Assembly: GCA_037447655.1 (NCBI GenBank) | Contig: JBBHKE010001545.1 | Location: 389,582-453,581, forward strand | Source: Zygnema cylindricum | Taxonomy: Eukaryota > Streptophyta > Zygnematophyceae > Zygnematales > Zygnemataceae | Direction of reading: 5' to 3' | DNA: 64,000 nt | Shown: piece after piece, positions 1 through 64,000 of the stretch | Numbering within the stretch: the stretch's first letter is position 1 | How the letters are laid out: each line of letters opens with the position of its first letter | The notes under the pieces: model-generated | What the model was told of the DNA's origin: nothing | The model's input: only the letters and a program-made list of their open reading frames with translations | Database searches by the model: none | Made by a program: the position numbers and the translations under genes

Positions 1-923
1 TCGCATACCCAAATTAAATGGATTAATTAATAATTACACTGAAAGAACGCGACGTGGTACGGATTGTCATATTTTGTACTTCTACCTATTTTAACTTATA
101 TGTAATGACGACGGATTCTGTACACCTAAGGGTATGGTTACATCAAACGAAAAGTGAGGTTTTAATAAAGCATTTTGTACTTTTCCGTACCATGCCGTAC
201 TATATTTTCGTGAGTTTCTTGAAAACAACATTACAGATAATAAGGGCGTGTTCCCATGTAACCGAAACTTTGATACGTTACTTTGGATTTTAGCGCAGAT
301 TTTACGGTGTACTTTTCAAAGCATAGTTCAAAAGTAGGTGACCGTACGCCCATACAATATGCCTATTGTACGCAAAACATACAATATGCCTTTAAGACCC
401 ATATTGTATTGGCCGCAAAATGAAATATAATAGGAACAGGGTTGAGTTGCACATCGATCGATAGAGAATTAAACGACATGTCTAAATTTTGAAAAAAAAT
501 CGGACAAAAAAATATATTTTCTGTGAGTTTTGAGGGACTTTTTATTTAAACCGTCAGATTTGGACGATCAGACGGTCGTTGATCAAAGTAGGCGCTTTAA
601 AAAAATCACATGAAAAGCCCATAACACAACTTACGAAAGGACAATCTGTCATATTAGCGTCTGCAATTTTGAGGGCCACACTAAATAAAGCCTCAAATTG
701 ACCAACCAGGCAGTATGGGACGATAAAAAAAAAATACCACACTGCCAAAAAAATTACCAAAACCTACGGACCAACCCCGTTGGTGGCTTTTACCCCGGAA
801 TGTCATCCTACGCCGTGTCAGTTCGCTAAAAAATTTCGTCCGGCGGCGTTCGCTGTTCTTTGATCTTACGTCAGATTCGAACGTTCGTACAGGAGAATGC
901 ACGACGCACACACATACAGTATG

Positions 924-1995
924 TGTTAAATTTGTGTATTTTCTAGGTCTGAATTTATTCTGTGTGTTTGTTATATGGTCTTGTCTAAGTCATCCATACT
1001 TGTCGTAGTCACTGGAAGACAGAGATAGCCATGGCTGCCCCCATAGTCAAAAAGAAGAAACAGGCAAAAACAGGCAGGAAAACTGATAGTTGGCCAATAT
1101 GCTGCTCTCAACCGGATTTGAACCTGGGTCTATGGTTTGCTATGTAGACGTAAGCCTTATCCAATAAGGCGTTACCGAAACGATTCACGTGACGGGTTTC
1201 AAAGATATATAAATATTAACGCAGCAGCTACTTAATAGCAGACTAACCAAAAGGAGCAATTCATGCATGTACGCGAATCTGAACCATGTAAAATATGTTT
1301 TGATCGGACGGCCGGCATTATAGCCGCCACGCGAAGTGAGCTTTTGGCGGCATACGGAGATAGCGTCACGCGGTGCCACGTGGCGCCACATTATTTGATA
1401 CCGGAAAAGATGGGACGAGGAACCATGGCTTCCGATTTGACAGGTGTCACCTTGTAGACCTTGTCGTACAATGGACGTACAATAAGTACATCGCCCATTG
1501 TACCTTCTTGTACTTTATAGTATTCCTATTGGACTAGGGTTTAGTAGTAGGTAGTCGTGAGTAGGCAGACCAAGACTTAGTGATATTTAGGTACCTCTCT
1601 CTCTAAGAGAGCTTGTAACTATAAAGGTCATCTTTGACCAGCCATAACTTAATGCTCGGGTGAGCAAATTCAGTGATTCTTTTTGCTGCGGACTCAGGGG
1701 AGTCTAAGCTACACAAGGGTGTAGTCGGGCAGAGTCTTTGCGTGCCAGGGTGGCACTTATTCAGTGGGAAAGTCAAAGTGGGGAATATTGTCCAAAACAC
1801 ATATTGAAGCTTTGCATTTTGTGGTGGAACTGAGCACACAGAAGGTCTTCTTTTCACAGGGGTGAAGGTATATTTGGGGTTTTTATTGTCAAGGGATCAT
1901 TTATTTGGGTTTATATCAATTTGGAGTCGGCACTATCTAGATAAGCTTCTTTTGGATCTGCGAATTCTGTGGGCAATGGAGCCCATAGAATTTCA
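924..1995 (+). mobile_element. Solo LTR (copia-type family of 47407-51647), + orientation
   Basis: Starts TGTTAAATTTGTGTATTTTC and ends ...AGAATTTCA, giving TG...CA boundaries, with a perfect 5-bp target duplication GTATG at 919-923 and 1996-2000. Its start is the reverse complement of the LTR end at 48583 and 51647, and it carries the same internal landmarks (AGCCATGGCT, CTGTGTGCTCAGTTCC in inverse). It lies in the opposite orientation to the other family members in this window. No internal retrotransposon sequence remains, so it is a recombinational solo LTR inserted into hAT-like copy 1. Confidence 0.85.
1101..1178 (-). other. tRNA-Arg-like segment antisense within the solo LTR
   Basis: On the minus strand the segment reads like a degenerate tRNA: a D-arm (GCCTTATTGGATAAGGC) that resembles tRNA-Arg A-boxes, a spacer of tRNA size, then a B-box/T-arm (CCAGGTTCAAATCCGG). 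The anticodon stem does not pair and no acceptor stem is clear, so it is a pseudo-tRNA, not a functional tRNA gene. The other LTR copies have a more decayed version in the corresponding place. Confidence 0.45.
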
Positions 1996-2099
1996 GTATG
2001 CCGACGTTGCGCGAGTTTTGTGCAAAGTTTTGTGCGCCTACCAAAGGCCGTCCATAAAAAAGCCTACTTTTGAACTATGTTTCAAAGTGTTCCAATATC

Positions 2100-2990
2100 A
2101 ATCATTACTTGCGCCTTCATTACTTCAAATATATGTGACAGGTGTAGACGTCTACAAAATATGCGACAGCCTACGATAGTACGAAACGAAATGTAGACGA
2201 CTACGAAACTTCCTAAAATTAGTGACGTCTACAAAAACGGCGACGGTTGTAGACATCAAGTTTTTGTGACATTGTAGATGTTTAGGGTTTTGTGACATCG
2301 CGAAGTCATGCTACCTTGTGACGTCATCAACACGTAAACTTTCCGCCATGGCTTCCCGATTTCTTTTTATTACCATTTATCATTCGATACGCCATCAAAA
2401 TGAAACCAAAAATATTATAAAAAAAAAGAAAAATATATATCTTTCATTTAATGTTATTATTGATGCATTCTATTTCGAGATGAGAGATAGAGAAGCGGTC
2501 GAATGAAAAAGATGGGGAGAGACGAGGACGTTGTAAATTTTTGCAAAGGACCTATGAATGAAAGTGGAGGTCCGAGACCCCAACGATTTTTTTTCCTTAC
2601 ATGCTTGTCATTTTTGTACGTACACGCGCGTGACGAGCATGTAAAAAATAGCGTGTACTCTTCCTCGTTCAAAAAATTTCGAAGACGTTTCACGCGTGCA
2701 ATAACTGCTTTCTATTCGTCTATGGGGTGTTATTTTGGTTAAAATCAGATCGCAATTTGATTCCAGTGCAAGTGTTAAGATGAGCTGGAAATGGGTCGCG
2801 ATGATAATAACGCCAAATTGTCGTACCTTCCAAGTTCCAAGATGACGTAAAATGTACTTGTGCTTTTGCCCATTTTTCGTACGGCGTAATATTTTCTCGT
2901 TGAAAGTCCCATTTTTTGTGAAAACGACGGAAAAAAACCCTTACTTGAACACATGGGAACACGCCCTAAGATTACGATTCTCCAGGTATC
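2100..2990 (+). repeat. Dispersed repeat with GTAGACGTCTAC motifs, copy A
   Basis: An inverted, diverged copy occurs at about 43865-44640. Shared landmarks are TGTAGACGTCTACA palindromes with GTGACGTCA-like motifs (2140-2330 versus 44450-44640), the stretch around GGAGGTCCGAGACCCC (2566-2581 versus 44195-44215 inverted), and an end near ACATGGGAACACGCCCTA (2951 versus 43870 inverted). No protein is recognised. It looks like a decayed DNA transposon; exact ends were not found. Confidence 0.6.
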
Positions 2991-3057
2991 CTGGAGAAGA
3001 CGTCGACCGTCCGATTACATTTTGGTCTTCATCTGCGAAGCAATTGCTCCATACGCC

Positions 3058-3104
3058 TCTGTATTGGTGAACCCACCTCGCCGAGGTGGGTTCAGCAATA
3101 CAGA
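3058..3104. repeat. 47-nt near-perfect hairpin
   Basis: The inner arms TGAACCCACCTCG and CGAGGTGGGTTCA are perfectly complementary around one base. Outer arms TCTGTATTG and CAATACAGA extend the stem past a single mismatch. It lies in repeat DNA with no gene nearby. Confidence 0.75.
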
Positions 3105-3159
3105 ACCAGTCAAATCGCTACACCTGGACGTCAGACACGTGCGTCGATGAAAAATGAAA

Positions 3160-3350
3160 ATTTTCACACGTCCCCAAAGTCACGTCCTTCGGACAGGGTG
3201 ACCGTAAATTTTTTACGGAAAAGAAATACGGTTTTTTCCTGAAAGTCAGCAGCATGAAGGAGATATCTGAGGTACATTGACGCGGAACACTTGTGAAGTA
3301 CACGTACGTAATAAGCAAGTATGGATTTTTATACGAAAATGGTCGGTTTC
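3160..3350 (+). repeat. Direct repeat, copy 1 of 2 (second at 5260-5450)
   Basis: The stretch with GAAAGTCAGCAG, GAAGGAGAT, CTGAGGTACATTGACG and GTACACGTACGTAATA recurs at 5260-5450 in the same orientation, where it forms part of the second hAT-like element. No coding potential is evident. Confidence 0.65.
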
Positions 3351-3653
3351 CAAATCTTTGACGATTTTATAGATTTGATCGTCGACTTACGTGGAATCAC
3401 TCAAATTAGAACACGTATGTAAAAACTTGTTTACAGGCAATACGCGATGTAACCGAGGCCTCTGTAATACAGGATTTTTGTTGTCCGTACTATTACAAAG
3501 ACCTCCTGATGTAACCATACCCTATATCAGCGTTATAGAGAAATTACAATTAAACATTTTTTTCATAATGGTATTGATACACAAATTATAATCAATGACA
3601 CTAATTTATTATTGATACTAATAATTTCTATAGTCTAATAACGATTCACGGTG

Positions 3654-3910
3654 TAGTGTTGGGTATCGGGTAAATTCATATCGCGATAATCTCGATATTT
3701 GATATATCAAATATCGATCGAGCAGACTTCTCGATATATCGTACCGGGACCAACATAAATCATCGCAATATATAATATTTTTTTTAATTTAATATTTTAT
3801 ATAATATGTTACTTTAGCCAAAAAGACAAATTGTCTGATACGCCACGTACGACGTGATTTTGGTTCCGTGACTTAAAGGTAGACGCCGCAAAATGTAACC
3901 GACGAAAAAG
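3654..3910 (+). mobile_element. Truncated hAT-like element of the TAGTGTTGGGTATCG family
   Basis: Begins TAGTGTTGGGTATCGGG, the terminus of the element at 5109-6466, and contains its CGATATATCG palindrome-rich section and the block at 3810-3905 that is the inverse of 5440-5555. The distal end is not visible. At about 3795-3835 it retains the uninterrupted sequence that in the other copy is split by the Tourist-like MITE, so it serves as a related empty site. Confidence 0.65.
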
Positions 3911-5100
3911 TACTAATTCTGTAGCACTACACGTTATTATACTATAGAAGTTATTACATTGCGAATCGTATTTAAAGTAATGAAAAAATTAGAGTACAAA
4001 AACAAAACAAAAAGTAATTAACGTTAATTTATGTGATAGAGTTGTTTCAACTATGAAGTTTACTCTAATTTATTTAAGTACTCTAATTTGGCACGCTAAT
4101 ATCCTCTACTGTAAATAAGGTATTCATACAGAATTTGGCAAAACGTACAGCTTATCGTCACTATGACGTTTGCACTACGCGGTTTGTTAAAACGCAGTTA
4201 CATGATAACGGCCTGTTTTAAATCATTATTTGTACTTTTTTACTTTATAAAGTACAATTTTGCACGGTTGGAGGTCGTCCGTACTCCACACTATTTAAAA
4301 CGAGCCTATATTATAATTAAAAACGCTAATTAAACTTTACCTTAAATAGAACAATGAAAATATTAAAATCATTTACTCTATTTCATGTGCTAGAGTCGAA
4401 ATTTCGAGCGACAGAATTAGAGTAATTTACTCTAATTACGATTCGCGGTGTAGTATCAATAATAAATTAGTGTCATTTATTCTAATTTGTGTATCGATAC
4501 CATTATGAAAAAAATGTTTAATTGTAATTTCTCTATAACGTTGATTTATGTATACAGAATCCGCCGTCATGACATATATGTTAAAATAGGTAGAAGTACA
4601 AAATTTTACAATCCGTACCACGTCGCGTCCTTTCAGTTTAATTATTAATTAATCCATAATTCTAATTTGGGTTTGCGAACGCGTTTGTCGCAAACTCGAC
4701 TCCAAGTTTATTTTAAGCGCAGTTTTGTATGCAACGACATAAGTTAACTACAATTTCCGTACGATTTTCGGTAATCAAATACAGTTTTGTACCAACAAAC
4801 ACATTCCGTACACCACACTATTCATGAAATAAGTACGGAAATCTCATTAACGCTAATTCACAAGAACCGTAATTAAAGTCACAAAAAAAATAGAAACAGT
4901 CACTGTATTTCGGGTATCAATGTCAAAATTTTGAGGCGCCGATATAGAGTACATAAGTCTAATAATGATTTACGGTGTAGTGCTTGCAGCAGTACACCGC
5001 TAATTCTTATTAGTGTTAAAAACACTAATTTTGACGCGACTTTTTTCGGCCAGAAATCATAAATTTGTGTTATTAACATTAAGATATAATTAACGTTATT
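3911..5100. other. Gene-free AT-rich DNA with TIR-family fragments
   Basis: No gene is supported. Terminal fragments of the CACTACACCG...CGGTGTAGTG repeat family are visible near 4439-4456 and 4964-5000, amid AT-rich sequence with many TTAGTGTTA/AATTAGCGTTA words typical of that family in this window. Confidence 0.5.
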
Positions 5101-5548
5101 ATGGAAAGTAGTGTTGGGTATCGAGGACAGTTTGCTAATATTCGATATATATCGAGTTTCAGGTACCCAATAGTCGATATGTCGAAAATCAAAATATCGC
5201 GATATATTTCCGATATATCGTATCGTTGACATATCGAGGCGTTAAAAAAAAAAAAAAAATCACAGGTCTCCAAAGTCACTTGCCTTCGGAAAAGGTGACC
5301 GTAAAATCTTTGCCGAAAAAAAGTACGGTTATTTCTTGAAAGTCAGCAGAGTGAAGGAGATCTCTGAGGTACATTGACGAGGTACACTTGCGAAGTACAC
5401 GTACGTAATACGCAATTACGGATTTCCATAAGAAAATGGTCGGTTTGTCGGTTACATTTTGTGGCGTCTACCTTTAAGTCACGGAACGCAAATCACGTCG
5501 TACGTCGCGTATCAGACAATTTGTCTTTATCGCTAAAATAACATATTA

Positions 5549-6305
5549 GGGTGGAATTCCATTAGAAGAAATGTGTGGTTCGTTACTGGACGCCGTACAA
5601 ATTCGTACATATCCGTACCACGCCGTACCTTTTTTTTTTTTTGTCAGACGAAAAATCGTTACTGGAAAGCTGTCGGGAGGCTCCAATGATGTAGGCGTAA
5701 TTCCTGGCCGTTGGATATGCCACTTTTTCAGATCCGCGAAGCAATCGCGCACATCATCCAGTGTCACGATAGTCTCCTCGCGAGGAGACTTGTACGATAC
5801 TAGACGTGTACCATTGGTACACGTGAAAAAGAAAAAAAATATCTGCTTTGAACAAACGATCACAGGTCTACACGTCGTATAGGCCATGTGCCTACGTCGT
5901 ACGGTCCATGTGCCGCCTGCCACGCTGGATGCAAGAGAGCCGAAATTTTTTTCGCACGCTCCGTCTGACATCCACCGACATTCAAAGTTTGCCGCGACCT
6001 TCAAAGTTTGCGCGTCTTTTTGCCATTCCGTTCCGAAATTTTGATTTCCGTTTTCAAAATCAAAAATCTGGCCGCAAACTTTACGTACGAATCATTAACT
6101 ACCTCCGGCCGTACATATATTTCGTTCTGACTTTCCGTTTGAAGATTTTATTTAAGTTTTTCAAATCTGGACTCTAACCTACGTGGCGCTAATCATAATT
6201 GAGGAAGGTTTGTTATTGGCCCGACAAAATGGAATAGTCTTCTAGTAAACGCTGCCAGTAGAATTTTCCGTACATTTACTGGGACGGCCTAATGGAATTC
6301 CACCC
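5549..6305. mobile_element. Tourist-like (PIF/Harbinger-type) MITE, 757 bp
   Basis: Perfect 17-bp terminal inverted repeats GGGTGGAATTCCATTAG are flanked by the 3-bp target duplication TTA at 5546-5548 and 6306-6308, the typical PIF/Harbinger signature. It interrupts the hAT-like element at 5109-6466; the paralogous empty site is at about 3795-3835. Inside are two perfect hairpins, at 5771-5790 and 5804-5824. Open frames on both strands cross it, but none shows a recognisable protein. Confidence 0.85.
5771..5824. repeat. Two adjacent perfect hairpins inside the MITE
   Basis: Positions 5771-5790 form a perfect 20-bp palindrome (AGTCTCCTCG and its inverse). Positions 5804-5824 form 10-bp arms ACGTGTACCA around a single base. 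The sequence just before them (GCGAAGCAATCGC) resembles the sequence before the hairpin at 3058-3104 (GCGAAGCAATTGC). Confidence 0.7.
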
Positions 6306-6722
6306 TTATATAAATATTAAATATATAAAATACTATATATCGCGATATATGTCGCGATAATTTATGTTGGTCTCGGTACGATATATCGAGGATTCTGCTC
6401 GATTGATATTCAATATATTTAATATCGAAATTATCGCGATATGAAATTACCCGATACCCAACACAAATGGAAAGTATTTTTTTAGGGTTAACCATTTTAT
6501 ATTACGATCGTCAAAATTAGTGTTATGTACGAGAAGCTCGTTTACGTACATTGCGTCGCAGTGACATCTCAATTTTACAATTTTAAAAGCGCTTCGCATG
6601 TAAATTAAATTTCAGTATCAATTAGCCGCCAGAAAGAGCGGAACATTAAGAAATATATAGCATGAAATAGCGTTAATTCTACTATAATTTACATGTTCCG
6701 TACGATTTCCAAACCTTACAAG

Positions 6723-7405
6723 CATAGTTCAAAAGTAGGTGACCGTACGCCCATACAATATGCATATTGTACGCAAAACATACAATATGCCCTTAAGACC
6801 CATATTGTATTGGCCGCAAAATGAAATAAAATAGGGACACGGTTGCGTTGCACATCGATCGATAGAGAATTAAACGACATGTCTAAATTTTGAAAAAAAA
6901 TCGGACAAAAAAATATATTTCTGTGAGTTTTGAGGGACTTTTTATTTAAACCGTCAGATTCGGAAGATCAGACGGTCGCTGATCAAAGTAGGCGATTTTA
7001 AAAAGATCACATGAAAAGCCCATAACACAACTTACGAAAGGACAATCTGTCATATTAGCGTCTTCAAATTTGAGGGCCACACTAAATAAAGCCTCAAATT
7101 GACCAACCAGGCAGTATGGGACGATAAAAAAAAAAAATACCACACTGCCAAAAAAATTACCAAAACCTACGGACCAACCCCGTTGGTGGCTTTTCTCCCG
7201 GAATGTCATCCTACGCCGTGTCAGTTCGCTAAAAAATTTCGTCCGGCGGCGTGCGCTGTACTTTGATCTTACGTCAGATTCGGACGTTCGTACAGGAGTG
7301 TGCACGACGCACACACATACAGTATGCCTACGTTGCGCGAGTTTTGTGCAAAGTTTTGTGCGCCTACCTAAGGCCTACCATAAAAAAGCCTACTTTTGAA
7401 CTATG
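6723..7405. mobile_element. hAT-like non-autonomous element, copy 2 (intact, 683 bp)
   Basis: Same CATAGTTCAAAAGTAGG ends as copy 1, with a perfect 8-bp target duplication CTTACAAG at 6715-6722 and 7406-7413. Its interior is closely similar to copy 1 throughout and shows the pre-insertion state of the site where copy 1 received its solo LTR. It encodes no recognisable transposase; minus-strand frames in both copies look fortuitous. Confidence 0.87.
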
Positions 7406-7413
7406 CTTACAAG

Positions 7414-10400
7414 TACGTATTTCGGCGAAAGCTGTCAGGATAGTACACCTGAACTTTAAATAGTACCTATGACAGCTCAGCGTAAACCCTACGAAGTCGA
7501 CACACAAATTGGCATTAAATGCCAAATTGATGTTAATGTTTTATTTTTTTTGGACACAAAATCACAAGTTAGCGTTATTAACACAAAAGTAGCGTTTACG
7601 CTAATTCTTTTTTTACACTAACAACGATTAGCGGTGTAGTACTACACCGTGAATCGTTATTAGCCGTATGTACGCTATATCGGCACCCCAAAATTTTGAC
7701 ATTGATACCTTAAATATAATAAATTACACTATTTAAGGACGTGGACCATAATCTGCCACGTCTCCTGGCACTAAATTAGAATGAATGATGCTAAATATTT
7801 CTTTACACTAATAATTTCTATACGCTAATAAGGATTCAAGGTGTAGCAGCAGTAGCTAGAAGATTTTTTTTTTTCAAAGCCTCGATATACTGGCGATACG
7901 ATATATTGGCGATATATCGCGATATTTAGCTTTTCGATAGAACGAGGCGATATATCGATTATCGGGTACCCGAAATTCAAAGAATAGAGAAATTAGGCGG
8001 TGTAACTTAAATCGTTGTTGTTCGGTATAAACTCTTCTCACGAAAGCATAAAACGTTTAATTTAAGTATGCACGATAAAACTCCATTTTAACCATTTTCC
8101 ATAAGGTAGACATGACTTATTTTTTTAAAAGTGTCAACAAAAAATAATAGTTGAATCAAAATACATTTGTGAGTTTGTTTTTTTTTTCTTTATTATTTAT
8201 CTCACAAAAATTAACCAAAATTGTTCATAAACTTTAAAATTTAATTAGAGTTTTTTTGCTTTCAACAATGAATACATTCGTAAAAAGTATGACCGCATGT
8301 TAAAGTTGCATCGTTGACTGTTTTTCTTCAAAAACCATTTTTTTGTGATTTTGGCGCAAAAAAATGGATTTTAACTTAAAAAAAAATGATATCTACTTTA
8401 TATATTACAAACATTCATAAATGTACAATGATTTCAATTAATCAAGAGCACACGTACAACCAGTACACGCAATATTAAGAGTTTAATTTTGGATCATTTA
8501 AGACAAGGTTTTAATAGGAGAGTGGCAATTGAGTTTAACTTTAAATATTCAAAAGAGAAAATCGTTTGTCCGCAACCATTAATATTTGTTTATAACTCGA
8601 TATGATTAGGTTCTCAATCGTTTTAGTGAACATTCTTATTTTTATAATTTATTTAGTGATATATAAATATAATTTGCAAAAGTTTGTCAATCGACTAACT
8701 GTTGTTTTTGAAAAGTTAGTTTCGTGCGAACACATCGTTTCGTGCGTACGCGATGTTTCGTGCGTACGCATTTACGCGATATATTGTGGAGGTTCGAAAG
8801 GATTTATGGATTGGGGAATTAAATGTACACATAAAATTAATGGAGTAATTGAGTGGCGCGAAATGTGAGAGGAAATGGACGGCGGATCGCGAAGAAATCC
8901 GACGTGTGATAATCGACGAAGATAAAATGGTACGTCGCACGTACGAAACATAATGCGACAGATGAAATTTATTACATAGGACGCCGCCGGTACGGAGCGT
9001 CGTATTTGACAGGTGTACTTTAAGTTGTCGCTTATTGCGACATGCATTTATCGAAAATTACGTGTACCTTAAATGCGACAAGGCGCATTTATGACGAAGT
9101 ACGTGATTTCGGTACGGACAGGATTTGGATCGTACGAATTGATTTAGGCAAGTTGTTCGAGGTACACGTGGAGGGCGGACGACGTCCGCCGATATTTTTT
9201 AAGGGACCACATTGTTTTTATGACACATTATCTAGTGGACCGTACATATGCGATGTCGGTTCACTACGTGGACTTATCGACAAGTGACTAAGCAAGTTGT
9301 CACTTATGAAACGGATTTTTGGATGCGTCGGTGTAAATATTTGAAGCATCAATGTTTTGTCTTATTTGAATTAATGATTTAGTGTTGATTAAAATAGTTA
9401 TAATTTACGTGATTAATGAGGATATCGACACTTTAATTTATGTGTCGTATTTGCAGACAAGTGTACGCTTACGATTGCTTGACTTTCAGGTGTATGCTTA
9501 CGATTAGTTTGATTTAATGACAGTTACGTAATTTACGTTGGTTATTTTGACACTTAGTGATTTGTTAACAGCTCACAAGTGTATATATAGATTTGAGCTT
9601 CATTAGAATAAATAATCAATGCTGGTTAGTAAAGTGGGGACCGAAGATGTAAACTTTTAGGGTTGCCGATTAGGTCATGCATTTAGGTAAATGTGTTTAT
9701 TGGTATACTTTTCTTTATTTAATGTTTATGTGAGATTGCACTATTTTTGTTATTATTTAGTTTATGTTATTTTATATATGTTTGATATGCATTATTTATG
9801 CATTTGTCCTAGGGTTTGTTTATGTCGATTATTCCATCAAACCTTAGATGTTGTCATAGGGTTTATTTATGTTTATTATTCCATGAAACCCTAAATGTTG
9901 TTTGTTGCGTCTGTGTACGCATATGGAGGATGCATTTCATATGATTGTTCGTCGACCTATTTTTGCTTAGCTTCTTGCATGATAGTTTGGGTTGCTTCTG
10001 CGGTCTATTTTAGACCAAAGAACAACACTAACTACCTAGTATAATTATACAATATTAAGTAATAATCGAGTCTATTATGTTGAAGAAAAAAATGTATAAC
10101 ATAGGTCGAAACTGTATAAAATTTGCAGTGACAAAATTTGGTGTAACAATATATATTGATTTCGCAATAAAACAATATTGTTTAGCCCTTAATCGATTTG
10201 TAAAAACTAAAAGATATAAGAAATATTTCCACTAGGCTTTTATATGTATAACTTAATTGCGCACTTAAAGTTATTTGCAAACACCACCCTGTATATTTAA
10301 TAATAATTAAAAGGATCACCTATTATGGTGGCACACAATGTACGGATAATTAAGCCAGTTCACGGATTCCGATGATCATTGCCTGATTCTACGTAGGGTT

Positions 10401-12309
10401 GGTGAGGTGGGGTTGGTGATCATTTGTTGATTGTATTTATGTTTGTTGTGGTAAGCAATGCGATATGTCAACATGTATAAAAGATAAGATAAAATGAAGG
10501 CTCTAAAAAAAAGTTGTATCTGCCACATCCTTACTGGTTTAGAGTTATCCATTAAGAGGAGAGAAAAACAAGACAAATTCTTTATTTTCTTATATGTATT
10601 TTTTGTTTCTCTCTCTTTCTCATTGTATTCGTCTACCTTTGTCTATCTTTCCATCTCTCCCCCAAACTCGCCTTTTTTCCTTTATTATTATATTTTTATT
10701 TATTTTCCTCTTTTTCTTTGTCTTTGCACCACTATTTTCCTCTCACCACCCCATCTCTCCTCTTTCTCACACTCTTACTCCCTCTCTATTTCAGTCTATC
10801 TCCTATCGGCGCCCCTAAATTTTGAGCCACGAATCTAAAATAGATTTAATAATCATATTTGTTTTTTTATGATAATATAAGTCCGATTTAATTAGTGTCA
10901 ATTACACTAATTTGGACTGTTTATAAATAGCGTATAGTAAAATACAGTAGTGTACGAAATTTGTCGATCCGTACTAAAACTTATGGTTATTTCGTGCAAA
11001 CGTATAAAAGAGTGTCAAATGACGACGTCGAGTTGGGAAAGCGAGTGGCGTTGACACGGGAAAGCGCACTTGAATTTGACTCTTAAACATAAAGACGGGG
11101 AAAATCACACGAACTTGTTCTTACATGTTAAAAAGTGGACTATGTGAACACTACACCGTGAATCGCTATTAGTGTAGATAAATTATTAGTGTAAAAAAAC
11201 AAATAATGTTGTCAACTCTATTTTTGTGTTAAAGGGCTTAACGCTCAGAAAACATCAACGTTAATATACGCACATAACACTAATTTGGATACAGATTCCC
11301 ATCGTGCAACCTTCACATAATCATAGCGTATTCCCACCGGAAAAAATATCACTTTCGCAACAGACGGGTGTTCGAATAATGCACGACTTTTCGAGCACCG
11401 ACTTTGTTGTTATCGGAAGATCCGGAAAAAACCGTACAATATAACTTCCTCAAAATATTTGAGGATAATGAAGTCGGGTTAAGGTTGTGTCTTTCTTTGA
11501 AACAGGCCAACGGTTAATTCACAAGCTGACGAAGCAAAAACAACACCCGAACAACTATTTCATTGTTTTCGCGCGAAAAAACTGCCCAACTTTGAACCAC
11601 CGTCGTCGTGAAAAACTACAGGTTTGTTTTCGCGCCTATGTTTGATGACGTCGAAGCGTGTGACGTGTTACATGACACCTGAAATCGGAGTTACGTGCCA
11701 AAATTTTGGTATGAACAAGACCTATTTTTCGATGAGTTATAGGAAAATCATCGGAATGGGCAAAAAGTTACGAATGCTTCGGTGGGAATAGGCTATCAGT
11801 CAACGTTTGAACACGTGAAAAAAGAACACAGAACATGGCCGCATGATTTTATCCCGACTTTATTACTGAAATTACTGCTGTAAAGTAAAGAAAAGAAGAC
11901 TATTATTGATTCTATTTTAGATTAAAAAATCGTTAAGGGCACCGACTTAGTGTTATCAACACTAGTTACACTATGGGAATGTGTACTCAAATTAGTGCTA
12001 GATGCATAGATTAGCGTTATTAATGTTTTGTTGGTGTTTGAAACCAAATAGAATTGATAACAGTATTTGTTTCTTTACATTAACAGTTTCTCTACAATAA
12101 TAGCGATTCACGCATTACTAAATCGCGTATGAATTACATTGAGACGTCTAAAATGTAAGGAAAATCCACTCTACACGATAAATGTTCTACGCTACATTGC
12201 AGGGCATTAGAACGTCCTCCTAAGCGTTTGACCGGAGCAAGATCGTGCCTCGACAGTGTTTCCATTAACTTTGTACCGAATCCGATTCCGATCTTACGGT
12301 ACGGTACGG
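7414..12309. other. Gene-free transposon-rich interval
   Basis: No gene is supported. Visible structure: head-to-tail junction of CGGTGTAGT/ACTACACCG ends at 7628-7652; CGATATATCG-rich fragment at 7880-7965; a tandem pair of about 46-bp units each opening TAGGGTTT and closing AAACCYTA at 9810-9895; a pyrimidine-rich tract at about 10594-10800; a TIR-family left end CACTACACCGTGAATCG at 11150; and a segment at 10985-11070 that has an inverted partner at about 16010-16090 inside MTB intron 1. Open frames at 8602-8868 and 9042-9287 match nothing I recognise. Confidence 0.5.
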
Positions 12310-12539
12310 TACACCGCCAATCGCTATTATCGTATTGAACGCTAATTCGGTCCCGCTTTTTTTTCTCAAATTATAAAATAGAATTTTCCATACTATTTTA
12401 AAAAGAACCCTAATTTCTAACTACAGAACTGTAGAGTAAACGATTTCTTTCAAAATTTCCAAATTACCAATTAGCGTTAATAACGGTAATTATTCCTATA
12501 CGCTAAGAAAACTTCTACGCTAATAGCGATTGGCGGTGT
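12310..12539. mobile_element. MITE of the TACACCGCCAATCGC family, upstream of MTB
   Basis: Left end TACACCGCCAATCGCTATTA and right end TAATAGCGATTGGCGGTGT are inverted repeats about 230 bp apart. The interior (TTCGGTCCCGC, CCAATTAGCG, TTCCTATACGCTAA) matches the 222-bp MITE at 62278-62499. It ends about 176 bp before the MTB start codon, so it probably contributes promoter or 5' UTR sequence. Confidence 0.8.
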
Positions 12540-12715
12540 GCTGTAATGCTCCAAACGTTTCCCAAAATCTGCCGTCAACTTGTTTTCATTTTCTTCGTCG
12601 ATTTTGTTTAAGCAACCCCCGCAATGGTGCCATTCAGCGTACGACCAATATATTCTCCTGTCCGTTCTTCCTGCCATGCCGATCTGCCAGGTGTGACATT
12701 CTTAATGGCCTAATC

Positions 12716-15700
12716 ATGGAAGGCCATGTCTTCTCTCTCCGGAAAGTGAAAGAGGAGTTTTCTCCTCACAAACGTCATCGTGAAGAAGAAGAGGATGGAT
12801 CTGAAAGCAGCCATGGAATCCCGAACGAAGCTTCCTGGAAAGGATCTTCCTCCCTGCGTTCGACACGAGATTCTAATGGTGGAGATGTCCGTACAGAAGA
12901 GGTCAAAACTGAACCGCTTCTGCCAGTCAAAGTGGAGCCATTGCTGCGAGTCAAGGAGGAGCCTTTTATGGAAGGGTTTGAAGCGGTAACGGAAAGAAAG
13001 CCCTTCATAGAACGCCACGTGTCAACTGAGGGAGATGACAAAAGCAGCATCAGAAGGTTGGAGGTTCCGAATGATGTCAGAAGTGGCGAACTGAAGAAAG
13101 TAAAGAAGGAGCCTGTAGAGGAAGAGCCATGGCCGCTTCCGACAGGTGTGACACATGTCACAACGACAAACGTAACACGTGTTACAACGACACATGTGAC
13201 TCATGTCACAACCAGAGATGCGACACATGTCACAACAAGAGATGCGACACATGCCACAACCAGAGATGCGACACATGTCACGAAGAGAGGCGTGGTAGAT
13301 GTCGTCAAAGGAGGGATCGAGGTGGGAGAGAGTCCGAAAGGGTCTGAAGGGGAGAGAGGAGCGGCGGGCGTTTCTGATTCGCCGGTAGCGGATGGAGAAG
13401 AGAGAGGAGGGCGGTTGAGGGCAGGAACCCCATCTCGCACAGAGGGAGTGGAAGGCACGAGCGAGAGAGGAGAGAGAGAGACAGACAGAGAAGCAGAGAA
13501 AGGAGGGGAGGAAAGAGGAGAGAAGGGAGGAGAAAGAGGACTGAGGGGAGGAGAGAAAGGGGAGAAGGGAAGAGAGAAAGGAGTAGAGACAGGTGGAGAA
13601 AGGGGAGGAGGCAGAGGGGAGGGAGGAGGAGAGAAGGGAGGGCAGCTACCTTCCCCTGGCTATGGATCTAAGTCTGGTCCAAAAGCAGGTATGGGGGGCA
13701 GTTCTTCCTGGAATTTTCTCCCTCCCCCTCCCCCTCCCCCTCCCGGGACCTCTGTAGGGTCAACCTTTCCGGGGGGGAGAGGTGAGAATATCCGCCCCAT
13801 ATTCGGGTCAGAGGGGCAGGGAGGCCCGTCTCCCCCTCAAAGGGGAGCTCGACCTCCTGGTCCTAGAGGGGGAGGGGGGGGAGGAGGGGGAGGGGCAGGG
13901 GGAGGAGGAGGTGTTGGGCCAGATGGGGGGGGACAGGGAGGCCAGAGTGGAAATAAATTGGGATTTTACTTGGGAGGAGGGGGGAGGAGGGAATTCCCCT
14001 GCCTCCAGTGGCTCAGGTGGTGGAGGAGGAGGAGGGAGGAGGGAGGAGGAGGAGGAGGAGGAGGAAGGAGGAGGGAGGAGGGAGGAGGAGGTAGGAGATG
14101 AGGGAGGAGGAGGAGGAGGAGGGGTCCTATGCCCACGCCTGGATTTAGGGACTCTCAAAGGGATGGTATGGGGCCAGATATGGGGCTCAGTGGAATGGGG
14201 ATGATGAGATCGGAGGGGATCCTCTGGATGGCCCTTGGAGGTGAGGAGAGGATGGGGGAGGAGAGAGGGATGGTAGGGGGATGCAGAGTAGGGGAAGGTA
14301 AGGAGGAATGGGGAAGGAGGAGGGAGGAGGAGGAGGGGAGGAGGAGGAGGAGGAGGAGGTGGAGGAGGAGGTGGAGGAAGAGGTGGAGGAGGAGGAGGAG
14401 GGGGAGGAGAGAGGGATATGGGTATTGGTGGGAGAGCTCCTTCGAGAGGGGAACAAAATGATTATTCGCAACATTTTGTGGACACGGGAGAGAGACCCCA
14501 AAATTTTATCCGAGATATGGATATGGCGGACCGGTTTGAGGAGTATCCGAAGTTAAAGGTCAGTTCATGGAATTTTTTGTTTCTTGGAAGGAAGGTTTTT
14601 ATTAAAGGAAGGTTTTTTTAAAAGGAAGGTCTTTAAAAGAAAGAAGGTATTTTTTACAGGGTTTTTATGGGGATTCTGGAAGGGTTTTGCGGGGTTTTTT
14701 GGGGGGGTTTTTACCGGGGACTGAGGCGTCGAAACTATTTTCAAAAGGCTTGTAAGGGGAACAAAGGAGTGAAATACTTTGCATTTGTTTCTTTGAAGCC
14801 CTTTTGATTTTTAAAGGAATCTCAAGGGATTAGTATTCAAAAGACATGAAAGAGTTTGGGGAACACGTATTACGAAGGATAGTAATGTAAAAAGATGGAG
14901 TGGAGTTACAGAATCTCAAATGTTTTTGAAGATTTCGGAGGATTATTACATCTAAAAGAAAAATTGAAGGAGATCGGAAGAGTTTTATGGGGGCATGATC
15001 CGATCAATATCCGATTTTGGGAGTATTTTGGCGCGAGAAAGGGCTGCTCACCACATTTAGTGTGGATCACAGGGTTTAGAGGAGTCCAAGACTAAGAGAA
15101 AAGAGCAAAGGATATGGTTGTCCAGTTTTTGAGTTTTCGAATCTGAAGGAGGTTCAGCAGAGCATTAAAATCCAAGAGGAGGCCGGTTAAACAGTCCTTT
15201 TTTGAAGGTTATGTTTGTAAAAGTTATGTATTTGGGTATAAAATATTCATTATTAAGAATGGGGAATGTAAGGCAAAGACAGTGTTGGTTTAGTAAAACC
15301 GATAATTTCCAAAATCCATGCTCTCAAAACCTAAATTTCAAAAATCAGTTTATGACCTAAAACCTACATTACCAATTGTTCGATGAGCAGTGCAAGTAAA
15401 TTAGGGTTAAGCACAGGCTGGAACACTATTGAAAAGGTGACTGCTCCGGGTGTTTTTTTGGACGCCATTTTTTTTATTTGTAATAATTGAAGTTTGGGAG
15501 CGTTTTGCAGTAGGTGGGACAACAGTTGTTCAGTGCATTATTATGCTGAAAGAAGTTGAATATTTTAGAATATAGTGTTTGAATTGTTGAATTTTGATAT
15601 TCTGCGGTGGTTTCGGCAGTTCTCTCGTGTTTTTTTTCTTGGAGACGTTGTGGTTAAATCAAAAAATAGGTTTGGACAGGTTGAGTCTATCAGATTTAAA

Positions 15701-18700
15701 TAGAAGTGCCGGTGACAGTAGAAACGTAGTTCAATAATGGAAGCTGTTTATCGGGCTAAATGAATTTCTTTATTTCCACCTTATTTGTATGCAAGAGTAA
15801 AAATAATATTGCGGTAAGAAACAAATAGTGCTATTAACGCTATTTTGGGTTCAAGGACCTAAAGCGAACAATGCATTAACGCTATTTCACACACATAACA
15901 CTACTTTATCCACACATTCCCATAGTATTGGTGCTATAGCCTTTGTTCACGTAGTCGCGTTTGAACATGTGAGAACAGGTGATTGTCCCCCGTTTTTGTT
16001 GCTATAAATCAAATCTGGGTGCGCTTTCCCGTGTCTACGCCACTCACTTTCCGTGTTGACGCCGTTATTTGACACTTTTTCTGTACTTTTGTACAAAAAC
16101 GAGCAGTGTTCGTGCGGATTGCACATTTTGTATTTAAATACCTCCTTAACCGTACCTATATTAAAATAGTATTATTAATTCTATTTTAGTTTCAAGGGTC
16201 GTAATTTTAACACTAATGGCGATACTAATCTTTTTGTAATTATAATGATTAATGATTTCTGTATTGAGACAAGCTTGTCCATGTATGATCTTTCTACAGC
16301 ATCTCTCTTTACGGCTCCTCTCCCCTGCCCCCTTTGTCTCTCTCTCATCTTCCTTCCCTGCTGATTGTGATTCTGATTCTTAAGCCCACCTTGAATTTCT
16401 CTCAGAGAAGTAGGAAGTCAGAGGATAACGGGACCTACAATGGTGTTCACGAGTTGTTTACATAATGCTTTAATTTGTAGATCTTGTTGTCCTTACGAAT
16501 ATCTTTTTTTTTACCCTTTTCATTTCCAGGAACTTATTGCTCGAAAAGATCATTTGATATCCGAACGAGCTACACCTCCTATGTACCTTCAGGCTGATCT
16601 CCGAAATCTCGATTTGCGCCCAGAAACATTCGGGACCAAATTTGACGTTATTCTTATTGATCCTCCATGGGAGGAATATGTACGAAGGGCTCCGGGAGTG
16701 GGAGATGGACTTGAGTGGTGGGCCCCGGAGGAAATTATGAGTCTTAGAATAGAGGTAAGAAAAGTGATGAAGAGATTCTCACTAGTGACAGTCTATTAGT
16801 ATTTTTTTTTTCCCTAGTAATGAGACTTTTGATTGTCGAAATGAGTAGTACAAGCACACTACCCGTCCTATTATTATCAGGCCACATTATGTTTGAACTA
16901 CATCGGTTTCTTTAGGCAGTATCCGGAAAATTTATTTAGTAGGGAACTTGAGTTAAACTGGATCTCGTCTGACAAAAAATATCATACATGCAATCGTGTG
17001 CACTGGCGTTACGATTGTGCGGATAATCTTGCAAAAAAAATTCACACCAATCTTGCAAAAATAGCTACTAGATTGTATGTTGAAAAGTTTGTTTTTTCAG
17101 CAACCTTTGGTCCAGAAAGGAGTAACTTTATGAGCCTTCCTAACTAGAGTATGGGACATAGAAACTATACTCTATACTGTAAAGCTGTTTCTGTGTTCAG
17201 GTTATTTTTCTTCATGTGTAGTTAGTGGAGATGGCCACATTATGTCGGAGGTGTACGATGAAATATTGTGTGGAAGAAATGACGCCCATAGGCTTGTTTC
17301 TTCTCTGATAATTTTGGTCCACTCTATTTTACGTGCATTAGCACATCATCATCTATTGTGGGGTTCATTTTAATTATAGCAGGAGCATAGTCCTGTATCA
17401 TAAATTCCCTCATCATAAGTTTGATAAAATTTAATTGTGATTTACGAAAGTGGGCAGTGACAAGTGGGAAAGTCTTGTTTTTTTTAGCACTTTAGACTGA
17501 AACTATCGTTAATTTACACTTTGAATTGATGTGTTTCCTGAAGTGGCTACTAAAATTCATAATTTTAGCAAAAAACAGAAAATTGATTCAGACTTGTGCT
17601 TTACTGTTGTATCTGTTTCTCTGAAAGCTGCGGGTACCCTAAAAAACTCATCTGTGAGCACAGACTTACTGGTGATGTGTTTTACAGTTAAAAAAAATTC
17701 TGATAGGTTCAAGCAAATAGGTCGTATCAGTTGTATGTAAGAATTTTAACGCCGGTATTGATAGAACAAGTGAAGTATATTGTTTATGAAGAAACTATTG
17801 AAACATAAAAAAACATACCGGCATACTATGTCCGGAACAAATTGTGCATGCTATTTGTGGCCGCAAAACGAGCAGGGAAAAAGGAAAGGATTGACAAATG
17901 ATGCCTGGGATAAACCTCTTTTTATATTGTGTGTGACAATTGTCGCAGGCAATAGCGGACACTCCATCTTTTGTCTTTTTGTGGGTAGGCGACGCTGAGG
18001 GTTTAGATAAGGGCCGAGCTTGTCTCAAAAAGGTAACCAGGTACTCCTGCCTTTTGCCATATGCCCTTTTTTTCCCGTAATTGGGCAATGTGCCAGTCTG
18101 TTTTCTTTTGAAGGTTGTTGATTCTCTTTCAGTTGTATTTCATGCGGCACCCTCTTTGTCTCTCCCTCTCTCACAGTCGTCTGCCGTGTCTCTGTTTGTC
18201 TGTTTGTTGTTTTCTCAGCCTCTCTCTTTGTTCTCCGCTGTCTGTTTTTCTTTGTAGTTGCTCATGTCCCTCCTTTTGTATCTGTTTATTTCCTTTCTTG
18301 CAATTCTCATGGCTACTGTGAAGCGCTCCCTCCCTCTCTCCCTCCCTCCCTCATCCCTCCTTCCCTCCTTCCCTCCCTCCCTCCCCCCTCTTCCTTTAAC
18401 CTTTTAATGCTCACTCTTGCATACGTTATCCTGGCAAAAGATTAGGGGAAAAAATAATGTATTTCAGATTTCTGAAGAAGTGGCGGAAGTTGTCCTTTTT
18501 ATTGTGCCCAACCCCCCTTCTTTTTTCGCTAAAAGGAAAAGTTTGTCTTTTTTATTGCTCTCCTTGGCAGTGGGGTTTCCGACGGTGTGAGGATATTTGC
18601 TGGATTAAGACAAACCGGAGGGCTCCTGGTAACAAGTACAGACATGAGACAGGGATGCTTTTCAAGCATTCCAAGGTAAGCTCAAGTACTGGATACACAT

Positions 18701-21700
18701 GATCTTTTGCGTAAATAATGTGGGTAGGATGGGTTTTTGGTATCGGGTTATTTATATTATCCTGCTTTTGATCTCCCGTATGCAACGGCGGTGTTAGGTT
18801 TTTCTTTATGAAAATGAATGATGGAAAAAAATGGGGAATCATTGTGATTATCTTTTTTTCCCATTGGAATTGTCAAAAAGTTAGGCGATACCTGTAAACT
18901 CTTAAAACACATTCGTCTTCACTTGGAGCTAAAGTGGTTAGTTTGACTCGTCTAGAGTTATTCCATTTCAATTGGGACCAGTTGCTTACCTTTCAACCTA
19001 TCTGAGTAATCTCCATTGCAATTAAATTCGAATGCCTTGGTCTAACTTATTTAGACATTTATTTGTAACACAAATCATTTTTCAATGCTGAAAATGAAGC
19101 CTGAACACTTCCTTTGCATCCAACTTTTATAGTAACCGCGCGAAATCTGTGAGTAAGCATCAGCATGAAACATCAATGGCATAAAAACGTGTTAAATTTT
19201 CTTTGACTTCATTACTTCACATGCTCCACTTTGATGATGTTCTCCTCTCTCCTTCAGGCTATATATCGAGATTGTTTCAATATGTCAGCTAGTTGATGTC
19301 AGGCTGAGGTTTCATAGACAGAAACGCCAATAATAACCAATTCATAATAATGAAACCAATCCAGCGGGACAGCCTGGAAGAAGTAAAATGACACAATACG
19401 AAAGCGGTATTAGAACTAATAATGCTATCTCGGCTGCGTCTTTTTGGCCGAAAATTAGTGTTCCGCCACGTTTCCTTACACTAAATTAGTATTCTGCATT
19501 ATATTTTCGGATTTACACTAATAATATCTTTAATAGCGGTGGGCAGTGTAGTAGACATTCAAGGCTTTTTGCAACAATTTGAACACAAAGAAATTCAGTA
19601 TGAATGTATCTATGAAAGAAACATTTTCCCACAACCTTGTGAAGTAAAGTAGCAAAAGAAGCGGGCTTGTCCACTACACCAGTTTGTAAGTAGAAGCGTT
19701 CATTATATTCCTTTCCTAGTCACTGCATTTAAGAATATTCTGCATTCGAGAATATTTGGCAAAAGTACTCGATAACGACCAAATCCACACGATAAGTGAG
19801 CTGACTTTTCCTTTAAACCAAAAGCATGAGACCTAAACTTAAGATGTAATTTCGTTTCTTGCAACATAAGAAAAGATTATTTGCATAAAAAATCTAGTTT
19901 ACAGCCTCCAAAGTCATACAATGAGAAAAAATGAAGCTTATGCCTTCTTAAACAAAGCCTGAAAACTTCAAAAAATATATAATACTTTTTTTGCTTGTTG
20001 CTTGACTTGGATTGGTACCTCCTCAATTCCTTAAAAAAAACGTGAGCATATGGGCATTGGTAAGTGAAAATAAAAGTCCAATTGGTGTAGCCCATGCATT
20101 ACGAGAAGGAAATATGCAGGAAGTTTAGTTGTGGAATAATAATGTGGTTGTTTTTATATAGTTTAGAAGAACAAATCACATATTTGCATTATTTACCTGT
20201 ATTCTCTTTGAGTTCGAGAGAAAGCTGTGAAGAGTTGAATACAAAAGGGCAATGATTAGCCAAATCCAGACACATAGGACTGAGGCATTAGGGTTCAACT
20301 GAAAGGGAAACTTGAAGTGTTTAAGAACTTGGTAGTATTTAGATGTGGCCTGAGGCTCTGAGATTTGGTTGACTTGAAATATTTAGACATTGATGGTATT
20401 TATCTACGCATTTAGATCTGATTGATATTGTGATTTCTTTGACGAGTCAAATTTGTTTGATTTTATTTGATTGACATTGAAACTTTCGGCACTTGGTTTT
20501 GACTGGAATCTGAAGGTTTTCTGATGTTGTCTCGGAGTTTGTAAATCCATGTTTATTTATTTTTTCTTTATCATTGTAAGTGATTCACATGTTGTTCTTT
20601 TATGAAGCCTAGGCATCGGCGTTTGAAGAGTTTGAATTTGTCAGATTTATATTTGGCTGAAGCATCTATTTTTTCAAACAAGGAACCAAAAAACTGGAGA
20701 GTTATGGCAGTTCTCTGTTTGTTCATAAAACATTTTCCGTTATTGGACAACTTATATGTAATATCATTACTCATTTATATACTTCTGCATAGCATGTTTA
20801 CAGAAAGCAGCTTTGAATTTGAACTATTGGTCGACACAGTGGCATCAACGCCTTGAATTTTCTCCTGCCTATGAAAAACCATGTCTGATTAAACACAGAA
20901 AACGGGTCTTTACTCGCTCTTCTTGAAGAGATTCCTTTTATGAATATGGGAAATGGGTCGTATTCTCTCATTTATTAGCTATTTATTTGCGAATGTTTTT
21001 TAATAAAAATGGAAGGTGGAGCCTTGTCAGGAGCATTGTCTGATGGGGATCAAGGGCACGGTACGGAGAAGTACGGATGGCCACATCATCCATGCCAATG
21101 TGGATACTGACGTCATCATTTCTGAAGAGCCGGCATATGGTGAGGTTGAGGGGAGGAGGAGGGCGGAGGAGGGAGGAGGGGTGTAAGGAACAGCGGAGAG
21201 GGTAGAGTGTGCTTGTGTGACTGTGTGTGTCATAAACCTGGAGACGAAGAAATAATGATCAAGGAGTTAAGACCGTAGTGTATAACTTGTTCACAAAAAC
21301 CCTCACTTTGAATCACACATTGGTGGTGACAAAGTCACGGAGGGATGGAGAGGATTTGGAGAGGGATAGGAAGAGAGGGGATAGAAAAGGAGAAATTAGG
21401 AGGTTTGTTTAAATAGGGTTGTGCATGTTATGGGAATCTGTTCCTTATCATCTTAATGATTGGAAATTGTGTATAATCTGAGAACCTTCCTTGGATAGAT
21501 GTATGCATTTTGAGTGACTGACACTTCCTTTTGTGCTTTTCTCGGTACAGGAAGTACCGAAAAGCCGGAGGAATTGTACCATATTATTGAGCATTTTGCC
21601 CAGGGAAGGAGAAGACTGGAGCTTTTTGGAGAAGATCATAATATCCGTGCTGGATGGTTGACTGTGGGGAAGAGTTTGACTTCCTCTAATTTCAATGCTC

Positions 21701-22719
21701 AAGTAAGGACTGGAAATAAATTGATCTGATGATGTGATTCTGAATCTGTGAAGCTTTGGAAGTTTTTGGGGCGAGACATGTTTTAAGACTCCATGACTGC
21801 ATTTAATGGAGTGAAACTCTTTATTTGAAAGCTTGCTATTATGGAAATGAAGGTCAGTAGCAATGCTTCTAGGTTATTTATAACTACGTACTTTTTGTTT
21901 CGTGAGTGTCCTTGTATAGCACGTTTTCTGTCAATTTCTTTTTTTTCTTTTTTTTGTATTGTCTAGTATATGTGATTTTTGTTTGACTGAATGTGCTGTT
22001 TTTTTCGTTCCCCTTTAAATAGGTATTCTTCTGATGTATCCGTTATTTTTATTCTCTTTTTCCTGATATTATGCTGTTTTTCATGAAGGCCTCTCTATAC
22101 GATGTTTGGGTCGTCTTTTATCAAAACAATACCCGATTCCTTTTCTTTTCTGTGTTTCTTTTTCACTTTATCATGTCTTTTCATGTTGTTTGTCTTTTTT
22201 TTGGGTTTTTCTTATTTCCAGACATATGCAAAATTTTTTGCTGGACCGGATGGAAGAGTATGGCAAGGAGGGAGGAGTAGCGTCCCTCCCCATGATGCCC
22301 CGCATCTTGTGGGAACCACTCCCGAGATCGAATCTTTGCGACCAAAATCTCCTCCGAGCCGATCGCAATTGTCCAATACGGTCTCTCCCTCTCCTCAACC
22401 TCAGGGAAACTCAAGTCCTTCAATGAGAAGATCTCCTGTTTTGTCTCAAGGAGGAAACATGGGCTCTCACAGTCTCCCTCTAGGACATGGGTCAGGAATA
22501 GGAGGAGGAGGAGGAGGAGGAGGAGGAGGAGGAGGGGCTATGGGAATCCGGGCGCAGGTTTCTGGAAGGGCGACAGGTCATGGTGTGGGCTTGGGAGGAG
22601 GAGGGGGACACATGTCACACACGGTGGGTACGAGGGAATCTTCTCGAGAGGAGATCATTTCGAAAGTGGGAACAGGTTTGACGGAAGGGAGTGGAGGGAT
22701 TAGGAGGGAAAATTTGTGA
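12716..22719 (+). CDS. MTB: MTB, METTL14-type subunit of the m6A mRNA methyltransferase
   Basis: This nuclear protein partners MTA/METTL3 in the writer complex that makes N6-methyladenosine on mRNA. Seven exons: 12716-14558, 16530-16754, 17949-18032, 18571-18675, 21031-21139, 21551-21702, 22222-22719; all junctions are GT-AG and the phases of exons 2-7 agree. The MT-A70 fold is complete: [23 protein letters not shown], the catalytic-type [62 protein letters not shown] and SNFNAQ. Retained DPPW and the tail [20 protein letters not shown] are plant MTB traits. Exon 1 encodes a long acidic, repeat-rich head ending in Gly/Glu/Arg runs, where the frame breaks at least three times between about 13.97 and 14.41 kb. 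The start at 12716 was chosen because the upstream in-frame extension runs into the MITE. Confidence 0.93.
13147..13290 (+). repeat. 24-bp coding tandem repeat in MTB exon 1
   Basis: Five to six degenerate 24-bp units (core GATGCGACACATGTCACAAC) encode an 8-residue THVTTRDA-like repeat in the N-terminal head of MTB. Frame is conserved across the units, which suggests translation. Confidence 0.75.
13480..14425 (+). repeat. Polypurine (GGA/GAG) low-complexity tract in MTB exon 1
   Basis: Almost entirely G and A apart from a short proline run (13723-13743) and short mixed segments. Coding evidence moves between frames: Ser/Gly/Pro text is in one frame to about 13.97 kb, another to about 14.10 kb, back again at 14129-14220, and the conserved QHFVDTG motif is in the other frame. 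Indels in G runs (biological or assembly) or an unrecognised intron explain this. Very long Pro or Glu frames on either strand here are composition artefacts. Confidence 0.8.
16010..16090 (-). repeat. Transposon fragment in MTB intron 1, inverted partner of 10985-11070
   Basis: The stretch containing GCGCTTTCCCGTGT and ACGCCACTCACTTTCC is the inverse of 10985-11070 (GTGGCGTTGACACGGGAAAGCGC). Nearby, at 15815-15925, more TIR-family words (TTAACGCTATTT, CACATAACACTA) match 11190-11300 in direct orientation. These are remnants of a DNA element inside the 1.97-kb intron. Confidence 0.6.
19400..19552. mobile_element. MITE-like remnant in MTB intron 4
   Basis: Ends TTTAATAGCGGTGGGCAGTGTAG at 19530-19552, a terminus shared with the element at 26386-26563, and contains TTACACTAATAAT and ACTAAATTAGT words of the same family. 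The left terminus is degraded. It lies in the 2.36-kb intron 18676-21030. Confidence 0.5.
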
Positions 22720-25342
22720 AGAGACTGAGAATAGGCGTTTGAGGTTGTGAGAGTAAACTTGTTTATTCCGTTTTATTTTGTTTTTTGGTCTCCATCCATT
22801 TTCTTGAAATTGTTTTATTTGCCACGATCTCCCCCTTTCTTTTTTTTTCTTTTTTTTCTTTTTTGCTCTGGACAGTTTTATCGATGGGCCCTTATAAATT
22901 GTTCATAATTTGCCGATAAGTGAGGTTGCCCCATCTTTTTTTTCCCTGTCCCTCTTTTGTCCTTTATTGTAAGAGCTAGTTTTGTTGCTGTAATATTTGC
23001 TGAGTAGGACGAAAGTAGGACAATATCCAAATAAGGTTCTCGGATGGTATTTTTAATTCTTTCGCGTGATTCGTTGACACATTTTTGCTCTCGTAGGACT
23101 AAAAGCTATTCGTAAACAATAATGATGAGATGTGCCTTTAATTGTTTCCTTGTTTGGAAGACAATTTTTTTTTGTCAACAAAGGTGAAATGATTTCGTGG
23201 GTATCATGTTGATGTCAGTTGGAATTTGGATTTAAATTTGACAAAAGTTCTGTCAATATGTTTTGATGTTTTCCTGTTTTTTTTTTTTTTACACTCGGTG
23301 TGAAAGCTTGCTCATTGATTGGCTGGTCGTGATCTTTGTCAGATAGGTTTTGCATGACAAGGTAATCTCGTACTCTAATTTGTACATTTTCTTCTTTGCG
23401 ATCACTGTTACCCGGTGTTTCTTCCAGGGGTCACTAGTAAATACTGATGAAATTTGTGATTTTTACAATGTTCGTGTACGAAATCGAATTCATATGGTAC
23501 TGAAAACTTCGATGTGATTATTTTTATTTGCATTTTAGTTTTTCAATTGCTTATAATAATACAAGCTGGAGAAATAAAAAGAGGTCTCTCTAGCTGAGAA
23601 ATGCACTATTCCAACTATGTCATGAAGTTTTACATGAGGGGGCTAGTTTGGCCTCTTGACGTATCCCTTTTAGAGATTATAGTTTGTTGCGTTGCAGTAA
23701 GCCTGAGGCTCTGTGGTTCAGGAGTCAAATGTTGTGGCTATGGTGGCCACAGAGACGGTTATTGTCCGTTTTTATTTTCGTGAGGAAGCCAAAAGCCACG
23801 ATTGGTGGAAAGTGTTGTCTGGGAGAGGTGTGCGATGGCACACCACCAACCACGAGGGTCGTGCATTCTAGGTCCACTGCCACTGGGGGGCTCAAGGGAA
23901 AGGTGACGAAGGAAAGTTGTAGGTCATCTTGTGTAACAGGACTGTGTGCCTTTTTTTTTCATCTTTTCCTCTCATGTACTCCCTGTCTCTCTCTGCCCTT
24001 CTGTCCCTCTCTCTTTGTCAGTCATTCCATTTTCTCTCACTCCTCCGTTCATCTTTCTATTTTTCACTCAGTCACTCCCTTTGTCTTCCCTCCCCCCCAC
24101 CACTTTTCCCCCTCTCACTCATTTCCTTCGTCTCTCTCCCTCTCCCTCCCTCCCTTCCCCCCTCCCCTCCCCCTCTCCCTCTCTCTTCTTCTTCCCCCTC
24201 ACTTATTCCCTGTCTTCCTCGCTTCCTTTTCCCCCCTCTCCCTGTCGGTCACACCCAGTATCTCTCTTTCTCACTTCTCCCTTCCAAGCGAGCCACTCCC
24301 CCTCTCCCTCCCTCTCCTTCCCCTCTCTCCGACAAGGCAAACCTCTGCATTCCAGAAAAAGACAAGCTCGGCATCATTTTTCAACCAGGTTTACCGCTAA
24401 CTCGCCAGTAAAGACAGTCTGGGACCTTCCCTTTTTGTCCTATACCACATCCTTTCGTTTTTCCCCACAAAGGTTTCGCAATCTCCGAAAAGCCAAAGAA
24501 AATCAGATTACTGTCTCACTACGCCAACATTATAGGGTAGCTACACAGTATTCAGGGTAAATCGTACACTTTTAGGGTACACCGTGTCCAAAAAAATGGT
24601 ACAAATTTTAGGATTTAGCTTCAAGCGGTGGGTATTCGATTCTGTAATTACCCTAACGTAGAGATTTTGCACTCAGTGTAGATCCGATTGGATATTGTTT
24701 GGCACATCTAGATGGACCAGCTGGTGGCTCGCCCAGACGCCACCTATCACATGCACAGGAGGGGAGGAGTGTTGAGAACATTAAAATAGAATTAACGGCG
24801 ACATGTTGTGACTGGCGGTGACGAGAGTGATTAACCCAATACCGCTTACCTTTATTAGAGCCCCAACGTCACTAGACGTCTACAACGTCACAAAAATACT
24901 GGCCTCGACAGTATTAAATAAAGTATGTAGCAGCTACAAATGTCACGACTTGAAGTGACGACTTCAACAACCGCGGAAAACTACAGTACAGTACATTAAA
25001 GTACAGGTAAGGTTCATTAGTACGCAGAATCTTCACTACAAAACAAGTTTCATGGCTAAGTTACGGTTACATGGGCACATACTCTGAAGGCTGATGGCGC
25101 TAATCCCCATTCAAAGCTAATAGCGTTTCACCATGTATTTGAGAAAGGCCCTACTGTGAACAAAATACGGAAACCCCAGATTTTCCTCCTCTCTCTGTCC
25201 AATCTCTTTGATTTAGCTCAACGATGCAATTCAGAGTTAATGTATGACCTAGTGAAAATTTACCATTATCATCTTCTTTAGCAATTAAAGCAATTTCCTT
25301 AAACAGAAGCAACTCCTCCCTCACTCTCTCTCTCTGCCGCGC
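22720..25342. other. Intergenic interval MTB to bS18
   Basis: Probably MTB 3' UTR at the start, then no supported gene. Notable content: T-rich tracts at 22840-22870 and 23275-23295; a strong C/T-rich stretch at 23940-24340 whose long Ser/Pro/Leu open frames are composition artefacts; repeat fragments with GACGTCTACAACGTCAC near 24865-24890 related to the 2100-2990 family; and a short GCTAATAGCG fragment near 25118, about 220 bp before the bS18 start. Confidence 0.5.
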
Positions 25343-28300
25343 ATGCGGACCACTAATCTTACTCCGTTTGTTCGTAGAATTTCAAAGTGTTGTCCAGGTC
25401 CAGTGACCAGGCCTCCTCAGTATGTACACAGGAGATTGCCGGAAAATTCCAATGAAAAAGTGTCACCGGAGCTTCCTGGAAGCATCCTCTCGCATACATT
25501 TCATTCATCAGCTGGAAATGGCAACGTTGTTGTCAAGAGTGGCTTTCTTGACAGTACATCTGAGCAAAAACTTGCCAATAAACAAGTTTCACTACGAAAT
25601 TTGTTCACAAAGCGTTTAATCTCAAGCAGTGCACGCACACACATGAGTAAAGATGGTGGCAGTGGATCAGGTAAGCTGGATTTCAAGTACAATTATTTTT
25701 TCTGGTTTCTTATTTAAAAAAAATGGCCGGATTACTAGGGTTTATTGTGGTTTTTTCACATACCTAGCTCTGCTGCTTGCTTGCTTGCTTATCCTGTATC
25801 CACCTTTTGTAATTTCCCGGTTGTTTTTTATGTTCATAGGGTTATATTTGTAGGAGGAATGACATTCCGGTAGCTGATTCCTTTGTCCATGGAATTGATC
25901 GGGAATGGAACGGCAGAAACGAAGGGTTTACGGGGAGAATGGGGGTTTTGGATTTCGAAACGCTTCTCAGGTAAATTTTCAAATCCTCAGAGTAGATTGG
26001 TTCTTTGGGTCCGTAGAGGTAAAATACCTAAAGGATATTCTTAAGCTTTCCAACTACATGATTTCACGCAGCCAACACAGTGTAATAATTGCTCACTGTA
26101 TTGCTATAAATGTATGAAAACAGGGCGAATGCTCCAAGGACATGTAACAATCGAACAGAATCACATCATCTGGTGAAATGACAACTAAAAGTCTGGATTT
26201 CATATGACATCATTGTCACACTTTTTCAGAAAAGTTAATTGTCGGATCATGGAAGGGCATAGGTTAAAATACGGTGTGGCCAGCAGCTGCTTGAAGGTAC
26301 AGAAATAGTTGAAGTTGGAGAGCATTACTGCAATCTAGCCCGGTGGAGACTGCCGATTTAGCCTCCTAGCGTTTTCGTGCAAAGTCTACACTGCCCATCG
26401 CTGTTAGTTTAAACGAGTTATTAGTATTAAAGCGAAATTAATATCAATAACCCTAATTTAGTGCAGAGTGACGTGGCCGATTTAACCCACATCCTTAAAC
26501 AATGTTATTAACATGGAAGAGGTTACCAAAGTAGTGTCATTAACATGGTGATGGGCAGTGTAGTTAAGCAGCCATTGATGATGTGGATGAGTGGCAATAT
26601 TCAGGGAATGCATTTGCTGAAACTGGACCCCATGCTTCTATGATAACCTGTACGTCTTATTTCCAAAGGATTTTTCCCAAAGGCGGCAGCCAGAATATAG
26701 AGAAATGAATTAATCCATATTACCTCCACTATGATGTCAATCAATTTTGGTTTTTTATTCTCTAGGTGATGGGCGAAATGTGTTTTTTGGCGCCTTTGCA
26801 CTGAGGGGAACTGCAAGCTTTCACTCGAACCAGCTGCTTGCAAGAACTCAGTTTTACATATTTTTCTTTTGCAGTCTGTAATAACTCAATGTTACACAGT
26901 GTTTTCTTGCAGTCTGTACTTTGTTGCACTAATCCACTTTCAACATATTGCAGTTAGTCAATTTTTTTAACACATGAATGTCACCTTTTTTATTAACTGA
27001 ACCGAGGCTGTTACTTCTTGTGCCGTGTTGTTTCTTCTCTTATGTGCTCACTAAGACTCTTCGCGTTGGTTTGCAGAGGCAGAGAAATCGAAACCTGTTC
27101 TATCTCCCGCTGACGAGCCGACTGAAGAGGAGATCAAGGCAGAGGTCCTGCGAAGCATCCCTGTGGCTGAAGGTGCATATTGCCAAATAGTCTCATTGTC
27201 CCACTGTAGTTAGTGCGGATCACAAGGAAATCTGTCTGCTGGCTTTTTGAAGACGAGATATAATCAGTGTAAAGCAGAGTGTTTACTATAGATAAAGTCT
27301 GTGGAGCACGCTTTAAAACCAGAGACTTGAACTCGATGTTACCGTGCAAACTTATTTAATTTTCAAAGTTGATCTGAACAGCGTAACAATTAATTCCTAT
27401 TTGTTTAAACTTTTTGTACTTGATATCTATACCATTTGAAGCGTACATCAATTTTGACCTTGTACTTAGGTACCTAAAACAATTATATTCCAAGAAATCA
27501 TCTACGGTATTGTACTGTACAGTATTATATCGTACTATAGGGTGCAGTATGATACTGTACGCTATAGTACTGTATTGTACGCACCACTCAGCTCTGTTTG
27601 AGATAAAACTAACGCCAAACTAAACCAATTCTTTGGCAATTTGGTTGATGAAATTCGCTGGATGGTTTTAGCCAGTTCAGTTTGGTTCGAGCAATTTAAA
27701 AAACTGTTTGGTCCGGCTTGATAATGCCGAACCCAAGTTGAGCTGATTTGTGAAGATACCGTAGTGCGGCAGGCAAAGGTAGAAAAGTACAGAGAATACG
27801 GATGAGATAAAGCATTAAGAATATAACGTGCTAATGGACAAAGTATGTACAAGTATTACGCTAATTTTGTCGAAAGTAAACTGAAAACCCGTTTTAAACC
27901 GCTAAACTGGAACTGGATGGAAGGGAACTGAACCAAATGGAACTCGACTGAGTCAATTGAATGATAATGTATTGTATCGTACTATAAGTCACGTAGTAGT
28001 AATTTTTCTATTGTTTGAACTTTTTGTGCGAGACATATTTTCAATTCCAGTTGGCCTTTAAAGCTTCAAAATTCTGTTGATTTAGACTTCTATCAAAATA
28101 ATTGCTGCACTTTTTTTGAAATAATGCTCTGAAGTTCAAGTCCCTGGTTCTTACGGCTCAAATTTCTGTTGATTTAGACTTCTATCAAAATAATTGCTGC
28201 ACTTTTTTTGAAATAATGCTTTGAAGTAAGTCCCTGGTTCTTACGGCTAAAATCATCGGGGTATGCCTTTCATAGTATATACATAAGGTGGTGTAGACCA

Positions 28301-30291
28301 TGCTATTTCCTTATTTATAATGTTAGATAATCGAGACTTTTCACCATGGGTGGAGTGGTGGACCTCAAGCGGGTTTGCAATATGGAGGTAGACAATGTCA
28401 ATGGGGATCAGTTAGGTTTCTTCAAGTAACTTGTTGAATATATATTGTCTGCGTTTCACTTATCTGAATTTTTTGGTCAGTGCTGTCCTAGTCCTTGCCT
28501 CCTATTCCGTTACTTTTTGGACATTAGGATTTAGGACTCAGGAATTTTTGAATTCAGGATTGTTCTAACAGGAAAAAAGCTACCCTAATTGTTCCACTAC
28601 CCCGTTCAATGGTCTGGAAAATTCTATTTTTTATGTGTCCATTTTGTTACACCTGCAGATACCTATGCTGGACAGTACACTGCCCATCTCTATTAGAATT
28701 CATAAATTTAATTCGAGGGTGTGCGTGCTTTACTCAGAATCATAAATTAGAGTTGATAACACTATTTAGTTAAGTGGCACATAATGTGCCACATGACAAC
28801 AACGTAAACTTAACAATGTGGTGAATCTACTGTAAGAGATTTTTGTGTCCTTCTATTAATACAAAATGATCAGAACAATTTCAGGATGTTTGCTTTTGAG
28901 AAGAATGGTTTGTTTGTCAAGAAAAGAAACTGAAGAACCTTTTAAATGGCTTGATTTGAATGGACACAGTTGACAATGATGAGGAAGATGCTGAGATGGC
29001 GAAGTCCTTATGGACTGCTGGAACTAAAGGCCGCGACACTGAACCTTGGGACGAGATTTCTGGAGATGGTGATCGTGACGAGCTTGTGGAGCTTTTAGAA
29101 AAGGCTGAAGGAGAAGATGACGAAGATTGGAAATCTTCAGAGATAAGGGGAGCACGGGCCACAACAGTTCAGAAGTGGGAGGAGGAGAAAAAGGACTGGT
29201 TGGGAGATCAGCCAGACTTAGCAGATCTTAAGGAAGGCGGGATGCTTAGTGATGCAGCTATGGCTGCGATTGAGGAACACGATTTAGCTGATCTGGAGCG
29301 ACCCTATCGTTTCAGAAAGGACCGGCTGTACTTTCCTGGGCAAACTTATGAATTGGAGGTCAGTTTTCTGCAGTTCCTGCAATGCAGTTTTTGCATCCTA
29401 GAGATCCGTAAAGCTGCTGGTTCGATATTGTATGTCTGTAAGTAGTTTTTCAATTAATGTTTCTGTTTAACTGGATTTTTTTTTGCTGTACTTCCACGAC
29501 TATGCAGGATGTGGATCTTTCGAAACCCGCTGCAGTGGAGACAGAGCATGTTGCTCGTACGCGAATTACCTTCACACCAAAGGAAGCCTTGGACAAGGCT
29601 GATTTCAGGGTAAGTCTATGTTATTTTCCGGCTGTTTTTTTATTTTTTGTAATGTGACATCCGCTGGTTAAATTAATTGTACTTACTGCACGGTTCATGT
29701 CTGCTTGCAGAATCCAAGGTTTCTGCTTCAATTCATGACAGAAACCGCCAAAATTTTGCCTCGCAACAAGGTGAACTTGCTGACGTATCCAGGTTCTGTT
29801 TATGTTTCTATCTAGTGCCTCTAATTGTCCTAATAGTCATCTTAACGTTTTTTCTCTTCTTGCCTGTTTGCTCTTGTTTAGTCCGCCTAGTCTTTCATAG
29901 GCTCCAATAGTTACCATGTTTTGTATATTATGGTATAATTGCTGTTAAACTTGATGCGATATTTTTATGTTGAAATTGTATATTAAGATATGTCCATTAC
30001 ATAGTTAATTTTTGAGTTAATTTTTGAGTTAATTTTTGAGTTAATTTTTGAGTTAGTTTTTGAATGACTTGTGTGATGGTTATAACGTGTAACTGTTTTC
30101 TTGTTGGAAAAGGCAAGTCTTCAGTAATCCATGAATGGGGAACCTGGGTTGGCCAGTCGAAACTTAGCGCAAAAGCTCAACGCAAAGTTAGTCGACAAAT
30201 TCGAACATCTCGTATTTTGGGATTGGTACCTTTCACGACTATTGGACGACCTCCTTTTAGATTTGGAAGGATGGAGGATCCCTCCATGTAG
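25343..30291 (+). CDS. Mitochondrial-type small-subunit ribosomal protein bS18, nuclear gene
   Basis: Six exons, 25343-25670, 27077-27172, 28970-29358, 29508-29609, 29711-29770, 30157-30291, join with consistent phases to 369 codons. The N-terminus (MRTTNLTPFVRRISKCC...) is Arg/Ser/Thr-rich without acidic residues, as in mitochondrial presequences. Residues about 140-260 are acidic and unfamiliar, then FPGQTYE/DVDLSKP leads into the bS18 core at about 296-355: DFRNPRFLLQFMTE, ILPR, LSAKAQRKVSRQIRTSR and LGLVPFTT. The linker and core match the plant mitochondrial S18 type more than the short plastid protein. Bacterial S18 is about 75 residues, so the extension is large. The protein would sit on the small-subunit platform beside bS6. 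The start is the first ATG before the presequence. Confidence 0.9.
26386..26563. mobile_element. 178-bp MITE in bS18 intron 1
   Basis: Perfect 14- to 15-bp terminal inverted repeats CTACACTGCCCATC, with the family words GTTATTAGTATTAAAGCG and CCCTAATTTAGTG inside. The right end is GATGGGCAGTGTAG at 26550-26563. No clear target duplication is visible. Confidence 0.75.
28072..28254 (+). repeat. Tandem duplication of about 92 bp in bS18 intron 2
   Basis: Two nearly identical units each run from CTGTTGATTTAGACTTC through AATTGCTGCAC and ATAATGCT to CCCTGGTTCTTACGGCT. The few differences show the copy is young. It lies within intron 27173-28969. Confidence 0.85.
28676..28850. mobile_element. MITE-like fragment in bS18 intron 2
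   Basis: Left end TACACTGCCCATCTCTATTA matches the terminus of the MITE at 26386. Following text (TTAGAGTTGATAACACTA, AACGTAAACTTAAC) is family-like. A matching right end is not clear, so the limit is approximate. Confidence 0.45.
30004..30063 (+). repeat. 12-bp minisatellite in the last bS18 intron
   Basis: Five consecutive copies of GTTAATTTTTGA, the last with one change. It ends 93 bp before the final exon at 30157. Confidence 0.9.
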
Positions 30292-31184
30292 CCGGGTGAG
30301 CAGTGGTTTGATAATGGATATTAGTCCTTTAGGTGCAATTTTAACCTTTTGCCATTTCTTCCCGCGCACTGCGATGCTGTTACCGATCAATGCGGTCAAA
30401 TTTGTTTTTTCCACAATGAAGATAGTCGAAGCTCAAAAAATTGTTTAGATTACTAAGATCCAGGGTAGGTCAATTTTGGGTATTCAGATACTGTGCTCCA
30501 AAACTGTCACGATAAGCTTTTGTTAGAGTTTGAAGAACCATAGTTTCTGCTTTACTGTGCCTTGTTTCGAAGAGGAGTAAAATTTAAAGCTTTATTTTTC
30601 CCTAGTATGCATTGTGGTAATCCATGTGTATTTATTCCGTTCCGTCGTTGTGGAAGCCTTAATTCACTCTTGTGAAAATTTGAACTTCAATAAAAAACTT
30701 AAATGTAAACCATGTGAAATTAGCAGTGAAATACTTCATTTGTGGTCATGGTCAATGATGCATATATTGGGGTCCTTATACGATGTTGACTAAATAAATA
30801 GCAGCAGAGAGGGCCTGTGATATACTCTGCATATCATGTATCGTGTAAAACATATTGTGTCACAAACAGGGTATATAATACAGGGTTGTTATTGTGTCAG
30901 AATACGGGGTAGGACTTTCTGAACAACATGGACATTGGGAAGTGGCTAATGTGAGATAAAAAGCTTTTTCTCCGGGGAGTGTCAATTCATATTACACATT
31001 TTTTGAAAATTACCTTTACTGTCATTAACAGGTTGCTCACCAACAGGCAGCCAGAAGGAAACTTTAGGATCTTGAATAAATATTGCTTACAATTGGCTCG
31101 AAGACAATGATGATTTGAAGCTTCATACTTAACTGTGTGTGTTGTCCTTGTGGACAATTGAGGACCATTGACTATCACCACTAT

Positions 31185-31590
31185 CAGACTCGTTCACTCG
31201 TAGAAATGGCTGCACCACATATTTTACTGGAACACAATAAATTCCATAGGATATAAAGACACCACGATAGCTCTGACTAAGGAAGGTACAATGTATCATC
31301 ATAACTTGACTATTAGAATATTTGTAGAACGGAAGGACGGTAGAATATTTGTGTCGAGAACAGTAGAGATCATTTTGCAGTGATATGAGTTTTTACAAGA
31401 CTCAACGCTGACGTCATTTGAGATGATAGCTGAGTCCTGCCTTGCAGTCCGCAAGAAGGTCAGTTGAAAAAGGACATGCACACTCAAACTCTGCGTCTGC
31501 AATATATGCTAACTTTACCATCCAAGGCTGGACTTCAGACTCGTTCACTCGTAGAAATGGCTGCACCACATATTTTACTGGAACACAATA
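31185..31590 (+). repeat. 55-bp perfect direct repeat, 351 bp apart
   Basis: The stretch running from CAGACTCGTTCACTCGTAG to GGAACACAATA appears at 31185-31239 and again at 31536-31590 with no difference seen. The intervening DNA shows no transposon ends. Confidence 0.85.
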
Positions 31591-32485
31591 TGAAGACTAT
31601 GAAATTCTTTTCCAGGTAATCCGGAACTTGGTATCTGCTGGTGCACTTGCGCTGACCAATTTGACTCCAAGCTCACCTCCAAGCAGCCATCCAATAGAAA
31701 ACGAGTACTTGCACACCAACATGCCACTCTGCCAGCGTCCCGTGGGTATGCTGCGCTGACCACATTCTCCAGCTAACGCGCGATCTCGAAATGCGCAATG
31801 TATCGCTGCTTATCCTCAGGCATGACATCCTTTTCTGATCCGGGTCCCAAGATCGGAGATATGAGAGGGAATAGCAGGAGAGGGATAAAAAGACATGGTC
31901 CAAAGGATGCAGATGACTGGGAGAGGGACAGGATGAGATGCGAGGAGAGGATGCCATTTTACGAGGATGACAGAAAACAGGATGAGACCGAAACAGAGGA
32001 AATGATGTGAGATCTTAAGATCGACATGCAGATGAAACATTATCGATGAGATGAAAGCGGATGCAATGATGATGATGAAAATCGATTGATGACCCGGCGA
32101 TGATGATGAATGATGATGACATTAAAACATTTTGATGATGACGCGATGCCACATTACGATGACGCCATTGTCGATGCATGATGATACCATGATGCATTGC
32201 TGATTCCGACATTTACGACGCCAGATCATAACGATCATGGTCGTATCCGGATCGAATATGACATTTATTATTTACATAAAACGATGACATCTTTGCGATG
32301 ATGCACGATGACAGCAGATATGAACGATGTGGGAGGAGATGAGATGCGAGGATGCCGATGGGGAATAGGGATGGATGAGGGAGGGAGGCACGAGTGGAGG
32401 GAGCGGAAGGGATGCGGAGGGATGGGAGGGGAAGGAAGGACTTTGGGGAAGGAATCAAAGAATGGACAGGATGAATGGACGATGA

Positions 32486-32752
32486 CATGGTAAAAATAAA
32501 TATCCACCCCCGGAAGAACCACCTGGCAAAGCCACATTTATTGATCGTTTTGCCCGGCAGGTGTACGGAGGACCGTGTACGGCTGTTAGCTTCAATGTGT
32601 TCCTAGCCTATTTTCTCCGTGAACCCTTGGAGGATGACAGCCGGACGGTCAAGATTGAATCCCTGGGTTCCTTACCTTTCGCTTGGCAATCTCCAGTCGA
32701 AATCGGGGCACGTGTGCACGAAGTAAAGATGTTTTTAAGTGGCACACTGTAG
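32486..32752 (+). CDS. Unrecognised open frame, possible exon or gene relic
   Basis: I do not recognise this protein. The frame is open for 88 codons from after a TGA to TAG, with balanced composition that stands out from the GA-rich DNA before it: KYPPPEEPPGK..., FIDRFARQVYGG, FNVFLAYFLREPLEDD, SLPFAWQSPVEIG. It has no ATG of its own near the start, so if real it is an internal or 3' exon. No candidate upstream exon could be assigned. It could also be a decayed retrocopy. Confidence 0.25.
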   Translation, partial: HGKNKYPPPEEPPGKATFIDRFARQVYGGPCTAVSFNVFLAYFLREPLEDDSRTVKIESLGSLPFAWQSPVEIGARVHEVKMFLSGTL

Positions 32753-33210
32753 TTTATTTTCGCTGGCACGGCTTGCGCTACACCAACAGATTGTAGAGAT
32801 TACACGAATAGACGCAGGACGCCGCCCAACAACCTTTTGAAGATCCCGGGTACTCCTTAAATCGTACACCGACAAATTTCTGTATATAGTGTGTCCGAAC
32901 AGAGATGACCATCAGCCTGCTTTCTTAGAACTACTGTACCTTCATACAGAACTGCCCTATTTTCGCCTAATGAGCTTTGTCAACACTGTACTGTAGTTTT
33001 TGTGATCATCTGCATCACAATCTTGACCGAATCACATCCAAATAAACTGTACCACGTTAGCGTTTGTCACTTCGCCGACGTAGACGCTAAAACAGAATTC
33101 TGGGACTTTTCTCCCGTTTAAATACCGTTACGCGACGTTTCAGGTAGGGTCTTTGAAAGTTCGAAACATAGAGCCTATACGGGCAAAATAGGATTTGCAT
33201 TATTTCAAAC

Positions 33211-33475
33211 CATAGTTCAAAAGTTAGGCCTTTGGTAGGCGCAAGTTGCGTTATGGGCTTTTCATGTGACCTTCTTAGATCGCTACTTCGATCGCTACTT
33301 TGATCAGCGACCGTCCGATGACGTTTAATTCTCTATCGAACGATGTGCAACTCAACCCTGTTACTTTTCTTTTTCATTTTGCGACCAATACAATATGGGT
33401 CTTAAGGTCATATTGTATGTTTTGCGTACAATAAGCATATTGTATGGGCGTACTTTCACCTACTTTTGAACTATG
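33211..33475. mobile_element. hAT-like element, copy 3, internally deleted and inverted
   Basis: Bears the CATAGTTCAAAAG...CTTTTGAACTATG ends of copies 1 and 2 and parts of both flanks in inverted order (CCAATACAATATGGGTCTTAAG, GCGTACAATA), but only 265 bp. Flanking octamers TTTCAAAC (33203-33210) and TATCAAAG (33476-33483) match at 6 of 8 positions, a decayed target duplication. It ends 370 bp before the esterase start codon. Confidence 0.8.
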
Positions 33476-33845
33476 TATCAAAGTATCAAACTATCAAACG
33501 ATGAATTGCAGCAGTACGAAAGTGGGAGTGTGGGACTTACGGGTAAGATTTGATTGACATGGGCTGTCGGTGGCGTCGACGAAAAGGTCGGTGATTGATC
33601 CTTGCTACTGTACAGTACTGTAGTTGGCGTCTCAAAATTCACGCCTTGTACGGATGATGTTGCTCGCACGTAACAGACCAAGGAACATCATTCAACACAA
33701 CATCACATGAGTCGAAACCTAACCACTCTTGAAGGTCCCGACAAACAAGAAAACCGTTAAAATTTACTACCGTAGTAGCACGGGGGAAAGGCGTCAATCG
33801 CTTTGAACATCTCGTACGGTCGTTTCACTACCAAAGCTCTATCAA

Positions 33846-36800
33846 ATGAGCTTCTCTCCCCTCGCTCCCGTCTCTCGTCTCTCTCCCTCCACAATGTCGC
33901 CCCTCTCTCTCCTCCTTTTCCTCCTCTCCCTATCTATCCCTCTCCCTCTCCTTTCTCTCTCCATGGAGAGCGTGATAGGCATCCCAGGATCTCAAGTGTC
34001 TACAGACAAAGGAGCGGCTCTCTTACGTGGCACTTTGAGCTGCTTCCGAAAGCGTGGCACGTGGGAACGTACAGATGTACGGCGCAGGATCCCTTGGATT
34101 CGAGAATCATACGGAAGGGATGATCAGTGTAGCGCCGAGAACGAGCCAATCAAGGAGTCGAACGGAACGAGAATTCCGGAGGAGGTTTTGGAGGAGACAA
34201 AATGGGAATGGAAGGTTCCGAAATGTCGGTGGGAGAAATTGAAATACGAGAAGTTCTGTCGGTGAGAAGTGGGAGAATATTTTTTTTTGGCGTTGGGAGG
34301 GCAAAAAGGAGGCGGAGGGAAGGGAAGGTGAAATTTCGAAAATATATTTGTTGTTGGGAAAGGAATTCGGAGATTTTGTTTTCAAGGGAAGAGGGATTTC
34401 TTTTTTTAGAATATGGGTAATTCGGATAACAGTGGGAATACATTTAGTTTCTCCTAAATGTGTTTGCGCGTGTGTATTATTTATTTATTTATTTGTTTAT
34501 TTGTTTATATAATTGTTTACTTTGTGATTCCTGAATTTTATAAATTTGGCTCTTAGAAACCTTGAAAATTGGAGAGATTTTTGAAAGAGATTTTTAGATT
34601 TTCAGCTTCCTACTAGTCCTGCCGTTTAAAACAAAAACAAACAAAGAAAAAAAAACATGAATATAATATTTTAATCCACATTTTTGTCTTATACTCTATA
34701 TGTAGATCTACTGTAATTACTGTGAAAGGCTGAATTCTATAGATCAAGAAATCCAAGCTCATTCAAAAAGGAAAAAAAAAAACAACTTGCGTTCTTCGCA
34801 AAAGTGGATGTATGAAACCCATAAAGCTAAATTTCGGCTTAAAAGATCAAAACAATGATTTAAAAACTATTGTATAAAACTCGAGTTTTTATAATACTTA
34901 AAGTAGTTCAAGTGCAATCTTTGGAGCTTTCTGTGTATTAACGGTTTGGTAATATGTTCACAATTAAAACAAAATACTACTAAAATACTGTTGTGCATTT
35001 GCAAAAAACAATGCAGATTATGGTGTGCTCTCTTTGGGCTACAATAGGATCCTGGGTTCACCACATTAATTTCTGAGTGAATCGGTATTTTATTTTTTGC
35101 TTGCTCTGTGTAGTTTTCATTTTAATGTTTATTGGGAACAAGAATCTTTAGGGTTGATTTCCAGCCTGTCACGAATCACAATGTCCAAGTGTCGATAACA
35201 CTACTATAAGAATTTGAAAGAACAGTTCGACAAAAGTTCACGAATTTGACTCTGGTGCTGTTTCCCCTTCTACTAATATTTCTCTTTCCAACTCTGTTTG
35301 TTGGTCCATTTTCGTTTATTTTTCTTCTTTTGCTTCCTTTCCCTTTTCTGTTTCCGTTCCTGCATTCCCGTTTCACCATCCGTTTGAATGTCCATGACTG
35401 TCCATTTCTGTTGCTCTCTCAATTCTCATTTTTGTTTCTGTTTCCAGTCCTGTCTACATTTCTATTTTTACCACTATTTATCCTTTCGTCTCTATTTCCG
35501 TTCCATGTCTTTGTTTCTGTTCTATTTCCACTCTGTCCCATTCTATTTTCATGCCCATTTTAGTTTTTCATTCGGTTTTTTCTGTCCCCATTCCGTGTCC
35601 TAGTCTTTGTCCTTTTCTTTTCCATTCTCGTGTCCGTCTCTTGTGTTGATTTCCATTTTCGTCTCAGTGTCTGTTTTCTTTCCATTCTTATATCCGTTTC
35701 TGTGTCCAATTTTTGCCTCCGTTTCTATTTCCATTCCTCACCCTCCTTGTGCCTCTGTGCATGTCCATGTCTATTTCTGTGTCCGTGTCTCTGTTTTTCT
35801 GCCAGTTTTCGTTTTCGTTTCCCTTTCCATGTCTGTGCCTGTGACCGTTCCGTGCCCATGTTCCGTTTTGCGTGTTCCATGTCCGTGCCCATTCCTGTTC
35901 CCGTTCCATCTTTCCGCCTGTGTCGCCCCGTTTCACATTCCTTCCCTCTTCCACGTGTCCTTGTCTCCTGTCCCTGTCCCCTGTTTGCTGTCCTGTCTCC
36001 GCGTTGTGTTGGTCTTTTTCGCGATTCCTTGGGAGATTTGCCGAACAAGTAATTTTGGAATTGTTTTTCAGGGCGATGAGCGGCGCGTACGGGAAGGACG
36101 CGAGCATCCTGCTGGTGGGCGACGAGCTCGGCTGGGGCATGGAGCGCCGCCTCCTCTTCAGCCTGCTGGCCGACGCGCCCGGTAGGCCGCCTGCATGGGG
36201 AACTAGTAGGGATGGCGGAGGAGGGGGGAGGGAGGAGGGAGGAGGGAGGAGGGAGGAGGGAGGAGGGAGGAGGGAGGAGGGAGGAGGGAGGAGGGAGGAG
36301 GGAGGAGGGAGGAGGGAGGAGGGAGGAGGGAGGAGGGAGGAGGGAGGAGGGAGGAGGGAGGAGGGAGGAGGGAGGAGGGAGGAGGGAGGAGGGAGGAGGG
36401 AGGAGGGAGGAGGGAGGAGGGAGGAGGGAGGAGGGAGGAGGGAGGAGGGAGGAGGGAGGAGGGAGGAGGGAGGAGGGAGGAGGGAGGAGGGAGGAGGGAG
36501 GAGGGAGGAGGGAGGAGGGAGGAGGGAGGAGGGAGGAGGGAGGAGGGAGGAGGGAGGAGGGAGGAGGGAGGAGGGAGGAGGGAGGAGGGAGGAGGGAGGA
36601 GGGAGGAGGGAGGAGGGAGGAGGGAGGAGGGAGGAGGGAGGAGGGAGGAGGGAGGAGGGAGGAGGGAGGAGGGAGGAGGGAGGGCGGGACGGAGGGAGGG
36701 CGGGACGGAGGGAGGGGGTGGACTGAATAATGAGATTGGCAGTGGAAAGAAAAGGTCCTTGGAGCTATTGATGCAGACAGTGGGGGAGGGAGAGGGGAGA

Positions 36801-39800
36801 GGGAGGGGGAGGGATGGGGGACGTCATTTGTTTCCCATGCACACTTTGTTGGAGTTTTCATCGGCATGGTCAAAAGGCAAGAATGCCTTGTTTTTTCGAT
36901 TGGTGTATTTGGATAAAAATTGAACAATTTGTGATGCGGAAAGACAAGTTGTAGAGGCGAACGAATGGTAGTTCTAGTAACAGTGATACACGGTGTCGAA
37001 GCAATAGTGGTTAAGAAGAATCAAAGACTATCGTATTGAAACAGTGACATTCAATTTAACTAAGGTTTAACAAGATCCCATTTTCACCGTCATTTTATTT
37101 GGTCGATTCATGCTTTTTTCCCAATTTTCCTTTTATTTTATTGTCATTTGTTTCGTTTGGTTCTCCAGAAAATCCTCTTGTCGCCAATCTTTTTCCGGAT
37201 GGTTGTTCCGTTTGGGACGATGGACAAGAAAAAAAGTTTTGTTCTGGATATCGATATTGTGGGGATGTTCTTGGAGGTCCTACTGTTGCGGTACGGTTTG
37301 TCCTTAACCGAGATTTGACTTCTAGTCGAGTTCCCGACAAGGAAAACGGAGCCCCGTGGTTTATGGCGCTGTCCTTTTGGAGGCCTACGGTTGTGGTTTT
37401 AACCCACACCAAAACTAGCGTGGATGAAAAAAGTTTCCAGGATAACCTTTTGAAATCTTACATTTGGTTGAGAAAGCATTATCCAAACACTCTCGTGATT
37501 TACAGGAGTAATCCCAATGGTGAGATTTTTTATTTTTTTTAAAGGTTATCTTGGATATTTGAATAATTTTTGTAGGTGTTTTTAAGGTTCTTGTGAGGTG
37601 TATTTTAACGCCTCAACAGAAGGTGACAAAAAAAAATCATGTTTAGGGCCCCAAGGAAAACCGCAAGAATTTTTTCTTTTCTTTCATTATTTAATAGTAG
37701 GAACTCCTCACTAATTGTTGTGAGTACATGTTTTGCAAGTAAGGGTTGTTTGACACTGACGACCAAAAATGTTTATTTGTTCATTTTTCACCTTCAAACA
37801 TTAAAAGAGAGAGTTTAGCTCATAAATAGTTTGGACAACAATAATGGCGACGGACAGTGAGTGGTATTAAGTGACGTTGCTTAAGGGCTGTCAATTTAAG
37901 GAATTCACATGGTCATTATAACGATTGGCTTGGAACATTTTCAGTGTGGGGAATTACCAATTTAATTATGCTCCTTTCAAACAGCATCCGATACAAACTC
38001 AGTTTTTTTTTTCTTTTGCGTTTTTTGCATTTGCAAGGGGCTGTGGGATTGCATTTCCTATTATTTAGAAAAACAACTTTATCACTAACTACTATTTGTG
38101 CACTTTTTTTTTTCAAGAGATGGTAAAAGATCGTCTTTTTGCTGTTGACTATTATTATTTCATTCTTTTTTCATTTTTGCTTTTTTTAGCAGTCACTGGA
38201 TTGCACATTGATATCAATTGAAAAGATTAGTTAAATATTTCTCTCTGCCTCTCCCTCTCTCCCTCTCTCCCTCTCTCCCTCCATTTTTTTGTTTATGGCA
38301 GTTCGTGCCTGCCCTGCTCCTGGGCAAGAATTTCCTGAAGACTCCACAAATGACAAAAAAACTTTGGAGTGGAACCGAAGCCGCCAAAATGAAATTGCAA
38401 AAAAGTTAACCAATAAATGGGGTGGACTCTATTTGGATGTGGATGAAGCTATCGAAAAGAGAAATGGAAAAAGTATTTTTTTGAATTACAATGGGGGTAG
38501 ATCACAAAACTGCATTAATTTATGCCATCCGGGTCCTCTAGATTCTTGGGTAGATTTATTTTATAATACGCTATTAGCGGCTCTACCTTCTGCTGAAATG
38601 ATAAATGAGTTTGATTCAGATGTGACAGAAAAACAGAGTAACCTCTATGTACCCTCCAAGTTGGGAAGAATTACCGTGGACAGATTTGCTAGAAAAGCGC
38701 CAGAAAAAGCTCCGGTTTTGAGAATTCCGATCCCTGGTTCAAAAATTCGCACTATTAGCGAGCTAGAAAGGGTAAACCGGAAATTTAATTGTCTAGTGAA
38801 AAAGGGAAAATGGGTATATAATTCGAAACCTCGTCTTTTAGCATGGCCTCAAAAGCCGCTGAAGGAAATACAACCTTGTGACGTTCGTCAAATTAAAAAA
38901 GGAGGAGTATTTGGTTTGGAAGCTGATGAAATCGCGATGAAAGGGGGGAATTGGAGTATAAGGGAAGACTTAAAATGGGATTGGGAAACACCCACCTGCC
39001 CGATCAAGAATTTTTCGCGGGAAAATTTTTGCAAGTGAGTTTGTTTCCCCTCTTTTTAATGGGTTTCTATGAGGTTTCAACCACTTACAATAATTAATTA
39101 AGTTACCAGACGTTTTTTGGCTAGATTATCCTCTGACAAGAAAAACTAAACGAGTTTAAGAAGTTTACGTAAAACGAAACACGAAACATGAACAATTTTT
39201 TGGCCAAAACAAGAGAAAAGTCACTTTTTGGATCTATATTAAACGTTGGTGTCAGGAAATTTTTAGAGGATGTCAAAAGACATAAATGTTTGAACGCAAA
39301 AACAGTAAAAGCTACAGCCACAAATTAGAGTAGCCTTAAACATGATGGGCTTAGAAAAGTGGGGCCCAAGAAAATCCAGGGTACCATGACTGATTTTGAT
39401 GGACATTCGTTTGTACTGTTTCACAGCTTTCTTCATAGTTCTCTTAATATTTGTTGTGTCACCGTCGTGTCTAGAATCCAAACACGGCATACTGGAACTT
39501 AGTTTGGTGTGCTCAAATGTAAAATTGGCCCATCGGTTCTTAAGATCCTTTGGATGACATTTTCGTTTTTTTGGCCTTTTACCACAATTAGCGTGGTCCA
39601 TAGTGTTTTAGTAAATTTTAAGCTTATTTTGCTAGTCTTCCAAGGTGAATTAGGTGAATAGTAAGCTAGATAAGACATCAGAATATTAGCAAATCTTACC
39701 AAAATTACTGTGGATTTTAGCAACTGTCACACACTTTTGAACTTGGTACAACTCACAGTAAAGTGGTGAAAATTGCTTTGGAAAATGTACAATTGTCATA

Positions 39801-42221
39801 TTTTATGTGTTTCCTAATAATGTGGAAGGTCCCGACTGAAATTTGCAAAGTACCGTTAAACAATAGTAAGTTTTTTAAGTGCATAGAAAAGCTGTGAAAA
39901 GTTGAACAAGGGTGTTGGCTGTTAGACATACTCAAACAATTAGGAGTCTTTTTCAAGATTTGTAAAAAATTGTTTTATAAAGGTTTTACTCAAAATTAAG
40001 AGTCTTGTAATTAAAAAAACGGAAACAATATTTGATTTTTTTGCAATTTTGATTGTTTATGAAATTTCGTTTTTGATATCCAAATCTTCTTAAATATTCC
40101 CCACGTCTCAATCAAGATAGTTTTACGCCTATCCAGTGTCGTCGTAATAAAATGACTCACACTTTATGATATATGTTTTTTTCTTTTACTCTCCAGGATG
40201 ATGGGTCCTGGTCGCAGTATTCTCTTTTTGGGTGACTCTATGAGTATTGGATTCTATCGCTCTCTCTTATTCAACCTACTCGTGGGACATGACACTGGTT
40301 AGCTCCCTCTCTTCCTTTTCCTTTTCCTCTCCCTCTCCCTCTCCCGCTCCCTCTCCCCCTCTCCATCCCCTTTCCCTCCCCTTCTTCCTCCTCTACTTTC
40401 ACTAATTCCTCCAATTTACTCCCCCCTCTCCCTTCCCCCCTCCTCCCTCACCTTCCTTGCTTCATTTCCCTTATTTCTTATTTCCTCCTTTTTCTTTCCA
40501 CAGAAAGTTACCCTCCGGTCAACCTTTTCCCGGGCAAGTTTCGAGAATGGGACGTTGGTCTAAGACGAGAAGTTTGTGAAGGATTCTCCCACTGTCACGA
40601 GTTCTATGGAAATCGATCCGTTGAAATTCGGTTGTGTTTTAACCGAGGCTTGACTTTAACGGAAGTTCCGTTAGACGGAGAGGCTCCATGGGCGGTGAAA
40701 CTGGAAGAATGGAATCCGTCGATTGTGGTTTTGAACCGGGGCGCGCATTATAGAGAAGATGCCGCATTTGAGGCGGGAGTGAGAGACGCGCTGCGATACT
40801 TAAGGGGGAGACTGCCGAAGTCTCTATTACTGTGGAGGAATACGGCGCCAGGTGGGAGGGGGAGGGAGCGGGAGGGGGAGGGGGAGGGAGAGGGAGCGGG
40901 AGAGGGGGAGGGGGAGGAAACATGTCAACAAGAAACGTTAAGTACACTAAAATTCAAACTGAACTGAATTGTAATAAGGTCAAACTATTTTCATTAGTCA
41001 AGCGAATCAAAGTCAAAGTTTGAAGTTCATGGAATAAATATGGTTAGAGTCTTGACCATGGTTTTCAAGTGCGGAAATTCTCGTGGAATCACACAATTCT
41101 GATCCAAATCTTACCAGTATTTTCCTTAGTGAAGTTCGCACTGAAAGTGTACAATAGCTTTTCAGTTTTTTTAACTCTCGAACTAGGCTCTTACCACTCT
41201 TGTTTAAAGACTTTATTTTAATTGTAGTCATCTCATTTCATTTTTAGAATGTTCTCCATTCGAGATCATTCGGTAAGACAGAACCTCCATTCATTTCCTT
41301 TTTTTGTCAAAAGAAACCTAGGCAGTCTTTGGTCAAAAGATAAGACATGTATTGTAATGTTGCGAGTTTGTTTTACGTAGAAGATTTTTCTGTTTAGGTT
41401 TCTCCATCAAGCAGTACCCTAAATCAGGTGAAACTCTAATGGGAATTTGCCTTTTGTTCCCCCTGACAACACACTAGAACTTCTGAGTAATATCTGCCGT
41501 TTGTCGGTATTTGTTTTTAAACTGCCGAAAACAGCTGACTATGTTTCGAGCTGATTCCTTTTTTTATGTCTGTCACATTCTGTAAACTATTCTTTATTTA
41601 GAGTAAATGACAAAGCAAAAAAAAACCCCTCTTAATTTTTTTTCTCCATAAGATGACTAGGTGCATCTAACTTGAAAAGATCCATTTTGTTTCCCATTCT
41701 TCACCGGGGTTCACCTGTTTCTTTTTCTCATTGTTATTACTTGGTCGATTGAATAAATGAAGTCAGACATTGTGGTTTAAATTCTTGTTAAGCTTCTCAA
41801 ATCACCCAAGAACATTTAACTAGTCTCCTCTCTCCGATTTTGTTTCTAAAACTGAAAATTCACTTGAACACCCACAACAACCAGTTAAACTAAATAACCT
41901 TTCACCCAACCTTTTTCGTTTTTTCCAGGCCATGTAAACTGTATGACGTACGATGGACCAATCAGTGTCCCCCAAGATCCCTCTCTCCTCCCTTATAATT
42001 TCCATTGGGCGGATTTTAGACACCAAAATGATATTGCCAAAAAATATGTAAAAGAAGTTGGAGGCGTATATATGGACATAGAACATTCCACATCCCTTAG
42101 ACCTGATGGACATCGGGGTTTTAATGCTGCTGGAGTTCCTGATTGTCTCCATTATTGCCAACCGGGAATTCCTGATACATGGACACAATTAATGTACAAT
42201 TTTTTCAAGGAACTTTTGTGA
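33846..42221 (+). CDS. Tandem two-domain SGNH/PC-esterase (TBL-related), first domain catalytically dead
   Basis: Seven exons, 33846-34261, 36072-36181, 37169-37519, 38302-39034, 40197-40297, 40504-40851, 41929-42221, join without a stop to 783 residues. A hydrophobic segment (about residues 17-39, SPLSLLLFLLSLS) is a signal peptide or signal anchor. Domain 2 has the family's GDS serine (S551, LFLGDSMS), and the D758/H761 pair in PDCLHYCQPGIPDTW. Domain 1 aligns along its length (VGDELGWG, NCINLCHPGPLDSW) but has E157 for Ser, N362 for Asp and N365 for His. A W-x-W...C...FC motif precedes each GDS/GDE, as in TBL/PMR5 proteins, which act as polysaccharide O-acetyltransferases or esterases in the Golgi. 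Introns sit at matching positions and phases (2, 1, 1) in both halves, so one unit was duplicated within the gene. The substrate cannot be told from sequence. Confidence 0.88.
35240..36010 (+). repeat. Degenerate pyrimidine-rich minisatellite in esterase intron 1
   Basis: About 770 bp of loosely repeated TTTCCGTTTCTGTGTCC-like words ending shortly before the acceptor at 36071. Long Phe/Ser/Pro/Cys open frames on the + strand are artefacts of this composition. Confidence 0.7.
36228..36684 (+). repeat. (GGAGGGA)n microsatellite, about 65 units, in esterase intron 2
   Basis: A near-uninterrupted 7-bp repeat of about 457 bp begins some 45 bp after the donor of exon 2 and is followed by GGGCGGGACGGAGGGA units. 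It is strongly G-quadruplex-prone on the transcribed RNA. The 7-bp unit leaves all frames open (a GGGRREE heptad), but splice sites and homology with domain 2 place it in an intron. Confidence 0.95.
38241..38283 (+). repeat. Pyrimidine (CTCTCCCT)n tract upstream of esterase exon 4
   Basis: A run of CTCTCCCTCT words ends 18 bp before the acceptor of exon 4 (AG at 38300-38301) and could serve as an extended polypyrimidine tract. It is roughly complementary to the GGAGGGA array in intron 2. Confidence 0.75.
40337..40906. repeat. Perfect 21-bp inverted repeat flanking esterase exon 6
   Basis: The pyrimidine stretch 40337-40357 (CCCTCTCCCGCTCCC...) in intron 5 is exactly complementary to the purine stretch 40886-40906 in intron 6 (...GAGCGGGAGAGGG), including the off-pattern CG. 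The arms lie 146 bp before and 34 bp after exon 6 (40504-40851), each inside longer C/T- or G/A-rich tracts. Confidence 0.85.
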
Positions 42222-43864
42222 CAACTCGTGTGAATGAAAATGCCCCAAATTTTTTGTATTTTTTTTCTTTCTAAGTTGTAGTTTACCATTTTTTAAAGCA
42301 TTTAAAGTTGGGATGAGTTCAAATGTAGGTTATGGAATGTGTTGTTTATATCGTGGCATCATTTTTCTTGTAGTTCTAAATGGTTTGGAAGTAGAGAAAT
42401 GAGTTAGGAACTAGAAATGTAGCGAAAAAAACATAGCTAGGAAAATGAGGTTTTAAGTAGAAGAATTGTGGGATTAGAGTCATTGAATAGGATTTGAAAA
42501 CCACATTTTCAAAATTTGCTTTTCGTTGGGGTAAAGTCTAGACATGGTGATCAGTCATGATCTTTATTTTCAGTTTTGAATGGTTGCTTAGCAGCCATTC
42601 TGGATGCAAGCAATATTTAGTTTGTGGAGCAGCCCTTATTTATTGATATCATTTAATGGCAAAAGAACAAAAGCCGACCACCAAAAAAGTCTGTAACGAA
42701 TGTAAGAAGCACTATTATTTTTTCATCCAGCCAAAAACCGACTTTCGTCTTGATGTAGTTGTGGTATCGGATTTCCCATTTTTTCTGGTTTTGTACAATC
42801 AGGTCATTGTTTGTAGTTCTATGTAAACATTATTGAAAACCCCAATTTTTGCTTGAACCTGTAGCTTTGCTATTTCGCTGTACCTTACTTCATTGTTTAT
42901 ACTTGCAATTTTAATTATTTTAAAGCTTTGTATCTTTTAGGAAGAAAGTTGCTGCTTGCTTGGCATCTCAGCACTACAGTAAATGATGTTGAATGTCCAA
43001 TATCTGTTCCAATGTGGCAAATTTTATGAAAAGGGCATAAAAGCTTGCATCTAGTTATTGAGGAATTTCAAACTTTGATGAAGGATTTACCAACTCTTAC
43101 ATTGTTGTTTAAAGTCCACAAAACCTTGTCATTTGCAATGCATTTGAAACTTGTTTCTAACACCCATAACATCGCTGGGTTCCATTAATACTTTAACCCT
43201 CTGAAGAGTTTAAGAAATTATGATACAGAATCATGGCGTGTGAAAAAGTAAAATGATGGTTATTAGCCAAGCAGTCAGTGTCGGTTACCTTATATCCTGC
43301 CATTTGAAACTCGTTCTTCCCTTAGATTGTTTTGAAAGTACTGTATCTTTCACTAAATGTAAATTTGTGCGCCAAAGACATCATGGAATTATCATCATTA
43401 CTTACCATTTCCTTCACTGACTCAAGATAGATGTAAGATTTTCGTCACCAGATTCTCCAGAAGAATCTTATTTTTTCAATAATATTTGGCTGAGATAAAC
43501 GGCCTATTAGCGTACAATTTTTTTACCTGCGAACATGCTAGATTTTCGATTAAAATAAATCCTAAGCATTCTTCAAGACTCTATTGCCAAGATTTTGCAA
43601 CGCCTTGTCAAAAACAAATGTGAAAGGACTTTAGTCATTCTTTAAGACAGCATTTCGATTTCTATTTTTGAATTGAGCAATATTTATGAAAGTCGTCTCA
43701 AACAAATTTAGTCAGTTTAACCAGTCTCCAAATCTTCTTTAACTTTAAATCAGAATCATAATCATAGTGACATGGCACTTCTGACCGACATAATAATAAC
43801 AATAAACTTCTCTCAACTCAAATCCATCCACACATCGTGTCGTACTATTATCTATTTTTATATC
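42222..43864. other. Intergenic AT-rich interval
   Basis: Begins with the probable 3' UTR of the esterase gene. Beyond that I see no open frame of interest, no repeat with visible ends and no RNA gene. Confidence 0.5.
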
Positions 43865-44640
43865 TGTTAGGGTACGTCCCCATGTAAATCAATTCTTTAA
43901 AAGTACAGCAAACTTCAAGTCGATACTTTGAATGTACTTCATGTTTGTCGTCATGTCAACGCATTTTGGCGTTTTCCTTTTTTCGACCCCCGGGCAAGAG
44001 AATCCAGCCCGTCAAAAAACTTCATCAAAAATTACCTCGCGACCTGATTTCAGGGAAAGTACCACCCAAACAACCAATGAAAAATGACCCACGCACGCGC
44101 CACACGAGTGGGAAAATTTTAGGACGAGGCTATTTTTCTCCCTGCCCGTCACGTGCATGTACGGAAAAGACGAGGATGTACGGAAAAAATCTGCAGGGGT
44201 CTCGGACCTCCAATTTCATTCATGGGTCCTCGGTAGAATTTTGCATCGTCGTCGCCTCTCCCTTCTCCCTCTCACACTATCACTTTTATCTCACACTTTA
44301 GAATGAGGCACGACAAAACTGGTATGAAATGAAAGATATTTAAAAAATAATTATTTTGACTACTTATGTATATTTTTATGGCAAGTAGAGCGAAAAAAGT
44401 AGAGAAAATGAAATCGGGTATCCACGGCCGAAAGTTCTTGAATCTGTGACGTCACAAGTGAGTGTGACGTCACAATGTTACAAAACCCTAAAGAACTGCC
44501 ATGTCACAAAATTACAAAAATGTAGACGTCTACAACTGTCGTTGTTTCTGTTGGCGTCACCAATTTCGTAGTCGTCGTCAACCGTCACAAAGTTGTACCT
44601 ACGTCTACAACCGTCACATGTCAAAGTTCCGATTTCATTT
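43865..44640 (-). repeat. Dispersed repeat with GTAGACGTCTAC motifs, copy B (inverted)
   Basis: Inverse of the 2100-2990 repeat: GTACGTCCCCATGTA at 43873, GGGGTCTCGGACCTCC at 44196, and GTAGACGTCTACAACTGTCG with repeated GTGACGTCAC between 44450 and 44640. The open frame 43945-44301 falls in this copy and is not conserved in copy A. Confidence 0.6.
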
Positions 44641-44680
44641 TCGCACATAGGGACGCTTTTCAAAGTAGTACAGAACACTT

Positions 44681-45060
44681 CACTACACCACCAATCGTTA
44701 TTAGCGTTGTGTACACTAATTCCGTCCCGTTTTTTTAAAAAATTATTCTCCATTAGCGTAGTTCATTCTATTTTTTTCTGTATTCTATTTAGGGTTAATT
44801 TTCAAGTACCGTACAAAACGCTAGTACGTCATCATGTAATTAGTGTGGTGTACGGATAGTGCCAGCCCGTACAGAATTGTACCTTTTTAAGTAAAAAGGT
44901 ACAATTTATTATGTTTAACAGCCGCGGACGCATGAGAATGTGCAGTCTTAGAAGGGGTTCAATCCGGGTCCTAAAAAATTGCGTTCGCACATATTTGACC
45001 AACAACCGCATGGTCAACAGTGTGAACGTCAAACATATTCGCATGTGGAAAGTCATTTTT
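44681..45060 (+). mobile_element. TIR-family element, left part (partner of 61713-62274)
   Basis: Starts CACTACACCACCAATCGTTA and runs parallel to 61713 onward: CTAATTCCGTCCCG, ATTCTATTTTTTTCTGTA, GTGTGGTGTACGG, AGCCGCGGACGCATGAGAA, and the TTCGCA...CAGTGTGAACGT stretch. The right terminus is not found, so it is truncated or decayed. The CACTA start suggests, but does not prove, a CMC/CACTA affiliation. Confidence 0.65.
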
Positions 45061-46860
45061 TCAGTAAATGAACGTAACTGAATGCAATGTCGCGGCGGCG
45101 TATAACTGTAACTTTGATATATACAATTTCAACACCGAGTAGGTTCCTTGTAAGCACTTATAGTTACTATTAATGCTATTTTATGGTTATGGTCCATTTA
45201 GCGTAAAAGTTTATTGTATTAAGGTGAAGATGGTCCCATTTAGTATAAATGTCCATTGTAATATGGTGTCAAACACAAATTAAAGTAAACGTTTATGTTA
45301 ATACAAGGTTGATGTGCCAAAAAACCCTAAATTAAGGTTGTTATTCGTATTTTTTAGAATAAAACAACATCATTTGGCGTTAGTGATATTTGGGGATAAG
45401 AAATGCCAAATGCGGACAGTCCATAAAAAAAAAGAATCCGTTTTTGGCGAATCACAACCAACCGTTTTTTGGTGGGATTTGTACGGCGTTATTTTGACAA
45501 ATATTTCATTTTGTTCACCGCGAAGCAGACGAACGCTCCGCCGCCTGGTCCACATTTCATCCATGGATTCCTCCCTATCAACCAACCATTTCCTTATCCA
45601 ACCACCCTGTCTCTTCCATATCTCCTTAACTTTATGGTGAATAGCGTCCCCTCTTCCGGTTTGTGTGTCCCTCACCTTCCCCCTGCTCCGCCTCCCCCCC
45701 CCCCCCCCCCTTTCCTCTCTCTCTACCTCTGCTGCACTCTCTTTATTTTCTCCTCTCCCTCTCCCTCCATTCATCCTTCCTTCCCCTACCGAAATGTCTC
45801 TTTCTGATTTCTTGATTTCCTTCCCACCCCACCCTCATTTCTCAATTCTGATCCTTCATTATTTTTCATTCCGGCTCTCTGAGCCGGATGGTATGGTTTT
45901 TTTTTGCTGTCATTCGAATTATGTTGGTTGTGGTCACTAATTTCTCAATGATTCATTTTTTTTTGTTTGTCTAATTCGCAGTTGTGACATATGCAATATT
46001 CCTTTTACAAATGGAGATAACGAGCATACCATTAAAGTATAAAAGAATAAGTTTTGAACGATTGGGGGAAAGTGAGGGAGGAGAGGAAAGAGGGAAGGCG
46101 AGGAAAGGAAGAGAGTAGAGGTGAGGGAGGAGAGGGGGGAAAAATAAAGGAGAGATTTTAAAAGAAGTAGGCTATGGGTTGCTTTGATGTTTATTGAGTT
46201 TAGTTTTTTACTACACAAATGACAAAAATAACTAGAATATGGAGAAATGTAGGTAAGAATAATATTTTGTGTTTTTCTTGGGGTTGTACATTCGGTAATT
46301 ATCCGACATAGGATTTCGTTTGTTCAGTTTATAATTATTTTTATTTTATATATACATCTCCAACTTTTGTACAACTGTTATGTGCCCCGTGAAAGCAATA
46401 TAAAATAAACGAATCGGTTGTTTATGGTTTTAATTCATGTTATCCATATTTCTGTTTATATTTATTATTTGGGTTTTTTGTTTTTTATATCTAATATATT
46501 AGTTTGCTCTACGTTTCTCAAATGTGCTTTTTCTTGTTAAAAAGTTATGATTCGAGGTTATTCTGATAACGAGATAAAAAAAAACATTTTAGGACCGAAA
46601 ATGAAATAAGAAAATACAATAAACAAAAATGAATTTTGATTCTTGTTTGTGATTTCGGTGGACCAAGCTTAAGAGGAGAAGTGTATAATTTTTATACTTT
46701 TAACGAAGAAAAAAATAACTTGGGATTACATTTTATTTGTTGGTCAAAGAATTCGCGTTATGCGCGTGACACACGAGTAATTTATGGGATATAACTTTTA
46801 ATACAACTATGTATACCTTCTATTTATAATAGAGTCAAAGTTGTATCATTCAACCGTGAT
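45061..46860. other. Intergenic interval
   Basis: No gene is supported. Content: A/T-rich DNA with TTAATGCTATTTTATGG-type words near 45170-45300, a C/T-rich stretch with a 17-C run at 45694-45710 (frames across it are artefacts), a GA-rich stretch at 46065-46150 and low-complexity AT DNA to 46860. Confidence 0.5.
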
Positions 46861-46863
46861 ATA

Positions 46864-47215
46864 TTTTCGTCGCTGAATGGTAGAACTTAGTTTACCATCA
46901 AAATTACAATTCAGCGACGAAACGTTCTCGTCGTTAGATTATCGTGTCGACTTTCTACACTTCAGCGACGAAATCGTGTCGTCGCTAAAACTGTCTAAAG
47001 CCGGGACTAACATAATAATGGACTGTTTTTTTCGCCATCCGCGGAATTTAACATGTAACCGACGAAGCCCTAAACACATTGAAAACATTTGTGCCGAATT
47101 TGTGCACTTCTGCGAAGAGAATAAGTCGTCGCTAGAACTGTCTGAATGTCAAAAAAGAGCTAGCAATGGACTGTATTTGTCGCCATCTCGAGAATATAAC
47201 GTGTAATCGACGAAA
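46864..47215 (-). repeat. Clustered TCGTCGCT/AGCGACGA motifs, likely transposon subterminal repeats
   Basis: Inverted and direct copies of TTCAGCGACGAAA and TCGTCGCTGAA recur every 30-60 bp. The same words cluster again at 53735-54005 and 55850-56310, on the far side of the minus-strand transposase gene. Such arrays are usual subterminal transposase-binding regions in plant DNA transposons. The frame 46877-47206 runs through these repeats and is not taken as a gene. Confidence 0.6.
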
Positions 47216-47258
47216 CCTTAAACACATTGAATACATGTGTAACATCTAATGTCATCAA

Positions 47259-47406
47259 ATTCTTTTCCATACATCATTTTCAATAACAAACTTCAAACCG
47301 AAAAACAAAGAAGGACACGATTATATTTAATTCATAAAGGATACAATTTATCCGACATACTTTGACAAACGTTAAGTCATCGAAGTCTTTCTCCATACAT
47401 CATTAT
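47259..47406. repeat. Tandem host repeat interrupted by the LTR retrotransposon
   Basis: The block with AATAACAAACTTCAAA, GGACACGATTATAT, AAAGGATACAATTT and CTTTGACAAACG is repeated at 51653-51745 (AGTAACAAACCTCAAA, GGATACGATTATAT, CAAGGATACAATTT, CTTTGACAAATG). The retrotransposon therefore landed at the start of the second unit of a tandem pair in the surrounding DNA transposon. Confidence 0.7.
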
Positions 47407-48583
47407 TGAAACTCTGAGACCTCCATTCGTCCTCAGAGTAGGTAGCTCTCAAGAAGCTTATCTAGTAAGTGTCGCTCCAAGTTGATACAAACCTAAATGA
47501 TTGACTACTAGACAATCATAACCCCAATACAACTTCACCCTTGTGAAATAAGACTTTCTGTGTGCTCAGTTCCACCACAGAATGCAAAGTTAGAATATGA
47601 GTTTTGGACACATTCACCCACTTTGACTTTCCCTTAGAAATGCAGCCACCCTGGTAGAGATAAACTCTCACCGACTACACCCCTGTGTAGCCTGGAATCC
47701 CATGAGTCTGCAGCAAAAAGAATCACTGAATTTGGTCAACCGAGTGAGTTAATATTAAATGGCAAAGTTTGCCGATTTATACAAATGCTCTCTAGGAGAG
47801 AGGTGGCTACCTACAAAAATGTTCTACGTCCTAAAACCCCTCTCTAAACACTCTAGTACTGAGGTCCGGTCCAATCGCAGCAATGTATAGTACATAAAGG
47901 TACAAGTGTCGGTGTACCTTTTGTACGACCATCGTACGACATGGCCAAAAAGTCGATTCATGGCATATCCAGATTTGTTCCTATAATCCCCGGAGATGCA
48001 GCAAGCAAATGTGGTTATGCCACGTGTCAATCGACGTGGCCGTGACCGCAAATCGCCAAAAACCTATTCCGCGATCTCGGCATCTATCGCGGCCGTCCGG
48101 TCAGAACCGACATTTAATTGTAGCCGTCGAAATTGGATGGGCGATATTTGTTTCGCTATCGAAACACATGCGCGGTATTTGTTTCGTCATCGTACTGTAC
48201 TCCGTACTATATAAAACTGTATCTATGCACGGCGTACTATTTCTAGTTAAACCAATTAGTCGACGTGTAACCATTTAAATTCTTATCAAACACCATGTAT
48301 CATAGCACACTTCTTAGGCTATAGGTTAACGCTGACGGCTACAGGCTAGTCTTACAGACGGTAGGTACCAAGATCAATTCTTGGGTCCGTTAATCATTTT
48401 TTGGTAAATATACTAGACAGTACTTCTGTCTCTTTAGAAAGCTTAGCCAGCCATGGCTCTAGCTCCCTATCCAGCCTTTAGTGAATACAACAAGTGTGAG
48501 GGCTTGGAGAAAGGAGTTAGAGACAGACTGCCTCTGCTCTTTTTTATCCTAACAAAGACCTAGAAAATACTTAAATTTCAACA
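47407..48583 (-). repeat. 3' LTR of the gag-only element
   Basis: Runs from TGAAACTCTGAGACC to AAATTTCAACA on the + strand and corresponds along its length to 50470-51647. With gag on the minus strand this left copy is the 3' LTR. It includes CTGTGTGCTCAGTTCCACC, CACCCACTTTGACTTTCCC and AGCCATGGCT landmarks shared with the solo LTRs. Confidence 0.88.
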
Positions 48584-48597
48584 CTCCCTTTATTTTG
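48584..48597 (-). promoter_or_regulatory. Polypurine tract
   Basis: Directly abutting the 3' LTR on the minus strand the sequence reads AAAATAAAGGGAG before TGTTGAAATTT, as expected for the plus-strand primer of LTR retrotransposons. It supports minus-strand orientation of the element. Confidence 0.7.
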
Positions 48598-49104
48598 TAG
48601 TCTACTTTTTCTTTCAATTTACACTGAAATACACAAAAACAGAACAAGCAAAAACACCCCCCCCTTTTTTTTCTTTTTCTTTTTCTTTTTTCTTTCATAA
48701 AATTTTAAGAAAATACTTTTGTATTTGAAACAGTGTACTAGATGAACCGAAATATTAATTGCATCACACATTTTATTTTGCATGCCATTTTTCATAAATC
48801 CGGGCTCTTGGAGCAAGGATTTTATCCACCTCATCCCTTTATCATCCGAGCAAAAACCAGATTCCAACTTGAGGTTCCAACAGCCAGCCCCATTCCTAGC
48901 CTACAGCAGATACCCAGATGCTAACCCTTTTACAGGCACACCTTCATAAATGGCATCACTTCAATGAGTGATGTTAAATCCATCCCCCCCCCAAATTTTC
49001 CCAAAAACCACTAGTCCCTATTATAGTTTTCATAACTTCTACATCTTCCAAACTCATATTTTTTCCATGATAGTTACCCCATTTCTTCAACTTTCTTCAC
49101 TCTC

Positions 49105-50199
49105 TCATATGGAATTCTTTCCACTATCACTTTCTATTTTTATTTCCAAAATATATTTCTCCTCCCCTAAACATTTAATCAAATATTCCTCTTCTCCCCT
49201 ATCCTTGCAATCCGTTGAAGTTCCCTTTTCTAACCAGTTTTCTGTTTTCAAAATTTCTATGACACTATCCTCAATATTTTGAACTCCCTCAAGTTTTTCC
49301 TCTCTCTTTAATTCCCTTATACCTCTAAAAGCACATTGTTGCTTTCGTGGAATTTCTGTGTGCTTTTCTTTCTTCCCCATATTACCGATGCGGAGAAGCT
49401 CCAAACAATCTTCATCCTCGTTCTCCTCTTCCCCTTTTTCCTCCTCATCAACATTCCAACTTCTAATTTCTTCCAAACTAGGACAATCCCCCATATAGTG
49501 ACCCGACTCCCTACAAAAGAAGCAAACCTCATTTTTCAAAGCTCCTCTTTCTTTTCCTCTCCCTCTCTTTCCACCAAAATTCCGATAAGGTTTACCTTTG
49601 TATTTCTTCCTTTGATCACGCTTCCGCTCGTCACCGGCGTTCCTCTCATCACGCTTTGGCCAGTCACCACCAGCTGTTAGTGCATTCACCCTGTTACTTC
49701 TCCTACGAAGCTCCAAAGTGCTTTCCCTCACAAGAATTATCCCCATGGTAATGCTCCAAGTCCATGAAGAGCCATCCATTTCCTACATACGGTTAACAAT
49801 GTTTTTGTACTCATCTGGGAGTTTCATGATTAGTGTGTTAATCTTTCTCTCCTCAGATTCTACATATCCCGCACTAGCAAGCTCAACACATAACGCAGCA
49901 ATATCATTGCAAAACTCCATCATGCTACCGCCTTTATAAAGATAGGCCCCTATTTCCTGTTTTACTAACTGCTGCCTGTCTATAGTCTCACTCTTATAAA
50001 TCTGTCTTTGTGTTTCCCAGATTTCTGAAGACTTCTTTAGATTTAAAAGAGTGATAGCTATGGACTTCGACATATTTCTAAGTATGAGATGTTTTTCTAT
50101 ATTGTTCTTATACTCCCAAATTCTACTGTCAATTTCTTTTGTTTTAGTTATAACCCCTACAAGTGGGACCGTAGCCGAGACCTTAGCTCCCCTCATCAT
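49105..50199 (-). CDS. Copia-type Gag with one in-frame TAG
   Basis: Gag would package element RNA, and in a gag-only element could act in trans. The upstream part (from ATG at 50199) shows the UBN2/copia Gag pattern: SEIWETQRQIYKSE, EFCNDIAALCVELASAGY, INTLIMKLPDEYKNIV. A TAG at 49785-49783 then interrupts the frame, which continues in the same phase with a basic stretch (RKKYKGKPYRNFGGKRGRG) and a CCHC zinc knuckle, CFFCRESGHYMGDC. An acidic tail follows to the stop. No protease or pol reading frame follows. The stop could be a mutation or a translational control point. The true N-terminus may lie slightly upstream, past a poly-A run. Confidence 0.85.
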
Positions 50200-50469
50200 A
50201 GGTGTACCTTTTTTTTCTCCCCTTTTCCCTCTTCCATGGCGATGATTTTCCCTTCACCTTCTGTTGCATCTGAAATCCGGTTGGTTTTCTTGAAAGCCCC
50301 AGATGAATCTCTGTAGTGAGCTCCACCAAAGCCCGGTGGCGGACACCTCACTTGTCCCTAAACAATTCCCCATAAGTGTTTTTTGAAAAACAATCCCTCC
50401 ATTGTAAACTCCCAATAAGTGAAGTTTGTTCCATCAAACATAGGCACCCTAGATGGTGGGCCTATAACC

Positions 50470-51647
50470 TCAAACTATTAGACCTCCATTGGTCCTCAAA
50501 GTAGGCAGCTCTCAAGAAGCTTATCTAGTTAGTGCCGACTCCAAGTTGATACAAACCTAAATGATTGACCCTTAGAGAATTAGAACCCTAATACCACTTC
50601 ACCCCTGTGAAATAAGACTTTTCTGTGTGCTCAGTTCCACCACAAAATGCAAAGTTAGAATATGAGTTTTGGACACATTCACCCACTTTGACTTTCCCTT
50701 AGAAATGCAGCCACCCTGGCAAGCAAAAACTCTGACCGACTACACCCCTATGTAGCCTGACTCCCTTGAGTCCGCAGCAAAAAAAATCACTGGATTTGGT
50801 CAACCGAGTGAGTTAATATTAAATGGCAAAGTTTGCCGATTTATACAAATGCTCTTTGGGAGAGGGGTGGCTACCTACAAAAATGTTCTACATCCTAAAA
50901 ACCCTCTCTAAACACTCTAGTATTGAGGTCCGGTCCAATCACTACACTGTATAGTACATAAAGGTATAGGTGCCTGTGTACCTTTTGTACGGCCATCGTA
51001 CGACATGGCCAAAAAGTCGATACATGGCATATCCAGATTCGTTCCTATAATCCCTTAAGATGCTGCAAGCAAATGTGGTTGTGCCATGTGTCAATCAACG
51101 TGGCTCTGACTGCAAACCGGCAATAACCTATTCTGCGATCTCGGCATCTATCGCGGCCGTCCGGTCAGAACCGGCATTTAATTGTAGCAGTCGAAATTGG
51201 ATGCACGATATTTGTTTCGCTATCGAAACAAATGCGCGGTATTTGTTTCGTCATCGTAACGTACTCCGTACTATATAAAACTGTATCTATGCACGGCATA
51301 CTATTTCTAGTTAAAAGAATTAGTCTACGTGTAAACATTTAAATTCTTATCAAACACCATGTATCATAGCACACTTCTAAGGCTATAGGTTAACGTTGCC
51401 GGCTACTAGCTAGTTTGACAGACGGTAGGTACTAATATCAATTCCTGGGTCCGTCAATCCCTTTTTGGTAAATATACTAGATAGTACTTCTGTGTCTCTA
51501 GAAAGCTTAGGCAGCCATGGCTATAGCTCGCTATCTAGCCTTCAGTGAATAGAACAAGTGTGAGGGCGTGGAGAAAGGAGTTAGAGACAGACTGCCTCTG
51601 CTCTTTTCTATCCTTACACGGACCTAGAAAATACTTAAATTTCAACA
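50470..51647 (-). repeat. 5' LTR of the gag-only element
   Basis: Starts TCAAACTATTAGACC (the first base pair TC has drifted from TG) and ends AAATTTCAACA on the + strand. Sequence next to its inner edge on the minus strand, GGTTATAGGCCCACC, should hold the primer-binding site; it only weakly resembles the initiator-tRNA-Met site used by many plant copia elements. Confidence 0.85.
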
Positions 51648-51842
51648 ATTATCAGTAACAAACCTCAAAATGAAATACCATGAAGGATACGATTATATTG
51701 AAATCATCAAGGATACAATTTTCCCAACATTCTTTGACAAATGCTAAATACAATTACCACACTAACCATCCAAAACTACTAATAAAAAACTTTTTGAAAT
51801 CAACACTAGTTCTATAATTTTATGATAAACCTTGTTTTCCCT

Positions 51843-53745
51843 TCACACACTACACCACTTCTCTATGAAATGACTCAAAATCTTCGGTCTCCATTCAACA
51901 TCGGTGTCATCGGTGACTTCATCTTCCTGAGTGTCGGCATCTTGAATGCCTTGGACAAAATCTCGTGCCACTATAGAGGGAATTGGCACCTCATCGCCTT
52001 CGAAATGGCACCGCCATTTCATGATGATAACTTGTAAATCCGGGGTGAGCATGCTCTCCTCCCATTTCTCGTCCTTTCATCTCAATTTGCATTGAATCAT
52101 AGCTTTACATGCGTAACCCATCCCATTCTTGTCCTTCATTGCGTTGACTTCGCGAATTGAATCGCGAGCCAGCGTAAGGAAGAAAGCCTTCTCGCGCGCG
52201 ACAAGCTTCCCGGACAAACCCTTGCCACTCGGTTGGGACCACGCATGCTTTTTGATGCCGTTCATTTTCCAATCCTCCCATTTCCGCTACCAAACCTCGT
52301 TAATTTTCGAAATGACGAAGGAGTCGGCGGGTTGCACGAGGTGAGTGGCGCAAGGAGGGAAGAAGTGTAGTATAGTCCTCTTAGCGAGTAAGACTCGGTT
52401 CAACTCCTCGGAATTGTTGTGACCGCCACAATTGTCGAGGAATATTATTTTTTCACGTCCTTCGCGGTCTCCTTGGTAAGACCTCGGCTCTTCTATCCAT
52501 TGCGGGAATACGGTTTTATCATTCCATCCTTTAGGGCCGGTTCGGTAGCAAACTCCTAGAATAGGAAAAAACAAAGGATAGGGGGAAGGGGTTAATTATG
52601 TGAGGGGGAGATAATGAGGAAGGGAGAGGGGGGGAAGAGGGAGAAATATTGAATGACGGCGAAAGGGATGAAGAGGGAGCATTAAGAACCAATAGGAAAG
52701 GGCAAAACATGTATTCATGGAGAGGATTACGTAAAGATTAGAGGAAAACAAGGGAGATGAACAAAATGTCAAGGATTAAAAATTTAATGAAACTTACCCG
52801 GTACATCGTTGGGAAGGCCTTTTATCGAGTAATTTCGAGCGCGGTTCGTTAATATTAACATTGGAGCCTCTATTCGGGCGTTCACTCCCCCCGTGACTTG
52901 TACCATCAATGTTATGGACTCTCCGCCGCCCGCAACGTCCACGTATCTAACAACCTCGTCGCCGCGAAAGCCTAAAGTCTTTTTGTTTTCCATATTTACA
53001 ATCAAATGCGTCTCGTCCATGTTCTCCACCAAATCCTCGTTAAAAAGAACTATTATCCACCATAAAAATGGAGAAACGCAAAAGAAAACAAAACACAAGT
53101 AAGTACAATGAAAAGGGAAACACAATACAAAACTTTATATGACAAGTAGCAAAAAATGGAATGGAAATATGAAGCTTACCCGATTGGAATCCCCTTTTTA
53201 GTACGCCTATGTGATATGCCACGGATCTTTTAATGTATTCCTCCTTCTCTAGACTTAGTTGTAGTTTCCCTTATTGAGCTCGGGCGACGATGGTATGCTT
53301 TTAAAAAAAGTGTTGAATCCAACGCCGACTGATTTTTGGCTTGATCTCTTCACCGTTCTTGTCGGTAAATTCTGGCGCACCCTCCTTCTTCATATCGGCG
53401 ATGATATGATTTGCCATTTCTCCCACAATGACAGTCGACATTTTCAATCGCGCCTTTTGGAATTGGAAGAATTCGTCCACTAGTTCCTCGTGAACCTTAA
53501 CAACCCATGGTAACTCTTTCCTTCCCCTCTCCGGTAACGCCTTCGTTACCGCCACACTTCTCTTTCCAAATCCCGCGGAAGGTAAGGTGAGAGTAGTCTC
53601 CCTTATCCCTTTGAGTAGCGCCACCCTTTCTACCCACCACCGCCTCGCCTTTTAGAACTCTGCGATTGGAGTAAGGATAGAAAAAAAAATCAGTGACTGA
53701 AATATTATGAAGATGATTAACTGAATTAGGCTGGACGTCGCTCAA
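51843..53745 (-). pseudogene. pogo/CENP-B-like DDE_1 transposase gene, degraded
   Basis: Cut-and-paste transposase of a DNA transposon. Minus-strand exon blocks are a helix-turn-helix region (53624-53301, ...SRRWIQHFF), a small block (53222-53180), the first catalytic block (53049-52798, ENMDETHLIVNMENKKTLGFRGDE), then from 52555 IIFLDNCGGHN and HLVQPADSFVISK, then C-terminal segments to 51843. The three acidic residues of a DDD triad are present. Two junctions have proper splice signals (GTAAGT at 52797-52792 with CTAG before 52555; AG before 53049). The frame is lost at a T7 run near 53302 and again before 53222, so it is probably inactive. Confidence 0.75.
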
Positions 53746-54005
53746 TTAGCGACGACAGATTGTCGTCGCCTAATTTAGCGACGACAGATGCTCATCGCTG
53801 AATTAGGCAACCACAGTTTGTCGTCGCTAATTCAGAGATGACCAGCTATCGTGGCTGAATGGCGTAAAACATGACTCCCCTAAGAATCATGGTTCAGCGA
53901 CGACTGAAATTCGTCGCTGCTTACGGATGAACCTCTGTCGTCCCTGTATTGAACACACGACTAATTAAAAAAAAAAAATTTGTGAGTGTGTGGGTTAGCG
54001 ACGAC
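53735..54005 (-). repeat. Second AGCGACGACA/TGTCGTCGCT cluster
   Basis: Seven or more direct and inverted copies, for example ATTAGCGACGACAGATTGTCGTCGC at 53745, alternate at about 35-bp spacing. They lie just upstream of the transposase N-terminus and match the words at 46864-47215. Confidence 0.7.
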
Positions 54006-54058
54006 AAGAGAAGAATAGAAGGAAAAAATAAATAATTTGCAAATCACATACATACCGA

Positions 54059-55729
54059 TTACCGCAATTTTTTTTTCGACAACTCCCGAGTGAGCATCGC
54101 CACTTGTTCTTGTTGTGTTGCCAATTGGTCAGTGAGTGCCTCGATTATTTCTCGCCATTCCTCTTCTGTCGATGGTGGAGATGGGGTATTCGGTCGCCGA
54201 ACCCGTGGGATTTCGCATAAACGGGGTCGCCTCACATGAACATTTCGGAACTTATGTAGAACCGAGGTACGAGCCGCACGCAAAGCCATTACCTTGGGAG
54301 TTTTACGACAATACTTTAGGACGGCGTATAGACGAGGGTCCCACGGATGGTAAAGCCGCAATAAGTGGGGAACATTCACCCGAAAACCGCGGTCGTCGTG
54401 AACAATCCACGTATGTTGTGGATCCGCCTCATCGAATTGCCGTATGTGGGCGAACGTCGAGCCTCGGTCGTCACCGTCGATGAAGAGCCACGTCTCGGAT
54501 GAGCGAGAACATCCAGGGGGATGTCTATAATTTCCGGACCGGGATTTTCCCTCGGGTTTAGGGAGCGAGGTTCACCGTACCTCTAGTGTTCAGGCCATTC
54601 GGCCACCGAAATGAAGTGCTCAGCTTGAGGCACAAAATTGTCCATGTCCTCCTCTCCTGTGGGAGGTGGCAAAAACCAATCCGGATCCTCAACTCGGTAG
54701 GGAGCTTGAGGACCCAAATTTCCTAATACAAAGCCTCTCTCACTATTCGGTGATGGAGGCTCCTCAAACACGTCGTCATCATCCGTGTATTCATCCTCTT
54801 GTTGTCGTCCCTCGCTATCCGGACTTTGCTCGTCCTCGGTGGCGGGCTCATCCACATCCTTCTATACCCGAATATCTGTGGGATGTTCTACCTCGGGGGC
54901 TTGATTCTCAACCGGCGGTTCCTCCCCATCCACAATGCTCTCATCGCTAAAAGAAGTCGAGGGGACGTAATCTTCGTCACTCCAATGACTAACTTTCCGT
55001 TTTCCAAGCTTTATTTCCCTCCTCCTCTCTAACTTTTTCTGTGCCTCACTCCCTCCCCCCTCCTCCCTCTCATGAAAAACCCTCTTTTTCCTTTTTATTA
55101 TCTTCCTCCTCTCCACTCCTCCCCCCGCCTCACTTCCCTCCCCTTCCTCAACCATCGCCCCTTTTCCCCTTCCTTCCTCATCTAACGCCGCCTCCCCTCC
55201 TGCCTCACCTTCTTTTTTATCCTCGTACTCCTCCTCTCTACTCCCCCCCTTTAATTTTATTTTTTATCCTGCTACTCCTCTCTACTCCTCCCCCCGTCTC
55301 ACTTCCCTCCTTTTCCTCAACCATGGCCCATTTTCCCCTTCTTTCCACACCTATAGCCGCGTCCCCTCCCGCCTCACCAACTTCCTCCTCCCCCCTCTCA
55401 TCAGAAACCCTAATTTTCCTTTTTAGCCTCGTACTCCTCTCTACTCCTCCCACCGCTTTACTACCCTTCCCCTCCTCAACCGTTGCCGCCTTTTCCCCTC
55501 CTACCTCAGAAAATACCGCCTCCCCCCACCCCTCCGCACTCAATGTGTTATCCCCCCCTACCTCGCCTTTTTCCTCCTCCTCCCTCTCATCAAAACCCCT
55601 ACATTTCCTTTTTACCCTCATTTTCCTCTTCTCTACTGCTTCCCCCGCCTCTCTTTTATTCTCCCCCTCCTGAACCGTCGCCTTTTTTCCCTTTCCCCCC
55701 TCATCATATACCTCCTCCACCCTACTCAC
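54059..55729 (-). CDS. Minus-strand transposon ORFs of unknown function
   Basis: I do not recognise these proteins. Three open segments lie in line upstream of the transposase: 55729-55238 and 55155-54862 (highly charged, repeated GVERR/ERRKIIKRKKRVFHE units), 54855-54583 (acidic, DEPATEDEQSPDSEG) and 54379-54059 (basic, HPWDPRLYAVLKY, then a coiled-coil-like ALTDQLATQQEQVAMLTREL). The last ends beside a possible donor. They may be exons of the second gene of the DNA transposon, or of a longer transposase mRNA. The charged region on the + strand gives long Pro/Ser frames that are artefacts. Confidence 0.35.
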
Positions 55730-55754
55730 CTGAACAGATACCTCCCTTTCGTTC

Positions 55755-56937
55755 CCTTCCCTTTATCCTCCTTCCCATCCAATGGCTAACGAGATTGCTG
55801 CCTCCCGTTGCCTTGATAACTCTTCCGCGCTCGTCGTAATAAGGGGAGGATAGCGACGACGATGAGCCACCACAGTACGTGGTCGCCTAATTTGCTTGTT
55901 GCCGCCCTTCATAGCGTAGCTTCAAATTAGCGGTAAAAATGAAATGAACAAGACGCGGCTATGAAGAGTGTAGCGTGCAGTAAACAATACAGATATAAAA
56001 CCCTAATTTTATTACGTAAAAATAAACGATTTCGTGCGCGGGATACTTACATTACGAATGGACATGCATGAAATTACTTCGTCGCCTATCTGATGCGTTC
56101 GAAAATTCCAACGGTGAGGCGACGATAAAAATCAATGAATCCCACGTTTCACTGACCACGCAGGTTCAATATTGGACGTCGTCGCTTATGCAACATTTCG
56201 TTAGACGTTAAGTTTTATTGTCGCCTACACGATTAACCGGACAACGTTTTCATTGGAAATTTCCAACGTTAAGGCGACGACGCATTGTCGTCGCTTTTTG
56301 ATTTCTCCAACATTTGTCGAAACTCGGATGTAGTATACTTAAATTCACACATTCAGGCAACGACACTATATCGTCGCCGCTATATACGTTTCCACACACA
56401 GCAAAGAGCTTTTGAACGACGTTGTATAACAAGCCATTATAAATACACGAGATGGAAAGGGGGAACAATATAGCATGGAAAAACATGCAATATGAGGGGG
56501 ATATAAACAATTTATAAATTATTTAATATGTAAAATTCAGTTACAAACAATGGGAAAGAGCGACACACAAACTAAGCAACCGAGGTTGCTACATAAATGT
56601 TAGGACAATGGGTAAAACTCTTACTTGTACGATACACCCCCGAAAAATGTTGCGGAAACTTCTTGACAGTCCTCGCGATGAGCAAATCCTTTCCATTGGC
56701 GTGACAATCGACGATCATCCAATTGATTACCCGAAGTTGAGTAACCTTCGTTGACACTTGCTGAATTTTTTGGATCAACACCCGGACGTTCCCGTATTTA
56801 TCACACGGTGGGTCCAAATTTCCGGTCACAGCGCCTTCCACGAGGGGGTCCGCGTCAGGTGATCCCTTTCTTTGTTCAGTGGGTCTCGTCCTTGGGTTTC
56901 AGTACAATCCATATCCTTTTTAGTTAAGGGTAATTGT
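55755..56937 (-). repeat. 1.2-kb duplicated block, copy A
   Basis: Same order of landmarks as 58042-59225: CCATCCAATGGCTAACG, GTACGTGGTCGCCTAATTTG, AAGGCGACGA..., TATACACAACATTTGTCGAAACTCGG-type text, and the small minus-strand frame. That frame (KYGNVRV, VINWMI.DCH.NG.DLLI, KKFPQHFSGVYR) is followed by a GTAAGAG donor and may be a transposon exon; it matches no family I know. Confidence 0.75.
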
Positions 56938-58041
56938 TGTTCTACAACCACCGTTGCAGGTGGAGGACCAGCAGTTGTAGTGGAAGTAGACATAAAACCA
57001 ACAGAAGCTATCAAGTACCTTCTCCAACAGCCAACTTTCAGCTGACACAGAATGTGACTAAATTGGCCACTTTTCACCAAATTCAGCACAATTACACCAT
57101 ACAATATAATTTCAACTCACAAAGTTTGAGATCAATTGACCCAGTCAACCATAAGAAACAGTCTCTGCAAGTTTCTTATAAATTGCCTTTAGAAAAACTA
57201 TATTCCCAAGAGTGGATACATAATTTTGACTAAGTCCTAAACTATATACTCACAGTGAGTATCTACTGATCCATGCTAAATATGTTCTCAATGCTATGGT
57301 ACTGTTCTATGTTTTAACAAACTAACTAAACTGTACTTTACTGTTGCGTAAGTACTTTCCTAAACCGTATTTGCTACCTGCAACAAATCTACTAATGTAA
57401 CACTATTTTCTAATGCGCGTAACAACAAATATTTGTTTCCCAAATATTTACAGATATCGTTCGTACAGTAAATGTTGCCAGTGCTAGTCAACACTATTCA
57501 CAACAATCCAAATGTCTGTCGGTCAAATGGTACGAAACATCCTGAGTTTGTACGGCGCACTTAGTCATTGTGGTCCCCACTTGAATCGCGTCCGTCGACT
57601 CGGTTTGCATCAACGGTCCTCTTACGCTCTTCTCCCGGATGTTCGGCTTAGTGTTCGTCCGTCAGATTCAAAGAAGCCGCCCGTATGATTAATGACACGT
57701 GGCAGTGGGTGTTGGTGTCACCCCGGAATACCTGCACTGTCTTAAAATGTCATCACTGTTGTTTTGAAAAGTTAGTTTTGTGCGTACGAGACAGTTTGCC
57801 CGTAACTGCTAATTGGATTTAATANNNNNNNNNNTCACTTTGCACCATAAGAAACAAAAAATAGCAGCGGGGTGGCAACCTTAAAAGCTTGCGTAGCCCC
57901 TCCGCTGCTTCATTAAAACACGTACTGGTAAGCATAACATTGATGGGGCGAGTGCTTTAGCAAATAAAAATGAATTAATTTCATCCCAAAATACAAACGT
58001 GACAAATAACGGGGGAGGTGAAAAGTATCTGCGTAGAAGAA
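56938..58041. other. Spacer between duplicated blocks, containing the gap
   Basis: No gene is supported. It is AT-rich to 57640. A stretch at 57755-57790 (TTTTGAAAAGTTAGTTTTGTGCGTACG) recalls 8700-8760. A 10-N gap follows at 57825-57834. Confidence 0.5.
57825..57834. other. Assembly gap (10 N)
   Basis: Ten consecutive N mark a scaffold join of unknown true size. It separates the two copies of a 1.2-kb repeat, which makes mis-joining or collapse at this point plausible. Confidence 0.99.
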
Positions 58042-59225
58042 GTCATTTCCCTTTCCCCTCCTTCCCATCCAATGGCTAACGGGGTTGTTGTCTCCCGTCG
58101 CCTTGCTAACTCTTCCGCGGTCGCTGTAATAAGGGGAGGATAGCAACGGCGATGAGCCATCTTAGTACGTGGTCGCCTAATTTGCTTGTTGCTGCCCTTC
58201 ATAGCGTAGCTTCAAATTCGCGTGTAAAAATTAACTGAAGAAGATGCGTCTATGAAAAGTGGAGGGGGCAATAAACAGTGCAAACATAAAACCCTACTTT
58301 AATTAAGTAAAAATAAACGATTTCGTGAGCGGGGTAGTTACAATACGAATGGTCATGCACAAAATTACTTCGTCGCCTCCCCGATGCGTTCGAAAATTCC
58401 AACGGTGGGGCGACGATAAAAAACAAAGAATACCACGTTTCACTTACCACGCGGGTTCAATATTGGACGTTGTCGCTTATTCAACATTTCTTTAGACGTT
58501 AAGTTTACTAACTCCTACATGATCAACCAACACAAATTTTCATTGGAAATTTCCAACGTTAAGGCGACGAGGCATTGTCGTCGCTTTTCGATTTCTCCAA
58601 CATTTGTCGAAACTCGGATGTAGTACACTTAAATTCACACATTCAGGCGACGACACTATGTCGTCGCCGGTACATACGTTTCAACACACAGCAAAGATCT
58701 ATTAGACGACGTTGTACATCAAGCCATCACAACGACACGAGATGGTTAGGGGGAACAATATGACATGCACAAACATGCAATATGAGGGGGATATAATAAA
58801 TTTATAAATTATTCAATATGTCAAATTCAATTACAAACAATGGGAAACAGCGACACACAAATTCAGCAACTGAGGGTTGCTACATAAAGTTAATGACAAT
58901 GGGTAAAACTCTTACTGTACGATACACCCCCGAAAAATGTTGCGGAAACTTCTTGACACTCCTCGGGATGAGTAGATCATTTCCATTCACGTGACAATCG
59001 GCGATCATCCAATTGATTACCCGAAATCGCGTAATCTTCGTTGAAACTTGCTGAACTTTTTTGATCGACACCCGGACGTTCCCGTATTTATCACACGGTG
59101 GGTCCAAATTTCTGGTAACAACGCCTTCCAGGAGGGGGTCCACGTCAGGTGATCCCATTTCTTCGCTCGGTGGGTCGGGTCCTTTGGTTTCAGTACAATC
59201 CATGTCCTCTTTAGCTAAGGGTGGC
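58042..59225 (-). repeat. 1.2-kb duplicated block, copy B
   Basis: Direct-orientation counterpart of 55755-56937, with scattered substitutions throughout. Its minus-strand frame (59293-58880) reads the same KYGNVRV ... KKFPQHFSGVYRT text and extends further upstream, but the GTAAGAG donor of copy A is changed here (CAGTAAGAG). Confidence 0.75.
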
Positions 59226-60404
59226 AATAAACCCGCCGTAGCGATGTTTTTCGCCGCAAAAAAAGTGGCAATATGGGAAGTAATAGACCACATATTGCAA
59301 ATAATAAAGCTGACTTTTTGGCCAAAAGACGATACAAAGCAAATAATAGAGAAGCAAAAGTCAAGGTAACTGAAGAATGCGGAAAGACACTGCCATTGTT
59401 GGACTTAACGCCGGATATATATACCAAATAAAAATAAAATTGTGGGAAAAATGGAGGGAAACCATTCCCCATACTTTCGGTCGTCAAAACTAAAAAATTA
59501 ATATTTTGCATGTTAGCAAGCTGTCCAAATATTTTAGACGACACAAAGAAGGCAGGAAAGTTTCAAAATTTTCATCAGTTTTGAGAGGGGGTATGCACGT
59601 GATAAGCGACCGACGATTTTCATGAAAGAGCCATGGTAACTGCCTGTTTCTAATTGTACCTACGGATCAGCTTTCGAATGGCGATGGGTATGACAGGCGC
59701 TTGGTGTCACGTCGTGTTTGGAGCCGTAATGTTTGCGTGGATATAAAATTGTCCACGTGTGAATTTGAGCGACCAATCACGAAACGCTTGAGACGAGGTG
59801 GTTGCTGATATTGTACAGTTATGACCAATTTGGAATAAGAGTTTACTCTAATACGCCATAACATTAACGCTAATATCGGTCACAAGTTGGGGAGACAAAC
59901 GGGAGTGCATCCATTTTAGAATTAACACACATATTAGCATGAATTCACTCTAATAAAACAAAACGTCGCGACATTATTAGAGTAAAGAACCCTTATTAAC
60001 GTACAATGTCGAGGTAAAACGGACAAGCGACCAACCATTGAAACAACAGGCGTTGTGTAAACGTTACATCCGTACGAATTACACTTCGTACAACTGTATG
60101 AAAATTGTATACTTAACAGCGAATAGCTGACGCTTAACCGCGGTGAAATAATCTGACATGTACATTGGAATGATTTAATATCATCCGTGACGGCGTACGA
60201 TTTCAATTAATTTGTACGGGTACTTTTACTACTGTAAGCAGGTTTGCAACCGACATTTCATTTTGTCAAAGACCCAAATTAGCACTAGTAAACAATTAGA
60301 ATGTATGTTTTTTTTTTAATATGAAATTATTAAATAGCATACACCACTGTAATTGGTTGTATACGCTAAAGAAACTTATATGCTAATAGCGATTGGCGGT
60401 GTAC
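59226..60404. other. Transposon-derived DNA ending in a TIR-family right end
   Basis: No gene is supported. From about 60240 the sequence parallels the right half of the element at 61713-62274 (GCAACCGACAT, AACAATTAGAATGTATG, TATACGCTAAAGAAAC) and ends GCTAATAGCGATTGGCGGTGTA at 60404. Its left end is not identified; words such as ACGCTAATATCGG near 59870 suggest it lies there. Confidence 0.5.
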
Positions 60405-60406
60405 TC

Positions 60407-61707
60407 TGAAATTCTATGGGCTCCATTGCCACACAGAATTCGCAGGTCCAAAGGAAGCTAATCTAGATAGTGCCGACTCCAAGTTTATATAACCCAAATG
60501 ATTGACCCCTTGACAATCAGAACCCCATTACAGCTTCACCCGTGTGAAAGAAGACTTTTTGTGTGCTCAGTTCCACCACAAAATGTAAAGTTAGAATATA
60601 AGATTCGGACACATTCACCCACTTTGACTTTCCCTTAGAAATGCAGCCACCCAGGCAGGAAAAAACTCTGACCGAATACACCCCTATGTAGCCTGGACTT
60701 CCCTGAGTCTGCAGCAACAAGAATCAGTGAAATTGGTCAACTGAGTTTATAGTTATGGCTGGCCAAAGTTTACCATTTATACAAGGTGCTCCCTGGGAGA
60801 GGCAGCTACCTACCAGAAAATATTCTAAGTCCTAAAACCCCTCTCTAAGCCCCCTAGCACTAAAGTACGAACCAATGACAAGATTGTAAAGTACATTTAG
60901 GTACAGGTGCCGGTGTACCTTTTGTACGACCATCGTACGACATGGCCAAATACCAGCACGTGTCCTATCCAGACTCGTTCTTTTAATTCCCGGAATTCGT
61001 GCTGTCAAATATTATCTCTCCACGTGGCTCCAGGTCATGCCACGTCCGAAAAACGGTACCGTACAAGAAAGTACAAGTGCCGGAGTACTTTCTGTACGTA
61101 CAATGTACGAAATCGCCAAAGTGCGACATTTGTCACTTCCGGATTTGTTTTCTGCCGTTCCGGAAATTCTGTAAGCCCGTAGGATGTTGCCACGTGTCAT
61201 CCGGAGTGGCGGCGTCTGCAAACTGCCAAATTGTCCTTTCCGCGATGTCGGCGCCAACCACGGCCGTCCGATTTACATCGTCATTTAAAACGGGCCGTCG
61301 AAATAAATATCCGTATTATTTATTTCGTCCGGTACTAAAAGTACAACTGTTTCTATGCTCCTTATAGTTTAATGGAAAACCCTATCTGTGACTATATAAA
61401 TATTTGTCAAACCCCATGTGGTTTAGCACTATTCCTAGGCTAAATGGACAAAGCTAACGACTGTCGAATGTTTGATGGCCGGTAGGTACCAGGATCAATT
61501 CCTGGGTCCGTCAAATATCTTTTTAGTAAACATATCTATTATCTACTACTGTCTCTCTGGAGAGCTTAGGCAGCCATGGCTCTAGCTCCCTCTCCAGCCT
61601 TCAGTGACTACAACAAGTGTGGGGGCTTGGAGAAGGAGGTTAGAGGCAGACTGCTTCTGCTACTTTTCTATCCCAAAACAGACCTAGAAAATACATAAAT
61701 ATCAACA
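60407..61707 (-). mobile_element. Solo LTR of the gag-only family, minus orientation
   Basis: Bounded by TGAAATTCTATGG and ATAAATATCAACA (TG...CA) with a perfect 5-bp target duplication TACTC at 60402-60406 and 61708-61712. It shares all landmarks of the LTRs at 47407 and 50470 but is longer (1301 bp), with an extra stretch near 60985-61120. It inserted exactly at the junction of two TIR-family elements. Confidence 0.88.
61437..61502 (+). other. tRNA-like segment antisense in the solo LTR
   Basis: Reads GGCTAAATGGACAAAGC (D-arm-like), a middle section, then a T-arm-like hairpin CCAGGATCAATTCCTGG. It occupies the place corresponding to 1101-1178 in the other solo LTR and to about 48318-48390 and 51378-51450 in the full element, always antisense to the LTR. 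It is not a functional tRNA gene. Confidence 0.4.
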
Positions 61708-61712
61708 TACTC

Positions 61713-62274
61713 TACACCGCCAATCGCTATTAGCGTAGTGTACGCTAATTCCGTCCCGCTTTTTTTTTTTATTCTCCAATAGCGTAGCTTATTCTATTTT
61801 TTTCTGTACGCCATTTAAGGTTATTTTCCAAGTACTGTACTAAACGGAAGTACGCCATTTTTTTAATAGTGTGGTGTACGGCCAGAGTCAGACCGTACAA
61901 AAACGTACCTTTTAGGTGAAAAAAGTACAATTCATTATGTTTAATAGCCGCGGACGCATGAGAAGGTGCGGTCTAAAAAGGGGATCAAATCGGGTTGTCA
62001 AATATCACGTTCGCATATATTCGTCCAGCAACCACGTTTCGACTGTGTGAACGTACGATTTATGTACGATTTGTCAGATTTTGTACAAATACCTATATTA
62101 GTGTAGGCATGTTTGCGACCGACATCTACTTTTTTCAAAGACCCAATTTAGAATTATTAAACAATTAGAATGTATGTTTCTTTTCAAAATTTTCAAATTC
62201 TTAATTAGCGTAAACCACGGTAATTATTCATATACGCTAATGAAACTTCTACGCTAATAGCGCTTGGCGGTGTA
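61713..62274. mobile_element. TIR-family element, complete, 562 bp
   Basis: TACACCGCCAATCGCTATTA at the left and TAATAGCGCTTGGCGGTGTA at the right form terminal inverted repeats. The interior includes GCCGCGGACGCATGAG and GTGTGAACGTACG shared with 44681-45060. It encodes no protein. It abuts the next copy, separated only by CTG. Confidence 0.8.
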
Positions 62275-62277
62275 CTG

Positions 62278-62499
62278 TACACCGCCAATCGCTATTAGCG
62301 TTGTGAACGCTAATCCCGTCCCGCTTTTTTTTTTTTTTTATTCTCAAATAGAATTATTCACACTATTTAAAAAAAGCCCTAATTCCTAATTAGAGTAATC
62401 GATTTCTTCCAAAATTTCCAAATTCCCAATTAGCGTACACCACGCTAAATAATAGTATACGCTAATCAAACGTACACGCTAATAGCGATTGGCGGTGTA
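62278..62499. mobile_element. TIR-family MITE, 222 bp, internally deleted
   Basis: Same termini as 61713-62274, with CTG on both sides (62275-62277 and 62500-62502), a possible 3-bp target duplication. The middle of the longer element is missing, so it is a deletion derivative. It ends 183 bp before the start codon of the deacetylase-like gene. Confidence 0.82.
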
Positions 62500-62590
62500 C
62501 TGTATTGTAGTTCATTACAGAACAGTACAGTACTGTACTGTACTGCACAGTTCTCCACAGTACAGTGCAGCACAGAATCGTACTTTACTT
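62500..62590. repeat. GTACTGTAC-type palindromic cluster
   Basis: Overlapping palindromes of ACAGTACAGTACTGTACTGTAC type fill this short stretch between the MITE and the gene. A similar cluster of TACTGTACAGTA words is at 27500-27590 in bS18 intron 2. Confidence 0.6.
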
Positions 62591-62682
62591 AATTACAAAG
62601 AGCCTCTCTTCATCCACATGCAAACTGGATGACTCATCCACATGACGCAATCATCATCATCCGCCTCTTAAGAAAGGAAGCC

Positions 62683-64000
62683 ATGGCTGCCCGTTTGGCC
62701 TCTCTCACGACACGTGTCACCAAAATGGCCTCTCCGTACAGGATTCCCAGATCTTCTTCTTCAAATGCGCGATCCAATTTTCTGCATCTCACACGTGTGA
62801 GTATTTCTCCCTGGCCAACCAGGAATCTCCATTCCATGACTCCTGGTGTATGCCACGTGGACAGAAACAGACACAAGAATGAAAATTCAAACATAAAAAT
62901 TAATTTATTTTCTCAAATTTCTCAAAAAAGGAGGAGTGTATCCATTTCTGTTTCGAGGAGAGACGCGGTTGGTGGACCTGCCGTTACGGACAACGGAATC
63001 TTGTCAGAAGAAAGGGAGGGAGAGAGAGAGAGAGGACTCGGAGGAAGAGAGAGAGAGAGAATCTTCTGGAGGCAGCCATGGAGGGGGGAGAGGGAGAGAG
63101 GGAGAGGGACTTTTGGCGTTTTATTCGGACCACGAGGAGGTTCAACTTCCCGAAGGTCACCGTTTCCCCATGGATAAGTGAGTGATATTACACCCCCATT
63201 GTACCCCTCAAAAAACCACTAAAAGAGTTGAAAACTATGTTTATATTCCCCATTGGTTATCTTCCTATGGATCACCTGTGGAAATATCTTATTATTGTTT
63301 GTAAGATGGCTCCTCCCCTCCCCCCTTTCCCCCTTCCACCCTTCTCCTCCTCCTCATCCCCCTTCTTCCCCCTTCCCCCCTTGCCAGCCTCCCCATGAAT
63401 ACACTTTCTGGCCTTTTTGCATGGGAGGGAATGGCCTGGGCTTTAAAGGAGAGAGGGCAGGAGAGAGAGGAGGGAGAGGAGCGAGAGGAGGGAGAGGAGC
63501 GAGAGGAGAGAGAGGAGGGAGAGGAGCGAGAGGAAAGAGAGAGGGAGAGGAGCAAGAGGAAAGCGACGCGAGAGAGGAGAAGAGAGAGGAAAGGGTGGAA
63601 GGGCAGAGTAGAGAGATGAGATAGAGGGAGAGAATATAAAGAGGGGAAAGAGAGGGAGAGATAGGGAGAGGGTAGAGAGGAGAGAAAGAGGAAAGAATAG
63701 GAGATAGGGAAGCTGGAGCTAACGGAGAAAGGACTGTGTATGATTCCCTTAAGCCAAAAAGAAAATGAAAAGAAATACAAAAAACAAATTAAAAAAGAAC
63801 ATGTTTTGCCCACTTGCTAAATAGAAAGGTACTTAATAATAGCTGCACACTTTTTTTTCTTTATGTATATTCTAAAAATTTGTTGCTTTAGTTTGTCTCT
63901 ATATGTATGTTCCAATAGTTGTGACAACTGAATTTTGTCTTGTTTTCAGGTACCGGAAAACCCGGCTCCTTCTGGAGAGTGACGCCTCGCTGTCGGAAAT
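62683..64000 (+). CDS. Histone-deacetylase-fold amidohydrolase, N-terminal part (runs off the window)
   Basis: The recognisable part is LAFYSDHEEVQLPEGHRFPMDK, ending at the donor after 63177, joined in phase to the exon from 63950, YRKTRLLLESDASLSE. A D-H...LP.GHRFPM.KY..(T)R..L pattern opens the catalytic domain in bacterial-type members of the arginase/deacetylase superfamily, zinc-dependent deacetylases; plant class I and II enzymes begin differently. The catalytic His/Asp residues lie beyond the window. The start at 62683 gives MAARLASLTTRVTK..., basic and hydroxylated like an organelle presequence. The first-exon model is uncertain: the presequence frame and the GHRFPM frame differ, so an intron such as 62797-62930 (GTGTGAG donor, AAG acceptor) is needed. 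Between them is GA-rich, Glu/Arg-coding DNA. Confidence 0.62.
63300..63720 (+). repeat. C/T-rich then G/A-rich tracts within one intron of the deacetylase-like gene
   Basis: Positions 63311-63385 are almost all C and T; 63440-63720 are almost all G and A (GAGAGGAGGGAGAGGAGCGA units). Both lie in intron 63178-63949 and could pair with each other. The long frames on both strands here (63253-63624, 63395-63619 and the Ser/Leu frame on the minus strand) are composition artefacts. Confidence 0.8.

Follow-up and report, generated by a model that had tools for sequence, protein, structure and literature searches.

The plant TBL proteins have been described as carrying a Ser-His-Asp triad that is supplied by two short motifs, GDS and DxxH, and the excerpts of PMC11360243 drawn on here report that XOAT1 makes an acetyl-enzyme and that transfer is abolished when GDS/DxxH are mutated. 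The locus considered here lies in a window (the whole stretch of DNA analysed, 64,000 nucleotides) of contig JBBHKE010001545.1 of Zygnema cylindricum, and encodes a predicted protein with two domains of XOAT1 type in tandem, D1 (about residues 44-388) and D2 (about residues 434-783). We favour, with a probability of about 0.6, the reading that an inactive XOAT1-like D1 has long been fused to an active D2 in a protein that is secreted or resides in the Golgi lumen, and that D1 helps D2.

The original prediction of seven exons that keep one frame for 783 residues was reproduced by rebuilding the gene from the window sequence: the joined exons amount to 2352 nt with a sole, terminal stop, and all six introns are bounded by GT..AG. 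The gene lies on the + strand, with an in-frame stop at 33804 upstream of the ATG. Exon 1 (33846..34261) encodes a segment (about residues 18-38) that would serve as signal or anchor, followed by the lead of D1; in agreement with the single signal segment predicted, hydropathy gave one hydrophobic stretch above threshold in the protein, near residue 20. Exon 2 (36072..36181) contributes the block I strand and helix of D1 with the nucleophile motif, and exon 3 (37169..37519) the D1 core, in which the block III N-x-G-x-H has been lost and residues 254-258 read THTKT. Exon 4 (38302..39034, 733 nt) carries the D1 tail and the D2 lead with about 40 linker residues between them, and the rebuilt frame passes unbroken from the end of D1 into D2, as had been claimed. 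The counterparts of exons 2 and 3 follow, namely exon 5 (40197..40297), with D2 block I and an intact GDS, and exon 6 (40504..40851), with the D2 core and the block III sequence LNRGAHY; exon 7 (41929..42221) encodes the D2 tail with RPDGH and DCLHYC and ends in the stop TGA. The exact splice sites are predictions, since the matches of the protein searches included no transcript from the species itself.

Some other features of the window may be mentioned. Exon 2 has a GC content of 0.74 and a GC3 of 1.00, compared with GC3 values of 0.32-0.59 in the other six exons, and its end is 35 bases ahead of a GGAGGAG 7-mer array within intron 2 (36217..36715, + strand; about 71 copies, 97% matches); the GC richness of this exon is perhaps the result of local GC-biased conversion. 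An exon-like frame at 16395-16799 (+) matches MT-A70 weakly (19.8 bits against a cut-off of 23.9) and presumably resembles the METTL14-type RNA methyltransferases. On the opposite strand, 49105-50253 (-) matches a Copia-type gag (PF14223, 46.5 bits) and the adjoining frame matches a zinc knuckle weakly (17.2 bits against a cut-off of 20.8); to judge from these matches, this region is probably a retrotransposon.

The two domains differ in their catalytic motifs. In D2, GDS (residues 549-551, codons 40231..40239, the expected nucleophile) and DCLH (residues 758-761, codons 42141..42152, the expected triad Asp and His) align to 6cci, and H748 is the counterpart of XOAT1 His437 in the profile alignment. 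At the equivalent places D1 has GDE (residues 155-157, codons 36118..36126) and NCIN (residues 362-365, codons 38508..38519). This difference extends to the related proteins described below. The nucleophile column is Ser in 7/7 D2 copies and in 24/24 single-domain relatives, and the columns of H748, D758 and H761 are intact in all 31 of these; in the six D1 copies the Ser column holds Glu in three and Asp in three, and the other three columns are intact in none. When P0005 and P0009 are also counted, DxxH is lost in 8/8 D1 copies, while in the D2 family GDS is present in 8/8 and DCLH in the 7/7 copies that reach that far. The 14 active-site columns were selected as near-invariant in D2 and the single-domain proteins, so that the D2 score of 1.000 arises by construction and it is the score of D1 that carries information.

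Profile searches gave the same picture. With PF13839 (cut-off 27), one of the profiles originally proposed for such a search, the D2 half scored 52.3 bits and the D1 half only 13.6 and 13.9 bits in two cuts; none of the six D1 copies reached the cut-off and five had no match at E up to 1. The D1 part of the full protein gave a weak Lipase_GDSL_2 match (17.1 bits, cut-off 32.9), and in the full-length homologues P0001-P0004 the sole PC-Esterase stretch falls in D2. Because D1 is below the PF13839 cut-off, profile annotation likely shows a single domain. The PMR5N lead domain PF14416, for which a search had been proposed as well, was absent among the matches at E up to 1. Judged by its motifs, D1 is a predicted pseudoenzyme, and two active domains are ruled out by their loss. 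Thus, of the two PC-esterase domains originally announced, the fold appears to be present in both and an intact PC-esterase in D2 only. Similarly, where TBL/PMR5 proteins were said to be known with one catalytic domain, this protein seems to possess two domains of the fold and still a single catalytic one, D2.

A search with the whole protein found eight matches among 7996 candidates scored. Four of them, P0001-P0004, have both halves in one protein; they are 35-48% identical to the query over 93-100% of its length, and three of them (P0002-P0004) are named as Trinity transcripts in EukProt. The two-domain layout, which the original prediction had suggested looking for elsewhere, does therefore recur. 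A profile search with the two-domain alignment returned three proteins, P0009 and P0010 being new. In P0010, D1 is followed by the initial part of D2, which is cut though the source labels the ORF complete; P0005 and P0009, which are also labelled complete, start within D1, and may represent truncation or a real short form, with transcripts that lack most of D1. By hydropathy, an N-terminal hydrophobic segment is present in five of eight proteins (the window's protein, P0002, P0003, P0004 and P0010), with one extra, weaker stretch each in P0003 and P0010, and the three without it (P0001, P0005 and P0009) have later starts. A wrong merger of two neighbouring genes would also produce a two-domain layout, and the ORFs of P0005 and P0009 that begin inside D1 might be taken in its favour. 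However, exon 4 crosses the join in one frame, P0001-P0004 share the layout, three of them under transcript names, and the window's protein has no second signal segment; exon 4 and the homologues rule out the merger, to which we attach next to no credence. A viral or phage origin was likewise rejected: when viral contigs were scanned once with the two-domain alignment, none of the 97 pattern matches was confirmed, and a tblastn search of phage records with D2 returned no match.

The internal structure of the gene points to a duplication. The exon lengths are as originally stated (110 and 351 in D1 versus 101 and 348 in D2), and the alignment columns bear out the claim that introns of phases 2, 1, 1 fall at matching places in each half: the paired introns 1/4, 2/5 and 3/6 are in columns 508/508, 549/550 and 774/774 of the multiple alignment. 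In the pairwise alignment the members of the three pairs are separated by 0, 1 and 7 columns, a fit that was equalled by 2 of 200,000 random placings. Aligned with each other over 360 columns, the two domains show 29% identity (E 1e-47).

A wider search provided single-domain relatives for comparison. Its 53 matches include P0005, and 16 carry an organism name, of which 14 are Closterium (best E 6.7e-47), one Diplonema (3.3e-18) and one Seminavis (7.6e-13). In the 52 further matches, the letters GDS occur in 45, DCxH in 50 and both in 44, and some of the others are short. Loss of GDS is also seen outside D1, in the Closterium models P0039 and P0040, where the nucleophile column reads GVE and the DCLH site DCTR; both models look degenerate or mispredicted. 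P0018 keeps the GDS and DxxH motifs, P0036 contains a GDS that fell outside the nucleophile column in the alignment, and P0017, P0019 and P0029, although counted as single-domain, each have the DCLH motif twice.

Once the motifs had been scanned, 24 of the 52 matches (P0005 apart) were hand-picked for a tree of 39 rows on the basis of length and spread, with fragments and odd models left out; all 24 single-domain picks have GDS and DCxH. P0009_D1 (40% filled) was in the tree and outside the column counts, the incomplete P0010_D2 was omitted from the D2 column counts, and P0007 was omitted from both the family counts and the tree. In this tree, the copies of D1 and D2 group together (98/95), with the 24 single-domain relatives outside; the D1 copies are a separate clade (100/100), whose stem measures 0.91 changes per site, and the branching order is the same for both halves of the window's protein and P0001-P0004. 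The incomplete P0010_D2 was placed beside D1 with weak support (85/30), and with this sequence included no single branch separates D2 from the rest (2 changes). When six rows were added in a quick tree, the models P0018, P0036, P0039 and P0040 being among the additions, the 15 D1 and D2 rows stayed together (SH-aLRT 91). The common clade and the shared branching order in both halves indicate one old duplication, older than the split of the two-domain lineages; catalysis in D1 was probably lost once and early. Of the intragenic duplication in the original prediction, the duplication itself stands, and the intragenic route is indistinguishable from a tandem duplication followed by exonic fusion. 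The single signal segment and the missing intron at the join fit the latter at least as well, and on these grounds we prefer a tandem gene duplication, after which the terminal exon of the first copy would have merged with the initial exon of the second.

Despite the loss of its catalytic site, D1 appears to have kept its architecture. A predicted model of one D1 matches the fold of Arabidopsis XOAT1, although the alignment behind this D1-only model included D2 and single-domain relatives and so favoured the shared fold; small GTPases were also found by Foldseek, with weaker E-values from 2.1e-4, and these are taken as reflecting a layout of strands and helices that the model would share with them. 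The full-length model, built from five sequences, has a pTM of 0.48. Seven of eight shared cysteines are kept in all six D1 copies, and the eight Cys columns score 0.93; C615, one of nine D2 cysteines checked, is absent from all six D1 copies and C601 from one. Between species, D1 is 32-53% identical and D2 42-60%, so D1 changes faster, a rate that would also fit weak constraint.

This faster change and the disappearance of the catalytic columns are what would be expected if D1 were a decaying relic with little function, carried along by D2. However, the D1 frame is open in six proteins, the Cys columns are conserved as given above, 18 residues are invariant in D1 only across five species (11 when P0010 is added), and P0002 and P0003 are 52.9% identical in D1, not far under the 59.8% of D2, and a relic therefore appears improbable to us. 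The conserved residues also raise the contrary notion that D1 is not inert and has acquired a new active or binding site, with an acid replacing Ser and His255 gained. An acidic residue occupies the nucleophile place in 6/6 D1 copies; H255, which is beside the old block III Asn, as well as Y134, R165, S201 and R204, are invariant in five D1 copies and absent from five D2 copies, and the last four are also present in P0010, hence in 6/6 D1. Against such a site, P0010_D1 has Leu for H255 and Phe for W160 (both residues are thus in 5/6 D1), the residue before the acid is either D or G, and the other former active-site columns vary as well; a new site of this kind seems equally hard to credit. In a related version, the D1-only residues would form a site for sensing or holding the acceptor polysaccharide, or even for catalysis, and D1 would gate D2. 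We regard such a re-tooled D1 as a rather long shot; if it were true, the protein would combine a pseudoenzyme and an enzyme in tandem, an arrangement that we have not found reported for PC-esterases.

In our preferred reading, an inactive D1 that assists an active D2, an intron-bearing single-domain ancestor would have duplicated in tandem, with the copies joined within the present exon 4, at a time when the five full two-domain proteins had not yet diverged; introns, tree and homologues support this course. Subsequently D1 lost, as the alignment shows, the nucleophile, the histidines and the triad Asp, while retaining nearly all of the shared cysteines (also by alignment) and, to judge from a model of one D1, its fold. 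A retained pseudoenzyme domain usually binds the acceptor or supports its active partner. Thus, D1 probably aids D2 rather than doing chemistry itself, and it may hold the polysaccharide, or stabilise and position D2. By analogy with XOAT1, D2 with Ser551, His761 and Asp758 would act on an acyl group of a polysaccharide of the cell wall or matrix, either transferring or removing it; because TBL chemistry needs GDS and DxxH, D2 should be able, and D1 unable, to use the triad route.

The direction of this reaction deserves separate consideration. The N648 column (block III, LNRGAHY) is Asn in seven D2 copies and 24 single-domain proteins, while XOAT1 is described in the excerpts of PMC9487903 as having hydrophobic residues where the block III Asn would normally be, and therefore an esterase activity of D2 is possible too. 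D2 might accordingly be an esterase that removes acyl groups, not a transferase, with D1 as a carbohydrate-binding module. On the other hand, XOAT1 is the best match among solved structures and the counterpart of its His437 is conserved, and no motif here tells an esterase from a transferase; we consider the esterase a tentative alternative, deserving attention and still on the doubtful side.

A dead copy that is fused to a live copy, and has been kept across several lineages, represents a natural experiment, in which removing or swapping D1 would reveal the contribution of the non-catalytic parts of the fold to acceptor recognition. In addition, a pseudo-domain can escape profile annotation, and such pairs may be commoner than the databases suggest. 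In the open-licence literature, the titles and abstract openings among the matches listed mention no two-domain or pseudoenzyme PC-esterase.

Among known systems, the closest likeness is to Arabidopsis XOAT1/ESKIMO1 (PDB 6CCI, PF13839), which shares its fold with the D1 model and, by profile alignment, GDS, R-x-D-x-H (His437) and DxxH with D2; like the protein described here, it has an N-terminal hydrophobic segment (excerpts of PMC9487903). XOAT1 differs in having one PC-esterase domain instead of two, the first of which lacks the triad here, and, according to the same excerpts, in having no block III Asn, which is present in D2. The single-domain Closterium proteins P0021, P0022 and P0023 are 28, 29 and 34% identical to D2 and share with it GDS, NRGAH and DCLHYCLPGP; no D1-like half was seen in them, and they fall outside the clade of D1 and D2. 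P0007 of Closterium sp. Naga37s-1 (1197 aa) has two PC-esterase-like halves, as here, the first with GDA and NCHH and the second with GDT and cut before DxxH. Its halves group together and not with D1 and D2 (SH-aLRT 93), and the gene model behind it is fragmented and may be a merger. P0007 suggests either repeated origins of such pairings or a model that joins separate genes. Finally, the excerpts of PMC11360243 indicate that polysaccharide acylation is thought to involve more than one SGNH-type protein both in plants, with AXY9, and in bacteria, with AlgJ/AlgX. AXY9 and AlgJ/AlgX are separate proteins there, whereas the partner is fused here, and AXY9 keeps GDS and DxxH, both of which D1 has lost (excerpts of PMC11360243).
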